Assembly (NCBI RefSeq): GCF_003337735.1
Contig: NZ_QPJY01000005.1
Location: 142,265-206,264 of the forward strand
DNA: 64,000 nt
Reading direction: 5' to 3'
Source: Thioalbus denitrificans
Lineage (GTDB): Bacteria; Pseudomonadota; Gammaproteobacteria; DSM-26407
Part shown: positions 1-64,000 of the stretch, in pieces
Layout of the letters: every line of letters starts with the position of its first letter
How positions within the stretch are numbered: position 1 is the stretch's first letter
Notes under the pieces: generated by a model
The model's database searches: none
The model's input: the letters and a program-made list of their open reading frames with translations, nothing else
Told to the model about the DNA's origin: nothing
Made by a program: the position numbers and the translations under genes

Positions 1-334
1 CCGTGTGGTGGTAGCGGCCGTCCACGAGCAGTTCCAGGCCGGCCACGCCACCGGGCCGGACCAGGCGCACGATGCGCTCGACGCCCTTGGGCAGGTGGCG
101 GACCAGCTTCACCAGGCCGGAACGCAGGGTGTAGATGGAGTCCCCGCGCTGGTCCAGTTCGTAGAGGGTGGTCTTGGGGCCGAAGCCGAAGCGGTCGATG
201 GGGGCCGTCAGGGCCTCCAGGCTCTCATCCGGCACGGGCGAGAAAAGGGCGTGAACCCGGATCGGGCAGTTCGTGCAATCAGCACGCCCCAGCCAGTTCA
301 CGTCGGTGGAGCGGATTTTGGAGTCCCGACTCAC
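1..334 (-). CDS. Crp/Fnr family transcriptional regulator, N-terminal part (cut by window edge)
   Basis: Reading leftwards from a GTG at 334, the visible 111 residues look like the effector-binding cupin domain of a Crp/Fnr regulator: a CTNCPIR cysteine pair near residue 20, then a beta-roll segment (FGFGPKTTLYELDQRGDSIY, GLVKLVRHLPKG, GGVAGLELL). The GTG follows a GGGAGG Shine-Dalgarno six bases upstream. The C-terminal helix-turn-helix lies outside the window, so DNA specificity cannot be read. Only two cysteines are visible near the N-terminus, so an FNR-type four-cysteine Fe-S cluster is not demonstrated. It is divergent from a predicted FNR-type promoter at 524-566, which makes local redox control plausible (inference). 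Confidence 0.85.
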   Translation of the reverse strand, partial: MSRDSKIRSTDVNWLGRADCTNCPIRVHALFSPVPDESLEALTAPIDRFGFGPKTTLYELDQRGDSIYTLRSGLVKLVRHLPKGVERIVRLVRPGGVAGLELLVDGRYHHT

Positions 335-686
335 CGGAAAACCTCCCTGCGTCAATCAATAACAGGTCCGCCTCCGGTGACAACGGGAGTTTCGAGACCG
401 ATTTCCTTATCTTTTCAAAATCGCTGCTTGTTACGGCAAAGGGTACGGCATTGGGAAAAAAATGACAATCCGCACATATAGATAGGAAGTATTGACGATG
501 CGCTGGATTATCTGTTGCTGAGGATGATAATTATCAAATAAATACGTTTTTTCTCGTGACTATCATCAGTGACAGGTCAGGGCGGATAAAGAATAATTTG
601 CCCCATAATAACAAAATCCCGTTGCCTTCCCGATTCAATTCCACCCGGAAGGCGGGACAGAGACTGCCCGAGGAAGATGTCCGGCC
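335..686. other. Divergent intergenic region, AT-rich
   Basis: About 350 bases between the Crp/Fnr gene and the small membrane-protein gene. It is clearly more AT-rich than its surroundings. The recognisable content is the FNR-like site and -10 listed separately at 524-566; I see no convincing additional gene. Confidence 0.6.
524..566 (+). promoter_or_regulatory. Predicted class II FNR/ANR-type promoter
   Basis: ATGATAATTATCAA at 524-537 matches the FNR consensus TTGAT-N4-ATCAA at 9 of 10 positions. Exactly 23 bases downstream lies TATCAT (561-566), a good sigma70 -10. This puts the box centre near -42 relative to a start near 573, the class II activator geometry. The same 22-23-base spacing recurs in the three sRNA promoters at 17.2-17.5 kb. 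The promoter points towards the small gene at 687. No footprint or transcript data are available. Confidence 0.5.
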
Positions 687-989
687 ATGAATGGCTGTTA
701 TACCCGCCGGGCACGCCGTGCCCGTGCCCTGTTGTTCATCGCGCTCGTGCTGGTTTCCACCCTGCTGGGTTGGCAATGGTTGCCGGTGCTGGATTGGGCC
801 GAGGCGGTGGAGGGCATCAACATCCTGTTCGGATTCCAGGCGGCTCCCGTCAGGAAGGCGGACGCCCCATCGCTCCTGAATGATTCCGACATCCGCGCCG
901 GAAGCGGTGTGGATTGCGCTGGTACCGCCGGGGTGGCGCCGGAGGCGGAGCTCAGGGTTCAGCCTTCAGCAGCACGGGACTCGCGATGA
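687..989 (+). CDS. Small predicted single-pass membrane protein, hypothetical
   Basis: A 100-residue frame with a basic N-terminus (CYTRRARRARA) followed by one strongly hydrophobic helix of about 20 residues (LLFIALVLVSTLLGWQWLP), then a polar tail. I recognise no family. A GAGGAAG lies upstream of ATG 687 but 11 bases away. Its 3' end overlaps the convergent EAL gene by 38 bases, which lowers confidence. An overlapping frame starting at 677 lacks the hydrophobic pattern and is less likely. The predicted FNR-type promoter at 524-566 gives some independent support that something is expressed here. Confidence 0.4.
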   Translation: MNGCYTRRARRARALLFIALVLVSTLLGWQWLPVLDWAEAVEGINILFGFQAAPVRKADAPSLLNDSDIRAGSGVDCAGTAGVAPEAELRVQPSAARDSR

Positions 990-2271
990 GCTCATGCCAG
1001 TGGGTTCCTGTCCTCAGCAGCGGGCTCATCTGGGCCTCGGACATGGGGCGGGTGAAGAGGAAGCCCTGGCCGTAGCGGCAGCCGTAGTCCTGCAGCAGGT
1101 TGATCTGGTCGCGGTGGTCGATGCCCTCGGCAATGACCTCCATGTGGTTGATCTGCGCCAGCTCGGTCAGTGCCCGGACGATGCCCTGGCTCTTGCGGTT
1201 CAGCAGCATGGAGCTGACGAAGGAGCGATCGACCTTGAGGACGTCGATGGGAAAGCGATGGAGGTAGTTCAGGCTGGAGTAGCCGGTGCCGAAATCGTCC
1301 ACCGCTACGCGCAGGCCGAGCTCCTTCAGCTTGTCCAGGGCGATGGCGGCCCGATCCGGGTCCTGCATCAGCACCCGCTCGGTGATTTCGACCACCACGT
1401 GACGGGGGTCCACGCCGCTGTCGTAGACCACGCTGCCAATCCGGCCGATGAAGTTCTGATCCAGGAACTGGCGGCTGGAGGTGTTGATGCTCATGTAGAG
1501 CGGTGGGCCCTTCCTCCCGTGCGGCAGGCTCTCCTGGAAGCGCAGCAGCGCCTGGCAGGCCTCCTCGAAGATCCATAACCCGATGGGGACGATGAGCCCG
1601 GTCTCCTCCATCACCCCGATGAACTCGTCGGGCGAGACCAGCCCCCGTACCGGATGATTCCAGCGGATCAGCACCTCGAGTCCGGCAATCTCGCCGGTCT
1701 CGAGAGAGACGATGGCCTGGTAGTAGGGACGGAACTCGCGGCGTTCGAAGGCGTTGAGCAGATCCTGCTGGAAACGCAGCTGGGTGAGCACGTAATCGCG
1801 GCTGTCCCAGGCCTGCTGGCGGTCGCGGTGCCGCTCGCCGTCGGGGTTGCGCTCGCTCTGGCTGCGGCGATCGTCGGTATCCAGCTCGCGCAGCCGCTTG
1901 AGGATGACGTGCAGGAACAGCTTCAGCAGGGGATCCGTTCCATCGAGCCGGTCGCGGACATATTCGCGGTTGATGACCAGGACCTCGGTGTCCTGGACGG
2001 CGGTGGCGGTGGCCGAGCGCAGGCCGTCGTCGATGAGCGCCATCTCGCCGAAGATCTCCCCCTCGGTGAGCAGCGCCATGACCCGCCTCTCGCCCCGTTG
2101 CAGGGCAGCGATCTCGACCATTCCCTTTTCAATGATATAGGCGGCGGTGCCCGGTTCCCCTTCCCTGAAGATGATCGATCCGCTGCGGAACGTTTTCTTG
2201 AAATTCTGGGTGGTCACCCCATGTTTCGCCGATGCGTTCCGGCCTCCCGTAACCCCATGTTCAGCCAACAA
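952..2271 (-). CDS. Cyclic-nucleotide-binding domain / EAL phosphodiesterase fusion
   Basis: About 439 residues. The N-terminal part (about 25-145) is a cNMP-binding fold with the signature FGEMALIDDGLRSATATA. The C-terminal part (about 185-425) is an EAL domain, the family that hydrolyses cyclic di-GMP to pGpG. Its catalytic set looks intact: the glutamate of GLEVLIRW, the asparagine of SINTSS, EITER, DDFGTGYSSL, the lysine of LKVDRSF, AEGI and YGQGF. The likely role is a cytoplasmic c-di-GMP phosphodiesterase gated by a nucleotide or simply by the cNMP-like domain. There is no GGDEF domain. The start is uncertain: the longest frame begins at tandem TTG codons without a clear ribosome site, and GTG codons a little inside are alternatives. 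Confidence 0.88.
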   Translation of the reverse strand: MLAEHGVTGGRNASAKHGVTTQNFKKTFRSGSIIFREGEPGTAAYIIEKGMVEIAALQRGERRVMALLTEGEIFGEMALIDDGLRSATATAVQDTEVLVINREYVRDRLDGTDPLLKLFLHVILKRLRELDTDDRRSQSERNPDGERHRDRQQAWDSRDYVLTQLRFQQDLLNAFERREFRPYYQAIVSLETGEIAGLEVLIRWNHPVRGLVSPDEFIGVMEETGLIVPIGLWIFEEACQALLRFQESLPHGRKGPPLYMSINTSSRQFLDQNFIGRIGSVVYDSGVDPRHVVVEITERVLMQDPDRAAIALDKLKELGLRVAVDDFGTGYSSLNYLHRFPIDVLKVDRSFVSSMLLNRKSQGIVRALTELAQINHMEVIAEGIDHRDQINLLQDYGCRYGQGFLFTRPMSEAQMSPLLRTGTHWHELIASPVLLKAEP

Positions 2272-2425
2272 TAGCTTAGTGAAGTGGCGTTATCCAGCTT
2301 TGCCTCGCATGCCCCGCGCGGCGTTGTCGCACCCGCCATCGATGAATATAGTGTTCCCTGCCCGCGGCCCCGGGAGAGCGCATCTTCTCCAGGGGAGGCC
2401 GCCACCCGGAACAGGAGATGATCGA

Positions 2426-3487
2426 ATGCCCGCCTATCTGCCTTTCGAAGTCGTGATGGAGGCGCTGGAGAGCGGCATGCCGCCGGCGGCCGACGCCGGC
2501 TTTCTCGGCGCCCGGCTCGACCCCGCGGAGGCGGCGCTGGTGCTGCTGCCCGTGCCCTGGGAGGCCACCACCTCCTATGGCGGCGGGGCCAGCGCGGCGC
2601 CCGCCGCCATCGTCGCCGCCAGCCACCAGCTCGACCTCGAGGATGGCGCCTTCGGCCGGCCCTATCGCGCGGGTATCGCCTTCCTGCCCGAGGACGGGAC
2701 CATCCGCGCCCTCGACGAACGGGCCCGGCCCCAGGCGCGGAAGGTGATCGAGGCGCTGGAGGAGGGCGGCGAGGCCGCCGCCGAGCTGGCGCTGGTGAAC
2801 GGTGCCAGCCGCGAGGTCAACGAACGGGTCCTGGCCGCCGCCCGCGACGTGCTCGCCTCGGGCCGGCACATCGGCGTGGTGGGTGGCGATCACTCCGCGC
2901 CGGAAGGGCTGATCCAGGCCCTGGCCGAGGCCCATCCGGAGGGCTTCGGGATTCTCCACCTCGACGCCCATCATGACCTGCGCGAGGCCTACGAGGGTTT
3001 CACCGGATCCCACGCCTCCATCTTCCACAACGTGATGGAGCGCATCCCGCAGGTGGAGCGGCTGGTCCAGGTGGGCATCCGCGACTATTCCCGGGCCGAG
3101 CGGAAGTACGCCGAGGCGCTTGGCGAGCGGTGCCGGGCCTGGTACGGCCGCGACCTCTTCCGCCTGCGCGCCGAGGGTGTCGCCTTCGGCGAGGTGGTGC
3201 GGCGCATCCTCGCCGACCTGCCGGAGCGGGTCTATGTCTCCTTCGACATCGATGCCCTCGACCCCCCCTACTGCCCTTCCACCGGCACCCCGGTTCCCGG
3301 CGGGCTCAGCTACGACGAGGCCTGCTACCTGCTCGAGGCGCTGGCGGAGAGCGGGCGCCGGGTCATCGGCTTCGATCTCTGCGAGGTGGCCCCGGGGCCG
3401 GACGGCGACGAGTGGGACGCCAACGTCGGCGCCCGCATTCTCTACCGCCTCTGCGGCTGCCTGCTCAGGAGCCGGGGACTCTGCTGA
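2426..3487 (+). CDS. speB: Agmatinase/arginase/formimidoylglutamase family hydrolase
   Basis: A 353-residue ureohydrolase that would split a guanidino-type substrate using a binuclear Mn site. The metal motifs are present: GGDHS, HLDAHHDL and SFDIDALDPP. The ATG at 2426 is preceded by AGGAG eight bases upstream, so the open frame extending further upstream (antisense to the EAL gene) is not used. Substrate cannot be fixed from sequence. Agmatinase (putrescine synthesis) is the usual annotation, but the longer N-terminus and the sequence around CPSTGTPVPGG fit several ureohydrolase subfamilies. No speA neighbour is seen. Confidence 0.85.
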   Translation: MPAYLPFEVVMEALESGMPPAADAGFLGARLDPAEAALVLLPVPWEATTSYGGGASAAPAAIVAASHQLDLEDGAFGRPYRAGIAFLPEDGTIRALDERARPQARKVIEALEEGGEAAAELALVNGASREVNERVLAAARDVLASGRHIGVVGGDHSAPEGLIQALAEAHPEGFGILHLDAHHDLREAYEGFTGSHASIFHNVMERIPQVERLVQVGIRDYSRAERKYAEALGERCRAWYGRDLFRLRAEGVAFGEVVRRILADLPERVYVSFDIDALDPPYCPSTGTPVPGGLSYDEACYLLEALAESGRRVIGFDLCEVAPGPDGDEWDANVGARILYRLCGCLLRSRGLC

Positions 3488-3524
3488 GGGGAGCGGCGCC
3501 GGGGGCGCCGGCCGTCAACGGGGT

Positions 3525-4280
3525 TCAGGGGCGGGTGTCCCGGCCTTGTGGACACGCCGGGTAGTCCACCACCACCACCAGGGGCAGGTGATCCGAAGCC
3601 ACCGCCGCCGGCGCCGCGGCATGGGCGCGCACCTCCCGGACCAGCCCGGCGGGGCGGGACCAGACCCGGTCCAGGGCCAGGAACGGCCGGCGCGCGGGGA
3701 AGGCCGCCGGTACCGGCCTGGCGCCCAGGCGGCGGTTCAGCCGCCGCAGGCTGCCGGCCATGGGAATCCACTCGTTGAAGTCGCCGAGCAGCAGCAGCGG
3801 CAGTCCGCGGCGCTCATCCAGGATTTCCATCAGCTTCCCCACCTGGCGGCGGCGCTCACGCCGCCCCAGGCCGAGGTGGGTGGCGATCACCCGCAGGGGA
3901 CCGGCCGGAAGAACCAGCACGGCGTCTATGGCGCCCCGGGGCTCGCGCCCCGGCTCGCTGAGGTCGTGGCGGTGCAGCGTCCGTACGGGGAAGCGGGTCA
4001 GCAGGACGTTGCCGTAGCTGCGATCCGAGCTGACGATGGTGGGGCCGGGGATGGGCGTCAGCGCCGTCGCGGCCGCGAGCCGCTCCATCTGGACCGAATC
4101 GCTCAGGGTGCCCGGGCGCGAGTCCACCTCCTGGAGGGCGACGATCCCGGCGCCGGTGGCGCGGATGACAGCGGCCACGCGCCGGGGATCCCGTAGCCCG
4201 TCGCCGCCCAGCGCCCCGTGGATGTTGTAGGTGGCGGCCAGCAGGGATGGCTGGCCCGGTCCGGCGCCGGCTGCCCGCAT
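3525..4280 (-). CDS. Endonuclease/exonuclease/phosphatase (EEP) family protein
   Basis: 251 residues with the EEP fold landmarks in order: TYNIHG near the N-terminus, ALQEVD, LLGDFNEW and SDHLPL at the C-terminus. These are the metal-binding and catalytic Asn/Glu/Asp/His residues of the DNase I/sphingomyelinase superfamily. Its ATG directly abuts the TGA of the upstream PLD-VTT gene, so the pair is almost certainly co-transcribed and translationally coupled. In this context a phospholipid-related phosphodiesterase is as likely as a nuclease (inference). No signal peptide is evident. Confidence 0.85.
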   Translation of the reverse strand: MRAAGAGPGQPSLLAATYNIHGALGGDGLRDPRRVAAVIRATGAGIVALQEVDSRPGTLSDSVQMERLAAATALTPIPGPTIVSSDRSYGNVLLTRFPVRTLHRHDLSEPGREPRGAIDAVLVLPAGPLRVIATHLGLGRRERRRQVGKLMEILDERRGLPLLLLGDFNEWIPMAGSLRRLNRRLGARPVPAAFPARRPFLALDRVWSRPAGLVREVRAHAAAPAAVASDHLPLVVVVDYPACPQGRDTRP

Positions 4281-6455
4281 TCAGCCCGACCTCCCCGAGC
4301 CGAGCAGGCGGCGCAGGGTCAGGGCGCCGCCCACCAGCACCGCGGCCACGGCCACCAGCAGCAGAAGGGTGCCGGGCCCCGGATCGGCGAGCGCCCGGAG
4401 CAGGCTGCCGGAAAAGACGGCCAGGCCGAGCACGCCCGGCGCCAGGCCGAGGGCCGAACCGAGCAGGAATGCCCCGAGACGCAGGTGGGTGGCCCCGGCC
4501 ACCAGGTTGACCACCGTGTAGGGAGCCACCGGCACCAGCCGCAGCATCGCCACCGCCAATATCCCCTGGTCCGCGAGCCGGCGGCTCAGGCGGTGCAGCC
4601 GCGATCCGCTCAGTCGATCGAGGCCCGATCTTCCCAGTACCCGTCCCAGCAGGAAACCGCACAGGGCGCTGATCAGCGCCCCGGCGAATGCGCAGGCGAA
4701 GCCCAGCCAGGGCCCGAGCAGCAATCCGGCCGCGACCACCAGCAGGGTCAGCGGCGCCATCAGCAGGCTGGCGGCGACGAACGCCGCCAGCACCAGGGTC
4801 TCGCGGATGACAGGGGTGCGCGCCGTCTCCAGCCACGCCGCCAGCCGCTCGGGGGTCAGCCACTCGGCCAGCGGTGACCAGCGCCACGCGGCGGCGGCGG
4901 TCAGCAGCACGCCGATGAAGCCGAGAAACAGACCCAGCCGGCGGCGGCCGTGCCCATGCCGGGAGGCGGGTATGAAGCGGCGCACGAAGTAGTCGGGACT
5001 GATGGGCTCGTCGGGATCGATCAGCCCGCTGTCGGGCAGCCGTTCCGCCGCCGCCCCGCCGTCGCTCTCCAGCGGCCGCAGGCTGCGTCCCTTGCCGCGC
5101 AGCCGCTCCACAGCGGCCAGCAGGGAGCCCTGCCGGGTCTCCTCGGCGGCCACCGCGGCGGCCGGCCGATCGAGGTGCTCGCCCAGCAGCCGGTGGCGGA
5201 AGTTTCTCACCGCCTCGCGCGCCGCTTCCCCGGCGTCCGCCTCGAGGGCGAGGTCGCATTCGCTGTCGAGTCCCAGCGACCGGTCGCTGGTATTGGAGGA
5301 GCCGATGCGCAGCAGGCGATCGTCGACGACGAGCAGCTTCGCATGGACGCTGATGCACTCCTCCTCGCCCAGGCCCGGCTGGTGGGGGTGGTAGACCCCG
5401 AAACGGTGGTGGCGATCGGCTTGGCGCAGCGTCTCCAGGCGCCGGCCGCGGAGGGCGTCCATGGTGACCTGCTCCAGCCAGCCGCCGGTGTGCCGGGGGA
5501 GCACGAGCATGACCTCGGGCCCGTCGGGCTCCTGCAGGCGCCGGGCCAGCGCGCTGGTGAGCCGCTGCGAAGTGAAATACTGGTTCTCGATGTAGATCCA
5601 GCGGCGGGCGGCCTCGATCCCGTCGAGGTAGAGCCGCTCCACTTCCCGTACCGCCACCCGGTCTTCGTACTCCGGCAGGGTGCGGGCGATGGCGATCTCC
5701 TGATCCCGGAGCGCCGGCTCCACCGAGGGCGGCCAGGGATCGGTGCCGGTTGCCGGTGCCGGCGCGGGTGGCCGCCCGGGGCTGCCGGAGGCGTCCCAGC
5801 GCGCGCGGGCCAGCTCGCCCAGGGCGCGGGCCGCCGGACCGTCCACGGCCATCATCAGATCGTGGAACGGCGGGTAGGGCTTGCCGTCGGGATCGATGCG
5901 GCGGGGATCGTCCGGGCGATGCGCGGGGGTGTCCCAGCGCCAGCGGCTGAGGTCGATGCCGCCGGCGAAGGCCAGCCGGTCGTCCACCACCACCAGCTTC
6001 TGGTGCTGGGATCCTCCCGGGGGGTGGCGGGAATCCAGCTGCAGGTGCAGCCGCGTGTGGCCCTGCAGGCGCAACCGCCAGCGCTGGAACAGTTCGCGCT
6101 CGGGAGTGTAGATGACGTGGAAATCCCAGATGAGCAGGTGGATTTCCAGCTCCGGGTTCCGCTCCAGCAGCCGGGCCAGGTACTCGGCCAGGGGGGGCGG
6201 ATCGGGTTCGCCGGTGCCGGCACCCCGGCCCAGCGGCTCACGCCGATCGAAGTCCCAGCCGAGGATGAGGATGCTGTGGCGGGCCGCGTCGCATGCCTCC
6301 CGCAGCGCCTCGAAGTAGGCCGCCGTGTCGACGATGAGGCCGACCCGCGCGGCCCGCTCCAGACGCCAGCAGTTGACCCCGGGCCGCAGGATGGGCGCAG
6401 TCTCCGCACCCGCGGTCCCGTGGGGCGTGTCCGCCGTGGGGGTGTCCATGCCCAT
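4281..6455 (-). CDS. Phospholipase D-like / VTT (TVP38/TMEM64) membrane fusion protein
   Basis: 724 residues. The N-terminal two thirds hold two complete HKD motifs (H151-x-K153-x4-D158 and H371-x-K373-x4-D378), the active-site halves of the PLD/cardiolipin synthase superfamily. The last ~225 residues are a VTT/SNARE-associated membrane domain of several hydrophobic helices, with the GRVLGRSGLDRL-type loop seen in DedA/TMEM64 relatives. The likely role is phosphatidyl transfer or hydrolysis at the inner membrane, possibly with lipid scrambling by the VTT part (inference). ATG 6455 and ATG 6449 are both possible; an AGGG sits at better spacing from 6449. It is followed without a gap by the EEP gene. 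Confidence 0.88.
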   Translation of the reverse strand: MGMDTPTADTPHGTAGAETAPILRPGVNCWRLERAARVGLIVDTAAYFEALREACDAARHSILILGWDFDRREPLGRGAGTGEPDPPPLAEYLARLLERNPELEIHLLIWDFHVIYTPERELFQRWRLRLQGHTRLHLQLDSRHPPGGSQHQKLVVVDDRLAFAGGIDLSRWRWDTPAHRPDDPRRIDPDGKPYPPFHDLMMAVDGPAARALGELARARWDASGSPGRPPAPAPATGTDPWPPSVEPALRDQEIAIARTLPEYEDRVAVREVERLYLDGIEAARRWIYIENQYFTSQRLTSALARRLQEPDGPEVMLVLPRHTGGWLEQVTMDALRGRRLETLRQADRHHRFGVYHPHQPGLGEEECISVHAKLLVVDDRLLRIGSSNTSDRSLGLDSECDLALEADAGEAAREAVRNFRHRLLGEHLDRPAAAVAAEETRQGSLLAAVERLRGKGRSLRPLESDGGAAAERLPDSGLIDPDEPISPDYFVRRFIPASRHGHGRRRLGLFLGFIGVLLTAAAAWRWSPLAEWLTPERLAAWLETARTPVIRETLVLAAFVAASLLMAPLTLLVVAAGLLLGPWLGFACAFAGALISALCGFLLGRVLGRSGLDRLSGSRLHRLSRRLADQGILAVAMLRLVPVAPYTVVNLVAGATHLRLGAFLLGSALGLAPGVLGLAVFSGSLLRALADPGPGTLLLLVAVAAVLVGGALTLRRLLGSGRSG

Positions 6456-6486
6456 ACCCTAGGCCGGGAACCGGCGGGGCACAACG

Positions 6487-6517
6487 AAAAAGGCCCGCAC
6501 CGTTGCCGGTGCGGGCC
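6487..6517 (-). terminator. Intrinsic terminator downstream of tRNA-Phe
   Basis: Read on the minus strand, a perfect 11-bp stem (GGCCCGCACCG / CGGTGCGGGCC) with a GCAA tetraloop is followed by five T. It lies just after the tRNA 3' end and before the PLD-VTT gene, so it separates the two transcription units. Confidence 0.93.
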
Positions 6518-6527
6518 CTTCGGAAAC

Positions 6528-6603
6528 TGGTGGCCAGGGACGGAATCGAACCGCCGACACGGGGATTTTCAATCCCCTGCTCTACCAACTGAGCTACCTG
6601 GCC
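6528..6603 (-). tRNA. tRNA-Phe (GAA)
   Basis: A 76-nt cloverleaf on the minus strand: acceptor GGCCAGG, D arm with AGCTCAGTTGGTAGAGC, anticodon loop TTGAAAA giving GAA, T loop GGTTCGATTCC, and an encoded CCA end. An intrinsic terminator follows. Confidence 0.97.
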
Positions 6604-6664
6604 TGCGCGGAAGGCACGTATTAAACAGTGCGTCCTGCGTGGAGTCAAGACCCCGGCCGGGGCC

Positions 6665-6937
6665 TCACTGCCTGGGCGGCACGTACCCTTCGGGGGTGAC
6701 GCCGCCCTCGCCGAACAGGAAGGCGACCATCTGCTCCTCGAGGAAGGTGCGCGCCTTGGGATCCATCATGCTCAGGCGGTATTCGTTGATGAGCATGGTC
6801 TGCTGGCGCTGCCAGGCGGCCCAGGCTTCCTTGGAGATGTTGTCGTAGATCTTCTGGCCGAGATCGCCCGGGTAGGGGGCGAAGTCGAGGCCTTCAGCCT
6901 CCTTGTGGAGCTTCTGGCATTTCACCGTGCGGGTCAT
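6665..6937 (-). CDS. yggX: Probable Fe(2+)-trafficking protein YggX
   Basis: 90 residues, the normal family length, with the typical start [19 protein letters not shown] and the [17 protein letters not shown] segment. The conserved Cys7 is present. YggX proteins protect Fe-S clusters and help limit free iron. It lies 12 bases after mutY, which encodes a 4Fe-4S enzyme. The mutY-yggX pairing is common in gammaproteobacteria, and the two are probably one transcript with asmA. Confidence 0.96.
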
Positions 6938-6949
6938 GGGTCGTCTCCG

Positions 6950-8020
6950 TCAATTGCGCATGCCTTCCAGCAGGGCGCGCACGGGGGCGGCCAGGCCGGG
7001 TGGTTCGGAAAGGCCCACGTTATACCAGAGAGTGCGATCCGGTTCCAATACCCAGTGTGAGGGTCGGTTAATGGCGCCCTGCCAGGGGGTGAACTCCAGC
7101 CGGAAGTGGGTGAAGGTGTGGACCCGCGCCGGCCACGGCCGCCAGCTGCGCACCTCGCCATGGTAGCGCGCCCGGACCAGTTCCGTGGGGTCGGTGTCCC
7201 AGCCGCACTCCGGAAGGCTCCAGAGCCCGCCCCAGATGCCGGTCGGGGGGCGGCGCTCCAGGAGCACGCCGGCTTCCGGATCGGTGATGAGCAGCAGCCG
7301 GGTGCGGCGCACGGGCAGCTCGCGGCGCGGACGGGAGGCCGGCAGCTCCCCCTGGCGGCCTTCGGCACGGGCCCGGCAGCCGTCGCCCAGGGGGCAGTCG
7401 GCGCAGGCGGGGCGGCTGCGGGTGCAGACCGTGGCGCCGAGGTCCATGATGGCCTGGGTGTAGTCCCGAACCCGCGCGGCCGGGGTGCAGGCCTCCGCCA
7501 GCTCCCACAGCCGGCGCTGGACCGCGGCGGTGCCGCTCCAGCCCTCCACGGCGGCCAGCCGGGCCAGCACCCGCTTGGCGTTGCCGTCCAGGATCGGGGC
7601 GCGGATGCCGTGGGCCTGGGCCAGGATGGCGCCGGCGGTGGAACGGCCGATGCCCGGCAGCGCCTCGAGCGCCTCCAGGGTGTCCGGAAAGCGTCCCCCG
7701 TGCCGCTCCACCACCTGGCGGGCGGCCTGGTGCAGATTGCGGGCCCGGGCGTAGTAGCCCAGTCCGGCCCAGTGGCGCAGCACCTCGTCCAGGGGGGCGG
7801 CCGCCAGCGCTTCCACCGACGGGAAGCGGGCGATGAAGGCCTCGTAGTAGGGGATGACGGTCGCCACCTGGGTCTGCTGCAGCATCACCTCCGAGATCCA
7901 CACCCGGTAGGGCGTGGCGGGGTGCTGCCAGGGCAGGTCGTGGCGGCCGTGCCGGTCGAACCAGGCGAGCAGGGCCGCCGCCATCTTCCCCGGCGGCAGG
8001 GGCAGTCCGGCGGCGGCCAC
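6950..8020 (-). CDS. mutY: A/G-specific adenine DNA glycosylase MutY
   Basis: 356 residues. The glycosylase domain has SEVMLQQTQV with the catalytic Glu, the helix-hairpin-helix LPGIGRSTAGAI, and the Asp of IMDLG. The 4Fe-4S ligands have the exact C-x6-C-x2-C-x5-C spacing in CTRSRPACADCPLGDGC. A C-terminal NUDIX-like domain recognising 8-oxoG (GIWGGLWSLPE) follows. It removes A mispaired with 8-oxoguanine. It sits 4 bases after asmA and 12 bases before yggX, in one apparent operon. Confidence 0.97.
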   Translation of the reverse strand: MAAAGLPLPPGKMAAALLAWFDRHGRHDLPWQHPATPYRVWISEVMLQQTQVATVIPYYEAFIARFPSVEALAAAPLDEVLRHWAGLGYYARARNLHQAARQVVERHGGRFPDTLEALEALPGIGRSTAGAILAQAHGIRAPILDGNAKRVLARLAAVEGWSGTAAVQRRLWELAEACTPAARVRDYTQAIMDLGATVCTRSRPACADCPLGDGCRARAEGRQGELPASRPRRELPVRRTRLLLITDPEAGVLLERRPPTGIWGGLWSLPECGWDTDPTELVRARYHGEVRSWRPWPARVHTFTHFRLEFTPWQGAINRPSHWVLEPDRTLWYNVGLSEPPGLAAPVRALLEGMRN

Positions 8021-8024
8021 GGCG

Positions 8025-10124
8025 TCAGCGGAACAGGCCCTTCAGGCCGTCCTGGAGCTTCTCCTGCAGCTGCTCGGTGGCCTTCTGCTGGATCTCCTGC
8101 TTCTTCTCCTCGATTTTCCCCTGGGCGGCCTCCTTGAGCAGGCTCTCGGTGTCCAGGGCGTACTTGGGATTGTCGAAGCTTCCGCTCACCTTGATGGGGA
8201 CGGTGACCCCGTGCAGCTGGTCCAGCTCCTTGCCGCCCTGGCCGGTGAGGGTGCCCACGATGGCCGCCTTGACCAGGTAGTCGATCCGCTCCCGGGGCAG
8301 GTCGGCGCTGCCGCTGCCGGTGACCCGCAGCAGCGGCGACTTGGCCAGGAGATCGTCGTTGCGGGCCACGCCGTCGGTGACCTTCACCGTGCCGGAGAGC
8401 TCGCTGAAGTCGGTCTGGTTGGGCTCGTTGCTGGGCGGCGCCGGCTGGCCCTTGAGGCGGGCGTCGGCCTCGCGCAGCATCTGGGCGATATTGACGCCCT
8501 TGACCGCGCCGTTGGTGAAGCGGAAGTCCGCGTTGCCGCTGAGGGTGCGCTTCATGGCCTCGGCGTCGTTGCCCGCGGCCCGCAGGGCGGCGTTCATCTC
8601 CGCCTGGCCGGTGAGCTTCTCCTCCTTGCCGGTGAGATCCCGCAGCAACGGGCCGGCCTGGACGCCCTTGAGGTGCTCGTCCAGCGCCAGCTGCAGCGAC
8701 TTGCCGCGGCCGTCGAGGCGGATGTCGCCGTTGTAGCGGCCCTCGTACAGGGCGGCGTTGAGGGGATTCAGCTGCACCAGGCCATCCTTCGCCTTGACCT
8801 CGACGTTGATGTCGGTGGCGCTCAGCTTGGCGATCTTGAGGCTGCCCACATGGAACTTGCCCTGGATGTTGAGGGGCCGCAGCACGGCCGGGTCGATGCC
8901 CGCGGCGCCGGCGGCCGCGCCGGGGCTTCCGGCCTGCTGATCCTCCCGCGGCGGCGGGAGGTAGCGGTCGAGATCGATGGCGTCGAGCGCCAGGTCGAAG
9001 CGCAGCGCCTGGCTGGCGAAGTCGCTGACGCCGGCGCTGCCGGTGAGCGCGGTGTCGTCCAGGCGCATCTCCAGGCCGCTCAGCATCAGCCGGCTGGGGG
9101 TGGCCTCCAGGGCCGATTTCAGGCTGGCTTTCGACAGCACATTCCCGTCGGCGGTGTCGATGGCCGGCTGGCCCAGTTGCGCCAGCAGCTCCCGCGGACT
9201 GAACTCGCTCACCTCGAGCGTACCCTTGAACAACGGGGTGGTGGTGATGTTGCCGCCCTTCAGCGCGCCGTTCATCCGCAGCCCGTAGGCGGTGAGGGTG
9301 AGTCCGGTCACGTCCAGGGTCTGCTGCCAGAGGTCGGCGTCCACCTCGGCATTGAGCTGGACATCGGCCTTGCCGCCGGGCAGGGTCTCGCCCTGTGACT
9401 CCGCGCGCAGCTCCAGCCCCTTGACCGTGTAGCGGCCCTTGTCCGGCTGGGCATTCACCTCGCCCTTGAACGTCAGGTGGCTCTTCAGGACCGGAGCGCT
9501 GGAGGTGAGGTCGAGGCTCGCCTCGACGGGGAACGGGCGCCCGGGCACCAGCTCGCCGCTCGTGAGGTTGAGGTTCTCCACCGTCTGGCGGGTGCCGCTC
9601 TGGCGATCGTCCCAGACCACGCGGGCGTCGCTGAGCTCGATTCCGCCCACCGCCAGCGCGGCCACGGCCGGCGCGGGTTCGCCGGCGGGCTTCTCCTCCG
9701 CCGCGGCCCCGGCGCTCTCGGCGGGCACCAGGTCATCCCAGTTGCTGCGCCCGTCCTTGGCCCGGGCGAGGTTGAGCTGCAGCCCCTCGAGGGCCACGGT
9801 ATCGATCTCCACCTCCTTCCTCAGCAGGGGCATCAGCTTGACCCGGGCCTGGGCGGCCTCGATGCGGGCGAAGGGTTCCTCGCCGAATCCCTGCGCGTTG
9901 CCCAGTTGCACCTGGCCCAGCTTGATGCCCAGCCAGGGGAAGACGGTGATGCCGATATCGCCGTTGATGGCGAGATCCCGGCCGGTGCGCTCCTTGACCA
10001 CCGTGGTGAGCTGGTCGCGGTAGTCGTTGGGGTCGAAGAAGAGCGTGAAGTAGACCGCCAGTCCGGCCACGAGGAGGATGACGAGACCGATGACTCCACC
10101 GAGGATCTTGAGCAGGGCTTTCAT
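8025..10124 (-). CDS. asmA: AsmA family protein
   Basis: 699 residues. An N-terminal membrane anchor (GGVIGLVILLVAGLAVYF) precedes the AsmA start LFFDPNDYRDQL and a long periplasmic beta-rich region with the GITVFPWLGIKLGQVQLGNA signature. The C-terminal DUF748/AsmA-C part contains GVNIAQMLREAD and VPIKVSGSFDNPKY. AsmA-like proteins are thought to form bridge-like structures carrying phospholipid towards the outer membrane. It is the first gene of the asmA-mutY-yggX unit, with only 4 bases before mutY. The charged KIEEKKQEIQQKATEQLQEK tail is probably a short coiled coil. Confidence 0.92.
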   Translation of the reverse strand: MKALLKILGGVIGLVILLVAGLAVYFTLFFDPNDYRDQLTTVVKERTGRDLAINGDIGITVFPWLGIKLGQVQLGNAQGFGEEPFARIEAAQARVKLMPLLRKEVEIDTVALEGLQLNLARAKDGRSNWDDLVPAESAGAAAEEKPAGEPAPAVAALAVGGIELSDARVVWDDRQSGTRQTVENLNLTSGELVPGRPFPVEASLDLTSSAPVLKSHLTFKGEVNAQPDKGRYTVKGLELRAESQGETLPGGKADVQLNAEVDADLWQQTLDVTGLTLTAYGLRMNGALKGGNITTTPLFKGTLEVSEFSPRELLAQLGQPAIDTADGNVLSKASLKSALEATPSRLMLSGLEMRLDDTALTGSAGVSDFASQALRFDLALDAIDLDRYLPPPREDQQAGSPGAAAGAAGIDPAVLRPLNIQGKFHVGSLKIAKLSATDINVEVKAKDGLVQLNPLNAALYEGRYNGDIRLDGRGKSLQLALDEHLKGVQAGPLLRDLTGKEEKLTGQAEMNAALRAAGNDAEAMKRTLSGNADFRFTNGAVKGVNIAQMLREADARLKGQPAPPSNEPNQTDFSELSGTVKVTDGVARNDDLLAKSPLLRVTGSGSADLPRERIDYLVKAAIVGTLTGQGGKELDQLHGVTVPIKVSGSFDNPKYALDTESLLKEAAQGKIEEKKQEIQQKATEQLQEKLQDGLKGLFR

Positions 10125-10546
10125 TATTGTTGAACTCCATTTCCGGCTGTTTGCTTGAGGCTAGCAACGGGCTCCCGCGCAGGCAACCTGACCGCGCTCC
10201 GGGAGATCGGGATGTTGCAGTGCGGCGAGCGGAGGTCGATTTGATCATTCCCCGAACAGGTGTGATATTCAACTACAGGGGGGATGAGATGAGGAGGTCG
10301 ATTGCAGCACCGGCCCCGGATGTATGCCAGATTGTGGTCTAACCCGTCGTCCAGGGGGGTGAGTGGTCTGAATGGCCGTGATTCCAGCTGTCCGCAACCC
10401 TCATGCGGGCTGGAATCCCGGGCTTGGTGCGACTCTCGCCCGTCCCGCCCGCCAGGAACGCCATGGGCGTTGAACACCCGGGGCCACTGAGACCGGTCCG
10501 CAACCGGGCCGGAACCCTGACATCACTTGAGAAGGAGGCAGGGCGC
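10125..10546. other. Divergent intergenic region without a recognised gene
   Basis: About 420 bases between asmA and the host-attachment-family gene. It must hold both promoters. Short frames here have no coding character or ribosome site, and I see no repeat or RNA I can support. Confidence 0.5.
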
Positions 10547-11038
10547 ATGAGTGACTACTGCGTTGTGCTTGCCGATGCAGCTCGGGCAAGGATCTTCACC
10601 CTCGAACCGGCGGCGCTGCCGGAGATGGAGTCCGGGCCCAACCTGACGGAGTATCACGACCTGGTAAACCCCGAGATGGAACAGGCCGACAAGGATCTCT
10701 GGAGCGAGATGAAGAGCGGGCGCAACCGCGCATCCTCCGGGGCCGCCCACGGTTATGACGACCACCGGGAGAAGCATGCCGACGAGTTCGTCGCGCGCTT
10801 CGCCCGCCAGGTGGCGGACGACGTGGTCCGGGTCGTCAACAGCCGGAAGGCCAAGCACCTGGTGGTGCTGGCCGAGAAACGCATGCTCGGTTTCCTGCGC
10901 AACACCATGGGCAGCGGCCTCAATGGCGTGCAGGTGCATGAAGTGGCCAAGAATCTCAGCAAGCTCACCACCGCTGAGCTGCACAATCGTCTGGCGCAGG
11001 ACGGCCTGCTGCCGAAGCGGCAGCGTCCCACCGGCTGA
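10547..11038 (+). CDS. Host attachment protein family (PF10116-like)
   Basis: 163 residues starting at ATG 10547 behind a strong GAAGGAGG. The pattern VVLADAARARIFTLE, the acidic middle, HADEFVARFARQVAD, HLVVLAEKRMLGFLR and the closing LTTAELHNRL match the family named for attachment to host cells in Agrobacterium. The fold resembles the eRF1/Dom34 middle domain, so the real role may be translation- or stress-related. No signal peptide is seen. It is followed by a perfect 10-bp hairpin. Confidence 0.85.
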   Translation: MSDYCVVLADAARARIFTLEPAALPEMESGPNLTEYHDLVNPEMEQADKDLWSEMKSGRNRASSGAAHGYDDHREKHADEFVARFARQVADDVVRVVNSRKAKHLVVLAEKRMLGFLRNTMGSGLNGVQVHEVAKNLSKLTTAELHNRLAQDGLLPKRQRPTG

Positions 11039-11054
11039 GGCGCCGGATTTCCCG

Positions 11055-11080
11055 GGCGGGCGGTTTGAGGACCGCCCGCC
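11055..11080 (+). terminator. Hairpin after host-attachment gene
   Basis: GGCGGGCGGT and ACCGCCCGCC form a perfect 10-bp stem with a six-base loop, 16 bases after the stop. There is no T tract, so termination is plausible but unproven. Confidence 0.5.
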
Positions 11081-11102
11081 GTACCCACCACGGTAACCCC
11101 CC

Positions 11103-12089
11103 ATGGGCTCGAATCCCTCTCCGAACAGTGGCCTGCTCTGCGCCTACCTGCTGGACGGTCACGGTGGCGGTGCGCTCCAGGACATGGATGGGGTGCGCCG
11201 CTGGCATCCTGGCGCCGGGACCCTGTGGGTGCACCTCGACTACACCAGCCCTGATGCCCGGGCCTGGCTGGCGGAGGAGAGCGGCATCGATCCGGTCATC
11301 GCCTCCGCCCTGCTCGCCGAGGAGACCCGGCCGCGGGCCCTGGCCGTCGGCGAGGGACTGCTGGTGGTCCTGCGCGGGGTGAACCTGAATCCCGGTGCGG
11401 ACCCGGAGGACATGGTTTCGATCCGGCTCTGGTTCGACGGCGAGCGCATCATCTCCACCCGGCGCTACAAGCTGCTGGCCATCGCCGATCTGCGCGCCGC
11501 CATCGAGGACGGCGGGGGTCCCGAAACGCCGGGGGGGTTCCTGGTCCGCCTCGCCGAGGGCCTGCTGCTGCGCATGTCATCGGTGGTGCACGACCTGGAT
11601 GGGGCGGTGGATGCCCTGGAGGAGGATGTGCTCAGCGCCGAAAGCCATGCCCTCGGCCCGCGCCTGTCCGGTCTGCGCCGCCAGGCCATCATGCTGCGCC
11701 GCTACCTGGCTCCCCAGCGCGAGGCGCTGAACCGGCTGGTGCTGGAGAAGGTGAACCTGATCGCGGCCAACGAGCGCGCCGAGCTGCGCGAGGTGGCCGA
11801 CCGCACGTCCCGCTACCTGGAGGACCTGGACGCCGCGCGGGAGCGGGCGGCGGTGACCCAGGAGGAGCTCAACAGCCGCCTCTCCTCGCGGATGGAGCAG
11901 CGGATGTACCTGCTCTCCATGGTGGCGGCGGTGTTCCTGCCCCTGGGATTCATCACCGGCCTGCTCGGCATCAACGTCGGCGGCATCCCCGGAGAGGGAG
12001 TGGGCTGGGGGTTCCTCGCCGTCTGCACCCTCCTTGCGGCCGTGCTGGCGGGGCAGATGCTCTACTTCCGCCGCAAGGGGTGGATATGA
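11103..12089 (+). CDS. zntB: CorA/ZntB-type divalent metal transporter
   Basis: 328 residues. A large cytoplasmic domain with a long helical stalk (about 150-265) is followed by two C-terminal membrane helices. The pore motif after TM1 reads LLGINVGGIPG: the GIN of ZntB rather than the GMN of CorA. ZntB proteins move Zn2+ or related ions. It follows the host-attachment gene by 64 bases and the intervening hairpin, so co-transcription is uncertain. The ATG at 11103 has no strong Shine-Dalgarno. Confidence 0.9.
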   Translation: MGSNPSPNSGLLCAYLLDGHGGGALQDMDGVRRWHPGAGTLWVHLDYTSPDARAWLAEESGIDPVIASALLAEETRPRALAVGEGLLVVLRGVNLNPGADPEDMVSIRLWFDGERIISTRRYKLLAIADLRAAIEDGGGPETPGGFLVRLAEGLLLRMSSVVHDLDGAVDALEEDVLSAESHALGPRLSGLRRQAIMLRRYLAPQREALNRLVLEKVNLIAANERAELREVADRTSRYLEDLDAARERAAVTQEELNSRLSSRMEQRMYLLSMVAAVFLPLGFITGLLGINVGGIPGEGVGWGFLAVCTLLAAVLAGQMLYFRRKGWI

Positions 12090-12116
12090 GTTGCCGGTTG
12101 CCAGTGACCGGCAGCT

Positions 12117-13157
12117 TCACACAATCGGCAGCTCGGGCAGGATCTCGGCGCTCTGGACGTGTTCCTGGAACGCCTCCAGGTGCGCCTCCACCTCCCTGAC
12201 GGCCTGGAAGCGGGCCACGTGGTAGAGCGCCTCGCCCTCGTTGACCAGGGGCAGATTGGCCCGGCCGATGACGATGCCCTCCACCGTGGAGATGACCTCC
12301 TCCTCCCGCTCGCCGAAGGGATCGGCCACGAGGCCCAGCACTTCACCCTTCGCCACCCGTGCGCCGAGGGGCACCTGGCTGCGGAGAATGCCGCCCTGGG
12401 GGGCGCGCATCCAGCTGCTGGAGCGGGCCACGTAGGGCTCCCGCGGCGGTTTCCTGCTGCGGCTCCGGGGCAGCATGCCCAGCGCGCGCATCACGTTGAC
12501 GACCCCGTTCACCCCCACGCGGATGCCGAATTCGTCGAAACGCAGCGCCTCGCCCGCCTCGTAGAGCAGGGTGGGGATGCCCTTTTCGGCGGCCGCCTCC
12601 CGTAGTGAGCCGTCGCGCAGGTCGGAGTTGAGGATCACCGGCACCCCGAACAGGCGCGCCAGGCGCTCGGTCTCCGGGTCGTCCAGCTTGGCGCGGATCT
12701 GGGGCAGGTTGCTGCGGTGGATGGCGCCTGAGTGGATGTCGATGCCGTACTGGCTGTTGTCCACCACCTCGGTCATGAACAGGTTGGCCAGCCGGGCGGC
12801 CAGCGAGCCGCATTCCGAGCCAGGAAAGACGCGGTTCAGGTCGCGGCGGTCGGGTAGGTAGCGGGAGTGGTGCAGGAAGCCGTGCACGTTCACCACCGGC
12901 ACGGCGATGAGGGTGCCGTGCAGCTTGTCGAGCGCCGGCAGTTTCAGCAGGCGCCGGATTACCTCCACGCCGTTGATTTCATCGCCGTGGATGGCGGCGC
13001 TGACGAACAGCCGCGGGCCGGCACGCCTGCCGCGCACCACCTGCACCGGCATGGTGATGGGCGCATGGGTGTAGAGGCGGGCGACCGGTACGTCGATGGT
13101 GACCCGGGACCCGGGGGCGATGTCCTCGCCGTTGATGAACAGGGGGCGCCTGGCCAT
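12117..13157 (-). CDS. Succinylglutamate desuccinylase/aspartoacylase (AstE/ASPA) family zinc carboxypeptidase
   Basis: 346 residues of the M14-like deacylase family. The Zn ligands H-x2-E are in AAIHGDEINGVE, with a later His in IDIHSGA. Catalytic-type residues lie near LLYEAGEALRF. The C-terminal ~90 residues form a beta-barrel (GGILRSQVPLGARVAKGEVL). It is the third gene of a minus-strand group with a RimB-type aspartic-like protease and RimK, a co-occurrence seen across proteobacteria. By context it may trim or process glutamate or related amino-acid additions made by RimK (inference). The true substrate is unknown. Confidence 0.88.
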   Translation of the reverse strand: MARRPLFINGEDIAPGSRVTIDVPVARLYTHAPITMPVQVVRGRRAGPRLFVSAAIHGDEINGVEVIRRLLKLPALDKLHGTLIAVPVVNVHGFLHHSRYLPDRRDLNRVFPGSECGSLAARLANLFMTEVVDNSQYGIDIHSGAIHRSNLPQIRAKLDDPETERLARLFGVPVILNSDLRDGSLREAAAEKGIPTLLYEAGEALRFDEFGIRVGVNGVVNVMRALGMLPRSRSRKPPREPYVARSSSWMRAPQGGILRSQVPLGARVAKGEVLGLVADPFGEREEEVISTVEGIVIGRANLPLVNEGEALYHVARFQAVREVEAHLEAFQEHVQSAEILPELPIV

Positions 13158-13165
13158 GGTCCGGC

Positions 13166-14071
13166 TCAGCCCTTGCCCTTGGTGCGGGTGCGGTTGGGCT
13201 TGGCGTTCTTCTCGATGAACAGGATGATCTGGTCCGCCACGTCCTTGCCCGTGGCCGTTTCGATGCCTTCCAGCCCCGGGGACGAGTTCACCTCCATCAC
13301 CAGCGGGCCGTGGTTTGAACGCAGGATGTCCACCCCGGCCACGTTGAGGCCGACGATCTTGGCCGCCCGCGCCGCGGTGGCCCGCTCGGCGGGGGTCAGG
13401 CGCACCAGGGCCGCGCTGCCGCCGCGGTGGAGGTTGGAGCGGAACTCGCCCTCCTTCGCCTGGCGCTTCATGGCCGCCACCACCCGATCGCCGATGACGA
13501 AACAGCGGATGTCGGCGCCGCCGGCCTCCTTGATGAACTCCTGCACCAGGAAGTTGGCGTCCAGCTCGCGGAAGGCGTCGATGAGGCTCTCGGCGGCCTT
13601 GTCGGTCTCGGCCAGCACGACCCCCTTGCCCTGGGTGCCCTCCAGCAGCTTCACCACCAGGGGCGCGCCTCCCACCAGGTCGATCAGCGCCTGGGTATCG
13701 TCCACCGAGTGGGCGAACCCGGTCACCGGCAGTCCGACCCCCTTGCGGGCGAGCAGCTGCAGGGAGCGCAGCTTGTCGCGGGAGCGTCCGATGGCCACCG
13801 ACTCGTTCAGGGGGTAGACCCCCATGACCTCGAACTGGCGCAGCACGGCCAGGCCGTAGAAGGTGATGGAGGCGCCGATGCGCGGGATGACCGCGTCGAA
13901 CCCCTCCAGCTGTTCGCCCCGGTAGTGCACGCCCGGACGCTGGCTGGCCACGTCCACCTGGCAGCGCAGGGGGTCGAGCACGACCATCTCGTGGCCCCGC
14001 TCCTGGCCCGCCTCGACCAGGCGTCGGGTGGAGTAGAGTTGGCGGTTGCGGGAGAGAATTGCAATCTTCAT
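13166..14071 (-). CDS. rimK: RimK family ATP-grasp alpha-L-glutamate ligase
   Basis: 301 residues, full length for RimK. Visible are [22 protein letters not shown] at the start, [11 protein letters not shown], the ATP-grasp loop [33 protein letters not shown] and the metal-binding [14 protein letters not shown]. RimK adds glutamate residues to the C-terminus of ribosomal protein S6 in Escherichia coli and Pseudomonas. It lies 8 bases before the AstE-like gene and 31 after the RimB-type gene. No RimA or regulatory partner is recognised nearby. Confidence 0.95.
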
Positions 14072-14102
14072 AGGCTGGAGGTTTCCTTTGTGCCGGCCCG
14101 GA

Positions 14103-14582
14103 TTAGCGGGGTTTGCGGTGCTGAGGCGCCGGCGGGCGTCCGGTGAGGTATGAGCGGGCGGGGTGAACGCTGAAGTGGTTACCCAGCGCCGTGCGCCCGA
14201 TGAGCAGCCGGAAAGTCATGGAATCGCGGTTGGTCAGCGTCATCTCCACCGGCCACTCGCGGCCGCCGAGCCTCAGGGTCGTGCGGATGATGTAGCGCTG
14301 CTCCCGGTGTCCGCCGGAATCGGAGACCCAGCGCCGGTCGAAGACGGGCGCGGTGCAGATGCGCTCGATGTCGGTGCGGCGCTGCAGGGGGTGGATGCCG
14401 AAGCGCACCAGGGCCACGCCGTTGTCCTCGTAAGGCTCGACGAAATAGGCGTGCAGCGTCGAGGTGCGGGCACCGGTGTCCACCTTGCCCTTGATGCGGC
14501 CGATGCCCAGTTCCGGCAGCGCGGCCCATTCGCGCCAGCCGAGCGGGACGGCTTCGGGGTTGAGTCGTTTGTCACCGGGCAT
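14103..14582 (-). CDS. rimB: RimB-like ATP-dependent zinc protease / retropepsin-like protein
   Basis: 159 residues from ATG 14582 ([16 protein letters not shown]). The hallmark is the aspartic-protease-like motif in [13 protein letters not shown], followed by the QRRYII-type and [16 protein letters not shown] segments characteristic of PF05618. In Pseudomonas, RimB acts with RimK on ribosomal protein S6. A longer open frame continues upstream but runs through non-coding sequence, and 14582 is the family-like start; its ribosome site (GAGA) is weak. It is first in the rimB-rimK-astE-like order. Confidence 0.9.
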
Positions 14583-14872
14583 GAACTGGCGGCTCTCATC
14601 GGTTCGCGGTAGCGGATGTACGGCGAGGCGCGGATTTTCACGCCTGCGCCATGCACAGTAAAGTCTAGTCACTCTTGGGGGCACATTCAGCGAGTCCCCG
14701 GCCTGCGGTCGCAACACCCGCTGAATGGAATCCCCGGGAGTGGCCGATATGCTGGTTCGCGGCTGCCCCGCGCCATTGCAGGAGACGGGGTTTCTGCACC
14801 AGGGTGAATCCGGCGTGGTCCGCCGGGGCATCTCCCCGGGCCATGAGTCCGGCAGCGGGAGGTTGAAGCGAT

Positions 14873-15907
14873 ATGGATCTCGGCGGGGAATTCCGGTGGG
14901 GGCGGGCGGGTACCCCCGGCATTCTGCTCGCGGCATGTCTGGTCGCCCTGTGTCCATGGCCTGCCGTGGCCGGGGCGGCGGATGCCCCTTACTCCATCGC
15001 CACCCCGGTGCGGCTCAGCGACGTTCCGGAGGCGGACGGCCGATTCATGGGGGTGCGCCTGCTCGGTGCCCTGCGCCTGTCCGCGGTCGAGCGTGACGGG
15101 CTGTACCTCACCGAGCTGTCGGGGCTGGCCTGGGACCGGGACGAGGCGCTGCTCTACGCGGTCAGCGACCGGGGCGCGGTATTCCACCTGCAGCCGGTGC
15201 TGCGCGCCGGGCGGCTGGTGGATGTGCGCCTGCTGGCGGCCCACCCCCTGCGCGGCGGCGACGGTGCGCCGCTGGCGGGTGCCTGGTCCGACGCCGAGGG
15301 CCTGGTGCTGGAACACGAGGCGGACGGGGAGCGCGGCAATACGACCCTGCTGATCTCCTTCGAGGGCCGTCCGCGGGTGGAGCGTTTCACGACTGACGGG
15401 AACCCGCTGGAGCGGCTGCGGCTGCCCCCGGCGCTGTCCGGAGTCGACAGCTACCGCGATCCCAACAGCGCCCTGGAGGCCCTCGTCCGGCATCCATCCC
15501 TGGGCCTGATGACCGCCCCCGAGCGCCCATTGGCCGGGATGGACGCACGCACGGTTCCCCTCTGTACCCTCACCGGCCGCTGCTGGGACTACCCCCTGGC
15601 GGATGCCCCGGGCAGCGCCCTGACGGCACTGGAGTCGCACCCCGATGGCGGGCTCCTGGCGCTGGAGCGGGCCTTCGTCTCCCTGTTCCGGCCGCTGGTC
15701 ATCAGTCTGCGTCATGTCCGGCTGCCCGACGGACCAGGGCCGGTGAGCGTGGAGACGGTGGCGTCCTTCGACACCAGTCGCGGTTGGTTGGTGGACAACT
15801 TCGAGGGGCTGGCCTTCCACGAGGGACGGCGCTACTTCATGGTCAGCGACGACAACGGCAGCCCGCTGCAGCACACCCTCCTGGTCTATTTTGAGCTGCT
15901 GCCCTGA
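14873..15907 (+). CDS. Esterase-like activity of phytase family protein, exported
   Basis: 344 residues. A signal-like segment (GILLAACLVALCPWPAVAGA, cleavage near residue 36) precedes a phytase-like beta-propeller domain (PF13449 type), with ELSGLAWDRDEALLYAVSDRGAVFHL near residues 85-110, LRLPPALS and DNFEGLAFHEGRRYFMVSDDN near the C-terminus. It is predicted periplasmic and calcium-dependent by family analogy. The substrate is unknown. It stands alone between the divergent rimB gene and the barrel gene at 16111. Confidence 0.85.
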   Translation: MDLGGEFRWGRAGTPGILLAACLVALCPWPAVAGAADAPYSIATPVRLSDVPEADGRFMGVRLLGALRLSAVERDGLYLTELSGLAWDRDEALLYAVSDRGAVFHLQPVLRAGRLVDVRLLAAHPLRGGDGAPLAGAWSDAEGLVLEHEADGERGNTTLLISFEGRPRVERFTTDGNPLERLRLPPALSGVDSYRDPNSALEALVRHPSLGLMTAPERPLAGMDARTVPLCTLTGRCWDYPLADAPGSALTALESHPDGGLLALERAFVSLFRPLVISLRHVRLPDGPGPVSVETVASFDTSRGWLVDNFEGLAFHEGRRYFMVSDDNGSPLQHTLLVYFELLP

Positions 15908-16000
15908 GGGCGGCGCCCTGCTGCTGTAGGGTCAGGTCCACAGCGGCATTGTGAATTGTCATTGAGAAACACTCCCCGCATGGAAACAATTCCTTGGAAA

Positions 16001-16028
16001 GCAACAAGTGTTGTCTTGTTGCAACAAT
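16001..16028. promoter_or_regulatory. Overlapping palindromes upstream of outer-membrane protein gene
   Basis: GCAACAAG (16001-16008) and CTTGTTGC (16015-16022) form a perfect 8-bp inverted repeat over a six-base spacer. TTGTTGCAACAA (16017-16028) is itself a perfect 12-base palindrome. The surrounding ~150 bases are AT-rich. An operator is most likely, a 5'-UTR hairpin possible. GTTGC/GCAAC elements also lie before the secreted-protein gene at 63663. Confidence 0.5.
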
Positions 16029-16110
16029 CGCAGACATCATTCAAGACATTGTTTTGCATAATGTTCATGGATTGTCTGTTGCCAAATAAAACAACATCGG
16101 GGTTCATGGA

Positions 16111-16995
16111 ATGAGAATCAGACATACGCTTATTGCATCCGCCGTTGCCCTGGCCCTGCTTCCCGCGTCGGGCGCATTTGCTGCGGATGATTCCGCGCTC
16201 GTATACGCAGGCAGCGTGGATGGTTATGTGGGCTACCGTTGGATTTCCAGCGATGACAGCGACGAGGTCGAGGACGATCACACGCCCACGTATGGCGCCG
16301 GCGCAGTGGTCAGCGTACCGCTGGGGCAGGCCCTGTCGGTCCAGTTCGACGCGCTGGGCGAGGCCAATGTCCTGGACAACGATTCCGATGACGATCCCTC
16401 GAGCATGGTGTCCGTCGGGGCGCACCTGAGCTACCGCAATGCCTCCACCATGCTGGTCGGCGCCTTTGCCGGCTACGGCATCGGCACCGTGACCGACAAC
16501 GATGGCCACTCCAAGGCCGCCTACCTGGGGCTCGAGGGACAGTACTACTTCGATCCCGCCACCCTCTATGGCCAGGTCGGATACGTCAAGGGCCCCGGGG
16601 ACGACGACGAGAGCGAGGGCTTCGACGACGGCGGCTGGTTCGGCCGTGTGGTGGGCCGTTACTTCATCTCCGATGACATCATGCTCGAAGGCGACGTGGC
16701 CTATGCCGACACCGACCAGTACGTTGACGGCGATGACGCGGGCGAGATCTGGGCGTGGGGCCTGAAGTACAAGCAGCGACTGGGGAAATCGCCCGTCTAT
16801 GGCGTCATCGCCTACCGCGGCGCCAACTATGACTCGACCACGGAGGGTGATGTGGCGACCGAGCAGGTTCTCATGCTGGGCGTCAGCTTCGCCTTCGGGG
16901 CGGACAGCCTGAAGCACAATGACCGCAGCGGCGCGACCCTGGACCTGCCCCATTTCCTCCATCGCGCCAACATGTACTCGCAGACGCTGGATTGA
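16111..16995 (+). CDS. Predicted outer-membrane beta-barrel protein
   Basis: 294 residues. A clear signal peptide (MRIRHTLIASAVALALLPAS, cleavage after AFA near residue 25) is followed by alternating amphipathic strands rich in Gly and Tyr (DGYVGYRWIS, YGQVGYVKG, GWFGRVVGRYF, AWGLKYKQRL, VLMLGVSFAFG). Acidic Asp/Glu loops occur throughout (SDDSDEVEDDHT, DDDESEGFDDG), unusual enough to suggest cation binding or salt adaptation. The last residues do not end in the usual aromatic, so the barrel end is near FAFG and a short tail follows. I do not recognise a named porin family. It stands alone, with an AT-rich regulated-looking promoter and a large hairpin downstream. Confidence 0.75.
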   Translation: MRIRHTLIASAVALALLPASGAFAADDSALVYAGSVDGYVGYRWISSDDSDEVEDDHTPTYGAGAVVSVPLGQALSVQFDALGEANVLDNDSDDDPSSMVSVGAHLSYRNASTMLVGAFAGYGIGTVTDNDGHSKAAYLGLEGQYYFDPATLYGQVGYVKGPGDDDESEGFDDGGWFGRVVGRYFISDDIMLEGDVAYADTDQYVDGDDAGEIWAWGLKYKQRLGKSPVYGVIAYRGANYDSTTEGDVATEQVLMLGVSFAFGADSLKHNDRSGATLDLPHFLHRANMYSQTLD

Positions 16996-17020
16996 TTCAC
17001 GGGTTGCCGAAGCCTGAAAA

Positions 17021-17066
17021 CCGGAAACGGAAGGGGCGGCCATGCGGCCGCCCCTTCCGTTTCCGG
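17021..17066. terminator. Large perfect hairpin after the barrel gene
   Basis: A perfect 21-bp inverted repeat (17021-17041 with 17046-17066) with the four-base loop ATGC, 26 bases after the stop. There is no T tract. It may terminate or stabilise the barrel mRNA and also insulates it from the convergent sRNA array. Confidence 0.7.
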
Positions 17067-17087
17067 GCGTGGTCCCCTCGATGAACC

Positions 17088-17160
17088 AAAAAAAAGCCCG
17101 CTGACTAGATGGGAGCGGGCTTCAATAGGGACTGCCAGATGGAGGATGACCCATAGGGTC
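17088..17160 (-). ncRNA. Candidate sRNA unit 3 of a tandem array
   Basis: On the minus strand a transcript from about 17160 would begin with the hairpin GACCC-TAT-GGGTC. It would then expose a C-rich single strand containing CCTCCATCTGG (shared core at 17135-17143) and end in an 8-bp terminator stem (AGCCCGCT/AGCGGGCT, 17095-17121) followed by eight T. Length about 73 nt. CCTCC resembles an anti-Shine-Dalgarno sequence, the pairing motif of several C-rich trans-acting sRNAs. No open reading frame is present. Confidence 0.7.
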
Positions 17161-17166
17161 AGGCAA

Positions 17167-17209
17167 ATCGTATTCCCAACAGCGGGCGCAATGCGTTGCG
17201 AATCGTCAA
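17167..17209 (-). promoter_or_regulatory. FNR-like promoter of sRNA unit 3
   Basis: TTGACGATTCGCAA (17196-17209, minus sense) matches TTGA-N6-TCAA with one mismatch. TACGAT (17167-17172) lies 23 bases further on as the -10. This is the weakest box of the three. Confidence 0.5.
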
Positions 17210-17216
17210 TCCGGGC

Positions 17217-17284
17217 AAAAAAATGCCCGCGCTGGGCGGGCAAGGCAAAAACTGCACCAGATGGAAAACTGACCGTGGAAATCG
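17217..17284 (-). ncRNA. Candidate sRNA unit 2 of a tandem array
   Basis: A minus-strand transcript starting near 17283-17284 and ending in a T7 tract (17217-17223) after a 7-bp stem (TGCCCGC/GCGGGCA, 17224-17242), about 68 nt. It contains the shared TCCATCTGG core (17257-17265) but with TTTT instead of CCT before it, and it lacks the clear 5' hairpin of units 1 and 3. It may therefore have diverged in target choice. No coding frame is seen. Confidence 0.68.
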
Positions 17285-17290
17285 ACGCCC

Positions 17291-17332
17291 ATGCTATGCC
17301 GTGCCGGGCGCTCCGCGCTTGACCTGCCTCAA
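17291..17332 (-). promoter_or_regulatory. FNR/NNR-like promoter of sRNA unit 2
   Basis: TTGAGGCAGGTCAA (17319-17332, minus sense) has perfect TTGA-N6-TCAA half sites. TAGCAT (17291-17296) follows after 22 bases as the -10, placing the box centre close to -42. Confidence 0.55.
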
Positions 17333-17363
17333 GTGGCGGGGTTGGCCGACGTCCGCCATGAAC

Positions 17364-17432
17364 AAAAAAAAGGCCCGCCGGGCGACGGGCCTACACGGAC
17401 TTCCCAGATGGAGGTTGGAGACGTGTGTCTCG
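17364..17432 (-). ncRNA. Candidate sRNA unit 1 of a tandem array
   Basis: A minus-strand transcript from about 17432. It has a 5' hairpin GAGAC-ACAC-GTCTC, then the single-stranded CCTCCATCTGG (shared core at 17404-17412), then a terminator with a 7-bp stem (AGGCCCG/CGGGCCT, 17371-17392) and eight T. Length about 69 nt. It has the same architecture as unit 3 and the strongest promoter of the array. It lies downstream of tRNA-Gly, but that tRNA has its own terminator, so independent transcription is expected. Confidence 0.73.
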
Positions 17433-17438
17433 GGTCCA

Positions 17439-17481
17439 AGGATAGGGGGAAACGGGCCCAACCCGTTTTGATTCAGATCAA
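17439..17481 (-). promoter_or_regulatory. FNR promoter of sRNA unit 1
   Basis: TTGATCTGAATCAA (17468-17481, minus sense) is a perfect FNR/ANR site, TTGAT-N4-ATCAA. TATCCT (17439-17444) lies 23 bases downstream as the -10. This is textbook class II spacing. Confidence 0.75.
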
Positions 17482-17543
17482 GAATATTAGAAATGTCTGA
17501 TGTATTCGGCGTGGTCCCGGCTGCAACCCCGCTACCTGAAAAC

Positions 17544-17568
17544 AAAAAAACCGGCCCGAGGGCCGGTT
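17544..17568 (-). terminator. Intrinsic terminator of tRNA-Gly
   Basis: On the minus strand AACCGGCCC pairs with GGGCCGGTT across a two-base loop and is followed by a run of T. It lies 36 bases after the tRNA 3' end and separates it from the sRNA array. Confidence 0.9.
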
Positions 17569-17604
17569 GATCGTAGGCGATCCGTCGGGACCGCCAGTGG
17601 TTAC

Positions 17605-17678
17605 TGGAGCGGGTGATGGGAATCGAACCCACGTTAGAAGCTTGGGAAGCTCCTGTTCTACCATTGAACTACACCCGC
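17605..17678 (-). tRNA. tRNA-Gly (CCC)
   Basis: A 74-nt cloverleaf on the minus strand: acceptor GCGGGTG/CACCCGC, D arm GTTCAATGGTAGAAC, anticodon stem GGAGC/GCTTC with loop TTCCCAA (anticodon CCC), T arm GTGGGTTCGATTCCCAT, and an encoded CCA. Confidence 0.96.
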
Positions 17679-17749
17679 GAAGGCGTCTTATTCTATGCGA
17701 ACCGGCGGGCAGGTCAATTCCCGGGGCGCGGGTTTGTTGCCGGCGGGTC

Positions 17750-19564
17750 TCAGGCCAGCTCTCCGTACAGCAGCTCCACCTCCTTGCGGTAGCGCTCCAG
17801 CACCTGCTGGCGCCTGGTTTTCAGGGTCGGGGTGAGCAGGCCGTTCTCCACCGTCCAGGCATCCAGCATGGGGACCACGCGCCGCACCTTGGCATAGCCG
17901 GGAAAATCGGCGAGCAGTTCGCGCATGTGCGTGATGAGCTGATTGCGCAGCCGGTTGTCCAGCAGGCTCGCCGGATCGAATGCGTCCAGCCCGAGCTGCC
18001 TGGCCAGCGTCACCCAGTGCTCGCCGTTGAGCACCACCAGGGCGCTCAGGAAGGGGCGTCCCTCGCCCAGTACCAGCACCTGGTCGAAGAGGGGATCCAG
18101 GGCGATGGCCGACTCCATGTCGCCGGGCGGCACCTTCTCTCCGTTGGAGAGCACCAGGATGTCCTTGATTCGCCCGGTGATGTAGAGGTGGCCGTGCTCG
18201 ATGCGGGCCTGATCGCCGGTATGCAGCCAGCCGTCGCTGTCGATGGTCTGGGTGGTGGCGGCATGGTTGTTCCAGTAGCCCTGCATCACGCCGGGTCCCC
18301 GGACCAGCAGTTCGTCGTTCTCACCGATTTTCACCTCCACGCCGCGCAGGGGCAGGCCGACGCTGGCGGGTTCGTTGTCCTCGAGGGTGTTCACGCTCAC
18401 CACCGGGCTGGTCTCGGTCAGGCCGTAACCCTGGAGTATGGGCAGCCCGAGCCCGATGAAGGTGCGGGCCACGGAGAAGGGGAGTGCGGCGCCGCCGCTC
18501 ACGGCGACCCGCAGGCGGCCGCCGAGGCGGGCCAGGACCTTGTCGGCCACCAGCCGCCGCAGCAGCGGCCACAGCAGCAGTTGCGGCGAGAGCCAGCGGC
18601 TGGCGCGCCCCTGTGCCGCCTGGAAGCGGCGCCAGCCCACCACCGCGGCGGCCCTGAACAGGATGCGGGCGAGGGGCTTCTTCTCCAGTTGATCCGCGAG
18701 GCGGGCATAGACGCGCTCGTAGATGCGCGGCACCGATATCAGCGCCGTGGGACGGATGGTCTGCAGATCCTCGGCCAGTTGCTGGACCGAGCGGGAGAAC
18801 GCCACCGTGGAGCCGGCCATCATCGGCAGGTAGTAGCCGCCGGTGCGCTCCAGGGTGTGGGACAGGGGCAGGAAGGAGAGGAAGGTGTCCTCGCGGTAGA
18901 CCGAGACCATGGTCAGGCTGGCATGGGCGATGGAGAGCATGTTGTGGTGGCTCAGCATCACCCCCTTCGGCCGGCCGGTGGTGCCCGAGGTGTAGACGAT
19001 GGAGGCCAGGGACTGGCTGCCGTGCTCGTCATGCCGCACTTCGTGCTCGCCGCGGGGGAGCCATTCATCCACGTGGATGACGCGGGGATCGTCGTCAGCG
19101 CCCCCCGCCTTGTGCTCCAGCACCAGCACCCGCCGCAGCGCGGGCAGGCTCTCGTCGGCCGAGCGCAGGCGGCGCCACTGGGTGTCATCCTGGATCAGGA
19201 GCAGCTTGGCGGCCGAGTCGTTGAGTATGTAGGCCGCGCTGTCGGGCCGGTCGTCGGTGTACAGCGGCACCACCACCAGCCCGAGTCCGAGGGCCGCCTG
19301 GTCGAATTCCACCCACTCGCGGCAGTTGCGCAGCACGATGGCGACCCGGTCTCCGGGCTTCAGCGCTTCCCGCGCCATGCCCGCCTGCCAGCGCGCCACC
19401 TGCCGGGCCACCTCGCTCCAGGTGGCGTCCACCCACAGGCGGTGGCGGCGGTCGAACTGGCGGTAGGCGACGCTGTCGGGCGTGCGGTGGATCCGTTCCC
19501 GGAACAGGCCATCCAGCGTGACGGCGGTCTCGACCGCGATGATGTCTTCATTCCACTCGTGCAT
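17750..19564 (-). CDS. Long-chain acyl-CoA synthetase (AMP-forming ligase)
   Basis: 604 residues of the ANL superfamily. The AMP-binding P-loop motif [19 protein letters not shown] sits near residue 190, followed by [11 protein letters not shown], the hinge region [25 protein letters not shown], and the C-terminal [10 protein letters not shown] lysine-containing segment. The architecture is that of eukaryote-like long-chain fatty-acid CoA ligases (FAA1/COG1022 type) rather than classical FadD. It is expected to activate fatty acids with ATP and CoA, at the inner face of the membrane. It is transcribed alone, divergent from thiS with a gap of 86 bases. Confidence 0.93.
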
Positions 19565-19650
19565 GGGAATGCATTTCTCCAGAAAACGCCGGGTCTTGCA
19601 AGTGCCGCCCGATTGACCGCCCCGGCGGGGTCCCGGTACCCTTTGCGGTC

Positions 19651-19884
19651 ATGGATATCACCGTCAACGGCCAGTCCCGCAGCGTGCCCGACGGCGCCAG
19701 CCTGGAGCAGCTCCTGGTTGAGCTCGGCTACACCGGTCGCCGGCTGGCCGTCGAGATCAACCGCGAAATCATACCCCGCAGCGCCCACGCCGCGACGCGC
19801 CTCCAGCCCGGTGACCGGGTGGAGATCGTGCAGGCAATCGGTGGCGGGTCGCCGTGCGGCACCGGGCCCGCCCGTTGCCCATGA
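19651..19884 (+). CDS. thiS: Sulfur carrier protein ThiS with C-terminal extension
   Basis: 77 residues of ubiquitin-like fold: [28 protein letters not shown]-like [27 protein letters not shown]. ThiS normally ends at the Gly-Gly that is adenylated and thiocarboxylated. Here 11 residues ([11 protein letters not shown]) follow the glycines before the stop. A TCG codon stands where a TAG would end the protein directly after GGG, so a single-base change may explain it. Unless the tail is clipped, sulfur loading should fail. It is followed 94 bases later by thiG. Confidence 0.88.
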
Positions 19885-19978
19885 GCCGCGGCCCGGCGCC
19901 CCCGTATGGGCAGGTACGGGCGTAGCGCGGTATACTCGCCCCTTTCGTTCCAGCCCTCAGCCTGTTCAGGATTCCAGC

Positions 19979-20782
19979 ATGACCCAGGACGCACCGACCC
20001 CGGGCGACGACACCCTGACTGTCGCCGGCAAGACCTACCATTCCCGCCTGCTGGTGGGCACCGGAAAGTACAAGGACCTGGAGGAGACGCGCCAGGCCAT
20101 CGAGGCCAGCGGGGCGGAGATCGTCACGGTGGCCATCCGGCGCACCAATATCGGCCAGAATCCGGGCGAGCCCAATCTTCTCGATGTCATCCCGCCGGAT
20201 CGCTACACCATCCTTCCCAACACGGCCGGCTGCTATACCGCCGAGGATGCCGTCCGGACCTGCCGCCTCGCGCGCGAGCTGCTCGACGGCCACAACCTGG
20301 TGAAGCTCGAGGTGCTCGGCGACCAGAAGACCCTGTTCCCCGACATCACCGCCACCCTGGAGGCGGCGGAGATTCTCGTCCGGGAGGGGTTCGAGGTGAT
20401 GGTCTACACCTCCGACGATCCCATCATCGCCAAGCGCCTGGAGGAGATGGGCTGCGTGGCGGTCATGCCGCTGGCCGCGCCCATCGGCTCGGGTCTCGGC
20501 ATCCGCAATCCCTACAACATCCGTCTCATCCTCGAGAATGCCGGCGTGCCCATCCTGGTGGACGCCGGCGTCGGTACCGCCTCCGATGCGGCCATCGCCA
20601 TGGAGCTCGGCTGCGACGGCGTGCTGATGAACACCGCCATCGCCGCGGCCGGCAACCCGGTGCTGATGGCCTCGGCCATGAAGAAGGCCATCGAGGCCGG
20701 CCGCGAGGCCTATCTCGCCGGCCGCATGCCGCGCAAGCTCTACGCCAGCGCCTCCTCGCCCATCGACGGTACTTTCTTCTGA
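19979..20782 (+). CDS. thiG: Thiazole synthase ThiG
   Basis: 267 residues, the usual length. It builds the thiazole phosphate of thiamine from deoxyxylulose phosphate, dehydroglycine or iminoglycine, and ThiS thiocarboxylate. It is a TIM barrel with [30 protein letters not shown], where the usual family sequence carries VALRR, then [31 protein letters not shown] with the Schiff-base lysine region, [15 protein letters not shown] and [28 protein letters not shown]. The start at ATG 19979 follows a TATACT-containing gap, so it may have its own promoter. Downstream is an octanucleotide repeat and then trmB. Confidence 0.97.
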
Positions 20783-20793
20783 GCCACGCTGGC

Positions 20794-20881
20794 GTGAGTG
20801 CGTGAGTGCGTGAGTGCGTGAATGCGTGAATGCGTGAGTGCGTGAGTGCGTGAATGCGTGAATGCGTGAATGCGTGAATGC
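20794..20881. repeat. Octanucleotide tandem repeat, 11 units
   Basis: Eleven consecutive units of GTGA[G/A]TGC lie between thiG and trmB. The G and A versions come in blocks (3 G, 2 A, 2 G, 4 A). The array starts 12 bases after the thiG stop and ends about 70 bases before trmB. It is not CRISPR-like. Confidence 0.97.
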
Positions 20882-20950
20882 GTCCATGGTTCGCCGCAAT
20901 CACGGTCCCAGAGTCCAACCGAAGCCCCGGTGCCGAGATTTGCGTTGGCG

Positions 20951-21643
20951 ATGACCGAAGCCCCCCCGAAACACCGCCCCATCCGCAGTTTCGTGCGTCG
21001 CGAGGGGCGCATGACGCCGGCCCAGCAGCGCGCCCTGGACGAGTTGTGGCCCGTCTACGGACTGGACCTGGAGAACTGTCCACTGGACCCGGAGGCGGTG
21101 TTCGGCCGCCGGGCGCCGCTGACGCTGGAGATCGGCTTCGGCATGGGGGATGCGCTGCTGGCCATGGCCGCCGCGGCACCGGACGCGGACTTCATCGGCG
21201 TGGAGGTGCATCGGCCGGGGGTGGGGTCACTGCTCAACCGGCTGCAGGCCGCCGGCGTCACCAACGTCCGGGTCTTCTGCGCCGATGCGGTGGAGGTGCT
21301 CGAGCGCTGTCTGCCCGCCGGCTCCCTCGACCGGGTCTGCCTCTTCTTCCCCGACCCCTGGCACAAGAAACGTCACCACAAGCGGCGCCTGGTCCAGCCG
21401 CCGTTCGTCGAACGGGTGCGCGGCCGGCTCGCGCCCGGCGGGGTTTTCCACCTGGCCACGGACTGGGAGGACTACGCCCGGCACATGCTGGAGGTGCTTT
21501 CCAGGTCCGAGGGGCTGCGCAATACCGCGCCCGATGGCCGCTTCGTTCCCCGGCCGTCCTACCGCCCGGAAACCAAGTTCGAGCGCCGCGGGATGCGGCT
21601 CGGTCACGGGGTCTGGGACCTGGTGTTCGAACGCGCCGGGTGA
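20951..21643 (+). CDS. trmB: tRNA (guanine-N7)-methyltransferase TrmB
   Basis: 230 residues from ATG 20951. It methylates G46 of tRNAs using SAM. Visible are the [18 protein letters not shown] start typical of the family, the SAM loop [48 protein letters not shown] and [15 protein letters not shown]. An in-frame upstream extension to 20870 enters the tandem repeat and is not expected to be coding. No strong Shine-Dalgarno is seen before 20951. Confidence 0.96.
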
Positions 21644-21856
21644 GAAGCGCCGCTTCCGCTCGTGCAATCCCTGTGCACGGGTGGCTGGCATCGCTGCGCA
21701 GATCCGGCACAATAGGTGCGGATGTCCCGTTCGCCGCTGCATGAGCCGGGCGTACTGCAATGTCCCCGCCGGCGCCTTCAGCCTCCCCCAAGGGGGCCGA
21801 ATGCGCCTCCGCGGGCGCGCAGCACACTGGAAGAGGCGTGAAACCGAGGATGAGCA

Positions 21857-24325
21857 ATGCCGGATAAGCACCACGATGACAGTCTGCAGGAGAGGCTGGT
21901 CCGCCTGCGTCAGGCCTACTTCAAGGATCTGCCCCGCAAGCTCCAGCGCATCGAGTCGGGCTGGGAGCGGCTCTCCGGAACGCCCGTCACCGGGGAGCGC
22001 CTGAAGGACCTCCGCCAGCAGGTGCACAACCTGGCCGGTTCCAGCGGGACCTTCGAATTCCCCGGCCTGAGCCGGGCGGCGCAGGAACTCGAGCTGATGA
22101 TCGGCTCGGTGCTGGATCAGGAAACACCGCTCACCAAGGCGCAACGGGACAAGCTGCAGGGCCGGATGGAGGCGCTGGCACAGGTTGCCCGTGACACCGA
22201 CCCCGACGAAACCGCCGACAAGTTCGTGCACAACATCACCGAACCCCTGGTCGGCCCCGAGGGCAGCGGCCTGCTGTTCATCGTCGACGACGACCCGGAC
22301 GTCAGCGGCTACCTCGGGCAGAATCTGCGTGCCCACGGCTTCGAGGTGCGCCAGCTGCAGACATTGAAGAGCCTGCAGGAGGCGGTCGAGGAGGAGCACC
22401 CGGCGGTCATCCTCATGGATATCATCTTCCCCGAGGGTGAGCTGGCGGGAGTGGAGGCCATCGCCGAGCTGCGCAAATCGATGGAAAACCCGCCCGCGGT
22501 GCTGTTTCTCTCTTCCCGCAGCGACATGATCGCCCGCCTGGAGGCCATGCGCGCCGGCGCCGACGCCTATCTGACCAAGCCGGTGGACATCCCCACCCTG
22601 GTCAGCAAGCTGAGCCTGTTGATCTCTCCCTCCGCCCAGGCCGAACCCTACCGGGTGCTGGTGGTCGATGACGATCGCAGCCAGGCGCTCTACTGCGCCG
22701 CCATCCTCAAAAAGGCGGGCATGCTGCCCGAAATCATCACCGATCCCATGACGGTGATGGGGATCCTGGATACTTTCGTGCCGGACCTGATCCTGCTGGA
22801 CCTCTACATGCCCAAGGTGGGCGGGCTGGAGCTGGCCTCGGTCATCCGCCAGCGGGAGGACCTGGGCGACATTCCCATCGTGTTCCTCTCGGGAGAGACG
22901 GACGCGGAGAAGCGTTTCGCGGCTCTGAGCCTGGGGGCGGACGATTTCCTGACCAAGCCCATCACGCCTCCGCACCTGGTCTCGGCGGTGCGCAATCGCA
23001 TTCTCCGTTCCCGCGCCATGCAGGCCAAGCTCAAGCTGCTGGCGCGCCAGGATCGCCTGACCGGGCTGTACAACCGCGACTACCTGCTCTCCCAGCTGGA
23101 AAGGATCGTGGATCAGGTTGTGGCCGGCGGCCTGGGCCGGGCGCTGGTCTACCTGTCCATCGACAACTTCAAGGAGCTGAGTGCGCGGCTGGGCATGCGC
23201 GGTGGCGACCGGGTGGTGGCCGGCGTGGCCGAGCAGGTACGTCGCGCGGCACGTGCCGGGGACCTGCTGGGGCGTTACAGCGGCGCGTCGTTCATCGTCG
23301 CACTGCGCAGCCCCGATCTGGATGCAGCCCGGATCTGGGCGGACGGGCTGCGTGCGCAGGTGGAGCGGAACATCATGGACACCGGGCCGCAGAGTGTCTC
23401 GGTTACCGTGAGCCTGGGCATCGTCGGCCTCGGCAGCACCGTCCCGGATGCGGCCACCGCCGTCATGCAGGCGAACCAGGCCTGCCACACGGCCCAGGAG
23501 CTCGGCGGCAACCGGGTCCAGGTCTACCAGGCCACAGAGGGCGTGAGCCTGCGTGCCGATGCCGAGCAGGGCTGGGTCAAGCGGGTGGAGGCGGCGCTCA
23601 ATGAGGACGGCCTGCGCCTGGTCTACCAGCCCATCGTCAATCTGCATGGTGAGCAGGCGCCCTTCTACGAGATCTTCGTGCGCCTGCTCGACGAAGAAGG
23701 GGCGGAGGTGCCGGCGGCGCGCTTCATCCCGGTCGCCGAGCGCAACGGCCTGATGCCGCGGGTGGATCGCTGGGTGCTCCAGCACGCCGTGCGTGCGGCC
23801 GCCGGGCAGCATCGCAACGGCAACCCGGTGCGGCTGTTCGTGACCCTGTCGGCCACCACCGTGGGCGACACCGGCCTGCTCGCCTGGGTGGCGGATATCC
23901 TGAAGGAGGCGCGTCTGCCCAACGAGGCCCTGGTCATCCAGTGCAGTGCGCGGGATGCCGAGGACCGGCTCAAGCCGGCGCGGGAGCTCATCGACGGTTT
24001 GCACGACCTGGGCGTGGCAACCGGCCTCAGCCATTTCGGCGGTGGCGGCGCCCCGCTGAGCCTGCTCAACCACCTCAATCCCGATTACATCAAGTTCGAC
24101 CAGCAGCTGGTGCGCGAGTCCCTGGCGGAGAGTCGGCCCGGAGCCACCCTGCGGGAACTCATCAGCACCACCCGGGCGCTGGGCAAGCAGAGCATCGTGC
24201 CGTTCGTGGAGGAGGCCGCCACCCTGGCCACTCTCTGGAGCTGCGGCGTGGACTACGTCCAGGGCTACTTCGTGCAGGGCCCCGATGCCCACCCCGACTA
24301 CGACTTCGTCAGCGCCACGCTCTGA
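21857..24325 (+). CDS. Hpt-REC-REC-GGDEF-EAL protein with degenerate catalytic motifs
   Basis: 822 residues. An Hpt-like segment has H57 in VHNLAGSSG. Two receiver domains follow (about 138-255, DDDP and VILMDIIFP; about 270-385, VVDDD and LILLDLYMPKVGG). Then come GGDEF-like (about 400-560) and EAL-like (about 570-815) domains. The cyclase motif is SGASF at residues 475-479 instead of GGDEF. In the EAL part only E605 (EIF) and a KFD lysine remain; the usual Asn, Glu and DDFG residues are replaced (FVTLSA, VIQCSA, LSHFGGG). It is therefore most likely a non-enzymatic c-di-GMP receptor or scaffold, in the manner of FimX. A link to the pilus genes downstream is inference. Confidence 0.9.
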   Translation: MPDKHHDDSLQERLVRLRQAYFKDLPRKLQRIESGWERLSGTPVTGERLKDLRQQVHNLAGSSGTFEFPGLSRAAQELELMIGSVLDQETPLTKAQRDKLQGRMEALAQVARDTDPDETADKFVHNITEPLVGPEGSGLLFIVDDDPDVSGYLGQNLRAHGFEVRQLQTLKSLQEAVEEEHPAVILMDIIFPEGELAGVEAIAELRKSMENPPAVLFLSSRSDMIARLEAMRAGADAYLTKPVDIPTLVSKLSLLISPSAQAEPYRVLVVDDDRSQALYCAAILKKAGMLPEIITDPMTVMGILDTFVPDLILLDLYMPKVGGLELASVIRQREDLGDIPIVFLSGETDAEKRFAALSLGADDFLTKPITPPHLVSAVRNRILRSRAMQAKLKLLARQDRLTGLYNRDYLLSQLERIVDQVVAGGLGRALVYLSIDNFKELSARLGMRGGDRVVAGVAEQVRRAARAGDLLGRYSGASFIVALRSPDLDAARIWADGLRAQVERNIMDTGPQSVSVTVSLGIVGLGSTVPDAATAVMQANQACHTAQELGGNRVQVYQATEGVSLRADAEQGWVKRVEAALNEDGLRLVYQPIVNLHGEQAPFYEIFVRLLDEEGAEVPAARFIPVAERNGLMPRVDRWVLQHAVRAAAGQHRNGNPVRLFVTLSATTVGDTGLLAWVADILKEARLPNEALVIQCSARDAEDRLKPARELIDGLHDLGVATGLSHFGGGGAPLSLLNHLNPDYIKFDQQLVRESLAESRPGATLRELISTTRALGKQSIVPFVEEAATLATLWSCGVDYVQGYFVQGPDAHPDYDFVSATL

Positions 24326-24345
24326 ACTCCCCCGCTGCGAAGGCG

Positions 24346-24404
24346 CGGAAAGACGGAAAGACGGAAAGACAAATTAGACAGGATTTACAGGATTAACAGG
24401 ATTG
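24346..24404. repeat. Two tandem word repeats (8 nt x3 and 9 nt x3)
   Basis: CGGAAAGA is repeated three times (24346-24369). After a short AT spacer, three 9-nt units of the form ACAGGATTN follow (24378-24404). The array sits in the short convergent gap between the GGDEF/EAL gene and the SulP gene. The ACAGGATT word recurs at 36.7 and 45.2 kb. Confidence 0.93.
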
Positions 24405-24420
24405 TCCATTTTCACTTCTT

Positions 24421-26214
24421 TCAGCCGTTGGCGGTGGTGGCCGCCGCGGCCGGGCACTCCTGGAAGATGCGCTGGGCGCAGGTGGCGCAGCGGCCCGCGT
24501 CCAGCTTCGGCACGATGGCGCGGATGGCGTCGGCCTTGCTCGAGAACATTTTCTTCACGCCGATGGTTTCGATCTGCCCTCCGCGTACCAGCACCTCCCG
24601 CACCGCGGCCTTGGCGCCGCTGATGTAGAGCGCTCCGCCCAGTTCGCGCAGACGCTTGGCTTCGGCTGCCAGGGTCTCGGCGCCGGCGGTGTCGATGAAA
24701 TTGATGCCGTTGGCCACCAGCAGGAGATTGTTCTGTTTCGGCGGCGACTCGCAGATGCCCTGGAGGGTGGTGGCGACGTGGTCCACCGCGCCGAAGAAGA
24801 GCGAACCGTCGATGCGCGCGATCTTCAGCTGCGGGCACTCCTTCGCCTGGGTGCGGCTGATGTTGACCATCTGCCGGGCCGGGTGCTTGGGATCGGGCGC
24901 GAGGCTGACGATGGCGGGCCGGGAGGTGCGGCGGAGGTAGAGGACCAGGGACAGCATCACCCCGGCGTAGATGGCGAACTCCAGATCCAGGAACAGGGTG
25001 GCGAGGAAGGTGACGGCCATCACCGTCGCCTCGCGGCGGCTGGTGCGGATGATGGAGCGGAGGTGGTGGAAGTCGATGAGATTCCAGGCCACCAGGAGGA
25101 TGATCCCGCCCATGGCGGCGATGGGCAGGTAGGCGGTCAGCGGCGCCACCAGGAGCAGGATCAGCGCCAGCGCCAGCGCCGCGAACACCGCGGACAGGGG
25201 CGTCTGGGCGCCGGCGGTGTAGTTCAGCCCGGAGCGGGTGAAGGAGCCGGAGCCGGCGTAGGCGGAGAAGAAGCTGCCCACCACGTTGGAGAGGCCCTGG
25301 CCGATGAACTCCTGGTTGCCGTCGATGCGCTGCTGGGAGCGGGTGGCGATGGCGCGGCCGATGGAGACCGCCTCGATGAGGCCGAGCAGGGCCACGGCGA
25401 GCGCCTTCGGCGCCAGGTCGCGCACGGTGGCCCAGGAGAGGTCGGGCAGCGACAGGGGCGGCAGGTGGGCCGGCAGCTCGCCCACCAGCTGGACGCCGTG
25501 ATCGGGTCCGTTCAGTCCGATTCCGAGCAGGGTTCCGAACACCATGGCGATGAGCATGCCCGGCAGGCGCGGGCGCCAGCGGCGGATGAGCAGCGCGATC
25601 GCCAGGGTGACCATCGCGATGGCGAGCACGTAGAGATTGGTATCCGGCAGCTGCCGCAGGAGCACCCACCAGGTGTGCAGGAAGGTCTCGCCGCGCGGCA
25701 CCGGCACCCCCAGCACATGCTTGAGCTGGCTGGTGGCGATGAGGATGGCCGCGCCGGCGGTGAAGCCCACCACGACGGAGTGGGAGACGAAGTTCACCAG
25801 GGTCCCCAGCCGGGCCAGGCCGAAGGCGAGCTGGTAGGCGCCCGCCAGCAGGGTCAGGGTCAGCGCCATCTGCACGTACTGGGGCGTGCCGGGCTCGGCG
25901 AATCCGCTCACCGTGCTGAACACCACGATGGAAATGGCCGTGGTGGGGCCGGAGATCAGGTGCCAGGAGGAGCCGAACAGCCCGGCCACGATGGGCGTGA
26001 CGATGGCGGTATAGAGGCCATACTCCGGCGGCAGACCGGCGATGAGGGCGAAGGCCACGCCCTGGGGCAGCACCACGACCGCGTTGGTGAGGCCGGCGAT
26101 GAGGTCAGCCTTGAGGGTCTCGCGGGTGACGCGCGGCCACCAGCGCAGGAACGGCAGCAGGCGGACCCACAGCAGGCTGCAGCAGGGGGCGGAGGCGGTG
26201 GTCTTGGTCGACAT
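24421..26214 (-). CDS. SulP family inorganic anion transporter with STAS domain
   Basis: About 597 residues from ATG 26214 (MSTKTTASAPC); an upstream in-frame start at 26271 is possible but weaker. The membrane part has the SulP signature VVVLPQGVAFALIAGLPPEYGLYTAIVTP, about ten to twelve hydrophobic helices and the NVVGSFFSAYAGSGSFTRSGLN segment. A cytoplasmic STAS domain follows (about 445-560, VANGINFIDTAGAETLA). The C-terminus ends in a Cys-rich CATCAQRIFQEC element that could bind metal. Substrates of this family are sulfate, bicarbonate or other anions; specificity is not readable. It is divergent from another anion transporter. Confidence 0.93.
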   Translation of the reverse strand: MSTKTTASAPCCSLLWVRLLPFLRWWPRVTRETLKADLIAGLTNAVVVLPQGVAFALIAGLPPEYGLYTAIVTPIVAGLFGSSWHLISGPTTAISIVVFSTVSGFAEPGTPQYVQMALTLTLLAGAYQLAFGLARLGTLVNFVSHSVVVGFTAGAAILIATSQLKHVLGVPVPRGETFLHTWWVLLRQLPDTNLYVLAIAMVTLAIALLIRRWRPRLPGMLIAMVFGTLLGIGLNGPDHGVQLVGELPAHLPPLSLPDLSWATVRDLAPKALAVALLGLIEAVSIGRAIATRSQQRIDGNQEFIGQGLSNVVGSFFSAYAGSGSFTRSGLNYTAGAQTPLSAVFAALALALILLLVAPLTAYLPIAAMGGIILLVAWNLIDFHHLRSIIRTSRREATVMAVTFLATLFLDLEFAIYAGVMLSLVLYLRRTSRPAIVSLAPDPKHPARQMVNISRTQAKECPQLKIARIDGSLFFGAVDHVATTLQGICESPPKQNNLLLVANGINFIDTAGAETLAAEAKRLRELGGALYISGAKAAVREVLVRGGQIETIGVKKMFSSKADAIRAIVPKLDAGRCATCAQRIFQECPAAAATTANG

Positions 26215-26346
26215 TGCGGTGATCCGGGTGAAGCAGGGAAAGTGGTGTACGGGCGCGCACGCATCCCACATGCGGCTGCCAAGGATAATTCAATCGCCGC
26301 TGCCATGCCCATAGCGTTCTCTTATGTTGCGGCGCGGCTTACTTTA

Positions 26347-26376
26347 TTGGACCCTGTCGCCCAATGTGAAGATAAT
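26347..26376 (+). promoter_or_regulatory. Predicted sigma70 promoter of the SLC13 gene
   Basis: TTGGAC (26347-26352) and GATAAT (26371-26376) are separated by 18 bases, giving a leader of about 50 bases before the ATG at 26434. The region is AT-rich and shared with the divergent SulP gene. Confidence 0.45.
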
Positions 26377-26433
26377 GTCAAAATTTTATAATCCACTAAA
26401 TTCACCTGGAATTGCAGGGGCACGGTATCATTC

Positions 26434-28302
26434 ATGGAGACACTCACCCTTAGCACCGAGATGATCTGGGTGCTGGTCATCCTGGCCTTCACCATCTATC
26501 TCTTCGTGTCCGAGGTGGTCGCCGTCGATGTCGCGGCCATCAGCATCATGGTGCTGCTCGGCCTGACCAACCTGGTGGGACCCTGGCTGGGCCTCGAGCA
26601 GGGGCTGGTGCCCGCGACCCAGTTGTTCAACGGCTTTTCCAGTAATGCCGTGATCTCCATCATCGCCGTGATGATCATCGGCGCCGGCCTGGACAAGACC
26701 GGCGTGATGGGCAAGTTGGCCGGCTTCATCCTCAAGGCGGGCGGTTCCACGGAAAAGCGCATCATCCCCATCATCTCCGGCACCGTGGGCTTCATTTCCA
26801 GCTTCATGCAGAACGTGGGCGCCGCCGCGCTGTTCCTGCCGGTGGTGAGCCGGATCTCTTCCCGCACCGGCCTGCCCATGTCGCGGCTGCTCATGCCCAT
26901 GGGCTTCTGCGCCATTCTCGGCGGCACGGTGACCATGATCGGTTCCAGCCCCCTGATCCTGCTCAACGATCTGATTCTCACTTCGAACAAGGCGCTGCCG
27001 GCGGGCGTGGAGCCCATGCAGACCTACAGCCTGTTCGCCGTCACCCCCATCGGCATCGTCCTGGTCCTCACCGGCATCATCTACTTCGTGCTGGCCGGCC
27101 GCTTCGTGCTGCCCACCGTGAAGAGCGAAACCGGCAGCGCCGGCGCGACCATGAAGTACTTCGAGGACCTCTATGGCCTCGAGGGCTCCATGTACGAGCT
27201 GCGCATTCCCGACGACTCCCCGCTGGTGGGGATGGAGGTGGGCGATCTCGAGCAGCGCTACAACGTCCCCTTCCTCCTCGCACTGCACAACGCCAACGAG
27301 GAGGTACGGGTGGCGCCGCCGCGGGACATCCGCATCACCGGCGGGGCGCTGCTGGCGGTCATGGGACCGGACGAGCAGGTGGCGGAGTTCGCCCGCGAAT
27401 ACGGCCTGAAGCTGCGCCCGGAGCTGGAGGAGTTCGTGGAGGCGATGAACCCCACCCGCGCCGGAATCGCCGAGGTGGTCATCCCGCCCGGTTCGCGTCT
27501 CATCGGCCAGACCCTGTCCGAGCTGCGCATGCGCAAGACCTTCGGTCTCAGCGTGCTGGCCGTGTTCCGCCAGCACGAGGTGATTCGCGGCATCCTCCGC
27601 AACCTGACCCTCGAGGCGGGCGACACCCTGGTGGTCCACACCCGCTGGAGCGACCTCATCCCGGTGTCGAAGGATCGCAACTTCGTGGTGGCCACCGACT
27701 TTCCCCGCGAGGAGCTGCGGCCCCACAAGGTGGTGCCGGCCATGATCTTCTTCCTCATCGCGCTGTCGCTGGTCCTGTTCACCGACCTGCGCCTCTCGGT
27801 GGCCCTGCTGACCGGGGCGCTCGGCATGATCGTCTCCGGGGTGCTGAAGATCGAGGAGGCCTATGAAGCGGTAAGCTGGAAGACGGTGTTCCTGCTCGCC
27901 AGCCTCATTCCCCTGGGACTCGCGGTGGAGACCACCGGCACCGCGGCCTGGATCGCGCAGAAGGTGCTCTCGGTCATGGAAGGCGTGCCCATCTGGGGGC
28001 TGCAGGCGGCCATCGCCGCACTGGCCACCTTCTTCACCCTGGTGATGTCCAACGTGGGCGCCACGGTGCTGCTGGTGCCCCTGGCGGTGAACATCGCCCT
28101 GGGGGCCGGCGCCAACCCGGCGCTGTTCGCCCTCACGGTGGCCATCTCCACCTCCAACTCCTTCCTCATCCCCACCCACCAGGTGAATGCGCTGATCATG
28201 GGTCCGGCCGGCTACCGCGTGAAGGACTTCATGCGCGCCGGCGGCGTGATGACGGTGCTGTTCCTGGTGGTGGAGATGGTGATGCTGAATATCGTCTTCT
28301 GA
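26434..28302 (+). CDS. SLC13/DASS family anion permease with two RCK-C (TrkA-C) domains
   Basis: 622 residues. N-terminal hydrophobic helices (IWVLVILAFTIYLFVSEVVAVDVAAI and following) and a C-terminal helical block flank a soluble centre (about 235-415). The centre holds two TrkA-C-like domains (ELRIPDDSPLVGMEVGDLEQ and EVVIPPGSRLIGQTLSELR). The repeated SLC13 motifs SSFMQNVGAAALFLPVV and VMSNVGATVLLVPLAV are intact. This layout is that of bacterial sodium-coupled or proton-coupled sulfate/dicarboxylate permeases. Next to a divergent SulP, sulfate uptake is a reasonable guess but is not shown by the sequence. Confidence 0.92.
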   Translation: METLTLSTEMIWVLVILAFTIYLFVSEVVAVDVAAISIMVLLGLTNLVGPWLGLEQGLVPATQLFNGFSSNAVISIIAVMIIGAGLDKTGVMGKLAGFILKAGGSTEKRIIPIISGTVGFISSFMQNVGAAALFLPVVSRISSRTGLPMSRLLMPMGFCAILGGTVTMIGSSPLILLNDLILTSNKALPAGVEPMQTYSLFAVTPIGIVLVLTGIIYFVLAGRFVLPTVKSETGSAGATMKYFEDLYGLEGSMYELRIPDDSPLVGMEVGDLEQRYNVPFLLALHNANEEVRVAPPRDIRITGGALLAVMGPDEQVAEFAREYGLKLRPELEEFVEAMNPTRAGIAEVVIPPGSRLIGQTLSELRMRKTFGLSVLAVFRQHEVIRGILRNLTLEAGDTLVVHTRWSDLIPVSKDRNFVVATDFPREELRPHKVVPAMIFFLIALSLVLFTDLRLSVALLTGALGMIVSGVLKIEEAYEAVSWKTVFLLASLIPLGLAVETTGTAAWIAQKVLSVMEGVPIWGLQAAIAALATFFTLVMSNVGATVLLVPLAVNIALGAGANPALFALTVAISTSNSFLIPTHQVNALIMGPAGYRVKDFMRAGGVMTVLFLVVEMVMLNIVF

Positions 28303-28350
28303 ACCGCCACCCGGGCCTCCGGGCCCGGGCCTGCCCTCCGAGGCAAAAAG

Positions 28351-28596
28351 TCAGCCATCCATGGGTGCAATCCGCAGGATCCGGTCCAGCCGCAGCTCCA
28401 GCGCTTCGCCTGTGTGCGTCTCCGCCTGCAGGTACTCCGCACCCTGGCGCGTCTGCAGGTCCTTCGGCAGCAGCACTTCCTGGTGCAGGTTCCCCTCCAC
28501 GTCGCGCCAGGCCGTGCGCAGCCGGTCCCGGTGCATGATGTGCAGCTCCAGCTCCGAGTAGACATCGCAGCCGATGGGCGTGTAGTCGTCGCTCAT
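28351..28596 (-). CDS. rof: Rho-binding antiterminator (Rof family)
   Basis: 81 residues from ATG 28596, behind GGGAGA. The order YTPIGCDVYSELELHIMHRDRLR, a variable acidic middle, and LELRLDRILRI matches Rof (YaeO), a small protein that binds transcription terminator Rho and blocks its RNA site. It stands alone in a convergent arrangement with the SLC13 gene. A start five codons upstream exists but lacks a better ribosome site. Confidence 0.87.
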   Translation of the reverse strand: MSDDYTPIGCDVYSELELHIMHRDRLRTAWRDVEGNLHQEVLLPKDLQTRQGAEYLQAETHTGEALELRLDRILRIAPMDG

Positions 28597-28656
28597 GACA
28601 GTCTCCCGCACGGATGGATGACCCTTTAAAGACTGCCACAGAATGGAGTGAAGGGT

Positions 28657-28787
28657 GATCCGTGTTCCGTTTTCGGTTTTCCGTCAGAACACCGGCCGCA
28701 CTATTACAGAATGATTGATGCGTCATGAGTAATCCGGGATCCGGCACCATCCGGAACACGGAACACGGAACACGGAACACGGAACAC
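28657..28787. repeat. Inverted GTGTTCCG / CGGAACAC word array
   Basis: The left part (28657-28683) carries GTGTTCCG and related words. About 70 bases later five perfect tandem copies of GGAACAC (28753-28787) end just before the hemW stop. The two sides are complementary, so the region can fold into a stem. Confidence 0.85.
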
Positions 28788-28797
28788 GTTCCTCACC

Positions 28798-29979
28798 TCA
28801 GCCATCCCCCATGAACCGCAGCAGCACCTCGTTGAGGTAGCGCAGGCCCAGCGGGGTGGGGGCGAGGCGCTCCGGGTCGGGCACCAGCAGCCCGTCGGTG
28901 CGGGCGCGGGAGAGGGCGGGCTCCAGGGTGGCGGGCGATTGCCCGGTGCGCGCCCCGTAGAGCGCGGCGGGCACGCCGTCGGTCAGGCGCAGGGCGTTCA
29001 TCAGGAACTCCAGCGGCAGCTCGGCGGGTTCCACCCCGTGCGGGTTGACCGTCGCGGCCGGTGTTCCCGCCCGCTCCAGGTACTCCCGTGGATGGCGCGG
29101 ACGCGAGTCCCGGGTGACGCGGCCGCTGGCCGGATCGGTGAGCTTGGCGTGGGCGCCGGCACCGATCCCCAGGTAGTCGCCGAAGGTCCAGTAGTTGAGG
29201 TTGTGGCGGCAGCGCCGTCCGGGGCGGGCGAAGGCGGAGACCTCGTAGCGGCCGTAACCCGCGTCCGCGATCCGCCCCAGCCCCGCCTCGTGCATGTCCC
29301 AGAGGATGTCGTCGCCGGGCAGGGGTGGGGGGGCATGGGCGAAGGGGGTGTTGGGTTCCAGGGTCAGCTGGTACCAGGAGAGGTGCTCGGGCTCCAGGGC
29401 GAAGGCCGCCTCCAGGTCCTCCAGGGCCGCGGTCAGCGACTGCTCCGGCAGTCCGAACATGAGATCCAGGTTGAGGTTGTCGAAGCCGGCGCGCCGCGCC
29501 GCGGCCACGGCATGGCGGGCCTCGCCGGCGTCGTGGATGCGGCCCAGGGCGAGCAGGGCGCGGTCGTCCAGGCTCTGCACCCCCAGGGAGAGGCGGGTCA
29601 CGCCGGCGGTCCGGTAGCCGCTGAAGCGACCCTGCTCCACGGTGCCGGGGTTGGCCTCGATGGTCACCTCGATATCCGGCGCCAGGCCCATGCGGGCGGC
29701 TATTCCGTCCAGCAGGGCGCCGATGGTGGCGGGCTTCAGCAGGCTCGGCGTCCCGCCGCCGATGAATATGCTCGCCAGCGGGCGGCCCGCGGCGGCGGGC
29801 AGCGAGGCGTCCAGGTCGCGCAGCAGCGCGGCGAGGTATTCAGGCTCCGGCAACGCCCCGTCCCGGGCGTGGGAGTTGAAGTCGCAGTAGGGGCACTTGC
29901 GCACGCACCAGGGGATGTGCACGTAGAGCGCCAGGGGCGGGGACACGGCCCGGGATGCCGGGTGCGGTTCAGGGATCAT
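28798..29979 (-). CDS. hemW: Radical SAM family heme chaperone HemW
   Basis: 393 residues. LALYVHIPWCVRKCPYCDFNSH contains the radical SAM C-x3-C-x2-C plus the extra aromatic context of the HemN/HemW group. Then follow FIGGGTPSLL, EANPGT, RLSLGVQSLDD, NLDLMFGLPEQ and a C-terminal HemN-type domain (YLGIGAGAHAKL). Length and the absence of the fourth N-terminal Cys of true HemN favour HemW, a heme-binding chaperone of respiratory enzymes. Its neighbour order (rdgB nearby) agrees with HemW in other gammaproteobacteria. Divergent from the Sel1 gene. Confidence 0.94.
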   Translation of the reverse strand: MIPEPHPASRAVSPPLALYVHIPWCVRKCPYCDFNSHARDGALPEPEYLAALLRDLDASLPAAAGRPLASIFIGGGTPSLLKPATIGALLDGIAARMGLAPDIEVTIEANPGTVEQGRFSGYRTAGVTRLSLGVQSLDDRALLALGRIHDAGEARHAVAAARRAGFDNLNLDLMFGLPEQSLTAALEDLEAAFALEPEHLSWYQLTLEPNTPFAHAPPPLPGDDILWDMHEAGLGRIADAGYGRYEVSAFARPGRRCRHNLNYWTFGDYLGIGAGAHAKLTDPASGRVTRDSRPRHPREYLERAGTPAATVNPHGVEPAELPLEFLMNALRLTDGVPAALYGARTGQSPATLEPALSRARTDGLLVPDPERLAPTPLGLRYLNEVLLRFMGDG

Positions 29980-29988
29980 GGATAAATC

Positions 29989-30016
29989 TTGACTGTACAG
30001 GTTGGTAAATTATAGG
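29989..30016 (+). promoter_or_regulatory. Predicted sigma70 promoter of the Sel1-repeat gene
   Basis: TTGACT (29989-29994), a 16-base spacer and TATAGG (30011-30016) lie 60 bases before ATG 30077, in the divergent gap with hemW. Confidence 0.5.
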
Positions 30017-30076
30017 GTACCACCCACCATCGGGACAGCCGGCCCCGCAGCCGGAGCCGCAAGCACGGAGTCAGAA

Positions 30077-30514
30077 ATGAGTGATTTCAACGAAGACGAC
30101 CTGAATTTGAGCAGCGGCATCGCCGCTTTCGAGGCCAAGCACTTCGGTCGCGCCGCCCAGCTGCTCTCGCCGCTGGCGGAACAGGGCAACCCCGAGGCCC
30201 AGTACCGCATGGCGGTCATCCAGCAGAACGGCCTGCTGGGAGCGCCGCACCCCGACGAGGCATACAGGCTCATGAAGGCCGCGGCCGAGGCCGGCCACGC
30301 CCTGGCCCAGCATGGCCTCGGGTTCATGTACATGGAAGGGGAGTGCACGGAGCAGAACGCCGCCGAGGCGGTGAAGTGGTTCCAGCTCGCCGCCGACCAG
30401 GGCCTGGCGGGCTCACTGACCACGCTCGCCATGATGTACCAGGAAGGCCGCGGCGTGGAACGGAACGACGCAGAGGCCAAGCGCCTCTACAAGCTGGCCG
30501 GCTTCGACATGTAG
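30077..30514 (+). CDS. Sel1-like tetratricopeptide repeat protein
   Basis: 145 residues with about three Sel1/SLR helical repeats (GNPEAQYRMAVIQQNG, GHALAQHGLGFMYMEG, GLAGSLTTLAMMYQEGRGV). No signal peptide is apparent with the start at ATG 30077, which has CGGAG upstream. Such proteins are protein-interaction scaffolds, and no specific partner can be inferred. It is followed immediately by a composite palindromic repeat. Confidence 0.88.
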   Translation: MSDFNEDDLNLSSGIAAFEAKHFGRAAQLLSPLAEQGNPEAQYRMAVIQQNGLLGAPHPDEAYRLMKAAAEAGHALAQHGLGFMYMEGECTEQNAAEAVKWFQLAADQGLAGSLTTLAMMYQEGRGVERNDAEAKRLYKLAGFDM

Positions 30515-30526
30515 CCACACCCGAAC

Positions 30527-30779
30527 TCACCACGAAGGCACGAAGGACACGAAGAAAAGACTGTTTATCCGCAGATTACGCCGATTACGCAGATAAAGTG
30601 TGTTTAAAGGCGCATCAGCTGACGCAAGGCTGCTCAGTCAGCCGGAAACCGCACCTTCAACAGATCTACAGTGGCCGTTGGTGAAAACCATTCATCTAAA
30701 AAAATCTGCGTAATCTGCGTAATCTGCGGATGGATTCTTCTTTCGTTTTGCTTCGTGCCCTTCGTGACTTCGTGGTGAA
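30527..30779. repeat. Composite modular palindrome (outer TTCGTG words, inner ATCTGCG words)
   Basis: The left outer arm (30527-30558) is built from CACGAAGG words. The left inner arm (about 30566-30597) is built from CAGATTACGC words. The right inner arm (30702-30731) consists of AATCTGCGT tandem words, and the right outer arm (30751-30779) is the reverse complement of the left outer arm, ending TTCGTGGTGA. About 105 bases of ordinary sequence lie in the centre. It fills the whole gap between the Sel1 gene and the rdgB stop. Confidence 0.93.
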
Positions 30780-30781
30780 GT

Positions 30782-31372
30782 TCAACCCTTGAGCCGGGAG
30801 ACGAGCTGGCGCAGGGCCTGGCCGCGGTGGCTGAGGGCGTTCTTGACGTCCGGGGGCAGTTCGGCGGCGGAGCAGATGTGGGTGGGGACATGGAAGACGG
30901 GGTCGTAGCCGAAGCCGTTCTCGCCCACCGGTTCGAACAGGATGCGTCCCTCCCAGGTGCCCTGGCAGATGATGGGGGTGGGATCGGAGCCGTGACGCAT
31001 GTAGACCAGCAGGCACTGGAACCGCGCCGCGCGCTCCGCCTCCGGTATCTCCTGCAGGGCTTCCAGCAGCTTCTCCACGTTGGCCGCGTCGCCGGCCCCC
31101 ACACCGGCGTAGCGGGCCGAGTAGATGCCCGGGGCGCCGTTGAGCGCGTCCACCTCGATGCCCGAGTCGTCGGCGATGGCCGGCAGCCCCGTGTGCAGGC
31201 TGGCGTGCCGCGCCTTGAGGATGGCGTTCTCCACGAACGTGAGCCCCGTCTCCTCCACCTCCGGCACCCCGAACTCGCCCTGGGGATGGACCTCGATCTC
31301 CAGGTCGGTCAGCAGTTCGTTGAACTCCCGGATCTTCCCGCGGTTGTTGCTGGCCAGCACGATGCGCTTCAT
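30782..31372 (-). CDS. rdgB: RdgB/HAM1 family XTP/dITP pyrophosphatase
   Basis: 196 residues from ATG 31372 (MKRIVLASNNRGKIREFNELL). The family landmarks FVENAILKARHAS, AIADDSGIEVDALNGAPGIYSARYAG, ENGFGYDPVF and the final SHRGQAL are all present. It hydrolyses non-canonical purine nucleotides such as dITP and XTP to monophosphates, cleaning the nucleotide pool. An in-frame GTG/ATG extension upstream is not conserved-looking. In many gammaproteobacteria rdgB lies between the metX/metW and hemW genes, as here. Confidence 0.97.
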   Translation of the reverse strand: MKRIVLASNNRGKIREFNELLTDLEIEVHPQGEFGVPEVEETGLTFVENAILKARHASLHTGLPAIADDSGIEVDALNGAPGIYSARYAGVGAGDAANVEKLLEALQEIPEAERAARFQCLLVYMRHGSDPTPIICQGTWEGRILFEPVGENGFGYDPVFHVPTHICSAAELPPDVKNALSHRGQALRQLVSRLKG

Positions 31373-31550
31373 GGTGTCCGCTCCGATTCCGTTCCCACTG
31401 GTGAGCCGATCATGCACCGCCGTGCAGGCCGAGGCAAAGGGGGCCGATGACAGCCGCCGGCTTTCAGTCGCCGGTTTCCAGAAAATTCATCGCCCAGGGT
31501 TTGCGCGGGTGTGTCAGAGGGCTATGCTCGCGCAGGCAACCAGTATCCGG

Positions 31551-31606
31551 CGGCCACTGGCCACCGGCCACCGGCCACCGGAAACTGGCAACTGGCAACT
31601 GGCAAC
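31551..31606. repeat. 7-nt word arrays (GGCCACC and TGGCAAC)
   Basis: Four units of [C/T]GGCCAC (31551-31578) are followed, after CGGAAAC, by three perfect TGGCAAC units (31586-31606), all in a 7-base register. The array ends about 20 bases before the start of the TauE/DsbD-like gene. Confidence 0.93.
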
Positions 31607-31627
31607 TGAAACGACACGGAACGTGAC

Positions 31628-32326
31628 ATGAGCGGAGAAACCCAGCTCCTGGCCGCCTTCGTGGTGGGGCTCCTCGGCGGAGTCCACTGCGTGGGCATGT
31701 GCGGGGGCATCGTGGGCGCCCTGGTGTTCGGGCTGCCGGAGGAGCGGCGGCGGGAACTGGGCGGCCTGATGCCGTTCCTGCTGGCCTACAACGGCGGCCG
31801 CCTCATCAGTTACACCGTCGCCGGCGCGCTGTTGGGCGGGGTGGGGTGGCTGGCGGCCAACCTGACGCTGGTTTACCGGGCCCAGCAGGCGCTGGCGGTG
31901 GTGGCCGGCCTGTTCATGGTGGCGCTCGGCTGCTACCTGGCCGGCTGGTGGATGGGGCTGCGGCGGCTGGAACGGGCGGGGGGATACGTCTGGAGGCGCA
32001 TGGAACCCATCGGCCGGCGCCTGCTGCCGGTGGCCAATGCCCCCCATGCCTTCCTGCTCGGGCTGCTCTGGGGCTGGTTGCCCTGCGGCCTGGTCTACAG
32101 CGTGCTGGTCTGGAGCATCTCCGCCGGCAGCGCGGTGAGCGGCGGCCTGCTGATGCTCTCCTTCGGGCTCGGCACCCTGCCCACGCTGCTGGCCGCCGGG
32201 GCCTTCGCCGGGCGGTTGTCCGCCTTCGTCCGCCGGATCTGGGTCCGGCGCCTGGCCGGCGGAACGGTCGTGCTCTTCGGGCTCGTCACCCTGGCCCAGG
32301 CGCTCCTGGTTCCCGCGGCCGCCTGA
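31628..32326 (+). CDS. Sulfite exporter TauE/SafE-like / DsbD_2-type membrane protein
   Basis: 232 residues with about six hydrophobic helices. Two Cys-containing motifs, GGVHCVGMCGGI near the N-terminus and GWLPCGLVYS in the middle, are typical of the PF13386 (urease accessory UreH-like, DsbD-like) group. Homologues often sit with cytochrome cbb3 or copper-handling genes and may pass electrons or metal across the inner membrane. No such neighbours are visible here. ATG 31628 is immediately preceded by the 7-nt word repeat, so the ribosome site is poor. Confidence 0.85.
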   Translation: MSGETQLLAAFVVGLLGGVHCVGMCGGIVGALVFGLPEERRRELGGLMPFLLAYNGGRLISYTVAGALLGGVGWLAANLTLVYRAQQALAVVAGLFMVALGCYLAGWWMGLRRLERAGGYVWRRMEPIGRRLLPVANAPHAFLLGLLWGWLPCGLVYSVLVWSISAGSAVSGGLLMLSFGLGTLPTLLAAGAFAGRLSAFVRRIWVRRLAGGTVVLFGLVTLAQALLVPAAA

Positions 32327-32412
32327 CCCGGTTCGCCGTTCCGCGGTCCCGCCCGGTGCGGGTCGGACGCGCCGGGCGGAGGCGCCGCGATGGTTCCTGC
32401 CTCCCGCGGCCG

Positions 32413-32862
32413 CTAGTCGGTGAAGAACTGCTGGCTGAAGCGAACGTCCGCGGTTTCGGTGCCGCCTCGGGGCTGCACCGCGAGGACGAAGTCCAGGGTC
32501 TGGGTGTCGTGAATGCGGAACTCGGCCAGGTAGTAGATGGCGGTTCCCTCGCGCACTTCACGGAACTCCAGCGGCATCTCGCCGCCCGTGGGCAGCGTGG
32601 CATGGCCGCTCACCACGGCGCTGGCGGGCTCGCCGGTGGTGCCGGGCACCTCGCGGATGACCGCCACGTTGACCACGCCCTGGTAGCGGCTGCGCAGGAT
32701 GCCGTGCTGGTTCGCCACCTCGGGGGTGAGGGTGCTGGCGTTGAAGGCGTTGTAGTGGATGGTGTAGTCACCCAGTGCGAGACTCCGTTCGGCCTGTGCC
32801 GACCAGGGCAGCAGGGCCAGGGCGGCTGCAGCGAGCAGCGTGGTCAAGCCGCGTCTGTTCAT
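32413..32862 (-). CDS. DUF4426 periplasmic protein
   Basis: 149 residues with a signal peptide (LTTLLAAAALALLPWSAQA, cleavage near residue 24). The remainder, including LGDYTIHYNAFNASTLTPEVA and the closing FSQQFF, matches DUF4426. The family is typically found in a conserved cluster with metW/metX, proC and yggT in gammaproteobacteria, as here. Function unknown. It is separated from metW by about 120 bases. Confidence 0.88.
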   Translation of the reverse strand: MNRRGLTTLLAAAALALLPWSAQAERSLALGDYTIHYNAFNASTLTPEVANQHGILRSRYQGVVNVAVIREVPGTTGEPASAVVSGHATLPTGGEMPLEFREVREGTAIYYLAEFRIHDTQTLDFVLAVQPRGGTETADVRFSQQFFTD

Positions 32863-32986
32863 GGCGGGTTCCTCCTCCTTGGGCGGGCCTTTGGCGCGTG
32901 TCCGATGTCCGCGCCGCAGTGCGGTTTCTATAAAGGATAGACCCGGAGACGGCGGAAAAGCTTCCCCCGTCTCCGTTGGCCGTGAC

Positions 32987-33586
32987 TCAGCGGGTAAAGC
33001 GGTAGATGGCCACTTCCCCCAGGAGATTGGGCAGCAGGCGCATGCCGAGGCTGGTGCGATGGGCGTTATCCACCACGGTGCGTTCCAGGATGCGGATGTT
33101 CTTCTGCCGGCACAGCGCCTCGAAGTCGCGGAAGGTGCACAGGTGGATGTTCTGGGTGTCGTACCAGGGGTTGGGCAGGGTGCGGGAAACCGGCATGTGC
33201 CCGCCCAGCGCCAGCTGCAGCCGGCACTGCCAGTGGCCGAAGTTGGGGAAGGTGACGATGCCCTCGCGCCCCACCCGCAGCATCTCCGTGAGCAGCCAGG
33301 CGGGGTAGTGGACCACCTGCAGGGCCTGGGTCATGACCACGACGTCGAAGGAGTCGTCGTCGAAGTACTGCTGCAGGCCGTCATCCAGGTTGGAGTGGAT
33401 GACGTTCAGCCCCGCGTCGATGCAGGCGATGACGTTGTCCGGGTCGAGCTCGAGGCCGTAGCCGGTGACCTGGCGGGAGTCGCGCAGGTGGCGCAGCAGG
33501 GTGCCGTCGCCGCAGCCCAGGTCGAGGACGCGGCTGCCGGGGCGGATCCATTCGCTGATGAGCTGCAGATCGGTACGCAGTTCCAT
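32987..33586 (-). CDS. metW: Methionine biosynthesis protein MetW
   Basis: 199 residues of class I methyltransferase fold: RPGSRVLDLGCGDGTLLRHL (SAM-type loop), GLELDPDNVIACIDAGLNVIHSNLDDGL, VVVMTQALQVVHYP and VTFPNFGHWQCRLQL. MetW works with MetX in the acylation of homoserine in Pseudomonas and relatives, though its exact biochemical role is unsettled. It begins one base after the metX stop, a tightly coupled pair. Confidence 0.96.
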   Translation of the reverse strand: MELRTDLQLISEWIRPGSRVLDLGCGDGTLLRHLRDSRQVTGYGLELDPDNVIACIDAGLNVIHSNLDDGLQQYFDDDSFDVVVMTQALQVVHYPAWLLTEMLRVGREGIVTFPNFGHWQCRLQLALGGHMPVSRTLPNPWYDTQNIHLCTFRDFEALCRQKNIRILERTVVDNAHRTSLGMRLLPNLLGEVAIYRFTR

Positions 33587-33587
33587 C

Positions 33588-34736
33588 TCAGGCCCCCACC
33601 TCGTCGGCCACCCGGCGCATGTAGGCGTGGAACACGTCCAGGTACTTCGGCAGCGGCATCAGGAAGGCGTCGTGACCCTGGGTGGCCTCGATCTCGGCGT
33701 AGGAGACGTTGCGATCGGCGTCCAGCAGTCCCTTGACGATCTCCCGCGAGCGCTCCGGCGCGAAGCGCCAGTCGCTGGTGAAGGAGACCACCAGGAAGCC
33801 GCAGCTGGCCCGGCGCAGGGCGGTGGGCAGGTCGTTGCCGTAATCCGCCGCCGGGTCGAAGTAGTCCAGCGCCCGGGTCATCAGCAGGTAGGTGTTGGCG
33901 TCGAAGCGCTCCACGAAGCTCTCGCCCTGGTAGCGCAGGTAGCTCTCCACCTGGAACTCCACGCCGTAGCCGAACTGGAGCTTCTGCTCCCGCAGCTCGC
34001 GGCCGAACTTGGCGCCCATGGACTCGTCGGAGAGGTAGGTGATGTGGCCCAGCATGCGGGCCAGCATCAGCCCGCGCCGGGGTACCACGCCCTGTTCGTA
34101 GTAGCGCCCGTCATGGAATTCCGGGTCAGTGAGGATGGCCTGCCGGGCCACCTCGTTGAAGGCGATGTTCTGGGCCGAGAGCTTCGACGCGGCGGCGATG
34201 ACCACGGCGTGGGCAATCCGGTCGGGGTGGTCGATGGCCCACTGCAGCGCCTGCATGCCGCCGAGACTGCCGCCGATGACCGCCGCCCAGCGATCGATCC
34301 CGAGCGCCTCGGCGAGCCGCTGCTGGCTGTTGACCCAGTCCTTCACCGTGACGATGGGAAAGTCCGGGCCGTAGAACTGTCCCGTGGCGGGGTTCGGCGT
34401 GTTGGGGCCGGTGGAGCCCTTGCAGCCGCCGAGATTGTTCACGCTGACCACGAAGAAGCGGTTGGTGTCGATGGGCTTGCCCGGACCGATGGCCGTATCC
34501 CACCAGCCCGGCTTGCGATCCTCGGGGCTGTGGTAGCCGGCGGCGTGGTGGTCGCCGGACAGCGCATGGCAGATGAGAATCCCGTTGCTGCGCGCGGCGT
34601 TCAGCTCGCCATAGGTCTCGTAGACGAGGTCGTAGCTCTCCAGCACCCGCCCGGAAACGAGCTCCAGCGGCTGGTCGAAGTGCTGCCGGGCCGGCGTGAC
34701 CAGGCCGACGGAATCGGATGGGAAGGGTTCGGGCAT
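33588..34736 (-). CDS. metX: Homoserine O-acyltransferase MetX
   Basis: 382 residues from ATG 34736; a TTG five codons upstream is an alternative. An alpha/beta-hydrolase fold: [27 protein letters not shown], the nucleophile elbow [14 protein letters not shown] with catalytic Ser, the Asp near [13 protein letters not shown] and the His of [10 protein letters not shown]. It activates homoserine for sulfur incorporation. MetX proteins paired with MetW in gammaproteobacteria often use succinyl-CoA rather than acetyl-CoA, so the acyl donor should not be assumed. First of the metX-metW pair. Confidence 0.95.
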
Positions 34737-34871
34737 CCTGCGTGGTATCAACTGGCCGGTGGCAATTGCAAAGGCGAAAGTCTAATGGACCCCAATCCGC
34801 CCAGCAAGGGAGGCATTGTCCGGGCTGACCGCGGCAGCTCGCCGGGAACGGGTTTCAGTGCACCGCCGCCC

Positions 34872-35189
34872 TTATCCTTTATCCATTGTCCGTGCCCCGG
34901 ATCTCGACGCCGCATCCAGGGGCGGGGGCAGCAGCCCGGGATTGGTGACCACCAGGTGCTTCTGCCGCCCCTGCTCGCCGCTGGCCACCCGGACCCGGCT
35001 GCGGGGCACGCCGAGCAGCTTGGCCAGGAATTTCACCAGGTGGGCGTTGGCCCGGCCCTCCACCGGCGGGGCGGTGATGCGGACCTTGAGCCGATCGCCC
35101 TGGATACCGGTCACCTCGTCGCGGCTGGCGCGCGGCTGGATGTGGAGGAACAGGTGCAGCTCGTCGTCCTCCCAGCGGTACCAGCTCAT
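34872..35189 (-). CDS. yggU: DUF167 family protein YggU
   Basis: 105 residues. MSWYRWEDDELHLFLHIQPRASRDEVTGI and LKVRITAPPVEGRANAHLVKFLAKLLGVPRSRV are the DUF167 signature. A small cytoplasmic protein of unknown function. Its ATG overlaps the yggT stop by 4 bases (ATGA), showing translational coupling. A slightly longer than usual low-complexity tail follows GLLPPP. Confidence 0.93.
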   Translation of the reverse strand: MSWYRWEDDELHLFLHIQPRASRDEVTGIQGDRLKVRITAPPVEGRANAHLVKFLAKLLGVPRSRVRVASGEQGRQKHLVVTNPGLLPPPLDAASRSGARTMDKG

Positions 35190-35770
35190 CCCAGCGCCAG
35201 CCCCCGGCCCAGGTCGGCGATGGGGGCCACCAGCAGCATGGAGGTGAGCTGCAGCAGGACGAGCACCAGTACCGGCGAGAAGTCGATGCCGCCCATGGGC
35301 GGCAGCATGCGCCGCGCGGGGCCGAGCAGCGGTGCGTTGAGACGGTAGAGCAGCATCGTGACGGGGTGGCGGCCGCCGGGACTGACCCAGCTCAGCACCA
35401 CCTCGATGAGGATGCTGAAGGTGAACACGCGCACCAGGGTCTGGAGCAGCTCCGCCACCGCCCATACCAGCAGCCCGACGAAGCCCCCGGCGCGCCCCAG
35501 TACGCCCAGGATCAGGACCAGCTCCACCATCTGCAGCACCAGCATCAGCACCACGCTCGCCAGGTCCACGCCGCCGTAGCCGGGAATGAAGCGCCGCAGG
35601 GGGCGCAGCACCGGGTTGGTGGCCTTCACCAGGAACTGGGACATCGGGTTGTAGAAGTCGGCACGCACCCAGGCGAGCAGGAAGCGCAGCATGACAATGA
35701 TGATGTACACGCCGAACAGGGTGCTGATGAGAAAGGTGGCGGCGTTGACGGTATAGGGGCTGGTTCCCAT
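35186..35770 (-). CDS. yggT: YggT family membrane protein
   Basis: 194 residues, two tandem YggT repeats. Each has a hydrophobic hairpin and the motif N-P-hydrophobic-L-R-P-hydrophobic-R-R (TNPVLRPLRRFIPGYGGVDLA, and in the second half APLLGPARRMLPPMGGIDFS). Inner-membrane protein implicated in osmotic or division-related processes in other bacteria; no precise activity. Lies between proC and yggU in the conserved cluster. Confidence 0.93.
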   Translation of the reverse strand: MGTSPYTVNAATFLISTLFGVYIIIVMLRFLLAWVRADFYNPMSQFLVKATNPVLRPLRRFIPGYGGVDLASVVLMLVLQMVELVLILGVLGRAGGFVGLLVWAVAELLQTLVRVFTFSILIEVVLSWVSPGGRHPVTMLLYRLNAPLLGPARRMLPPMGGIDFSPVLVLVLLQLTSMLLVAPIADLGRGLALG

Positions 35771-35795
35771 GCTCTGACCTCTTCGGGGGCTGCGG

Positions 35796-36629
35796 TTAGT
35801 CGGGATCCCGGCCCAGGATCGCGGCCAGTTCCCGGGAACGGTCCCGGGCGGACGTGAGCGCGTCGCGGAACAGTTCGCGCAGTTTGCCTTCCTCGAGCAC
35901 GTTGAGCGCCCGTTCGGTGGTGCCGCCGGGCGAGGTGACGCGCTGGCGCAGCAGGGAGGGCTCCTCGTCGCTCTCCAGGGCCATCTTGGCGGCGCCGAAG
36001 GCCGTCTGCAGCGTCAGCAGCCGGGCCGTGCGCTCCGGCAGCCCGATCGCCTGCGCCGCGCCCTGCATGGCCTCCATGACCAGGAAGAAGTAGGCCGGTC
36101 CGCTGCCGGACAGCGCCGTCACGGCATCCATCTGCTCCTCGTTCTCCAGCCACAGGGTCAGGCCGACGGCCCGCAGCACCGACTCGGCCTGGTCGCGCTG
36201 GGCGGCCGTGACGGCCGCGGTGGCGAACAGCGCGGTGGCGCCGCTCTTCACCAGCGCCGGGGTATTGGGCATGGTGCGTACCAGGGCCACCCCCGCCCCG
36301 AGCCAGCGCTGCAGGTCGGTGGTACGGATGCCGGCGGCGATGGAGACCACCAGGGTTCCGTGCTCCTGCACCACCGGCGCCAGTTCGGCGGCCACCTTCG
36401 GCAGTACCTGGGGCTTGACCGCCAGCACCACCACGCCGGCCCCGGCTGCCGCCTCGCGGTTGTCGTGGGTGGTGTGGACGCCGAAGCGGGCGCGCAGCGA
36501 GGCCAGCGTCTCCTCGCCGGGATCGCTGACCCGGATGCGTTCCGGGGCGTAACCGTCGGCGATGAGCCCGCCGACGAGGCTGCTGCACATGTTGCCGCCG
36601 CCGATGAAGCTGATGATTCCCTGTTCCAC
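35796..36629 (-). CDS. proC: Pyrroline-5-carboxylate reductase ProC
   Basis: 277 residues. The N-terminal Rossmann motif ISFIGGGNMCSSLVGGL is followed by VVLAVKPQVLPKVAAEL, VSIAAGI, VRTMPNTPALVKSGATALFA, ALSGSGPAYFFLVMEAM and SPGGTTERALNVLEE. It performs the last step of proline synthesis with NAD(P)H. The conserved order yggS-proC-yggT is intact except for the repeat inserted between yggS and proC. Confidence 0.97.
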   Translation of the reverse strand: MEQGIISFIGGGNMCSSLVGGLIADGYAPERIRVSDPGEETLASLRARFGVHTTHDNREAAAGAGVVVLAVKPQVLPKVAAELAPVVQEHGTLVVSIAAGIRTTDLQRWLGAGVALVRTMPNTPALVKSGATALFATAAVTAAQRDQAESVLRAVGLTLWLENEEQMDAVTALSGSGPAYFFLVMEAMQGAAQAIGLPERTARLLTLQTAFGAAKMALESDEEPSLLRQRVTSPGGTTERALNVLEEGKLRELFRDALTSARDRSRELAAILGRDPD

Positions 36630-36666
36630 GTCTGACTCCTGGAATAAATATCAAAAGACTTCGAAT

Positions 36667-36809
36667 GGACAGGATTTACAGGATTCACAGGATGTATTGC
36701 CTGTTCCGGACCGCTTCGGCAATGCCCGGCCGCGAACGGGGAGCGGCCGCAGTGGGGATGATTGTTCCAGGCGCCCTTCGTTAATCCTGTCAATCCTGTC
36801 AATCCTGTC
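36667..36809. repeat. Inverted pair of ACAGGATT word arrays
   Basis: The left arm (36667-36693) has three 9-nt units of ACAGGATT type. About 90 bases further the right arm (36783-36809) has three perfect AATCCTGTC units, the reverse complement. The pair sits between yggS and proC and can fold into a long hairpin. The same word appears at 24.4 and 45.2 kb. Confidence 0.94.
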
Positions 36810-36886
36810 TATTTCATTTGGTTCATTATCACTATGGCGCTGAATGGGGCCTCCAATGTCGCTGCCCGGTGGCCCGATTGCAAGGT

Positions 36887-37576
36887 TCAGTCCCGGGCGC
36901 CGAAGAGATCGGTGCCGATGCGCACGAGGGTGGCGCCCTCGGCGATGGCGGCCTCGAAGTCGTCGGACATGCCCATGGAGAGGGTGTCCAGCGCCAGGCC
37001 GTCGCGGTTCAGCGCCGCGAGGGCCTCCCGCAGCCGGCGGAAGGGCGCGCGCACGACCTCCTCCCCGGCGTCCCGCACCGGCGCCGGGATGGCCATCAGG
37101 CCCCGCAGCCGCAGCCGCGGCAGCGCGGCCACGGCCCGGGCCAGGTCCGGCAGCGCCTCGGGCTCGACGCCCGACTTGCTGGCCTCGCCGCTGATGTTGA
37201 CCTGCAGGCAGACGTTGAGGGGCGGCAGCGTCTCCGGGCGCTGCTCGCTCAGCCGCCGGGCCACCTTCAGCCGGTCCACGCTGTGGACCCAGTGGAAGTG
37301 CTCGGCGATGCCGCGGGTCTTGTTGGACTGGATGGGCCCGATGAAGTGCCACTCCAGGTCCAGATCGGCAAGGGCTCCGATCTTCTCCAGCGCCTCGCGC
37401 AGGTAGCTCTCGCCGAACCGGCGCTGGCCCGCCGCCGCGGCGGCCCGGATGACATCCGCCGGGCGGGTCTTGCTGACCGCCAGCAGAGTGACGGATCCCG
37501 GCTCCCGGTTGTGACATACCTCGGCGGTACGTATGCGGACCTCGATTTGTGCCAAACGCTCCGCAGTTTTTTCCAT
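36887..37576 (-). CDS. yggS: YggS/PROSC family pyridoxal phosphate homeostasis protein
   Basis: 229 residues, a PLP-binding alanine racemase-like barrel without racemase activity: LLAVSKTRPADVIRAA with the PLP lysine, FGESYLREALEKI, LEWHFIGPIQSNKTR, NVCLQVNISGEASKSG, RGLMAIP, LSMGMSDDFEAAI and VRIGTDLFG. It keeps free PLP in balance. It is divergent from pilT, a conserved arrangement in gammaproteobacteria. Confidence 0.97.
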   Translation of the reverse strand: MEKTAERLAQIEVRIRTAEVCHNREPGSVTLLAVSKTRPADVIRAAAAAGQRRFGESYLREALEKIGALADLDLEWHFIGPIQSNKTRGIAEHFHWVHSVDRLKVARRLSEQRPETLPPLNVCLQVNISGEASKSGVEPEALPDLARAVAALPRLRLRGLMAIPAPVRDAGEEVVRAPFRRLREALAALNRDGLALDTLSMGMSDDFEAAIAEGATLVRIGTDLFGARD

Positions 37577-37762
37577 GTGACGCCCGGTCTGTGTAAGCTA
37601 AACTGAAGAAACAAAAAGTTTAAGGAACCACGGCTTCAGTCCCCTGGCGGCCCGGAGTCCGCATTGGCGTTGCGGTGTGCGGCCCTGCCGGCGCAGCCCG
37701 GGCGCCGGAGGGTTGCCCGGTGGTTCCCGGCTTGATACGGCATCTCATTTTAGGGGATCTCG

Positions 37763-38800
37763 ATGGACATTACCGAGCTGCTTGCTTTCAGCGTCAAGAA
37801 CGGCGCCTCAGACCTGCACCTCTCCGCCGGGTTGCCCCCAATCATCCGCGTGGATGGCGACGTTCGGCGCATCAACGTGCCGCCCCTGGACCACAAGCAG
37901 GTCCACGGGCTCATCTACGACATCATGAACGACAAGCAGCGGAAGGATTTCGAGGAGTTCCTGGAGACGGACTTCTCCTTCGAGATTCCGGGCGTGGCCC
38001 GCTTCCGCGTCAACGCCTTCCACCAGAACCGCGGCGTGGCCGGGGTCTTCCGTACCATTCCCTCCCGGGTCCAGACCCTGGAGGAACTGGGGTTCGGCAA
38101 GAACTTCCAGGACATCGCCGACGCGCCGCGGGGTCTCATCCTGGTCACCGGGCCCACCGGCTCGGGCAAGAGCACGACCCTGGCGGCCATGCTCGACTAC
38201 CTCAACGAGATCCGCTACCAGCACATCCTCACCATCGAGGATCCCATCGAGTTCGTGCACGAGAGCAAGAAGTGTCTCGTCAACCAGCGCGAGGTTCACC
38301 GCGACACCCTCGGCTTCAACGAGGCGCTGCGGGCCGGTTTGCGCGAGGACCCGGACATCATCCTGGTGGGCGAGATGCGCGATCTCGAAACCATCCGCCT
38401 GGCGCTCACCGCCGCGGAGACCGGCCACCTGGTGTTCGGCACCCTGCACACCACCTCCGCGGCCAAGACCATCGACCGCGTGGTGGACGTCTTCCCCGCC
38501 GGCGAGAAGGACATGGTCCGTTCCATGCTCTCCGAGTCGCTGCGCTCGGTAATCTCGCAGACCCTGCTCAAGCGGGTGGGGGGCGGGCGCATCGCGGCCC
38601 ACGAAATCATGGTGGCCACCCCGGCCATCCGCAACCTGATCCGGGAGGACAAGATCGCCCAGATGTACTCGGCTATCCAGACTGGCCATGCCCTGGGGAT
38701 GCATACCCTCGATCAGCACCTGCTGGAACTCGTCAACAAGGGCATTGTGAGCCGTCTTGACGCCCGCGCCAGGGCCCAGGACAAGGAGATTTTCCGTTGA
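37763..38800 (+). CDS. pilT: Type IV pilus retraction ATPase PilT
   Basis: 345 residues, standard length. MDITELLAFSVKNGASDLHLSAG, the Walker A GPTGSGKSTT, the Asp box HILTIEDPIEFVH, Walker B ILVGEMRDLETIRLALTAAETGHLVFGTLHTTSA and the C-terminal AIRNLIREDKIAQM (AIRNLIRE motif needed for retraction) are all there. It is a hexameric motor at the base of the type IV pilus. About 185 bases separate it from divergent yggS. pilU follows after 20 bases. Confidence 0.98.
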   Translation: MDITELLAFSVKNGASDLHLSAGLPPIIRVDGDVRRINVPPLDHKQVHGLIYDIMNDKQRKDFEEFLETDFSFEIPGVARFRVNAFHQNRGVAGVFRTIPSRVQTLEELGFGKNFQDIADAPRGLILVTGPTGSGKSTTLAAMLDYLNEIRYQHILTIEDPIEFVHESKKCLVNQREVHRDTLGFNEALRAGLREDPDIILVGEMRDLETIRLALTAAETGHLVFGTLHTTSAAKTIDRVVDVFPAGEKDMVRSMLSESLRSVISQTLLKRVGGGRIAAHEIMVATPAIRNLIREDKIAQMYSAIQTGHALGMHTLDQHLLELVNKGIVSRLDARARAQDKEIFR

Positions 38801-38820
38801 TGCCCGGGGAGAGATCACCG

Positions 38821-39939
38821 ATGGATTTCGAATCCCTGCTGAAACTCATGGTCCACAAGCAGGCCTCGGACCTGTTCATCACCGTGGGCATGCCACCGAC
38901 CGTGAAAGTCCACGGCAAGCTCATTCCCGTCGGGCAGAAGCCTCTTTCGCCGCAGCAGGTGCGCGAAGCCGTCACCGGCATCATGACCGAGGAGCAGCGC
39001 AAGGAGTTCGCCCGCACCCGCGAGTGCAACTTCGCCATCAGCGCCGCGGGCGTGGGCCGGTTCCGCGTCAGCTCCTTCCAGCAGCGCGGGGTGGCGGGCA
39101 TGGTGCTGCGCCGCATCGAGACGCGCATCCCCTCCGTCGAGGAGCTGCACCTGCCGCCCATCATCAAGAACCTGGCCATGACCAAGCGCGGGCTGGTGAT
39201 CTTCGTGGGTGGCACCGGCACCGGCAAGTCCACCTCCCTGGCGGCGGTGATCGGCTATCGCAACCAGAACACCGGCGGCCACATCATCACCATCGAGGAC
39301 CCCATCGAGTTCATCCACCAGCACGCGCTCTCCATCATCACCCAGCGCGAGGTGGGCATCGACACCGACTCCTACGAGGTGGCGCTGAAGAATACCCTGC
39401 GCCAGGCCCCGGACGTGATCCTCATCGGCGAGGTCCGCGCCCGCGAGACCATGGACTACGCGGTGGCGTTCGCCGAGACCGGCCACCTCTGCCTCGCCAC
39501 GCTGCACGCCAACAACGCCAACCAGGCCATGGACCGGATCATCAACTTCTTCCCGGAGGATCGCCGGGACCAGCTGTTCATGGACCTGTCGCTCAACCTC
39601 AAGGCGATCGTCGCCCAGCAGCTCATCCCCACCCCCGACGGCAAGAGCCGGCGGGTGGCGGTGGAGGTCATGATCAACACCCCCCTGATCCAGGATCACC
39701 TGCGCAAGGGCGAGGTTCACCTGCTCAAGGAGATCATGAAGAACTCCACCGAGCACGGCATGTGCACCTTCGACCAGGCCCTGTTCCAGCTCTTCAAGTC
39801 GGGCGAAATCACCTACGAGGACGCCCTGCACCACGCCGACGCCCCCAACGACCTGCGCCTGATGATCAAGCTGGACAGCGAGAAGGGCGTGGACCGCTAC
39901 GCCGCCGGCATGGACGGCATCGGCCTGGTAGAAGAGTAG
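38821..39939 (+). CDS. pilU: PilT-dependent retraction ATPase PilU
   Basis: 372 residues from ATG 38821, with GGGAGAG upstream; an ATG at 38797 is less likely. MDFESLLKLMVHKQASDLFITVGMPP, Walker A GGTGTGKSTS, TIEDPIEFIHQH, LIGEVRARETMDYAVAFAETGHLCLATLHANNA and NTPLIQDHLRKGEV are characteristic. PilU supports PilT in forceful retraction and twitching. Same operon as pilT, 20 bases apart. Confidence 0.97.
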   Translation: MDFESLLKLMVHKQASDLFITVGMPPTVKVHGKLIPVGQKPLSPQQVREAVTGIMTEEQRKEFARTRECNFAISAAGVGRFRVSSFQQRGVAGMVLRRIETRIPSVEELHLPPIIKNLAMTKRGLVIFVGGTGTGKSTSLAAVIGYRNQNTGGHIITIEDPIEFIHQHALSIITQREVGIDTDSYEVALKNTLRQAPDVILIGEVRARETMDYAVAFAETGHLCLATLHANNANQAMDRIINFFPEDRRDQLFMDLSLNLKAIVAQQLIPTPDGKSRRVAVEVMINTPLIQDHLRKGEVHLLKEIMKNSTEHGMCTFDQALFQLFKSGEITYEDALHHADAPNDLRLMIKLDSEKGVDRYAAGMDGIGLVEE

Positions 39940-39948
39940 ATAGTTTCG

Positions 39949-39993
39949 AGTAGCGGGTCTCGAGTGACGAGGTATACCTAGAGACTCGCTACT
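39949..39993. repeat. Short imperfect inverted repeat downstream of pilU
   Basis: AGTAGCGGGTCTC (39949-39961) pairs with GAGACTCGCTACT (39981-39993) with one mismatch, and GATAGT/ACTATC extend it outwards. It lies in the convergent gap between pilU and the PyrK-like gene and could act as a bidirectional terminator. It differs from its surroundings in base composition. Confidence 0.75.
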
Positions 39994-40015
39994 AGTTACT
40001 TGCCACTATCGCTGG

Positions 40016-40894
40016 TCAAGCGAACACCTGCCGCGCGTCGAACACCGGGCCGTCCACGCACACCCGCTTCATGGCGGGGCCGGCGTCGGTCCGGATCTCC
40101 ACCGCGCAGCCGGCGCAGCCCCCCACGGCGCAGGCCATGAACTCCTCCAGCGACACCTGGCAGGGGAGGCCGTACTCCCGCGCCAGCCGCGCCACGGCCT
40201 CCAGCATGGGATGGGGGCCGCAGGAGAACACCGCCACCTCTTCCCGCTGGGCGGGCTCCAGGGCCTCGAGCCAGGCCCGGGCCAGGTCGGTGACGTAGCC
40301 CTCGAAGCAGCCGGGGTAGCCCTGCAGGCTGGCGAGCCGGCTCGGGACGCCCCAGTCCTCCAGCAGCGGCATGGCGGCGATGACACCCTCCGGCATGCCC
40401 GGAACCAGCATCCGCGAGGGGCGGGCCTGGAACGGGAAGGGGACCTCGGAGCCCATGATGACGAAGGGGTCCCAGGGGCTGCCGCGGCGTTTCAGATCCT
40501 CGGCCAGGAACAGCATGGGGGGGATGCCCACGCCGCCCCCGATGAGCAGCGTTCGCGGGCGTCCCGGGGGGGGTGTGAAGGGCGTTCCGATGGGCCCCAT
40601 GACGCTGAGGAACTCGCCGGTCCCGCGCCGGGCGAGCAGGCGGGTGCCCTCGCCGACGGCCTTGTAGAGGAAGTCCACCCAGCCGGCCTGCGCATCCACC
40701 CGCATGATGGACAGCGGCCGGCGCATGGGCAGCAGCGGGTCGCACTGGATGTGGGCGAAGCTGCCCGGCCGCGCGTGCGCCGCGATGCGCGGGGCCCGGA
40801 TGCGCAGGATATGCTGGGCGCCTGGGTGGGCCTCGTGGGCGAGAATCTCGCTCTCCTCCACGAAGATGGTGTCGCGATGGGTTGTGTCGTTCAT
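40016..40894 (-). CDS. Dihydroorotate dehydrogenase electron transfer subunit-like flavoprotein (PyrK family)
   Basis: 292 residues. A ferredoxin-reductase-type FAD domain (RRPLSIMRVD) and an NAD-binding domain (LIGGGVGIPPMLFLAEDL, VFSCGPHPMLEAVA) precede a C-terminal 2Fe-2S cluster motif, MACAVGGCAGCAVEI plus a later Cys in KRVCVDGPVF. This is the PyrK layout, which passes electrons from the PyrDB dehydrogenase to NAD. No pyrD gene is adjacent. It lies about 220 bases beyond the pyrC'-pyrB genes on the same strand. Its partner may be elsewhere, or it may serve another oxidoreductase. Confidence 0.83.
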   Translation of the reverse strand: MNDTTHRDTIFVEESEILAHEAHPGAQHILRIRAPRIAAHARPGSFAHIQCDPLLPMRRPLSIMRVDAQAGWVDFLYKAVGEGTRLLARRGTGEFLSVMGPIGTPFTPPPGRPRTLLIGGGVGIPPMLFLAEDLKRRGSPWDPFVIMGSEVPFPFQARPSRMLVPGMPEGVIAAMPLLEDWGVPSRLASLQGYPGCFEGYVTDLARAWLEALEPAQREEVAVFSCGPHPMLEAVARLAREYGLPCQVSLEEFMACAVGGCAGCAVEIRTDAGPAMKRVCVDGPVFDARQVFA

Positions 40895-41115
40895 GGACGG
40901 GATATCCCGGTAGTCAGCTCGGCCGGGCGCTGATCTTAACCCGGATATTTCACCAATGGCACGCGCCCGCGCCGGTCTCCTGCCCGCACGAGGTGTTTTC
41001 TGCGGTCAGCTCCAGGCGCCGCAGCGCGGCTCCCTCAACCACCATCCGCATCAACAACGGCTGGGCCACCTTCACCTGTTTGGCGGAGTATCCGGGTTGA
41101 CGGCCTCGGCGGTGG
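40895..41115. other. Short gap between PyrK-like gene and pyrC'
   Basis: About 220 bases. A 40-codon minus-strand frame ending in a Cys-containing TSCGQETGAGACHW can be read, but has no recognisable family or ribosome site, so I do not call a gene. Confidence 0.4.
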
Positions 41116-42396
41116 TCACCTGAGCTCGTAGACCAGTCGGCCCTGGACCAGGGTGTGGGTGACCCGGCCGCGGAACTCCCAGCCCCTGAAGGGCGTGTTC
41201 CGGCCGCGGCTCAGCAGGGTGTCGGGTTCGAGGCGCCAGGCGTGCTCCGTGTCGATCACGCAGAGATCGGCGCGGGTGCCGGGGGTCAGGGTCCCGGTTT
41301 CGATGCCCAGGATTTCCGCCGGCCCGCGGGTCACGCGCGCCAGGGCGGTGCCGAGGTCGAACGCCCCCTCGTCCACCAGCCGCAAGGTCAGGGGCAGCAG
41401 GGTCTCCAGGGCGGAGATGCCGGGCAGCGTGCCGTTGAAGGGGGCCAGCTTGGTCTCCGGCTCGTGGGGCTGGTGATCGGAACAGACGGCGGTGATGACC
41501 CCCTCGGCCACCCCGGCGCGGAGGGCATCGCGGTCGCGGATGGTGCGCAGGGGCGGGATGACGTGGAACATGGGGTCGAAGCCCGCCACGTCCATCTCGG
41601 TGAGGTGCAGCTGGTGGGCCGCCACGTCGGCGGTCACCCGCAGTCCGCGGGCCCGGGCATCGGCCACCATCTCCACGCTGCGGGCGGTGGACAGCCGGCA
41701 GAAGTGGGCGCGCACCCCGGTCTGCTCGATGAGCAGCAGGCAGCGGGCCAGCTCCACCGTCTCGCTGGTCTCGGGGATGCCCGGCAGGCCGAGACGGGTG
41801 CTGACGCTGCCCTCGTGCATGAACCCGGACTGGCCCAGCCAGGGATCCCGGGGCTGCAGGTAGACGGTCAGCCCGTAGGTGGCGGCGTATTCCAGCGCCC
41901 GGCGCAGGACCTCGCTGTTGCGGATCGGCCGGCCGGCATTGCTCACCCCGACGCACCCTTCCGCCTTGAGCGCGGCCATCTCCGCGAGCTGCTCACCCTC
42001 CAGTCCCTGGGTCAGTGCGCCCAGGGTCAGCACCCAGGCGCGTCCCGACTGCTTGGCACGGTGGCGCACCAGCTCCGCCACCGCGGGGGTGTCGATGACC
42101 GGGCTGGTATCGGGCGGGCAGCAGACGGTGGTGACGCCGCCGGAGACCGCGGCCCGGGTCTCGCTGGCGATGGTGGCCTTCTGTTCGTGTCCCGGTTCGC
42201 GCAGCCGTGCGCTGAGATCCACCAGCCCCGGGCAGACCATGCGTCCCGCGGCCTCGATCTCGATCTCGGGCGTGAAGCCCTCCGGGGCCTCGCCCAGGGC
42301 CACGATGCGGCCGCTGGCGATGAACAGGTCGCGGACCCCGTCGACGCGGCTGGAGGGATCCACCACGTGCCCGTTGCGGATGGCGATGCGGTTCAT
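41116..42396 (-). CDS. pyrC': Dihydroorotase-like protein PyrC' (predicted inactive)
   Basis: 426 residues of class I dihydroorotase fold: [78 protein letters not shown]. The metal-binding H-x-H that should follow VDL is S-A-R (residues 62-64), so the zinc centre is lost. In Pseudomonas such an inactive dihydroorotase (pyrC') is needed structurally for the PyrB dodecamer. The ATG overlaps the pyrB stop by 4 bases (ATGA), the same arrangement. An active PyrC must lie elsewhere. Confidence 0.93.
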
Positions 42397-43397
42397 TCTG
42401 GCTCCTTGGCGGCGGTTTCGCGGGCCCCGGGACTGCGGCCCATGGCCATGGACATCACCGCCATGCGCACGGCGATGCCGTAGCTCACCTGGCGGAGGAT
42501 GACCGACTGGGGGCCGTCGGCCACCGAGGAGGCGATCTCCACCCCCCGGTTGATGGGGCCGGGGTGCATGACCAGGGCGTCGGGCCGGGCCAGGGCGAGC
42601 TTCTCCTCGGTCAGGCCGTAGCGCTGGAAGTATTCGTGCTCGCTCGGCAGCAGGGCGCTCTGCATGCGCTCCTTCTGCAGCCGCAGCATGATCACCACGT
42701 CCACGCCGGCCAGGCCCTGGCTGAGGCTGGTGAAGACCCGGGTGCCGAGGGACTCGATGTCCACCGGCAGCAGGGTGCGGGGCGCGATGACGCGCACCTC
42801 GCCCACGCCGAGGGTGTTCAGGGCGTGGATCTGGGAGCGGGCCACCCGCGAGTGCAGGATGTCGCCCACGATGGCGACGCACAGGCTGTCGAAGGCGCCC
42901 TTGTGGCGGCGGATGGTGAGCATGTCCAGCATCGCCTGGGTCGGGTGGGCGTGCTGGCCGTCGCCGGCGTTGATGATGCTCACGTGGGGCGCGGCGTGCT
43001 GGGCCATGAAGTGGCTGGCGCCGCTGTGCTGGTGGCGCACCACGAACATGTCGGTGTGCATCGCCTCCAGGTTCTTCTGGGTGTCCAGCAGCGACTCGCC
43101 CTTGGCGGTGGCCGAGGTGCTCACATTGATGTTGAGCACATCCGCCGAGAGGCGCTTGGCGGCGAGCTCGAAGGTGGTGCGGGTCCGGGTGCTGGTCTCG
43201 AAGAACAGGTTGACGATGGTCTTGCCGCGCAGCAGCGGCACCTTCTTCACCGGCTGCTCGCCCACCACCACGAACGAGTCGGCGGTGTCGAGGATGTCGG
43301 TGAGGATGCGCCGCGGCAGTCCTTCCACGGTGAGGAAGTGGCGCAGGCGGCCCTGCGCGTCCAGTTGCATGGTGTTCCAGTTGCCGGGGAAATTCAT
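42393..43397 (-). CDS. pyrB: Aspartate carbamoyltransferase catalytic subunit PyrB
   Basis: 334 residues from ATG 43397 (MNFPGNWN), with GGAG upstream; longer upstream frames are not family-like. The carbamoyl phosphate loop [38 protein letters not shown], and [13 protein letters not shown] are intact. It is the long-type PyrB that forms a holoenzyme with PyrC'. It catalyses the committed step of pyrimidine synthesis. pyrR lies 180 bases upstream, so a leader or attenuation site could lie between them, but none is evident. Confidence 0.97.
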
Positions 43398-43576
43398 GAT
43401 TGCTCCGCCGCCATGGGCTCTGTTCCCAGTCCAGAAGCTTAGCTCTGATTCTCCGCCACGGGGGACGACGGGCTCACGCCGGGCCGCATCCGGGGGCTCC
43501 ACGGACAAAAACCCGCCGCGCCGCCGTTCAGCCGGCCTGGCGCCCCCTGTGTCCGCCGTGGCGCGTCACGCCCGGG

Positions 43577-44086
43577 TCAATCCACGTCCTGGACCTTGAG
43601 CTCCAGGGGGTCCGGGCCGGAGAGCTTGACGTGCTGGTTGCGGCGCAGCGCCATGTGCCTGCCCGTCACGTCGGCCTGCACGGGCAGCTCGCGCCCGTCC
43701 CGCTCCACCAGCACCGCCAGGGTGACGGTGGCGGGGCGCCCGTAGTCGAACAGCTCGTTGAGGGCCGCGCGCACGGTGCGCCCGGTGGAGAGCACGTCAT
43801 CCACCAGGATGACGTGGCGGCCGTCCACGTCGAAGGGGAGATGGGAGGGGCGGACCTGGGGGTTGAGCCCGATCCGGGTGAAGTCGTCCCGGTAGAAGGA
43901 GATGTCCAGGGTCCCCAGGGGCTGCTCCAGGTCGAGCAGGCGGTGGAGGCGCTCGGCCACCCAGGCGCCGCCGGTATGGATGCCCACCATGACCGGATCG
44001 GTGATGCCGGACCTGGCCAGGTGGTCGCGGAGGTCCTCGGCCATCTTCTTGATGAGGACCTCGATATCTTCGTGCGTCTCGCTCAT
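43577..44086 (-). CDS. pyrR: Bifunctional pyr operon regulator / uracil phosphoribosyltransferase PyrR
   Basis: 169 residues. The PRPP-binding motif [21 protein letters not shown] and the [13 protein letters not shown] and [12 protein letters not shown] segments are typical of PyrR. In Gram-positive bacteria it controls attenuation; in pseudomonads its regulatory role is less clear. Its ATG overlaps the ruvX stop by 4 bases, so it is part of yqgE-ruvX-pyrR. Confidence 0.96.
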
Positions 44087-44547
44087 GCGGATGGGTTCCG
44101 TTGCTGTTCCAGCCAGGTCTCCAGGATGACCTGGGCGGCGATGTGATCCAGGGGCGCGTCCGGGCGTGCTTTCCGGGCATTGTCTCCGCGCAGCCGGCTG
44201 GCCGCCTCCGCGGAGGAGAGCCGCTCGTCCACGGCGTGCACCGGCAGGCCGAAACGGCCCTGCAGGCGGTTCATGAATCGCCGGGCGGCGCGGGTGACCT
44301 CGTGCTCGCTGCCGTCGGCGTTGAGGGGCAGGCCCACCACGATGAGATCGGGCCGCCACTCCTCGATGATCCCGGCGATGCGGTCCCAGTCGGGGATCCC
44401 GTCCCGGGCGGGGAGGACCTCCAGGGGGCGGGCGGTGGCGGTCAGCGCCTGGCCCGCGGCGACACCGATGCGCCGCATTCCGAAATCGAACCCGAGACAG
44501 GTGGGCGCCGTCTTTCCCGCCGGTTCGGGCCGGGCGCTGTCAGGCAT
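44083..44547 (-). CDS. ruvX: YqgF/RuvX Holliday junction resolvase-like nuclease
   Basis: 154 residues with the RNase H-like [14 protein letters not shown] start, [32 protein letters not shown] and the closing [13 protein letters not shown]. The family includes pre-16S rRNA nucleases (YqgF in E. coli processes the 5' end of 16S rRNA). It overlaps yqgE upstream by 8 bases and pyrR downstream by 4. Confidence 0.96.
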
Positions 44548-45109
44548 GTCCCACTTCGCTGGAAATGCTGTCCAGGTCCACGCCCAGGAGACTGGCGGCG
44601 GCGTGCCAGCGCTGCTCCAGCGGGGTCTCGAACAGGATGGCGGCCTCCGCCGGCCCGCTCAGCCAGGCATTTTCCGCCATCTCGCGCTCCAGCTGGCCGG
44701 CGCCCCAGCCGGCGTAACCCAGCGCCAGCAGGGCGTCGCCGGGACCCGTGCCCAGGGCGAGGGCCTCGAGGATGTCGCGGGAGGTGGTCACCGCGATCTC
44801 ATCGGTGACCGGCAGGGAGACGTCCCACTCGCCCACCGGCCGGTGCACGACGAAGCCGCGCTCGGTCTGGACCGGTCCGCCCCCCAGGATGAACTGGTCG
44901 CGGACCGCCGCGTCGCGGGTCTCGATCTCCATGTGCTGCAGCACATCGCCCAGCCGGATATCCAGCGGCCGGTTGATGACGATGCCCATGGCCCCCTCGT
45001 CGTTGTGCTCACAGATGTAGGTGACCGTGTGGAAAAAATTCGGGTCGGCCAGGGCGGGCATGGCGATGAGAAAGTGGTTACGCAGTGAGGTCGTGCCGAA
45101 CATGGCCAT
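44540..45109 (-). CDS. yqgE: YqgE/AlgH family protein (DUF179)
   Basis: 189 residues from ATG 45109 (MAMFGTTSLRNHFLIAMP). ADPNFFHTVTYICEHNDEGAMGIVINRPLD and GGPVQTERGFVVHRP are diagnostic. Function unknown; it nearly always precedes yqgF, here with an 8-base overlap. ATG 45103 is an alternative start. The 5' side borders the composite repeat at 45178-45400. Confidence 0.95.
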   Translation of the reverse strand: MAMFGTTSLRNHFLIAMPALADPNFFHTVTYICEHNDEGAMGIVINRPLDIRLGDVLQHMEIETRDAAVRDQFILGGGPVQTERGFVVHRPVGEWDVSLPVTDEIAVTTSRDILEALALGTGPGDALLALGYAGWGAGQLEREMAENAWLSGPAEAAILFETPLEQRWHAAASLLGVDLDSISSEVGHA

Positions 45110-45177
45110 AGTATCCGGCGAACCCCGGTGAGGTGGCAAGAGCGGTTCCCCCGATCAGCCCTCCGGGGCCGGGTTGT

Positions 45178-45400
45178 TCACCACGAAGGCACGAAAAACA
45201 CGAAGTCTGAACAGGCTGAATCGACAGGATTAACAGGATAGACAGAACTTGTACTTGATTGCTGTGTGCCCTGGTCGCCGGCGTGGGAACCGGCGGGGCA
45301 CTGCCGAGCATATTTGTCGCAGGGACAAGGAAATCCTGCCAAACCTGTCCGTATCTTCTCTGTTAGGTTTTTCTTCGTGCCCTTCGTGCCTTCGTGGTGA
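45178..45400. repeat. Composite modular palindrome (outer TTCGTG words, inner ACAGGATT words)
   Basis: The outer arms (45178-45205 and 45373-45400) are reverse complements built from CACGAAGG and CCTTCGTG words, the same as those at 30.5 kb. The inner arms differ: GACAGGATTAACAGGAT (45223-45239) on the left and a decayed AATCCTG...CCTGTCC (45332-45350) on the right. It lies between divergent-looking ends yqgE (5' side) and tonB (3' side), ending 22 bases from the tonB stop. Confidence 0.93.
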
Positions 45401-45421
45401 GATTTTCCCCGCGGCGGCGTG

Positions 45422-46354
45422 TCACTGGCTCACCAGGCGGTTGTCGCTGCGGAACACCCAGGTGCGGATGATCTCCAGCACGTCGGTGTCGCGGGTGATG
45501 GACTCGGGCAGGGGCGCGAAGGGCGCGGCCAGGTGGACGATGCGCAGCGCCGCGTCGTCCAGCAGCTTGCTGCCGGAGGACTTGAGCATCTCCACATCGC
45601 GCACCGTCCCGTCGGTGTTGAGCCGCACCAGCAGCCGCAGGCTGCCGGAGACGCCCTGGCGCTTGGCCTCGTCCGGGTAGTTCAGGTTGCCGATGCGTTC
45701 CACCTTGCGCCGCCAGGCGTCCAGGTAGAGGGCGAAGCGGGACTCCCGGGTGTTGGCGGAGATGGTCCGCACCCGCTCCCGCTGGGAGTAGGCCTCGCGC
45801 TGCTGGTTGTACTCGGCGGTGAGGCTGGCGATGGCCAGGCTGCGGGTGATCAGCTGGCTGGCCGAGGGGGCTGCCTCCGGCTCGGGACGGGCGGTGGGCG
45901 GCGCCGGTGTGCGCCGGGGGACCTTCTCCGGCGCCGGCGCCGTCGTGGTGACCGGCGCGCGCCGCTCGGGGGCCGCCGCCGGCTGGGGTTCCGGCGGCCG
46001 GGGCGGTGCCGGCTCCACGGGCCCGGGGAGCTGGCTGGCCGGTTCCGGCCGGGGGGCCGGGAAGGGGGTCTGGGCCGGGCTGGCGGGGCGTTCCGGCTCC
46101 GCCTCCTCCTCGCCGCCGCCGAGCTGGTTGGCCTGGGCCAGGAAGTCGGCGTCCTCCGGCGGCGCCTCGCTGCGGCTCGCCACCAGGGTCACGTCCAGGG
46201 TGGGGAACAGCGGCGGGGTCTCCGGCAGCGGCATCCGGAAGCCCACGCCGAGGATGATCATGGCGTGGAGCGCGGCGGCCAGGAACAGGGCCAGTCCCAG
46301 CCTGTCGACAGGGTTCACGCGGGTGGGCCGGAGGGGGGGAAGGGCGGCTGCCAT
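45422..46354 (-). CDS. tonB: TonB family energy-transducing protein
   Basis: 310 residues. One N-terminal membrane helix (LGLALFLAAALHAMIILGVGF) is followed by a long Pro/Glu/Ala-rich periplasmic spacer (about 65-170) and a C-terminal TonB domain (YLDAWRRKVERIGNLNYPDEA, LRLLVRLNTDGTVRDVEMLKSSG). In Pseudomonas the corresponding gene (tonB3, between yqgE and gshB) is linked to twitching motility, and the same location before the pil-chp cluster suggests a similar role (established synteny, inferred function). No exbB/exbD nearby. It starts 4 bases after the apbE stop. Confidence 0.92.
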   Translation of the reverse strand: MAAALPPLRPTRVNPVDRLGLALFLAAALHAMIILGVGFRMPLPETPPLFPTLDVTLVASRSEAPPEDADFLAQANQLGGGEEEAEPERPASPAQTPFPAPRPEPASQLPGPVEPAPPRPPEPQPAAAPERRAPVTTTAPAPEKVPRRTPAPPTARPEPEAAPSASQLITRSLAIASLTAEYNQQREAYSQRERVRTISANTRESRFALYLDAWRRKVERIGNLNYPDEAKRQGVSGSLRLLVRLNTDGTVRDVEMLKSSGSKLLDDAALRIVHLAAPFAPLPESITRDTDVLEIIRTWVFRSDNRLVSQ

Positions 46355-46358
46355 CGGT

Positions 46359-47393
46359 TCAGAGCGGCGCGCTGATGATCACCCGGGGCGGCGGATCGTT
46401 CACGAAGCTCACCCGCTCCGCCATGGCCGGGTTCATGTGCACCGTGCCTTCGCTGTCGATGAGCATCACGTAGTGGATTCCCATGTCTCTGGCCACTGAC
46501 TGCCACCCCTCCGGCCCGGCCACCACCAGCGCGGTGGCGGCGGCGTCGGCCAGGGTGCCGTTGTCGGCGATGACGGTCACCGAGCGTGTCCCCGCGGCCG
46601 GATAGCCGCTGCGGGGATCGATGATGTGGTGGTAGCGGCGCCCTTCATGCTCATAGTAGCGTTCGTAGTCGCCCGATGTGAACACGCTCTCGTCGCCGCT
46701 CACCTCCACCGCGGCGATGCTGCCCGGGCCGCGGGGATCGCGGATGCCGATGCGCCAGGGGCGCTCCCCGTGACGGCCGATGGCGCGCAGCCCGCCGCCG
46801 CCGTTGATGATGGCGTTCTCGATGCCCATCTCCCGCAGCATGTCGATGATGCGATCCACGCCATAGCCCTTGGCGATGCCGCCCAGGTCGAGCTTGACGG
46901 CGGGGTTGGTGCACTGCACCGTGCCGCCCTCGATGTGGACGTCGGCCATGGAGGGATGTTGCGCCACCAGCTCCGCCACCGCAGCGGCGGCGGGCGGCGG
47001 GCCGTGGGGGTCGTCGCTGTGGAAGCCCCACAGCGCGAACAGCCGGCTGGCCGCCGGGTTGAACAGCTCGCCGGAGGCCTCCGCCAGGTCGTGGGAGAGG
47101 CGTATCAGGGGCAGCAGGCCGGGGTCGGCCGTGAACGGCTCGCCGCCGGCGCAGCGGGCGTTGAACTCGCCCAGCGTGCTCGGGCGCCAGGCGTGCCAGG
47201 CGTCGTTCATCAGCGTCAGCTCGCGGCTCATGCGCGCCGCCGCCGCCTCCGCGAGCTCCCGGGGCGCCCCGTAGACGGTCAGGTCGATGAGGGTGCCGAA
47301 GGCCAGCACCCGGGTTTCGTACAGGGGCTCGGGGCGGGGCGTGCAGGCGCTGAGGAGGAGCAGCAGCGCCGGGAGGAGTGCGCGGCGCATCAT
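46359..47393 (-). CDS. apbE: ApbE-family FAD:protein FMN transferase, lipoprotein
   Basis: 344 residues with a lipoprotein signal (LLPALLLLLSAC, lipidated Cys near 17). ApbE domain: VLAFGTLIDLTVYG, KLDLGGIAKGYGVDRIIDML, AIINGGGGLRAIG, HHIIDPRSGYPAAGTRSVTVIA and the Mg-binding NGTLADAAATALVVAG. It attaches FMN covalently to Ser/Thr of target flavoproteins such as Nqr or Rnf subunits; none is in the window. Its start overlaps the gshB stop by 4 bases. This gene is an extra between tonB and gshB compared with Pseudomonas. Confidence 0.94.
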   Translation of the reverse strand: MMRRALLPALLLLLSACTPRPEPLYETRVLAFGTLIDLTVYGAPRELAEAAAARMSRELTLMNDAWHAWRPSTLGEFNARCAGGEPFTADPGLLPLIRLSHDLAEASGELFNPAASRLFALWGFHSDDPHGPPPAAAAVAELVAQHPSMADVHIEGGTVQCTNPAVKLDLGGIAKGYGVDRIIDMLREMGIENAIINGGGGLRAIGRHGERPWRIGIRDPRGPGSIAAVEVSGDESVFTSGDYERYYEHEGRRYHHIIDPRSGYPAAGTRSVTVIADNGTLADAAATALVVAGPEGWQSVARDMGIHYVMLIDSEGTVHMNPAMAERVSFVNDPPPRVIISAPL

Positions 47394-48343
47394 GAGCGGC
47401 CCAGCCGTTCGGCGATGTGGTCCATGAGCTGGCCGGCGATGTTGATCCCGAACTGGGCATCCAGCTCGCGGACACAGGTGGGGCTGGTGACGTTGACCTC
47501 GGTGAGCCAGTCGCCGATGACGTCGATGCCCACGAACATCAGGCCCCGCTCGCGCAGCGCCGGGCCGACCTGTTCGCAGATCCGGCGGTCGCGCCCGGTG
47601 AGCGGCACGCCGACGCCGGTGCCGCCGGCGGCCAGATTGCCGCGGGTCTCGCCGGGCGCCGGGATGCGCGCCAGGGCGTAGGGTACCGGTTCGCCGTCCA
47701 CCAGCAGGATGCGCTTGTCGCCGGCGCTGATCTCGGGGATGAAGCGCTGGGCCATCGCGAAGCGGCCGCCGTGGTCGGTGAGGGTCTCGATGACGACCCC
47801 GATGTTCGGATCGTCGCTGCGCAGCCGGAACACCGAGGCGCCGCCCATGCCGCCCAGGGGCTTGAGGATGATGTCCCCCTGCTCGGCCAGGAAGCCGCGG
47901 ATCTGCCCGGCGCGGCGCGTCACCAGGGTGGGCGGGCAGCACTCCGGGAACCAGGCGGTGTAGAGCTTCTCGTTGGCGTCGCGCAGCCCCTGGGGGCGGT
48001 TCACCACCAGCAGCCCGGCCGCCTCGGCCCGCTCCAGCAGGTAGGTGGTGTAGATGTATTCCATGTCGAAGGGCGGATCCTTGCGCATCAGCACCACGTC
48101 CAGCGCGTGCAGGGGCATGGGTTCGGGCTCGCCCAGGGTGTACCAGCCGGCGGGATCGTCCCGCACGCTCAGGGGCCGGGGCAGGGCGTGGGTCACGCCG
48201 TCGGACAGGTAGAGATCAGCCTGCTCCAGGTAGTAGAGCGGCCAGCCCCGCGCCTGGGCTTCGAGAAGCATGGCGAAGGTGGTGTCCTTCTTGATCTTGA
48301 TGGAGCCGATGGGGTCCATGACCACGCCGAGGCGGATGCTCAC
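47390..48343 (-). CDS. gshB: Glutathione synthetase GshB
   Basis: 317 residues from GTG 48343, with a strong GGAGGAGA upstream. MDPIGSIKIKKDTTFAMLLEAQ, VLMRKDPPFDMEYIYTTYLLE, ATP-grasp ILKPLGGMGGASVFRL, RRILLVDGEPVPYALARIPAPGETRGNLAAGG, VNVTSPTCVRELD. It joins gamma-glutamylcysteine and glycine. First gene of the gshB-apbE-tonB run; divergent from pilG across about 360 bases. Several upstream in-frame codons lack ribosome sites. Confidence 0.97.
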   Translation of the reverse strand: MSIRLGVVMDPIGSIKIKKDTTFAMLLEAQARGWPLYYLEQADLYLSDGVTHALPRPLSVRDDPAGWYTLGEPEPMPLHALDVVLMRKDPPFDMEYIYTTYLLERAEAAGLLVVNRPQGLRDANEKLYTAWFPECCPPTLVTRRAGQIRGFLAEQGDIILKPLGGMGGASVFRLRSDDPNIGVVIETLTDHGGRFAMAQRFIPEISAGDKRILLVDGEPVPYALARIPAPGETRGNLAAGGTGVGVPLTGRDRRICEQVGPALRERGLMFVGIDVIGDWLTEVNVTSPTCVRELDAQFGINIAGQLMDHIAERLGRS

Positions 48344-48707
48344 TGGGTCTCCTCCATGGAGCGCTGACAGGATGGGTTGGCTGGCGTCGCAGCATTCCGA
48401 GTCCGGCAGTATATCCCCGCGCGCGCCCCGGATCGCGGCCTTCCGGCCGCCGGGCCGGCTGGCTGACAGCCCCGTCGGACAGGTTGGGCGACGCCGTCGA
48501 GGAGCATGAAAGCGGGGTTGTGTGAACGGGTTCCGGAAGGGGCTCGATCCATGCACAGAACCGTGAAGAAATCCACGTTACAGCACATAGATTGTACTTT
48601 GTTTCTATGTTAGAAACGAAACGCACTGTGTGGTTATTAGGGCTATGTCCCGGTGTGTCACGGGCTCGGCGCGACCGGATCGCGGCCAGAATCGAGGAAG
48701 GGGAGTG
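48344..48707. other. Divergent promoter region gshB / pilG
   Basis: About 360 bases without a gene. The pilG-proximal half is AT-rich and carries the palindrome at 48604-48620, and an untested TTGTAC lies just upstream. Nothing else is recognised. Confidence 0.5.
48604..48620. promoter_or_regulatory. Palindrome upstream of the pilG-chp operon
   Basis: GTTTCTA-TGT-TAGAAAC is a perfect 7-bp inverted repeat over a 3-base spacer, about 90 bases before pilG. It lies next to TTGTAC and is likely to overlap the promoter. Operator candidate; no known regulator is matched. Confidence 0.45.
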
Positions 48708-49100
48708 ATGGACAACGACCTCCAGGGTTTGAAGGTGATGGTCATCGATGACAGCAAGACCATCCGCCGCAGCGCAGAGACCCTGTTGAAGAAAGCCGGA
48801 TGCGAGGTCATGACCGCCGAGGATGGTTTCGATGCGCTGTCGAAGATTGTCGAGGGCAGGCCCGACATCATCTTCGTGGACATCATGATGCCACGCCTCG
48901 ACGGCTACCAGACCTGCGCCCTCATCAAGAACAACAGCCAGTACCAGCATATCCCCGTGGTAATGCTCTCCAGCAAGGACGGCCTGTTCGACAAGGCCAA
49001 GGGGCGCATCGTGGGTTCCGATCAGTACGTGACCAAGCCGTTCACCAAGGATGAGCTGCTGGACGCGATAAAGCGTCATGTCCTGAGTCGCCAGAACTGA
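48708..49100 (+). CDS. pilG: Twitching motility response regulator PilG
   Basis: 130 residues from ATG 48708, behind GGGGAG. Single CheY-like receiver: VMVIDDSKTIRRSAETLLKKAGCEV, phospho-acceptor Asp in DIIFVDIMMPRLDGYQTCALIKNN, switch Ser in VVMLSSKDG and KPF lysine. PilG relays Chp signals to pilus extension and cAMP production in Pseudomonas. First gene of pilGHIJ-chpAC. Confidence 0.97.
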   Translation: MDNDLQGLKVMVIDDSKTIRRSAETLLKKAGCEVMTAEDGFDALSKIVEGRPDIIFVDIMMPRLDGYQTCALIKNNSQYQHIPVVMLSSKDGLFDKAKGRIVGSDQYVTKPFTKDELLDAIKRHVLSRQN

Positions 49101-49264
49101 AACACCCCGCTGCCCCGGGGAGATCCCTGCCGGCGGGACGGGGCGACCGGATTCATGCCGCCGACGGGTGCGCAGGCAGGAAACAGAATCTATCAGAACT
49201 CGTGGAGACCGGTGCCGCGGCGCAGACGTGGCGGGCCGGGAAAGGTTCCATGCGGAGGGAAACC

Positions 49265-49630
49265 GTGGCGCAGATATTGATTGTTGACGACTCGCCGACC
49301 GAGTTGCATGTGCTCAAGGGTATGCTGGAAAAGAACGGTCACCAGGTGATAACCGCCGGGAACGGTGAGGAGGGAGTACAGACGGCGAAGGACAACCATC
49401 CGGACTTGATCCTGATGGATGTGGTGATGCCGGGCCTCAACGGCTTCCAGGCCACCCGCCAGCTTTCCCGCGACACGCTCACCCGGGACATCCCCATCAT
49501 CATCGTCAGCACCAAGTCCCAGGAGACCGACCGGGTCTGGGGCATGCGCCAGGGCGCGCGCGACTACCTGACCAAGCCGGTGGCCGAGGCGGACCTCATG
49601 GCCAAGGTCGCTGCGCTCCTGGCCGGTTGA
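49265..49630 (+). CDS. pilH: Twitching motility response regulator PilH
   Basis: 121 residues from GTG 49265 (MAQILIVDDSPTELHVLKGMLEKNGH), with GGAGGG six bases upstream. Single receiver with LILMDVVMPGLNGFQATRQLS and IIVSTKSQETDRVWGMRQGARDYLTKPV, diagnostic of PilH. It counterbalances PilG. A longer frame from 49202 adds non-conserved residues. pilI begins at or shortly after its stop. Confidence 0.96.
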   Translation: MAQILIVDDSPTELHVLKGMLEKNGHQVITAGNGEEGVQTAKDNHPDLILMDVVMPGLNGFQATRQLSRDTLTRDIPIIIVSTKSQETDRVWGMRQGARDYLTKPVAEADLMAKVAALLAG

Positions 49631-49647
49631 CGGACCCCGTGGGGACG

Positions 49648-50184
49648 ATGGAACAGAATACCGCCCTGGACCTGCTGCTGGCGCTCGAGCAGCGCGGGCG
49701 CCGGGTGGCCCGCGAACTGCCCTCCAGCGAGGAGGTCCGGATACCCTGGAACGGCGTCGGGGTGCGCATCGGCGCCGACCGGGCGGTGGTGGACATGGGC
49801 GAGGTGCGGGAAATACTCGTCTACCCGGAGCTGACGCGGGTGCCCGGAACGCTCGGCTGGGTGCGCGGGGTGGCGAACGTGCGCGGCGCCCTGGTCCCGG
49901 TGATGGACCTCCGCGCCTACCTGGGACTGCCGGTACGCCACAACCGGGACATCCGGGTACTGGTCCTGCCCTACGGCGGCGGGCTGGTGGGGGTGGTGGT
50001 GGACGAGGTGCTGGGCCTGCGCCACTTCACCGAGGACGAACGCCTGCCCGAGCCGCCCGTGGATGCGGGCCCATTGAGCCATTTTCTGCATTCCGCCTTC
50101 CGGCGGGGCGGGGAGACCTGGCCGGTGCTCAGTCTCCATGCGCTGGTGAGCTCGCCCGGCTTCCAGCAGGTTTCCCAGCAATGA
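49648..50184 (+). CDS. pilI: CheW-like adaptor PilI
   Basis: 178 residues from ATG 49648; a TTG at 49627 overlapping the pilH stop is an alternative. CheW beta-barrel: NGVGVRIGADRAVVDMGEVREIL, VPGTLGWVRGVANVRGALVPVMDLRAYLGLP, LVGVVVDEVLGLRHF. It couples PilJ to ChpA. Tight spacing to pilH; about 160 bases before pilJ. Confidence 0.94.
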   Translation: MEQNTALDLLLALEQRGRRVARELPSSEEVRIPWNGVGVRIGADRAVVDMGEVREILVYPELTRVPGTLGWVRGVANVRGALVPVMDLRAYLGLPVRHNRDIRVLVLPYGGGLVGVVVDEVLGLRHFTEDERLPEPPVDAGPLSHFLHSAFRRGGETWPVLSLHALVSSPGFQQVSQQ

Positions 50185-50347
50185 CGGCCAGGAACCCCGG
50201 AGCTTGTGAAGTTGCGCTCACGGGTGTGGCAAACCCGTCCCGGGACGTTCCGGCCAGGCGTGGCTGCCGCCGCGGGGGTGGCTCCGCCATGCCCGGGTGG
50301 CCAACGGATTCGACAACCGAGATTCTCTCTGACGGCAGGAGCCAGAC

Positions 50348-52423
50348 ATGATTGCGCCTTCTACTGACGCCATGAAAAGTGCGGGTACCGGCAAACAGGT
50401 CGGTGCGCTGGGCGTGGTGCTGCTCGCCCTCATCGTGCTGATGGCGGTCAACTTCGCGCTCGTGGCGCGCCAGAATGCGTTCGACAAGCAGTACATCGAA
50501 CACGCCGGTGAGATGCGCATCCTCTCCCAGGAGATCGCCAAGAACTCCACCGAGGCGGTGACCGGCAAGGCCGAGGCCTTCCGGTTCCTGCAGGAGGCGC
50601 GCCAGGCGTTCGAGCGGCATCTCGATCTGCTGCGGGCGGGCGACGGCGCGACCGGGCTGCCCGCCTCGCCGCCGGAGGCCGCCGCCGCCCTGGGGCGGGT
50701 GCGGGAAACCTGGAGCGGGGTGAGCGGGGCGGCCGACGTCATCATCGGCCGCTGGGACGTCATCACGACCCTGCACGAGATCGCCGGCCGTTTCAGTGAA
50801 ACCATCCCGCGGCTGCAGAAGGTCACCGACGAGCTGGTGGATGCGATGGCCGCTGCCGACACTTCCCGCGAGCAGCTCATTCTCGTCAGCCGCCAGTCCC
50901 TGCTGCTGGAGCGTATCGTGCGCAACGTCAACCTGGTGCTGCGCGGAGGCCTGGAGGCGGTCACCGCCGCGGACAGCTTCGGCCGTGACACCGCCCTGTT
51001 CGGGCGCGTGCTGAACGGCCTGCTGGAGGGCAGCCCGGCGCTGGGCATCACCGCCGTCGCCGAGCCCGCGCAGCGGGCCCGGCTCGAAGAGCTGCAGACC
51101 CTGTTCGCGCCGGTGAGCGAGAGCGCGGGCCGGATCCTGGAAAGCTCCCCGGAGCTGTTCCAGGTGCGTGACGCGGCCGACCGGATCTTCCAGAACAGCG
51201 GGCTGCTGCTGGACGGCGCCACGGACCTGGAGACGGTCTACGAGAATCTGGGCGCCCAGCGGGTCATCTCCGCGTGGACCGGCTTCGGCATCCTGGCCGT
51301 GGCGATCCTGGTCCTGGTCCTGCTGGCCCAGCGCTATGTGCGGGACAGCCGGCTGCGGCTGCAGGCGAGCACGGAGCAGAACCAGCGCAACCAGGAGGCG
51401 ATTCTGCGCCTGCTGGACGAGATGGGCGACCTGGCCGACGGCGACCTGACGGTGCAGGCGACGGTGACGGAGGATTTCACCGGCGCCATCGCCGACTCGG
51501 TGAACTACGCCGTCGAACAGCTGCGCTCCCTGGTGTCGGCCATCAACAGCACGGCCGTACAGGTCGCGTCGGCATCCCAGGAGACGCGCACCACCGCCGC
51601 CAACCTGGCCGAGGCGAGCCGTCACCAGGCGAAGGAGATTTCCGCCGCCACCGCCACCATCAACGACATGGCGGTATCCATCGAGGGCGTGTCCGAGAAC
51701 GCCTCCGAATCGGCACAGGTGTCCCGGCGGGCGGTGGAGATTGCCAACAAGGGCCACCAGACGGTGCAGAACACCATCCACGGCATGGACAACATCCGCG
51801 AGCATATCCAGGAGACCGCCAAGCGCATCAAGCGCCTGGGCGAGAGCTCCCAGGAGATTGGCAACATCGTCTCGCTGATCAACGACATCGCCGAACAGAC
51901 CAACATCCTCGCGCTCAACGCCGCCATCCAGGCCGCCACCGCCGGCGAGGCGGGCCGCGGTTTCGCGGTGGTGGCCGACGAGGTGCAGCGCCTGGCGGAG
52001 CGTTCCGGCAACGCCACCAAGCAGATCGAGTCGCTGGTGAAGACCATTCAGACCGACACCAACGAGGCGGTCATCTCCATGGAGCAGAGCACCACCGAGG
52101 TGGTCGGCGGTGCCCGCCTGGCGGAGGAGGCCGGTGTGGCCCTGGAGGAGATCGACGCCGTTTCCAAGCATCTCGCCGAACTCATCGAGAGCATCTCGGC
52201 GGCGGCCCGCCAGCAGTCGACATCGGCCGGCCAGGCCTCGCAGACCATGAAGGTGATCGAGGAGATCACCGCCCAGACCCTGACCGGAGCCAATGCCACC
52301 GCGGAATCCATCGGCAAGCTGGCGGAGCTGGCCGGGGATCTGCGCAATTCGGTGGCCGACTTCAGGCTGCCCGCCGAGGTCGGCGGGGAGCAGGAGGGGG
52401 AGACTCTCGCGGCGCAGGCCTGA
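50348..52423 (+). CDS. pilJ: Methyl-accepting chemotaxis protein PilJ
   Basis: 691 residues. TM1 ([20 protein letters not shown], about 17-39), a periplasmic ligand region with two PilJ-type helical modules ([15 protein letters not shown] and [14 protein letters not shown]), TM2 ([20 protein letters not shown], about 308-330), HAMP, and a C-terminal MCP signalling hairpin ([37 protein letters not shown]). It senses pilin or mechanical signals at the pole and feeds ChpA. Hairpins follow its stop. Confidence 0.96.
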
Positions 52424-52442
52424 GTTTCGCGGTAGCGGCAGT

Positions 52443-52463
52443 GCGGCGGCGACATGCCGCCGC
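52443..52463 (+). terminator. Hairpin between pilJ and chpA (first)
   Basis: GCGGCGGC-GACAT-GCCGCCGC, a perfect 8-bp stem 20 bases after pilJ, no T tract. More likely mRNA stabilising or attenuating than a full terminator, since chpA follows. Confidence 0.45.
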
Positions 52464-52507
52464 GGCGTCCGGCAGCCGCCCTACCCTGCCTGTCCGATCA
52501 TCCGAGC

Positions 52508-52528
52508 CGGCCCGTCGTCGACGGGCCG
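52508..52528 (+). promoter_or_regulatory. Hairpin between pilJ and chpA (second)
   Basis: CGGCCCGTC-GTC-GACGGGCCG, a perfect 9-bp stem, 28 bases before the chpA GTG. It could tune the PilJ to ChpA ratio (inference). Confidence 0.4.
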
Positions 52529-52556
52529 AATGTACTCATAGGAAGAGGCCTTAGGT

Positions 52557-55500
52557 GTGAACGACACGACAGCCTTGAGCCTGATTCGGGCGGAAATCGA
52601 CCAGGCGCTGGAGCAGGTCCGCCGATTCCTGGAGCGGTACATCGAGCACCCGGAGGAGTCCGCCGTCCTGGAGCAGGCTGCCGACGAGCTGCACCGGATC
52701 CTGGGCAGCCTGAGAATGGTGGAGCTCTACGGCGCCGCGCTGGTGGCCGAGGAGATGGAGCGCGTCGCCCGGGACCTGCTCGAGGACCGGGTGCCGAATC
52801 GCGACGATGCCTGCGGCGTGCTGGTGCAGGCCGCCATGCAGCTCCCCAACTACCTGGAACGGATTCAGGCCGGCGAAAGCGACAATCCACTGGTCCTGCT
52901 GCCGCTGCTCAATGATCTGCGCAGCGGCAGGGGCGCGGAGCTGCTCTCCGACACCCTTCTGTTCGAGCCCGACCTGTCGGTCATGCCGCCCGCGGGCTTC
53001 GACGCCGATTCCCTGGCCCTGCTGGAGGGGGACCTGCGCAAGCCGGCTCGCAGCGCCCGGCATCTCTACCAGCTGGGCCTGCTCGGCCTGCTGCGCAACC
53101 AGCAGCTGCGCCAGGCTCTCGGCCGCCTGCGCCTCGCCCTGTCCCAGCTGGAGAAGATCTCCAGCGGCCGGCCCATGGGACAGTTGTGGTGGGTCGCCTC
53201 GGGCGTGGTGGCCGCCGTCGCCGGCGAAGGTCTCGAGGCGGGCCTCGCGGTCAAGCATCTCCTGTCCCGCCTCGATCGCCATATCCGCCGGGTGGCCGAG
53301 GAGGGGGAGTCCGCGCTGGAAGAGACGCCTCCGGCCGAGCTGGTCAAGAACCTGCTCTACTACAATGCCAAGGCCGAACCGGTCGACGCCCGTGTCCGCG
53401 AGCTCAAGTCGGCATTCCGCCTCGACGCGGTGCTGCCCTCCGAGGCTGACATGGCCAGGCGCCGCAAGGGGCTTTCCGCCGCCAACCGGGGCGTACTCCG
53501 GGTGGCGATCGGCGCACTCAAGGAGGAGCTCTCCCGGGCCAAGGATCAGCTGGACCTCTTTGTCCGTTCCGAGCCGCGGGAGCTGTCCGATCTGGAGTCG
53601 CTGCGCGCGCTCCTGCGGCGGGTGGCCGACACGCTGGTGATGCTCGGCATGGGTCATGCGCGCGGCATGATCCAGCAGCAGGCCGCCGTCCTCGAGGCGA
53701 TGGAGCGGGGTGAGAGACCGGTGGAGGACAGCGTCCTGATGGAGGTGGCCGGGGCGCTCCTGTACGTGGAGTCGGGGCTCGACCTGCTGCAGGAAACCGG
53801 CCAGCTACCGGGGCAGGACGAGGCGCGGCTGACAGGGAGGGAGAGCGCGGAGCGATCGGCGCTGCGCTCCGTGCTGCACGAGTCCCTGCTGACCATCCAG
53901 TCGGCCAAGCAGGATTTCGCCGCGGCGTTGGCGGAGCCCGGAGCCGCCTTCGACGGCGCGGCCATGGCCATGGCCGTGGAGCCGGTTCTGGGGGCCCTGC
54001 GGATGCTGGAGGATGACGCCGTGGCGGGGCTTCTGGCCGCCTGGCTGGAGCGGATCCGGCCGCTGTCCGCGCTGCCCTCCGAGAGCGCCGCGTACGAGAG
54101 CCTGGCCGATGCCCTGACCGCCGTGGAGAGCTACCTGGATGCGCTGCAGCAGGGGCGCCGGGCGGAGGGCTATCTGGAAATCGGGCGCCAGCGCCTGGGG
54201 CTTCCGCAGCCCGCCACGGCGGCTGCCGCCGCGAGCCCGGCGGCGCAAGGTCCCGCTGAATGGCAGATCGCGGCCGGAGAATCCCTGGAAGAGGCCATCG
54301 ACGAGTCAATCGAGATCGGCGGGCTCGTATATGACTGGGCCATCTCCCCCGGCGGGCATCCCGGGCCGGAGCCCGCGGACCAGGAGCACGGCCATGAGGC
54401 CGGGCCCGAACCGGTCGGGGAGGCGATCGACGTCTTCGCCCCCGGGTCGGAGGAACCCGCGGCGGCCGATGTATCCGATGCGGGGGAGCCGGTACCCGCC
54501 GCTGCGGCCGGAGGGCGGGAGCCCGGCGGATCCGCGGAGGCTGATGCGGCGCACGAAACGGGCGCGGAAGAGGCCGAGCCGCCGGATCCGGAACTGGTGG
54601 AAATCTTCATCGAGGAAGCCGACGAGGTGCTGGCGTCCATCGACGAGAACCTGGCGCGGTGGAAGTCCGATCCTGACGATACCGAAGCCCGCCAGAGCGT
54701 GCGCCGGGCCTACCATACCCTCAAGGGCAGCGGCCGCATGGTGGGGGCGATGGAGGCGGGTGAGCTGGCCTGGGCCGTTGAGAATCTCCTCAACCGGGTG
54801 ATCGACGGTACCCTGCCCGCGGCGCCGGCGGTATTCGATGCCGTGGATGAATCCCGGCGCCTGCTGCCGTCCCTGCTCGACGCCTTCGCCGGGAACCGGG
54901 CCTGCCCGGAGGGCGCGGAGGCGCGCGAACTGGGGGAAAGTTGTCACCTGTTGAGCGCGGCAACCCTCCCCGCAGCGGCCGGGCCGTCCGTCGAGGCGGA
55001 GCCCGGACCGGAGCCCGGACCGGAGCCCGAACCGGAGCCCGAACCGGCTGAACCGCTGGCGACGGAAGCGCCGCCGGCGGTGGAGGCCGGAGCCGGGATG
55101 GACCCGGTGCTGCTGGGCATTTTCTCCGCGGAGACCCGCGGTCACCTGGCGGTGGTGGAGGAGTTCCTGGAGCGGTGCCGGGCGCAGGGTGACGGCTGCC
55201 GGGTGGATGGGGACCTGCAGCGGGCGCTGCATACCCTGCACGGGAGCGCGGGTGCCGCGCGGGTCGAACCGATGAGCGATCTGGCCGGTCGGCTCGAGTC
55301 CCTGGTCAAGGTCCAGGCCGGACTCGATTCCACGCCCGCACCGGCATTCCTCGACCTGCTGGAGGAGGGGCTTGCGGTCATCTCCGGGCAGTTCGAAGCC
55401 CTGCTGTCGGCGCCGGCCGCCGTGCCCGCCGCGGCGGAACTGTGCGCGCGGATCGGGGCTGAGGAAAGCCGGCTGCATGCCGCCGTGCCGCCCATGGCCG

Positions 55501-58500
55501 CCGGGTCGGCCGCGGACGAGGCCGGGCTGTCGACGCCCGGCGCGCCCGCCGTGGAAGAGCCCGCCGGATCTGCGCCGGTTACCGGGACCGCCGCCGGGGC
55601 CCCGGGTGAGGTGCTGTCGGAGTGGGAACTGGCCCTCGATGCCGAGTTGGCGGAAGCGGATGTCCCGGCGGCCCCCCCGGAGCTCGACGAGCTGACCGAG
55701 CTGTTCCTGGACGAGGGCGCGGCCATGCTGCAGTCGGCCGACGCCCTCCTGCGCGACTGGCTCGCTGAGCCCGGTGCGATCCAGCGCCTGGAGGAGTTGC
55801 GCTTCCAGCTCCACAGCCTGGCGGAAGGAGCCCGGCTTGCGGGGTGCATGGAGGTGGGCGCTTTCGCCGGGCAGCTGGAGCAGACCTATGCCGACCTGGC
55901 GGCGGGGCGTCTGCCCCGTGATTACGCCCTGAGCGACTGGCTGCAATCGGCCCATGACGGCCTGGCCGGGATGCTGGACAGCATTCAGACCGGGGAGCCC
56001 GTCGAGGAGACGGGGCCGCTGCTGGAGCAGCTCCAGGCGCTGAGGACCCGGCCGCAGGCGCCCGCCGGGGAGGAGGAGGCTGCAGGCATTGCGGAGGCGG
56101 CGGAAGAGCCGCCGGCCACGATTTATCCCGAACCGGCCCCCGAAGCTGTTGTCGAGCCCGGGCCCGAGCCGGAGCCAGAGCCAGAGCCCGCCACGGTGCG
56201 GGAGCCGGTTTCCGGCTACGCGGCGATTGACCCCGACCTGCTCGATATTTTCCGCGAGGAAGCCGCCGAGCTGCTGGATGCGATCGAACGGGCGCTCCAG
56301 GGCTGGGCCCGCGCGCCCGCCGAACCGGGTGTTGCCGAAGGGCTGCGCCGTGCGCTGCACACGCTGAAGGGCGGCGCCCGGACCACCGGACTGCAGGAGA
56401 TGGCGGACCTGAGCCACCAGATGGAGTCGCTCATCGACGCGGTTCGTGACGGCACCCTGGTGGCCGACGACCGGGTGGTGCAACTGCTCCACGAGGGCTA
56501 TGACGGGCTGGCCTCCATGCTCGAGCAGGTGGCGGCGCGGTTGACGCTGAGCCCGGCGGAGGCGCTTCTGCTGCGGATGCGCGAGGCGTTGTCGAGCGGT
56601 CCCGGACCGCTGCCTTCCGAGCTGACCGCACCCGCTGCCGCGCCCGCGGAGCCGGTTGCCGCGCCCGGGCCGGTGCCGGCCGCACCGGCCCCGCAGCAGC
56701 AGGAGATGGTGCGGGTCCGCGCCGAGCTGCTCGACCGGCTGGGCAACGTCGCGGGCGAGGTGAGCATCTCCCGCTCCCGCCTCGGACAGCAGGTCTCCCA
56801 GTTCGGCTACCACCTGCAGGAGTTCGAGGAGACGGTCAATCGCCTGCGCGGCCAGCTGCGGCGGCTGGAGATCGAGACCGAGGCGCAGATCCTGTTCCGC
56901 TACGAGCAGGCCGACCAGGCGGGGTACGACGAGTTCGATCCCCTGGAGCTGGATCGCTTCTCCCACATGCAGCAGCTCTCCCGCGCGCTCATGGAGAGCG
57001 CCGGCGACCTCATCGACCTGAAGGACACCCTCGCGGAACTGAACCGCGACTCCGAAACCCTGCTCCTGCAGCAGTCGCGCATCAACACCGAGCTGCAGGA
57101 AGGCCTGATGCGCGCGCGCATGGTGCCCTTCTCCAGCCTGGTTCCGCGGCTGCGCCGCATCGTGCGCCAGATCACCGGCGAGCTCGGCAAGCGGGCCGAG
57201 CTGCGGGTGCTGGGCGGCGAGGGCGAAATGGACCGATCGGTGCTGAACCGGATGGTCGGGCCCCTGGAGCACCTGTTGCGCAACGCCATCGATCACGGCA
57301 TCGAGCCGCCCGCCGTGCGCCAGGCGGCCGGCAAGGCCGACGTGGGCACCATCACCCTCGACGTCAGGCGCGAGGGCGGCGAGGTGGTGCTGGTGCTCTC
57401 CGACGACGGCGGCGGGGTGAACCTCGATGCGGTGCGAGCCACGGCCATATCCCGCGGGCTGCTGGGCGAGGGCGAACGGGTCGGTGACTACGAGCTGATG
57501 CAGCTCATCCTCGAATCCGGCTTCAGCACCGCCGAGAACGTCACCCAGATATCCGGCCGCGGCGTGGGCCTGGACGTGGTCAACAGCGAGATCAAGCAGC
57601 TGGGCGGCATGGTCTCCATCGAATCGACCCGGGGCGAGGGCGCCGCCTTCTGCATCCGGCTGCCCTTCACCCTCTCGGTGAACCAGGCGCTGATGGTCTA
57701 CGTGGGGGAAGAGCTCTACGCCATTCCCCTGACCAGCATCGAGGGCATCATCCGGCTCGACGCGGCCGACGTGGTCCGCCACCACGGCGCCCAGGGCGTG
57801 CCGTTCCGCTATGCCGGCCAGGACTACCGTCTCGAGTACCTGGGCAGCCTGCTCGGGCTGCACCGGGAGGCGCCGGTGACCGGCGGCGCCCCGCTGCCGG
57901 TGCTGCTGGTGCGTGGCGGCGACAGCCACTACGCCCTGCTCGTGGACGGCATCCAGGGCAGCGGCGAGATCGTGGTGAAGTCCCTGGGGGCGCAGCTCAG
58001 CACGGTCCGGGGCATCGCGGGAGCCACCATCCTCGGCGACGGCCGGGTCGTGGTGATCCTCGACATGCCGGCGCTCATCCGCACCGGTGCGGTGGTCCAG
58101 CACACGGTCGAGGCGGCGAAGGAGGTGCACACGGACGAGGCGCGGCCGCCCAGGGTGCTGGTGGTGGACGACTCCATCACCGTGCGCAAGGTGACGACGC
58201 GGCTGCTCGGCCGCAACGGCATGGAGGTGCTGACCGCCAAGGACGGTGTGGATGCCATGGCGTTGCTCCTGGAGCTGGAGCACCTGCCCGACATCATGCT
58301 GCTGGACATCGAAATGCCGCGCATGGACGGCTACGAGCTGGCCTCCCTGGTGCGCCACAACGAGCGGCTGCGGGAGGTGCCCATCGTGATGATTACCTCG
58401 CGCACGGGCGAGAAGCACCGGGAGCGCGCCGAGGGGCTTGGGGTGAGCCGGTACCTGGGCAAGCCCTACCAGGAGAAGGATCTCCTCGAGACCATCCGGG

Positions 58501-58523
58501 AGCTGACCGGGCAGGAGGAGTGA
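52557..58523 (+). CDS. chpA: Hybrid histidine kinase ChpA with multiple Hpt domains
   Basis: 1988 residues from GTG 52557, with GGAAGAGG upstream. Five histidine-phosphotransfer-like motifs: H46 (LHRILGSLR), H720 (YHTLKGSG), H892 (LHTLHGSA), H1086 (LHSLAEGA, degenerate) and H1268 (LHTLKGGA), separated by Pro/Glu-rich linkers. Then come the CheA-type dimerisation helices, an HATPase (LRNAIDHGIEPP, DDGGGVN, GRGVGLDVVNSEI), a CheW-like domain (SVNQALMVYVGEELYAIPL) and a C-terminal receiver with D1917 (IMLLDIEMPRMDGYE). It is the core kinase of the Chp system. P. aeruginosa ChpA is longer, with more phosphotransfer domains. Confidence 0.96.
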   Translation: MNDTTALSLIRAEIDQALEQVRRFLERYIEHPEESAVLEQAADELHRILGSLRMVELYGAALVAEEMERVARDLLEDRVPNRDDACGVLVQAAMQLPNYLERIQAGESDNPLVLLPLLNDLRSGRGAELLSDTLLFEPDLSVMPPAGFDADSLALLEGDLRKPARSARHLYQLGLLGLLRNQQLRQALGRLRLALSQLEKISSGRPMGQLWWVASGVVAAVAGEGLEAGLAVKHLLSRLDRHIRRVAEEGESALEETPPAELVKNLLYYNAKAEPVDARVRELKSAFRLDAVLPSEADMARRRKGLSAANRGVLRVAIGALKEELSRAKDQLDLFVRSEPRELSDLESLRALLRRVADTLVMLGMGHARGMIQQQAAVLEAMERGERPVEDSVLMEVAGALLYVESGLDLLQETGQLPGQDEARLTGRESAERSALRSVLHESLLTIQSAKQDFAAALAEPGAAFDGAAMAMAVEPVLGALRMLEDDAVAGLLAAWLERIRPLSALPSESAAYESLADALTAVESYLDALQQGRRAEGYLEIGRQRLGLPQPATAAAAASPAAQGPAEWQIAAGESLEEAIDESIEIGGLVYDWAISPGGHPGPEPADQEHGHEAGPEPVGEAIDVFAPGSEEPAAADVSDAGEPVPAAAAGGREPGGSAEADAAHETGAEEAEPPDPELVEIFIEEADEVLASIDENLARWKSDPDDTEARQSVRRAYHTLKGSGRMVGAMEAGELAWAVENLLNRVIDGTLPAAPAVFDAVDESRRLLPSLLDAFAGNRACPEGAEARELGESCHLLSAATLPAAAGPSVEAEPGPEPGPEPEPEPEPAEPLATEAPPAVEAGAGMDPVLLGIFSAETRGHLAVVEEFLERCRAQGDGCRVDGDLQRALHTLHGSAGAARVEPMSDLAGRLESLVKVQAGLDSTPAPAFLDLLEEGLAVISGQFEALLSAPAAVPAAAELCARIGAEESRLHAAVPPMAAGSAADEAGLSTPGAPAVEEPAGSAPVTGTAAGAPGEVLSEWELALDAELAEADVPAAPPELDELTELFLDEGAAMLQSADALLRDWLAEPGAIQRLEELRFQLHSLAEGARLAGCMEVGAFAGQLEQTYADLAAGRLPRDYALSDWLQSAHDGLAGMLDSIQTGEPVEETGPLLEQLQALRTRPQAPAGEEEAAGIAEAAEEPPATIYPEPAPEAVVEPGPEPEPEPEPATVREPVSGYAAIDPDLLDIFREEAAELLDAIERALQGWARAPAEPGVAEGLRRALHTLKGGARTTGLQEMADLSHQMESLIDAVRDGTLVADDRVVQLLHEGYDGLASMLEQVAARLTLSPAEALLLRMREALSSGPGPLPSELTAPAAAPAEPVAAPGPVPAAPAPQQQEMVRVRAELLDRLGNVAGEVSISRSRLGQQVSQFGYHLQEFEETVNRLRGQLRRLEIETEAQILFRYEQADQAGYDEFDPLELDRFSHMQQLSRALMESAGDLIDLKDTLAELNRDSETLLLQQSRINTELQEGLMRARMVPFSSLVPRLRRIVRQITGELGKRAELRVLGGEGEMDRSVLNRMVGPLEHLLRNAIDHGIEPPAVRQAAGKADVGTITLDVRREGGEVVLVLSDDGGGVNLDAVRATAISRGLLGEGERVGDYELMQLILESGFSTAENVTQISGRGVGLDVVNSEIKQLGGMVSIESTRGEGAAFCIRLPFTLSVNQALMVYVGEELYAIPLTSIEGIIRLDAADVVRHHGAQGVPFRYAGQDYRLEYLGSLLGLHREAPVTGGAPLPVLLVRGGDSHYALLVDGIQGSGEIVVKSLGAQLSTVRGIAGATILGDGRVVVILDMPALIRTGAVVQHTVEAAKEVHTDEARPPRVLVVDDSITVRKVTTRLLGRNGMEVLTAKDGVDAMALLLELEHLPDIMLLDIEMPRMDGYELASLVRHNERLREVPIVMITSRTGEKHRERAEGLGVSRYLGKPYQEKDLLETIRELTGQEE

Positions 58524-58589
58524 GGCGCCCGAGTTCCCGCGGCCACCGTTCGGCCGCGGCACGGGAGTCGGGGTTGAGGCAGCGGGGCG

Positions 58590-59096
58590 ATGACGCGCCC
58601 ATGGAATCGACGCATGCAACAGACACGCGAGGAAATCGCCGGCAGCCGGAGACCGGCAGAGGTCAACTGCCTGCTCATGCCCATCGGGGGAGGAGCGCTG
58701 CTGCTGCCCAACATCCTGGTGGCCGAGGTGATCGGTTTTTCCGCGCCGGAGCCCCTGGCCGACGCGCCGGCCTGGTTCGCGGGCCGCACCGAGTGGCGCG
58801 GGCTCACTGTGCCCCTGATCCGCCTGGAGACGCTCCTGGGTGTGGATGCCGTCCCCGGCGCCGGGCGCCGAATCGCCATCCTCAACGCCCTCGAGGAGCA
58901 GACCGACACGCCCTTCCTCGGCATCGTGCTGCAGGGCATCCCGGCCCTGGTCAGGGTGCGGGCGGCGGAGCTGGAAGAGGACCCGGAGGAGGGGCGGGGA
59001 GGGCCGGTCCTGCGCCGGCTCCGCTATCAGGGGCAGCCGGTGGTGGTGCCGGACCTGGAGGCATTGACGGCGTCGCTGCAGGCACACGTCGCCTGA
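58590..59096 (+). CDS. chpC: CheW-like protein ChpC
   Basis: 168 residues from ATG 58590 (alternative 58614). CheW-type barrel: CLLMPIGGGALLLPNILVAEVIGF, WFAGRTEWRGLTVPLIRLETLLG, RIAILNALEEQ, FLGIVLQGIPALVRV. Placed directly after chpA as chpC is in Pseudomonas, but chpB (methylesterase) is not between them. It probably links further receptors to ChpA. Confidence 0.9.
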   Translation: MTRPWNRRMQQTREEIAGSRRPAEVNCLLMPIGGGALLLPNILVAEVIGFSAPEPLADAPAWFAGRTEWRGLTVPLIRLETLLGVDAVPGAGRRIAILNALEEQTDTPFLGIVLQGIPALVRVRAAELEEDPEEGRGGPVLRRLRYQGQPVVVPDLEALTASLQAHVA

Positions 59097-59183
59097 AGCG
59101 ATCAAGCCATCGTCGAGCGGTCCGGTCCGGTTCGGAAACCCTGTACACCCATGGAGGTGATGGGAGCTGGTGTCTGTTTGATT

Positions 59184-59447
59184 GTGTACTGCGCCGCAAT
59201 TCCCGGCCCATTCAGCGAGTCGCTGCGGGGTTAGATGCAAGGCGCGCGTGCGCAGGAATGGCCAGCCCTTTCAAGCATACGCAACGCCGCAGATGACCCC
59301 GCAGCGGCTCGCCCGAAGGGAGCCGTCCACAAGCGCCGGTCCTGCGTTGCAGCGCTTGCCAAGGGCGACGGCCATTGCCGGTGCGCTGCGCCTTGTCCTG
59401 ACGCTTGTGGGGGCTCTGAAAGGGCCGGGAATTGCGGCTCAGTACAC
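59184..59447. mobile_element. MITE-like element with 32-bp terminal inverted repeats
   Basis: The arms 59184-59215 and 59416-59447 are inverted repeats matching at 30 of 32 positions (ends GTGTACTG...CAGTACAC). Just inside the left end, GCGAGTCGCTGCGGGGT and ACCCCGCAGCGGCTCGC form a second inverted pair. The ~264 bp contain no convincing gene. A non-autonomous transposon-derived repeat is the best reading. No clear target duplication is visible. Confidence 0.7.
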
Positions 59448-59466
59448 TAACCAAGGAGTCGTGGAC

Positions 59467-59895
59467 ATGCAGATTGGAGGAATATCTCGGGACGCTACCC
59501 GAACGCCGCGCAAGACGGCGAGAATCACCCCGGCGGGCGGTCTGCTGGCCGTACTGCTGGGCCTTGTGCTGCCGTGCCTTGCCGCGCAGGCCGCCGATGA
59601 TGACTACCTGAAGATGCTCGAAGCCGAAGCGACGGGGGACACGGGGCCGAAGGTGGATGCCGCCAGCGTGCGGGAGCATACCGCCAGTGCCGGCAGCAGC
59701 GTCGGTCCCGCGCAGGCGGGGGCGATGGACCGGGCCGCTTTCGAAGCCCAGTTCGGGCAGCTGCGTCCCTCCACCTTCAGTGCCTACGAAAAGCTGGAAG
59801 AGCCGCAGAAGCAGACGGTATTCGAGCAGTTCCGGGAGAGCGGCGACTACAACAAGCTGGTGCTGGAGGTCATGCGCCTGCGCTACGGGCAGTAA
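59467..59895 (+). CDS. Exported hypothetical protein
   Basis: 142 residues. A signal peptide (TPAGGLLAVLLGLVLPCLAAQA, cleavage near 42) precedes a short mature domain of about 100 residues. The mature part has MDRAAFEAQFGQLRPSTFSAYEKLEEPQKQTVFEQFRESGDYNKLVLEVMRLRYG, mostly helical. I recognise no named family. AAGGAG precedes ATG 59467; GTG 59461 is possible. It lies 34 bases before the rhodanese gene, probably one transcript, and immediately after the MITE-like element, whose right end may contribute to its promoter. Confidence 0.78.
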   Translation: MQIGGISRDATRTPRKTARITPAGGLLAVLLGLVLPCLAAQAADDDYLKMLEAEATGDTGPKVDAASVREHTASAGSSVGPAQAGAMDRAAFEAQFGQLRPSTFSAYEKLEEPQKQTVFEQFRESGDYNKLVLEVMRLRYGQ

Positions 59896-59929
59896 AACAG
59901 AAACGAGAACGTCGGAACGGAGGAGTCTC

Positions 59930-60649
59930 ATGAAAGGACGGATATTCGGGGGGATGGCGCTGTCGGGACTGGTTCTGGCGGCCCTGGCCTGGACGCAGCC
60001 GGCGACCGCGCTGGAGGTCAATATCGCCGAGTTGATCCCCTATGTGGATGTGATGCACGAGGGCAAGAAGGTGCGCGTGATGCGTATCCAGGATACCGAT
60101 CACGCGCTCACGGGGGGGTTCACCAAGACCTCGCGTCCGTGCCCGCCCTTCTGCTACCACCCGATGCAGGTGGCGCCCGGGGTGGCCACGGTGGGCGAGG
60201 TGGAACTGGTTAAGTTCATGGCCGACGAGGTGAACCGCGGCACCGGCCTCATCATCGATGCGCGCACCCCCCAGTGGTATCAGGGCGGGACCATCCCCGG
60301 CTCGGTGAATATCCCCTTCACCATTCTTTCCGGGGACGATATCAAGGCGCCGGAGCTGCAGGCGGCGATGGAGCGGTTCGGCGCCCGGCAGAAAGCCCCG
60401 GGGGAGATGGAGCCGGGGTTCCTCCAGCGCCTGTTCGGCGGGGCCGGGACGAACGACTCGCCCTGGGACTTCACCCAGGCGAAGAATCTGCTGCTGTTCT
60501 GCAACGGTCCCTGGTGCGACCAGTCGCCGCGGGCCATCAAGGGGCTGCTCAAACTCGGCTACCCGGCCGACAAGCTCTTCTACTACCGGGGCGGGATGCA
60601 GAACTGGCAGGTCGGCGGCTTCACCACGGTGGTGCCCGAAGGCGGCTGA
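59930..60649 (+). CDS. Periplasmic rhodanese-like domain protein
   Basis: 239 residues with a signal peptide (ALSGLVLAALAWTQPATA, cleavage after ALA near 27). A rhodanese fold follows: VELVKFMADEVNRGTGLIIDARTPQWYQGGTIPGSVNIP, then LLLFCNGPWCDQSPRAIKGLLKLGYPADKLFYYRGGMQNW. The active-site Cys is in the CNGPWCDQS loop, which carries a second Cys. An extra CPPFCYHP motif lies near residue 65. Sulfur-transfer or redox role in the periplasm is plausible, as in sulfur-oxidising relatives (inference). Ribosome site GGAGG. Confidence 0.88.
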   Translation: MKGRIFGGMALSGLVLAALAWTQPATALEVNIAELIPYVDVMHEGKKVRVMRIQDTDHALTGGFTKTSRPCPPFCYHPMQVAPGVATVGEVELVKFMADEVNRGTGLIIDARTPQWYQGGTIPGSVNIPFTILSGDDIKAPELQAAMERFGARQKAPGEMEPGFLQRLFGGAGTNDSPWDFTQAKNLLLFCNGPWCDQSPRAIKGLLKLGYPADKLFYYRGGMQNWQVGGFTTVVPEGG

Positions 60650-60657
60650 ACCGCGGA

Positions 60658-60697
60658 CCCCGGACGGCGACGGGCGGTGGCCTGTCGCCGTCCGGGG
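60658..60697. terminator. Bidirectional hairpin between rhodanese gene and rsmE
   Basis: CCCCGGACGGCGAC and GTCGCCGTCCGGGG form a perfect 14-bp stem with a 12-base loop in the convergent gap. There is no T tract. Confidence 0.7.
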
Positions 60698-60710
60698 CGG
60701 TGTCCGCCCG

Positions 60711-61445
60711 TCAGCCCAGATCGCCCCACAGGTGCTGGAGCACCGCGATGGCGGCAAGCCCCGCGGTTTCGGTGCGCAGCACGCGCGGCCCCAGCCTGAC
60801 CCCCACGTAGCCCGCCCGGCGCGCAAGAGCGCGCTCCTCCCCGTCCAGCCCGCCCTCGGGACCCACCAGCAGCGTCACCCTGCCGTTCTCCGGCGGCGGC
60901 AGCGCCCGGGCTGTCGTGGCGGCCTCCGGATCGAGCAGCAGCCGCAGTCCTCCCGGCGCCGGTTGCAGGCAGCCATCCAGCGGCGTGATGCCCGCCAGGG
61001 TGGGTGGGCATGTGCGTCCCGACTGTTCGCAGGCGGCAATGATGACCCCGCGCCAGTGCTGCAGCCGCTTCTCCTGCCGGGCGCGGTCGAGCTGGACCAC
61101 CGAGCGCCGCGTGATGACGGGGGTGATCGCGGCCACGCCCAGCTCCACGGCCTTCTGCAGGGTGTAGTCCATCCGCTCTCCGCGGGAGATGCCCTGCTGC
61201 AGCTCGATGCGCAGGGGCGACTCGACCGCGGGCCGGAGCGGCGGCTCCAGGACCACCCGCGCCGCCGAGCGGCCCAGGTGTTCGATCCGCCCCGGGTACT
61301 CCAGTCCGCTGCCGTCGAACAGGATGATGGGGCTGGCCGGCGCGAGGCGCAGGACCCGTCCCAGGTAGTGGGCGCTCTCCTTCGGCAGCTCCACCGTCGT
61401 CAGGCCGTGGAGGTTGTCCGGATGGTACAGGCGCGGAATACGCAT
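60711..61445 (-). CDS. rsmE: 16S rRNA (uracil1498-N3)-methyltransferase RsmE
   Basis: 244 residues. RIPRLYHPDNLHGLTTVELPKESAHYLGRVLRL is the N-terminal PUA-like part; the SPOUT domain ends with VTLLVGPEGGLDGEERALARRAGYVGVRLGPRVLRTETAGLAAIAVLQ, the knot and SAM site. It methylates U1498 in the ribosomal decoding region. Fifty bases downstream of the asnB stop on the same strand, possibly co-transcribed. Confidence 0.97.
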   Translation of the reverse strand: MRIPRLYHPDNLHGLTTVELPKESAHYLGRVLRLAPASPIILFDGSGLEYPGRIEHLGRSAARVVLEPPLRPAVESPLRIELQQGISRGERMDYTLQKAVELGVAAITPVITRRSVVQLDRARQEKRLQHWRGVIIAACEQSGRTCPPTLAGITPLDGCLQPAPGGLRLLLDPEAATTARALPPPENGRVTLLVGPEGGLDGEERALARRAGYVGVRLGPRVLRTETAGLAAIAVLQHLWGDLG

Positions 61446-61495
61446 GGATCAGCCACTCGTGAACGGTAGTGTGTAGGGGGAGCCGGGCGCCGGGC

Positions 61496-63436
61496 TCAGC
61501 CCGCGGGACCGTTTCCGGCTCCAGGCTGTGGTGGCAGGCTCCACTCGCGCAGGATTCCCTGCAGGGTTTCCCCGTCGGCCCCGCGCAGGGGCGAGGGTGC
61601 ATCCATCACGGACGGGACCGCGGTGTCGGGCGGCCCGAGGACGCCGTCGCGGAATACCGCCAGCGCCATGGCCTCATATAGATGGCTCACCGCGTACATG
61701 TCGATATGCCTCCCCTGGACGCCCCGCTCGAACAGCTGGTCGAGGGGAGTGGCCGCGAACAGGGCATCGGCGCCTTCCAGGTATTTCTCCCGGAAGTGTG
61801 GGTAGATACGGCGCAGGATGCGTGCCGCCATCAGGTCGACCGAGGAAACGGCGCCGGTGCGGTAGAAGTTCACCTTGCGGCGCTCGACGGGATAATCCGG
61901 CAGGCGGCGCGCCAGCTGTTCCCGGACGATGCGCTTGTCGAAGAACAGCCGCGGGTGCAGGCGGGCGGGGATGCCGGCGAGCAGCTCCACCAGCCGGTGG
62001 TCCAGGAACGGCACCCGGGATTCGATGCCCTGGATCGCGCTGGTCCGGTCCTCGTGCCAGAGGTTGTAGCGCTGCAGGAAGCGGGCGCTGGAGAGCATCT
62101 CCAGGTGGTAGGGGTCCTGTCCAGCCGTGGCCGGATTGGCCGGGCCGTCGTCGGCGAGGAGCCTGAAGTACCGCTCCGGAATCCCGGCCGCTGACCACTC
62201 CGGCCAGCGCTGCTTCCTGTACAGGTGGCCGAGATAGCGGTCCCAGTCCGCACGCTGCGAATGCAGGGGCGAGGAGTAGCCGCCGGCGAACTCGTCGGCG
62301 CCCTGGCCGAGCAGGATGACCTTGAGACCGGGCACTGCCGTTTTCGCGTAGCGGTGCAGTTCGTGCTTGAGCAGCCACTCCATCTCGAAACGGGGCGACT
62401 CCATCATCCACACCAGGTACTCGAAATGCTGCAGATCGAAGCCCAGCGTATCGAGGAGGGTGTCCCGATCGTAGATGACGGCGTGGAAGGGCAGGCCGAG
62501 CCGGTCCGCGGTCCGGGCGGCCTGCTCCACGTCGCCGACCCGGACCGTGGTCCGCTCCACCACCGTAAAGCAGTGCAGGTTCGGCTGGTGCGCCGCGGCG
62601 ATGGCCGCCAGCAGGCAGGAGTCCACTCCGCCGCTGAGGAACAGGCCCACCGGAACGTCGCTCATCAGCTGTCGCCGCACGCTGTCCTCGAGCAGCTCGC
62701 CGTAGCGCTCGATGCAGATCTCCGGCTCGGTGGTCCGGTCCTCGTCCACGCCCGGCAGGTGATCGGCAAGCCGCCAGTAGGGAGCGGTCGCGGGCCCCCG
62801 CTCCCGGCTGCAGGCGAGGTACTCACCGCCGGGCAGATGGTGGACGCCGGTGACGAAGCTGGGGGTGCGCCCCGGCTGCTTCCCGGGTCGGCCGATATCG
62901 CTCCAGTTCAGCGTCCGCGGACAGCGGGGATGGGCCAGCAGGGCCTTGAGCTCGGAGGCGAACAGCAGGGCGCCATCCACGTGGGCGTAGTAGAGGGGCT
63001 TGATGCCGAGGCGATCCCGGGCCAGCAGGAGCTTCTGCCGGCGGCGATCCCAGACCAGGATGGCGAACATGCCGTTCAGCTCGCGGAGACACTCCTCCCC
63101 CAGCTCCTCGTAGAGGTGCAGCACCACCTCCGAATCGGAGCGGGTGCGGAAGGCGTGTCCGCCGGCGAGCCGGGCGCGCAGTTCCCGGTGGTTGTAGATC
63201 TCCCCGTTGACCGCCACCAGGATGCTCTCATCCTCGTTCCAGATGGGCTGGCGGCCGGTTCCCGGATCGATGATGGCGAGGCGGCGGAACACCAGCGACA
63301 GCACCCCGTCGTCGTAGAACTGCTCGTCATCGGGCCCGCGCCGCGCCAGGCGCTGGCCCATCCGGGCGAGAATCCGGCGCCGTTCACCGGCGGCGATGGG
63401 GTTGCGGTAGTCGATGAAGCCGGCCAGTCCACACAT
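61496..63436 (-). CDS. asnB: Asparagine synthetase (glutamine-hydrolysing) family protein
   Basis: 646 residues from ATG 63436. The chain begins MCGLAGF, so Cys2 becomes the N-terminal nucleophile of the class II glutaminase domain (AVNGEIYNHRELRA, ELNGMFAILVWDRRRQKLLLARDRLGIKPLYY). The synthetase half has the PP-loop VGLFLSGGVDSCLLAAIA and LLGQGADEFAGGY. Length fits AsnB or exopolysaccharide-type amidotransferases, so the acceptor may be Asp or another acid. The start is preceded by a C-rich stretch (CCCCCTCCCC) without a Shine-Dalgarno, which is unusual. Palindromic operator candidates lie upstream. Confidence 0.92.
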   Translation of the reverse strand: MCGLAGFIDYRNPIAAGERRRILARMGQRLARRGPDDEQFYDDGVLSLVFRRLAIIDPGTGRQPIWNEDESILVAVNGEIYNHRELRARLAGGHAFRTRSDSEVVLHLYEELGEECLRELNGMFAILVWDRRRQKLLLARDRLGIKPLYYAHVDGALLFASELKALLAHPRCPRTLNWSDIGRPGKQPGRTPSFVTGVHHLPGGEYLACSRERGPATAPYWRLADHLPGVDEDRTTEPEICIERYGELLEDSVRRQLMSDVPVGLFLSGGVDSCLLAAIAAAHQPNLHCFTVVERTTVRVGDVEQAARTADRLGLPFHAVIYDRDTLLDTLGFDLQHFEYLVWMMESPRFEMEWLLKHELHRYAKTAVPGLKVILLGQGADEFAGGYSSPLHSQRADWDRYLGHLYRKQRWPEWSAAGIPERYFRLLADDGPANPATAGQDPYHLEMLSSARFLQRYNLWHEDRTSAIQGIESRVPFLDHRLVELLAGIPARLHPRLFFDKRIVREQLARRLPDYPVERRKVNFYRTGAVSSVDLMAARILRRIYPHFREKYLEGADALFAATPLDQLFERGVQGRHIDMYAVSHLYEAMALAVFRDGVLGPPDTAVPSVMDAPSPLRGADGETLQGILREWSLPPQPGAGNGPAG

Positions 63437-63525
63437 GGGGAGGGGGTTGCTGTTTCGGAAGTGACGGGATGGTATCGGAAGGTGGGCTTCGATGTCACGG
63501 TGGCGTGTGGCCACCGGGGTCGATC

Positions 63526-63545
63526 ATGTTGCAAATCGGCAACAT
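63526..63545. promoter_or_regulatory. Operator-like palindrome 1, asnB / secreted-protein gene region
   Basis: ATGTTGC-AAATCG-GCAACAT, perfect 7-bp half sites over six bases, in the divergent region between asnB and the gene at 63663. Its GTTGC-N6-GCAAC core is repeated at 63621. Confidence 0.55.
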
Positions 63546-63620
63546 TTGGTTGCTGACGGGAAGTTGGCTGTTGCATGGGTTGTTTTTCACTGACTTTCAG
63601 TTATGGTATTCCAAGGTGAA

Positions 63621-63636
63621 GTTGCCCACGTGCAAC
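63621..63636. promoter_or_regulatory. Operator-like palindrome 2
   Basis: GTTGC-CCACGT-GCAAC, same half sites and spacing as the palindrome at 63526, 27 bases before ATG 63663. It would overlap the initial transcribed region or promoter of that gene. Confidence 0.55.
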
Positions 63637-63662
63637 ATCGTTCTGTATGTGGAGGGGGGTAC

Positions 63663-64000
63663 ATGGACTTCAAGAAGAAACTGCTCAATCTGGCGATCGC
63701 CTCGGTCGTGGCATCGGGTCCGGTCGCCGCGGTGGCGGCGGACGTGGTCAATCTGCTCGGCACCGAGGGGGGCAAGCTCAACATCAGCCTGCATGCCGAC
63801 CACAGCAATCGGGATGTGAAGCAGGACGGTTCGACCACCCTGCTGGATGAGGCGGGCTTCTACGATGCCTATGTCGATGAGTTCGACAACCTCATCGAAA
63901 CCGAGGGCGAAATCAGCGCCTCGGTGCGCAACCTCAAGGCCGAGGAGCGCCAGCAGCACCTCTACCTGCAGATCGCCTATGCCGTCAGCCCACGGATCCA
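63663..64000 (+). CDS. Secreted or outer-membrane protein, N-terminal part (cut by window edge)
   Basis: The first 112 residues: a signal peptide (FKKKLLNLAIASVVASGPVAAVA, cleavage near 26) followed by a mature region that looks beta-rich and acidic (LGTEGGKLNISLHADHSNRD, EISASVRNLKAEERQQHLYLQIAYAV). I cannot assign a family; a barrel or surface protein is possible. GGAGGGGGG lies just upstream of ATG 63663. Preceded by the two GTTGC-N6-GCAAC palindromes, so probably a regulated gene. Confidence 0.7.
   Translation, partial: MDFKKKLLNLAIASVVASGPVAAVAADVVNLLGTEGGKLNISLHADHSNRDVKQDGSTTLLDEAGFYDAYVDEFDNLIETEGEISASVRNLKAEERQQHLYLQIAYAVSPRI

Follow-up and report, generated by a model that had tools for sequence, protein, structure and literature searches.

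Three tandem units behind a tRNA gene

Behind the tRNA-Gly(CCC) gene of Thioalbus denitrificans, the minus strand carries three short units arranged head to tail (positions 17481-17088 of the window, by which we mean the whole 64 kb stretch of DNA analysed). On the other side, the array is bordered by a convergent ORF of the outer-membrane type that ends at 16995. What do these units represent, and what might control them? The first-pass annotation had described them as homologous small RNAs (sRNAs), each with an FNR-like box, a -10 hexamer, a core and an intrinsic terminator, and every one of these elements was found where it had been placed (Table 1). The boxes score 10, 8 and 7 out of 10 against TTGAT-N4-ATCAA and precede the -10 hexamers by 23, 22 and 23 bases, as claimed. 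The units had been put at about 70 bases with T7-T8 terminators; the predicted RNAs are 68, 67 and 73 nt long, end in T8, T7 and T8, and have TCCATCTGG in common.

Table 1. Features of the tandem array and candidate target sites of the core (window positions, or contig:position).
Feature	Position	Strand	Sequence or parts	Remarks
tRNA-Gly (CCC)	17605..17678	-		upstream of the sRNA units
tRNA-Gly own terminator	17568-17549	-
Unit 1 FNR-like box	17468..17481	-	TTGATCTGAATCAA	10/10 to TTGAT-N4-ATCAA
Unit 1 -10-like hexamer	17439..17444	-	TATCCT	23 nt after box
Unit 1 predicted sRNA	17364..17431	-	~68 nt	family model 54.1 bits (training member); fold z -2.4
Unit 1 5' hairpin		-	GAGAC-ACAC-GTCTC
Unit 1 core	17414-17397	-	CCTCCATCTGGGAAGTCC
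Unit 1 terminator	17392-17371	-	stem + T8
Unit 2 FNR-like box	17319..17332	-	TTGAGGCAGGTCAA	8/10; perfect TTGA-N6-TCAA
Unit 2 -10-like hexamer	17291..17296	-	TAGCAT	22 nt after box
Unit 2 predicted sRNA	17217..17283	-	~67 nt	family model just 14.2 bits, E 0.2 over the window
Unit 2 core		-	TTTTCCATCTGGTGCAGT	divergent
Unit 2 terminator	17242-17224	-	stem + T7
Unit 3 FNR-like box	17196..17209	-	TTGACGATTCGCAA	7/10; one mismatch to TTGA-N6-TCAA
Unit 3 -10-like hexamer	17167..17172	-	TACGAT	23 nt after box
Unit 3 predicted sRNA	17088..17160	-	~73 nt	family model 69.5 bits (training member); fold z -3.8
Unit 3 5' hairpin		-	GACCC-TAT-GGGTC
Unit 3 core	17145-17129	-	CCTCCATCTGGCAGTCC
Unit 3 terminator	17122-17094	-	stem + T8
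Multihaem cytochrome lipoprotein	C1:415748		CCAGATGGAGG	site 7 nt before ATG; ACTGC further upstream
DsrE-family periplasmic protein	C2:718917			core-complement site
Secreted protein	C18:6400			core-complement site
One more ORF				core-complement site

Since the tRNA gene has a terminator of its own, the sRNA units need promoters of their own. Sigma70 promoters with a -35 element were considered and rejected, the sole sigma70-type consensus match in 16900-17800 being that of the tRNA gene. Protein-coding small ORFs were also rejected: by eye, no ORF preceded by a Shine-Dalgarno (SD) sequence is apparent, and unit 3 has only a 10-codon ATG frame. On both strands of the window there are only four strong terminators (a GC stem followed by T6), namely those of the tRNA gene and of units 1-3, and only the unit 1 box reaches 10/10.

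As the annotation had noted, a 5' hairpin and CCTCC are shared by units 1 and 3. Both are missing from unit 2, which shows only a weak 5' hairpin and has TTTTCC in place of CCTCC. We counted unit 2 in the family on the basis of its box, its spacing and position, the core octamer CCATCTGG and its terminator; it is the weak member of the array. The view of the C-rich core as an anti-SD sequence is supported, as CCUCC, which is complementary to the SD, lies within the core.

A dispersed sRNA family

The array had been taken for a three-copy arrangement. The array is real, but it belongs to a dispersed family of which the T. denitrificans genome has six copies or more. DNA searches with the unit 3 core produced matches elsewhere in this genome and in relatives, and a family covariance model was trained on six copies. 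At least three further copies are dispersed in the own genome (C4:224548, C1:213349 and C1:354079). The first two score 66.6 and 59.9 bits, between unit 3 (69.5 bits) and unit 1 (54.1 bits), and C1:354079, which was outside the training set, reaches 47.9 bits (E 5.7e-8).

At the level of the order, the search comprised two genomes, the own one and that of a relative of the same genus (G001). The covariance-model search of relatives, as proposed in the annotation, did find two copies in G001, at C186 and C378, but of the array itself only unit 3 is there. The C378 copy is the orthologue of unit 3, and the C186 copy is considered orthologous to C1:354079 since both have the same neighbouring isochorismatase-like ORF (named from sequence). 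The expected conservation in a relative thus extends to unit 3 and its box, but unit 2 does not adjoin it, the sequence just upstream being different, and no copy of unit 1 turned up in G001. As G001 keeps unit 3 only, near a contig end of an 87% complete draft, conservation of the triple array is unsupported. No other strong family member was detected in 369 sampled genomes of the class, where matches below ~35 bits are mostly ordinary terminators and, in a minority, other CCTCC double hairpins. Nothing was found flanking 57 FACL-homologue loci in related bacteria.

The repeated geometry had been judged hard to explain by chance. This holds: rare box scores occur at equal spacing before a -10 hexamer, core and terminator, and the anatomy recurs elsewhere. 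To judge from sequence, its independent recurrence in the genome and in the relative is the strongest evidence, and we consider it nearly certain that this previously undescribed sRNA family is real. A mobile repeat was rejected as an explanation, as hairpin, terminator, promoter and neighbourhood vary from copy to copy, and only the core and the geometry are shared.

Conserved structure and core

Seven good copies were used to analyze covariation. In their alignment 99% of the cells are paired and compensatory changes affect 13 of the 14 pairs (four of five in the 5' hairpin). The covariation score is 0.959, compared with 0.271 after shuffling and 0.146 at best after sliding, although it flatters the structure, since the alignment was guided to it by hand, with loops trimmed and N padding. 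The stems can also be read directly across the copies (GAGAC/GTCTC, GACCC/GGGTC, AGACC/GGTCT, GACTC/GAGTC and GCAC/GTGC). Five copies have the same linker between the hairpins, CCTCCATCTGGCAGTCC, and two more have almost the same one. In all seven copies whose promoter can be recognised, the hairpin starts 6-7 nt past the -10 hexamer; a gap this constant speaks for the promoter and also for a transcript that begins with the hairpin or slightly ahead of it.

In the predicted folds the core is partly paired (mean unpaired probability 0.43-0.66), a point against the mechanism proposed below. This only partly unpaired seed, terminators of U7 or more and an encoded Hfq (106 bits) are together the features of an Hfq-dependent sRNA.

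FNR-like boxes and candidate regulators

An FNR-like box lies 22-23 nt before the -10 hexamer, i.e. at the class-II position, in seven of the eight copies, one of these boxes being degenerate. Boxes were scored out of 10 against TTGAT-N4-ATCAA with the 14-mers of 0.8 Mb of the genome as a background, in which the frequency is 5e-6 for a score of 10, 2.5e-4 for ≥8 and 2.0e-3 for ≥7. Added to the 10, 8 and 7 of units 1-3 are scores of 8 for C1:354079 and 7 for each of the two G001 copies. The annotation had called the RNAs FNR-box-driven. FNR-like boxes do occupy the class-II position, but the box is degenerate in C4:224548 (TTGCGGATTGTCAT, score 6), and C1:213349 has none there. The unit 3 box is identical in G001, though the spacer to the -10 hexamer has diverged. 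Assuming that transcription starts at the hairpin or up to 2 nt before it, the centre of the unit 1 box falls at about -41.5 to -43.5, which, as far as sequence can tell, is the FNR class-II arrangement. A canonical FNR is encoded in the genome (CxxCx5C cluster motif, 281 bits versus a cutoff of 228). The sequence features of an FNR-activated sRNA, a box near -41.5 of its own promoter and an encoded FNR, are both found, and control of the family by an FNR-type regulator seems quite likely.

Alternatively, the boxes of the same sRNA family might be read by another Crp/FNR-family regulator, such as a NO-responsive one, and the signal would then be nitrosative or electron-acceptor status. The genome encodes ~16 Crp/Fnr-type regulators, several of them FNR-like with altered cysteines, and with boxes as degenerate as those seen in several copies (TTGCG-N4-RTCAA), another of these proteins could be the activator. 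The paralogue boxes also share a TTGCG/TTGAC-N4-RTCAA sub-consensus, unlike TTGAT-N4-ATCAA, and a second box is present 24 bp upstream both at C1:354079 and in its G001 orthologue. However, unit 1 matches the FNR consensus perfectly and the genome does encode FNR; on balance, we regard this alternative as rather unlikely.

Separately, a palindromic FNR-like site, ATGATAATTATCAA (9/10), is located at 524-537 of the window. Elsewhere in the genome (C4:5098-5138, minus strand), a short terminator-ended stretch with TATCTCCTGTC stands behind TTGATCCAGGTCAA, which matches the FNR consensus at 9/10; this is possibly another FNR-linked sRNA.

Relationship to known sRNAs

At gathering thresholds, Rfam models identified only tRNAs. 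Permissive matches (RF02278, anti-hemB, rnk_pseudo and RyhB) were rejected as weak and carried mostly by terminators, and none of the FNR-controlled sRNA families of Rfam gave a match, even with E values up to 5 allowed. With RF02278, the array units score 22.9 and 22.4 bits versus a gathering threshold of 50, and the terminator carries most of that. The best RF02278 score in the whole genome, 33.9 bits, belongs to a different locus (C1:708190).

Judged by sequence features, the closest architecture is that of the betaproteobacterial double-hairpin sRNAs (RF02278, Bordetella S17). Our family answers to their description as short double-hairpin RNAs with an SD-complementary C-rich stretch and several copies per genome: members of the RF02278 group (Burkholderia ncS03/05/27/62 and Bordetella S17) are 57-92 nt long, with two hairpins, a U-run terminator and a C-rich SD complement, and have 3-5 homologous copies per genome. 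The differences are the core, CCUCCAUCUGGCAGUCC here versus CUCCUCCAUCCUCCUUUGGUGG in the RF02278-type relatives found in this work, and the FNR-like boxes in the promoters of the array family. Moreover, T. denitrificans has a separate RF02278-like double-hairpin sRNA, CTCCTCCATCCTCCTTTGGTGG (C1:708190-708247, plus strand), with a sigma70-like promoter (TTGACT-N17-GATAAT). Its orthologue is at G001 C202:3736, and both are below the Rfam threshold (33.9 bits and, in G001, 34.7 bits). The Burkholderia RNAs are multicopy, carry complements of ribosome-binding sites (RBSs) and attenuate growth when overexpressed (PMC5688073), and Bordetella S17 represses its targets via RBS-complementary sites (PMC11722255); for this group as a whole, an RBS-blocking action has been either shown or proposed.

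Other CCTCC double-hairpin RNAs were observed as well. Another gammaproteobacterium (G302) has tandem pairs of them at C107:2413/2693 and C286:6145/6298, so that tandem duplication of such RNAs recurs. Two genomes of another genus (G087 and G210) have several each, some scoring 42-44 bits to RF02278. The RF02278 model seems too narrow for Gammaproteobacteria. In addition, a conserved CCATCCTCC element with a terminator lies directly behind an ORF at C6:134114-134175 (plus strand) and at G001 C485:6732; it is possibly a 3'UTR-derived anti-SD RNA.

The FnrS RNAs of E. coli and of the gonococcus (the latter also called AniS) are known as single genes. Like them, the present RNAs are small, of the Hfq type and preceded by a class-II FNR site near -41.5. 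They differ in having another core and probably other targets, and in forming a multicopy family. Gonococcal FnrS has a 5' stem-loop, an unstructured linker and a terminator behind a class-II FNR site (PMC3032703), the same hairpin/linker/terminator layout as in the array family. The Neisseria sibling sRNAs NmsR and NgncR_162/163 are also reported to be closely related to each other and to act on metabolism genes (PMC5362039, PMC9973317), but they form a pair, not a dispersed family. The most fitting description of the units is that of a new sRNA family working like both the RF02278 and the FnrS RNAs, that is, as RF02278-type anti-SD RNAs under an FNR-type promoter.

Candidate targets

The target background covered ~1.26 Mb (~31% of the genome), in stretches partly chosen because matches lay there. 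In four ORFs the extended core complements a site 7-8 nt before the ATG, at the SD position (Table 1). The multihaem cytochrome lipoprotein is the best candidate target, and G001 has the complementary site as well. Unit 2, which was not used to find this site, is predicted to bind it still more strongly (-26.1 kcal/mol) and places it at the top of 391 well-supported start regions and of all 1190. The same energy is reached by 328 of 5000 shuffled unit 2 tails, so the tail adds only modest evidence beyond the shared CCATCTGG.

Compared with cores shuffled in their 3' part, the real core pairs modestly better with start regions: its top three are matched by 6 of 150 shuffles, and its top-10 energies by 10 of 150. 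Of the 20 best partners, 10 are envelope proteins and 4 are secreted c-type cytochromes or Tat proteins (2 of 100 shuffles in each case), both leanings being tested post hoc, after the list had been seen. Given such tests and stretches chosen around matches, the target statistics are leads and suggestive only. Among the best partners are proteins that, by their motifs, resemble NapB and the NiFe-hydrogenase small subunit. NapB is 97% identical in G001, and its whole leader is nearly identical, which makes the conservation of the leader uninformative. For the hydrogenase small subunit, G001 homologues are just 45-51% identical, and no matching leader is seen in the limited G001 stretches covered; the DsrE-like candidate has no homologue in G001. 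Three genes from a single NiFe-hydrogenase-like cluster (C1:164756, 168565 and 172442, minus strand) are also among the best predicted partners of the core.

Sequestration of the SD by the sRNAs is fairly likely. It might, however, serve no specific regulon: the RNAs could be general translation dampeners or growth-slowing RNAs acting on many SDs, like the 'toxic' RF02278 RNAs. The complementarity of CCUCC to the SD, the growth attenuation reported for overexpressed RF02278 RNAs (PMC5688073) and the slight advantage in target energies that the real core has over shuffled ones would fit this, but the seventeen nearly invariant nucleotides, far beyond an SD complement, argue for specific pairing, as does the conserved site in the cytochrome leader, and we find general dampening improbable. 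It is more improbable still that the core, instead of pairing with mRNA, serves as a protein-binding site or soaks up another sRNA as a sponge. Sponges, too, are typically multicopy with an invariant, single-stranded core, and the genome holds an RF02278-type sRNA with a related sequence; however, that RNA is C-rich like the core, so pairing between the two is not expected, and a CsrA sponge was ruled out since the loops lack its GGA signature. That the units are tRNA-operon terminator leftovers or decaying promoter repeats, not separately transcribed, would suit their place just behind a tRNA gene but is scarcely credible in view of the compensatory changes, the independent dispersed copies and the box conserved between species.

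Proposed mechanism and its meaning

The family, its structure, the geometry of its boxes and the genes for FNR and Hfq are read from the sequence itself. The best explanation for them, and in our judgement a reasonably probable one, is that trans-acting sRNAs of the Hfq type (~67-74 nt), driven by a Crp/FNR-family regulator, sequester SD regions. Transcription, oxygen control, base-pairing and repression are what we infer. Every unit would be a separate transcription unit. FNR itself at unit 1, and FNR or another family member at the others, would bind at about -41.5 and activate a promoter that has no -35 element. Transcription would run from the 5' hairpin, or just before it, to the intrinsic terminator. 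In the RNA, the linker between the hairpins would expose the conserved CCUCCAUCUGGCAGUCC, which together with Hfq could pair with SD regions (GGAGG and the upstream AGAU...) and block translation initiation at low oxygen. The targets would lean to envelope and redox proteins, above all the multihaem cytochrome lipoprotein.

More tentatively, the FNR-driven array and its siblings may constitute a dedicated low-oxygen post-transcriptional regulon. Its conserved 17-nt anti-SD core, modified in individual copies such as unit 2, might tune extracytoplasmic electron-transfer proteins (the multihaem cytochrome, Nap, hydrogenase and the DsrE-like protein) as a translation-level incoherent FNR loop; we consider this extension doubtful.

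The family would join two themes so far known separately, multicopy double-hairpin anti-SD sRNAs and sRNAs under FNR class-II control. Double-hairpin anti-SD sRNAs, described from Betaproteobacteria, have sub-threshold relatives across Gammaproteobacteria, with promoters and cores of their own, which current Rfam models miss. If the proposed mechanism is true, an environmental gammaproteobacterium would possess a multi-gene RNA switch acting on the respiratory proteins of its envelope.

Follow-up and report, generated by a model that had tools for sequence, protein, structure and literature searches.

Nested palindromes of Thioalbus denitrificans share their arms with units that carry a GxxExxY gene and suggest an undescribed kind of tiny mobile element

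The nested palindromes present in a 64,000-nucleotide stretch of the Thioalbus denitrificans genome (C5:142265-206264; the whole stretch analysed, hereafter the window) probably belong to a family of mobile elements as its non-autonomous, gene-less forms, the complete forms encoding a GxxExxY protein and nothing else; reading and cutting of the arms by this protein, as we propose, would drive the copying, flipping and swapping of the elements. Inverted arms bracketing small nuclease-type genes in several phyla suggest an undescribed kind of tiny mobile element.

Composite palindromes in the window and across the genome

Arm classes are named here by their repeated word: A (CACGAAG), B (ACAGGATT, ACAGGAT-type), C (CGCAGATT) with its variant C' (ACGTTGATT), and D (CGCCAAG). 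Arm alignments and the genome map define the element at 45177..45401 as a composite with class A outside and class B inside. Its left outer arm (45177..45205, plus strand), made of three CACGAAG-type units, and its right outer arm (45373..45401, minus strand) are 89% complementary over the 28 nt of 45178-45205 and 45373-45400 (TCACCACGAAGGCACGAA...ACACGAAG). The inner arms match the ACAGGATT consensus at 21/23 positions on the left (45223..45245, plus strand) and at 15/18 aligned positions, on the reverse strand, on the right (~45331..45353, minus strand), and pair with each other at 14/17 aligned positions. Because only 37 of 5000 shuffles of the left inner region scored as well, the inner palindrome of this element is real, but worn. 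The core that it encloses (45246..45330) is diverged in G001, another genome of the same genus.

A sister composite at 30526..30779 carries class A arms outside (30527..30558, plus strand; 30747..30778, minus strand) and class C arms inside (CCGCAGATTACG; 30567..30594, plus strand; 30704..30731, minus strand), and a single class B palindrome with ACAGGATT arms and no class A outside lies at 36664..36813. An earlier note on this DNA had described the outer arms of the 45.2-kb element as near copies of those at 30.5 kb, and its inner arms as belonging to the class seen at 36.7 kb. Both descriptions hold: the left outer arm is 93% identical over 28 nt to the one at 30527 and the right outer arm 94% over 34 nt to the one at 30745, and the inner arms, though worn, are of class B.

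The same note took the two loci to define a modular repeat family, and such a family is seen across the genome map, its outer and inner arms falling into distinct classes. The class A outer-arm pattern, with at most two mismatches, occurs in 78 + 83 = 161 copies in the 4.14-Mb draft genome, class B ACAGGATT in 157 + 162 copies and class C CGCAGATT in 81 + 80; reversed-pattern controls gave 1, 0 and 0 matches, respectively, which rules out a chance origin, and the 161 outer-arm copies dispose of the possibility that only two copies exist as the result of a single local duplication. In 83 stretches taken around places among the matches listed, 138 paired elements were mapped, their spans including a few clusters paired over 400–700 bp. 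Insides were scored in elements of up to 420 bp, with both inner arms having to be recognised. A class C pair lies inside 45 of the 64 elements with class A outermost and a class B pair inside three; the 44 elements with class B outermost enclose a C pair in five cases and a D pair in one, and none of the 30 with class C outermost contains another class. The arms do not combine freely, a point that the note had proposed to check: they nest in an invariable order (A>B>C), with CACGAAG-type arms outside ACAGGAT-type arms, and these outside CGCAGATT-type arms. In an earlier map drawn less strictly, one-sided B(C) cases were more numerous and a single C(B) cluster appeared.

No relative was found among the other elements for 103 of 136 cores, the remainder forming 14 small groups, often of neighbours; the arms are thus a common frame around mostly unrelated insides of ~100 nt. 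Related core stretches align in inverted orientation in 18 cases and in the same orientation in 10 (shuffled control, 0), and often lie 1–4 kb apart. Ordinary amplification of one ancestor would not yield mostly unrelated cores, and this counts against the explanation that we prefer. The cores do not appear to be copies of genomic segments either, most being without a second copy in the ~714 kb compared; the 166 core matches outside mapped elements are of mixed kind, and several of the 40 inspected fall in other repeat families.

Other repeats were encountered during mapping. Across loci L070, L071 and L072 (C2:622035-685834), class B arms follow one another at distances of ~1–2 kb, most of them one-sided and many sharing a strand. 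A separate family of ~225–275 bp, with ~35-nt inverted ends TAGTGTACTGC..CACTC, occurs at L055:13168-13439, L046:3676-3948 and L060:12745-13014, and in G001 at L278 (~2922-3143); one G001 copy has a nearly clean empty site in the T. denitrificans genome (L104:177). What appears to be yet another repeat family consists of short inverted pairs with GGGGACAGTTTACTTATTTC, at L084:10292-10389 and L055:35-155.

Inversion, replacement and loss in related genomes

Thirty of the 138 elements, those with both flanks found in G001 stretches, were compared with their orthologues: 15 are colinear, four cleanly inverted and one ambiguous, four have a replaced inside, and six are decayed, shortened or lost. 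The inversions (L104:6541, L104:1501, L119 and L091) involve the whole unit, both orientations being found at one place, and the clearest is identical at 287/292 positions after flipping, with both flanks in place. They are unlikely to be an artefact of two draft assemblies, because linkers beyond the 29-nt outer arm flip as well. The element counted as ambiguous (L100:12700) is equally explained by a ~0.8-kb deletion between two neighbouring elements. At L047:1455, L054:1501, L075:14198 and L103:6850 the outer arms are kept around a different inside; at the last of these, the inner arms are of C type (C', CGCAGATT-type) in one of the two genomes and of class B (ACAGGATT-type) in its counterpart. 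The exchange of inner modules that the earlier note had deduced from the window is seen at these 4 of 30 orthologous elements. The 45.2-kb element is itself among the six decayed or lost, its G001 partner being worn (arms 53/65 and 51/58). The 30.5-kb element was compared separately with L249, as its G001 contig ends soon after; the two differ by one substitution and, in the right inner arm, by exactly one 9-bp unit, with one unit fewer at 30.5 kb. Elsewhere in the window, a 37-base stretch (28752-28788) has exact matches at many places in G001, some of them 21 bases apart.

Arm change by whole 9-bp units, together with the closely spaced and more often inverted core relatives described above, speaks for host machinery acting alone: the elements would proliferate, flip and swap through recombination of their arms by RecA, or through template switching from arm to arm during replication, GxxExxY being a passenger or a cleaner of hairpins. 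We regard this as unlikely, since it leaves unexplained the gene found between arms at 62 of 74 loci, the tracking of the protein by the arm words, and the co-occurrence of the two across genomes (see below).

Gain or loss of a whole unit (about 425–450 bp) between adjacent genes is shown by two site pairs. Sphingomonas parapaucimobilis has a unit between fabD and fabG, and in S. paeninsulae, Sinorhizobium and Methylobacterium these genes are joined by a few tens of bases with no unit; Bacteroides finegoldii has a unit between radA and the next gene, where Parabacteroides has 13 bases. At these two inter-species empty sites no target-site duplication is evident, and a few bases are unexplained. 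Within the genus, no clean empty sites were found in the orthologous stretches compared, most differing sites not being clean. Of six further genomes compared with a Methylobacter locus that has a palindrome at a gene end (L136), one has that palindrome at the corresponding position (L397); the conserved gene end is without a palindrome in four of the six, L398 representing an approximate, not base-precise, empty site, and in the sixth (G369) the gene of this site was not matched.

The 15 colinear elements are identical at 3891 of 3928 positions (99.1%), compared with 96.8% for their flanks at 20–200 bp (p 7e-14) and 95.1% at 200–400 bp, flanks being summed over sides with clean alignment only. 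Such high identity fits selection, or else recent exchange through the arms. Elements also avoid reading frames of at least 200 codons, 14 of 133 lying within one compared with 489 of 665 random placements. Both observations would suit old host-maintained sequences, such as transcription terminators or nucleoid or regulatory sites, with a GxxExxY gene caught between two of them by accident. We consider that account improbable. An exact 27-nt class A arm is present in at least 120 contig stretches of a genome collection, mostly metagenome bins, from many phyla (Gamma-, Beta-, Alpha- and Deltaproteobacteria, Verrucomicrobia, Kiritimatiellae, Lentisphaerae, Planctomycetes, Hydrogenedentota, Gemmatimonadales, Eremiobacterota, Actinomycetota, Aminicenantes and Mariprofundus), yet only three of the 56 genomes that were searched as relatives, the host's own among them, contain the 17-nt arm core with one mismatch allowed. 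Host maintenance is also at odds with the mostly unrelated cores, with the absence of the whole unit in relatives, and with arm words that follow the protein tree.

A GxxExxY gene between the arms

The earlier note had advised a search for an associated nuclease gene, and a nuclease-like gene is present elsewhere in the genome, outside the window. Each of the five PF13366 genes in this genome is enclosed by inverted arms, those of four belonging to classes A (29 nt, 100%), B (31 nt, 90%), C' (36 nt, 86%) and D (29 nt, 100%); the fifth is bracketed by C-variant arms with D arms inside (L035), a nested element with gene remains. The genes in D arms and in C-variant/D arms are both partial, and the three full-length proteins all match NCBIfam TIGR04256 (GxxExxY; E 3e-39 to 8e-43, cut-off 35 bits). 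In the gene-bearing units examined over their whole length (425–560 bp), the GxxExxY gene leaves no room for a second gene of similar size.

PF13366 is present in 65 of 369 genomes of the host's class. Bracketing arms were found at 62 of 74 GxxExxY loci in the class (score of at least 13, checked by eye), 12 being without arms; the 74 comprise the host's own five, 29 from the class search and 40 more listed places, with the shortest partial matches mostly left out and one chance hit set aside by eye. The cut-off of this count is lower than that of the controlled test, where a score of at least 16 gave arms at 24 of 31 evaluable loci and at 4 of 124 shifted placements, some of which, at ±600/900 bp, may partly overlap true arms. 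The arms usually consist of three ~7-nt units near CRCNRAN, separated by 1–3 nt, with words including CACGAAG, CACAGAG, CACGGAG, CGCAAAG, CGCGGAG, CGCCAAG, CACGGAA, CACGAAA, CGCAAAT and CACGAAT; the class B word, ACAGGAT, does not fit CRCNRAN strictly. Of five genes on plasmids that were inspected, those of Bacteroides, Bernardetia, Sphingomonas and Gemmatirosa (Bacteroidota, Gemmatimonadota and Alphaproteobacteria) are surrounded by arms of the same grammar, and none were found around the fifth (Prevotella).

Genes of a second family, PF05635 (23S rRNA intervening-sequence / four-helix-bundle), are flanked by inverted arms at 14 of 25 evaluable loci compared with 2 of 100 shifted placements (L038, L039, L426, L429, L432, L434, L436-L438, L443, L445, L446, L448 and L449), mostly with ~7–8-nt periods such as GTGATGG, AGGGAGT and CAGTGTT, so that the architecture may extend beyond the GxxExxY protein. 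We found no open-access literature on armed four-helix-bundle genes. Armed PF05635 genes would be expected if some other gene encoded a protein that recognises the arms as targets and mobilises a range of short-period units, with GxxExxY as one cargo and PF05635 as another. That we think quite improbable: the arms of the two gene families differ in grammar, and the arm word closely tracks GxxExxY phylogeny.

The ~125-residue GxxExxY protein has a predicted PD-(D/E)XK nuclease fold, judging from the order of strands and helices, the D...ExK residues and an alignment with a Cas4 protein (Z 8.7). The best AlphaFold2 model, from five aligned sequences, has the order H-H-E-E-E-H-E (pLDDT 82.4, pTM 0.76), with low confidence over its final 11 residues; mean pLDDT was 49–67 in the four remaining models. 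Residues D67, E77 and K79 (E77-x-K79) and Q91 are invariant in the five proteins. Foldseek ranked the Cas4 protein SSO0001, lambda exonuclease and RecE at the top, none under E 0.001. The VIA-align score was 8.7 for SSO0001 (93 residues, 2.5 Å), and BamHI (7.3), Hjc (6.9; 85 residues, 3.4 Å; tied with other nucleases) and a XisH-type protein (6.0) followed with scores below 8, which may reflect shared arrangement alone. No solved structure matched the protein by sequence.

Similarity among proteins is correlated with similarity among arms (Mantel r 0.34, reached by 0 of 5000 permutations) for 52 elements of the 74 loci; left out were loci without arms or with weak or broken proteins, L350 with its chance arm, and L302, which holds the same element as L188. 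On a tree of 57 proteins, of which 49 rows were used (L188, near-identical to L031, and loci with unreadable words were omitted), the word letters changed 10 times at position 2 (shuffle mean 16.8), 12 at position 4 (19.3), 9 at position 5 (15.6) and 4 at position 7 (15.1), and the whole word 22 times (36.1); each variable position and the whole word changed less often than in all 500 shuffles. Genes located through the class A 27-mer alone in Verrucomicrobia and Methylobacter assemblies encode proteins 62–67% identical to the class A protein of the sister species and to one another, and these fall near the host's own class A protein on the tree; two further genes found in this way (an alphaproteobacterium and a Nitrosovibrio bin) are placed elsewhere. 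At the level of sequence, arm word and protein show long joint inheritance, from which we infer that the GxxExxY protein may recognise its arm word. Covariation of gene and arms would equally follow from simple linkage, which counts against our preferred explanation.

Gene and arms also co-occur across genomes. At least four copies of a degenerate grammar pattern are present in 34 of 369 genomes, and PF13366 in 19 of these 34 compared with 46 of the 335 others (Fisher 1e-7), or in 17 of 32 compared with 46 of 335 once the host's own genus is left out (1e-6). The absence of a PF13366 match from 15 of the 34 arm-rich genomes would follow from persistence of gene-less copies after loss of the gene, or from a weaker link than we suppose. 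In genus g155, one armed element used as query matched its own genome 99 times and two further genomes 66 and 8 times; in the two genomes with most matches nearly all were to its arms, many of them as facing pairs. A phage or viral carrier was rejected: no GxxExxY genes were found in 50,697 phages at the limits searched, nor in viral contigs by one patterned scan. Four viral stretches hold the arm, and 8 of 72,556 plasmids have GxxExxY genes at the limits searched.

Proposed mechanism and likeness to known systems

In the mechanism that we favour, a full member of ~425–560 bp would comprise two inverted arms, usually of three ~7-nt words each, around one ~125-residue GxxExxY gene. The protein would recognise its own arm word, bring two arms, or the hairpin that they form, together, and cut at or near them, whereupon repair may copy the unit into intergenic sites. 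Recombination between same-word arms during this repair could flip the element or replace its inside, and one word class would come to sit inside another, presumably by insertion, giving the nested composites of the window. Besides the unrelated cores and the possibility of simple linkage, several results above weigh against this mechanism: the lack of target-site duplications and of clean differing sites within the genus, the 12 loci without arms, the arm-rich genomes without PF13366, the poor fit of the class B word, and the absence of the gene from phages and its rarity on plasmids at the limits searched. A bolder form of the proposal, which we advance tentatively, is that a single ~125-residue PD-(D/E)XK protein reads a ~7-nt word, present three times per inverted arm, moves itself together with dozens of gene-less palindromes of the same word, flips them and exchanges their contents, through a word-protein recognition code of at least 15 words in several phyla. 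The association with arms gives the uncharacterised GxxExxY family a definite setting and a DNA target that can be put to the test, and explains a set of short interspersed repeats common to distant phyla; it would also add to the mobile elements a class with a very small coding unit (~425 bp). Arm words and protein sequences together offer natural material from which a code of protein-DNA recognition might be read.

Several known systems share part of this anatomy. REP/BIME sequences are intergenic palindromes in mosaic combinations with one coding family, the RAYT transposases, behind them, and in these respects resemble the present elements. REP sequences are short hairpins with a 5' GTAG, which the arm anatomy does not fit: the arms here, of 25–35 nt, are triplets of ~7-nt words that flank either a core or a gene, and the gene so flanked does not encode a Y1 transposase. 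Homing endonuclease genes are likewise small elements whose sole gene is nuclease-like, the nuclease cutting the empty site for insertion, but they differ from the present family, which has long, word-bearing inverted arms and gene-less multi-copy relatives. In invertible DNA switches, too, a segment between inverted arms flips in place; the elements described here are dispersed in dozens of copies.

MITEs and other small non-autonomous bacterial repeats (ERIC, RUP and Correia; reviewed in PMC2229807) are likewise short, intergenic and multi-copy, with inverted ends and a coding relative that has the same ends. Here, too, gene-less copies share arm classes with gene-bearing units of the same genome. 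The present family differs in that its coding relative has the predicted PD-(D/E)XK fold and no transposase domain in its short unit, GxxExxY being the only gene in the units; in that the cores are mostly unrelated; and in the set nesting order and the inversion of the arm classes. A search of the open-access literature by motif, family name and element terms found no description of this family of nested palindromes and GxxExxY arms.

The protein itself resembles Cas4 / RecB-like and Hjc PD-(D/E)XK nucleases in its predicted fold and in the conserved D67, E77-x-K79 and Q91, and differs from them in being known by name only, as GxxExxY, in its length of just ~125 residues and in its location between arms. 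In one published study, a gene next to a CRISPR reverse transcriptase was reported as GxxExxY by the authors' own pipeline and as cas4 by another tool (PMC8934634).
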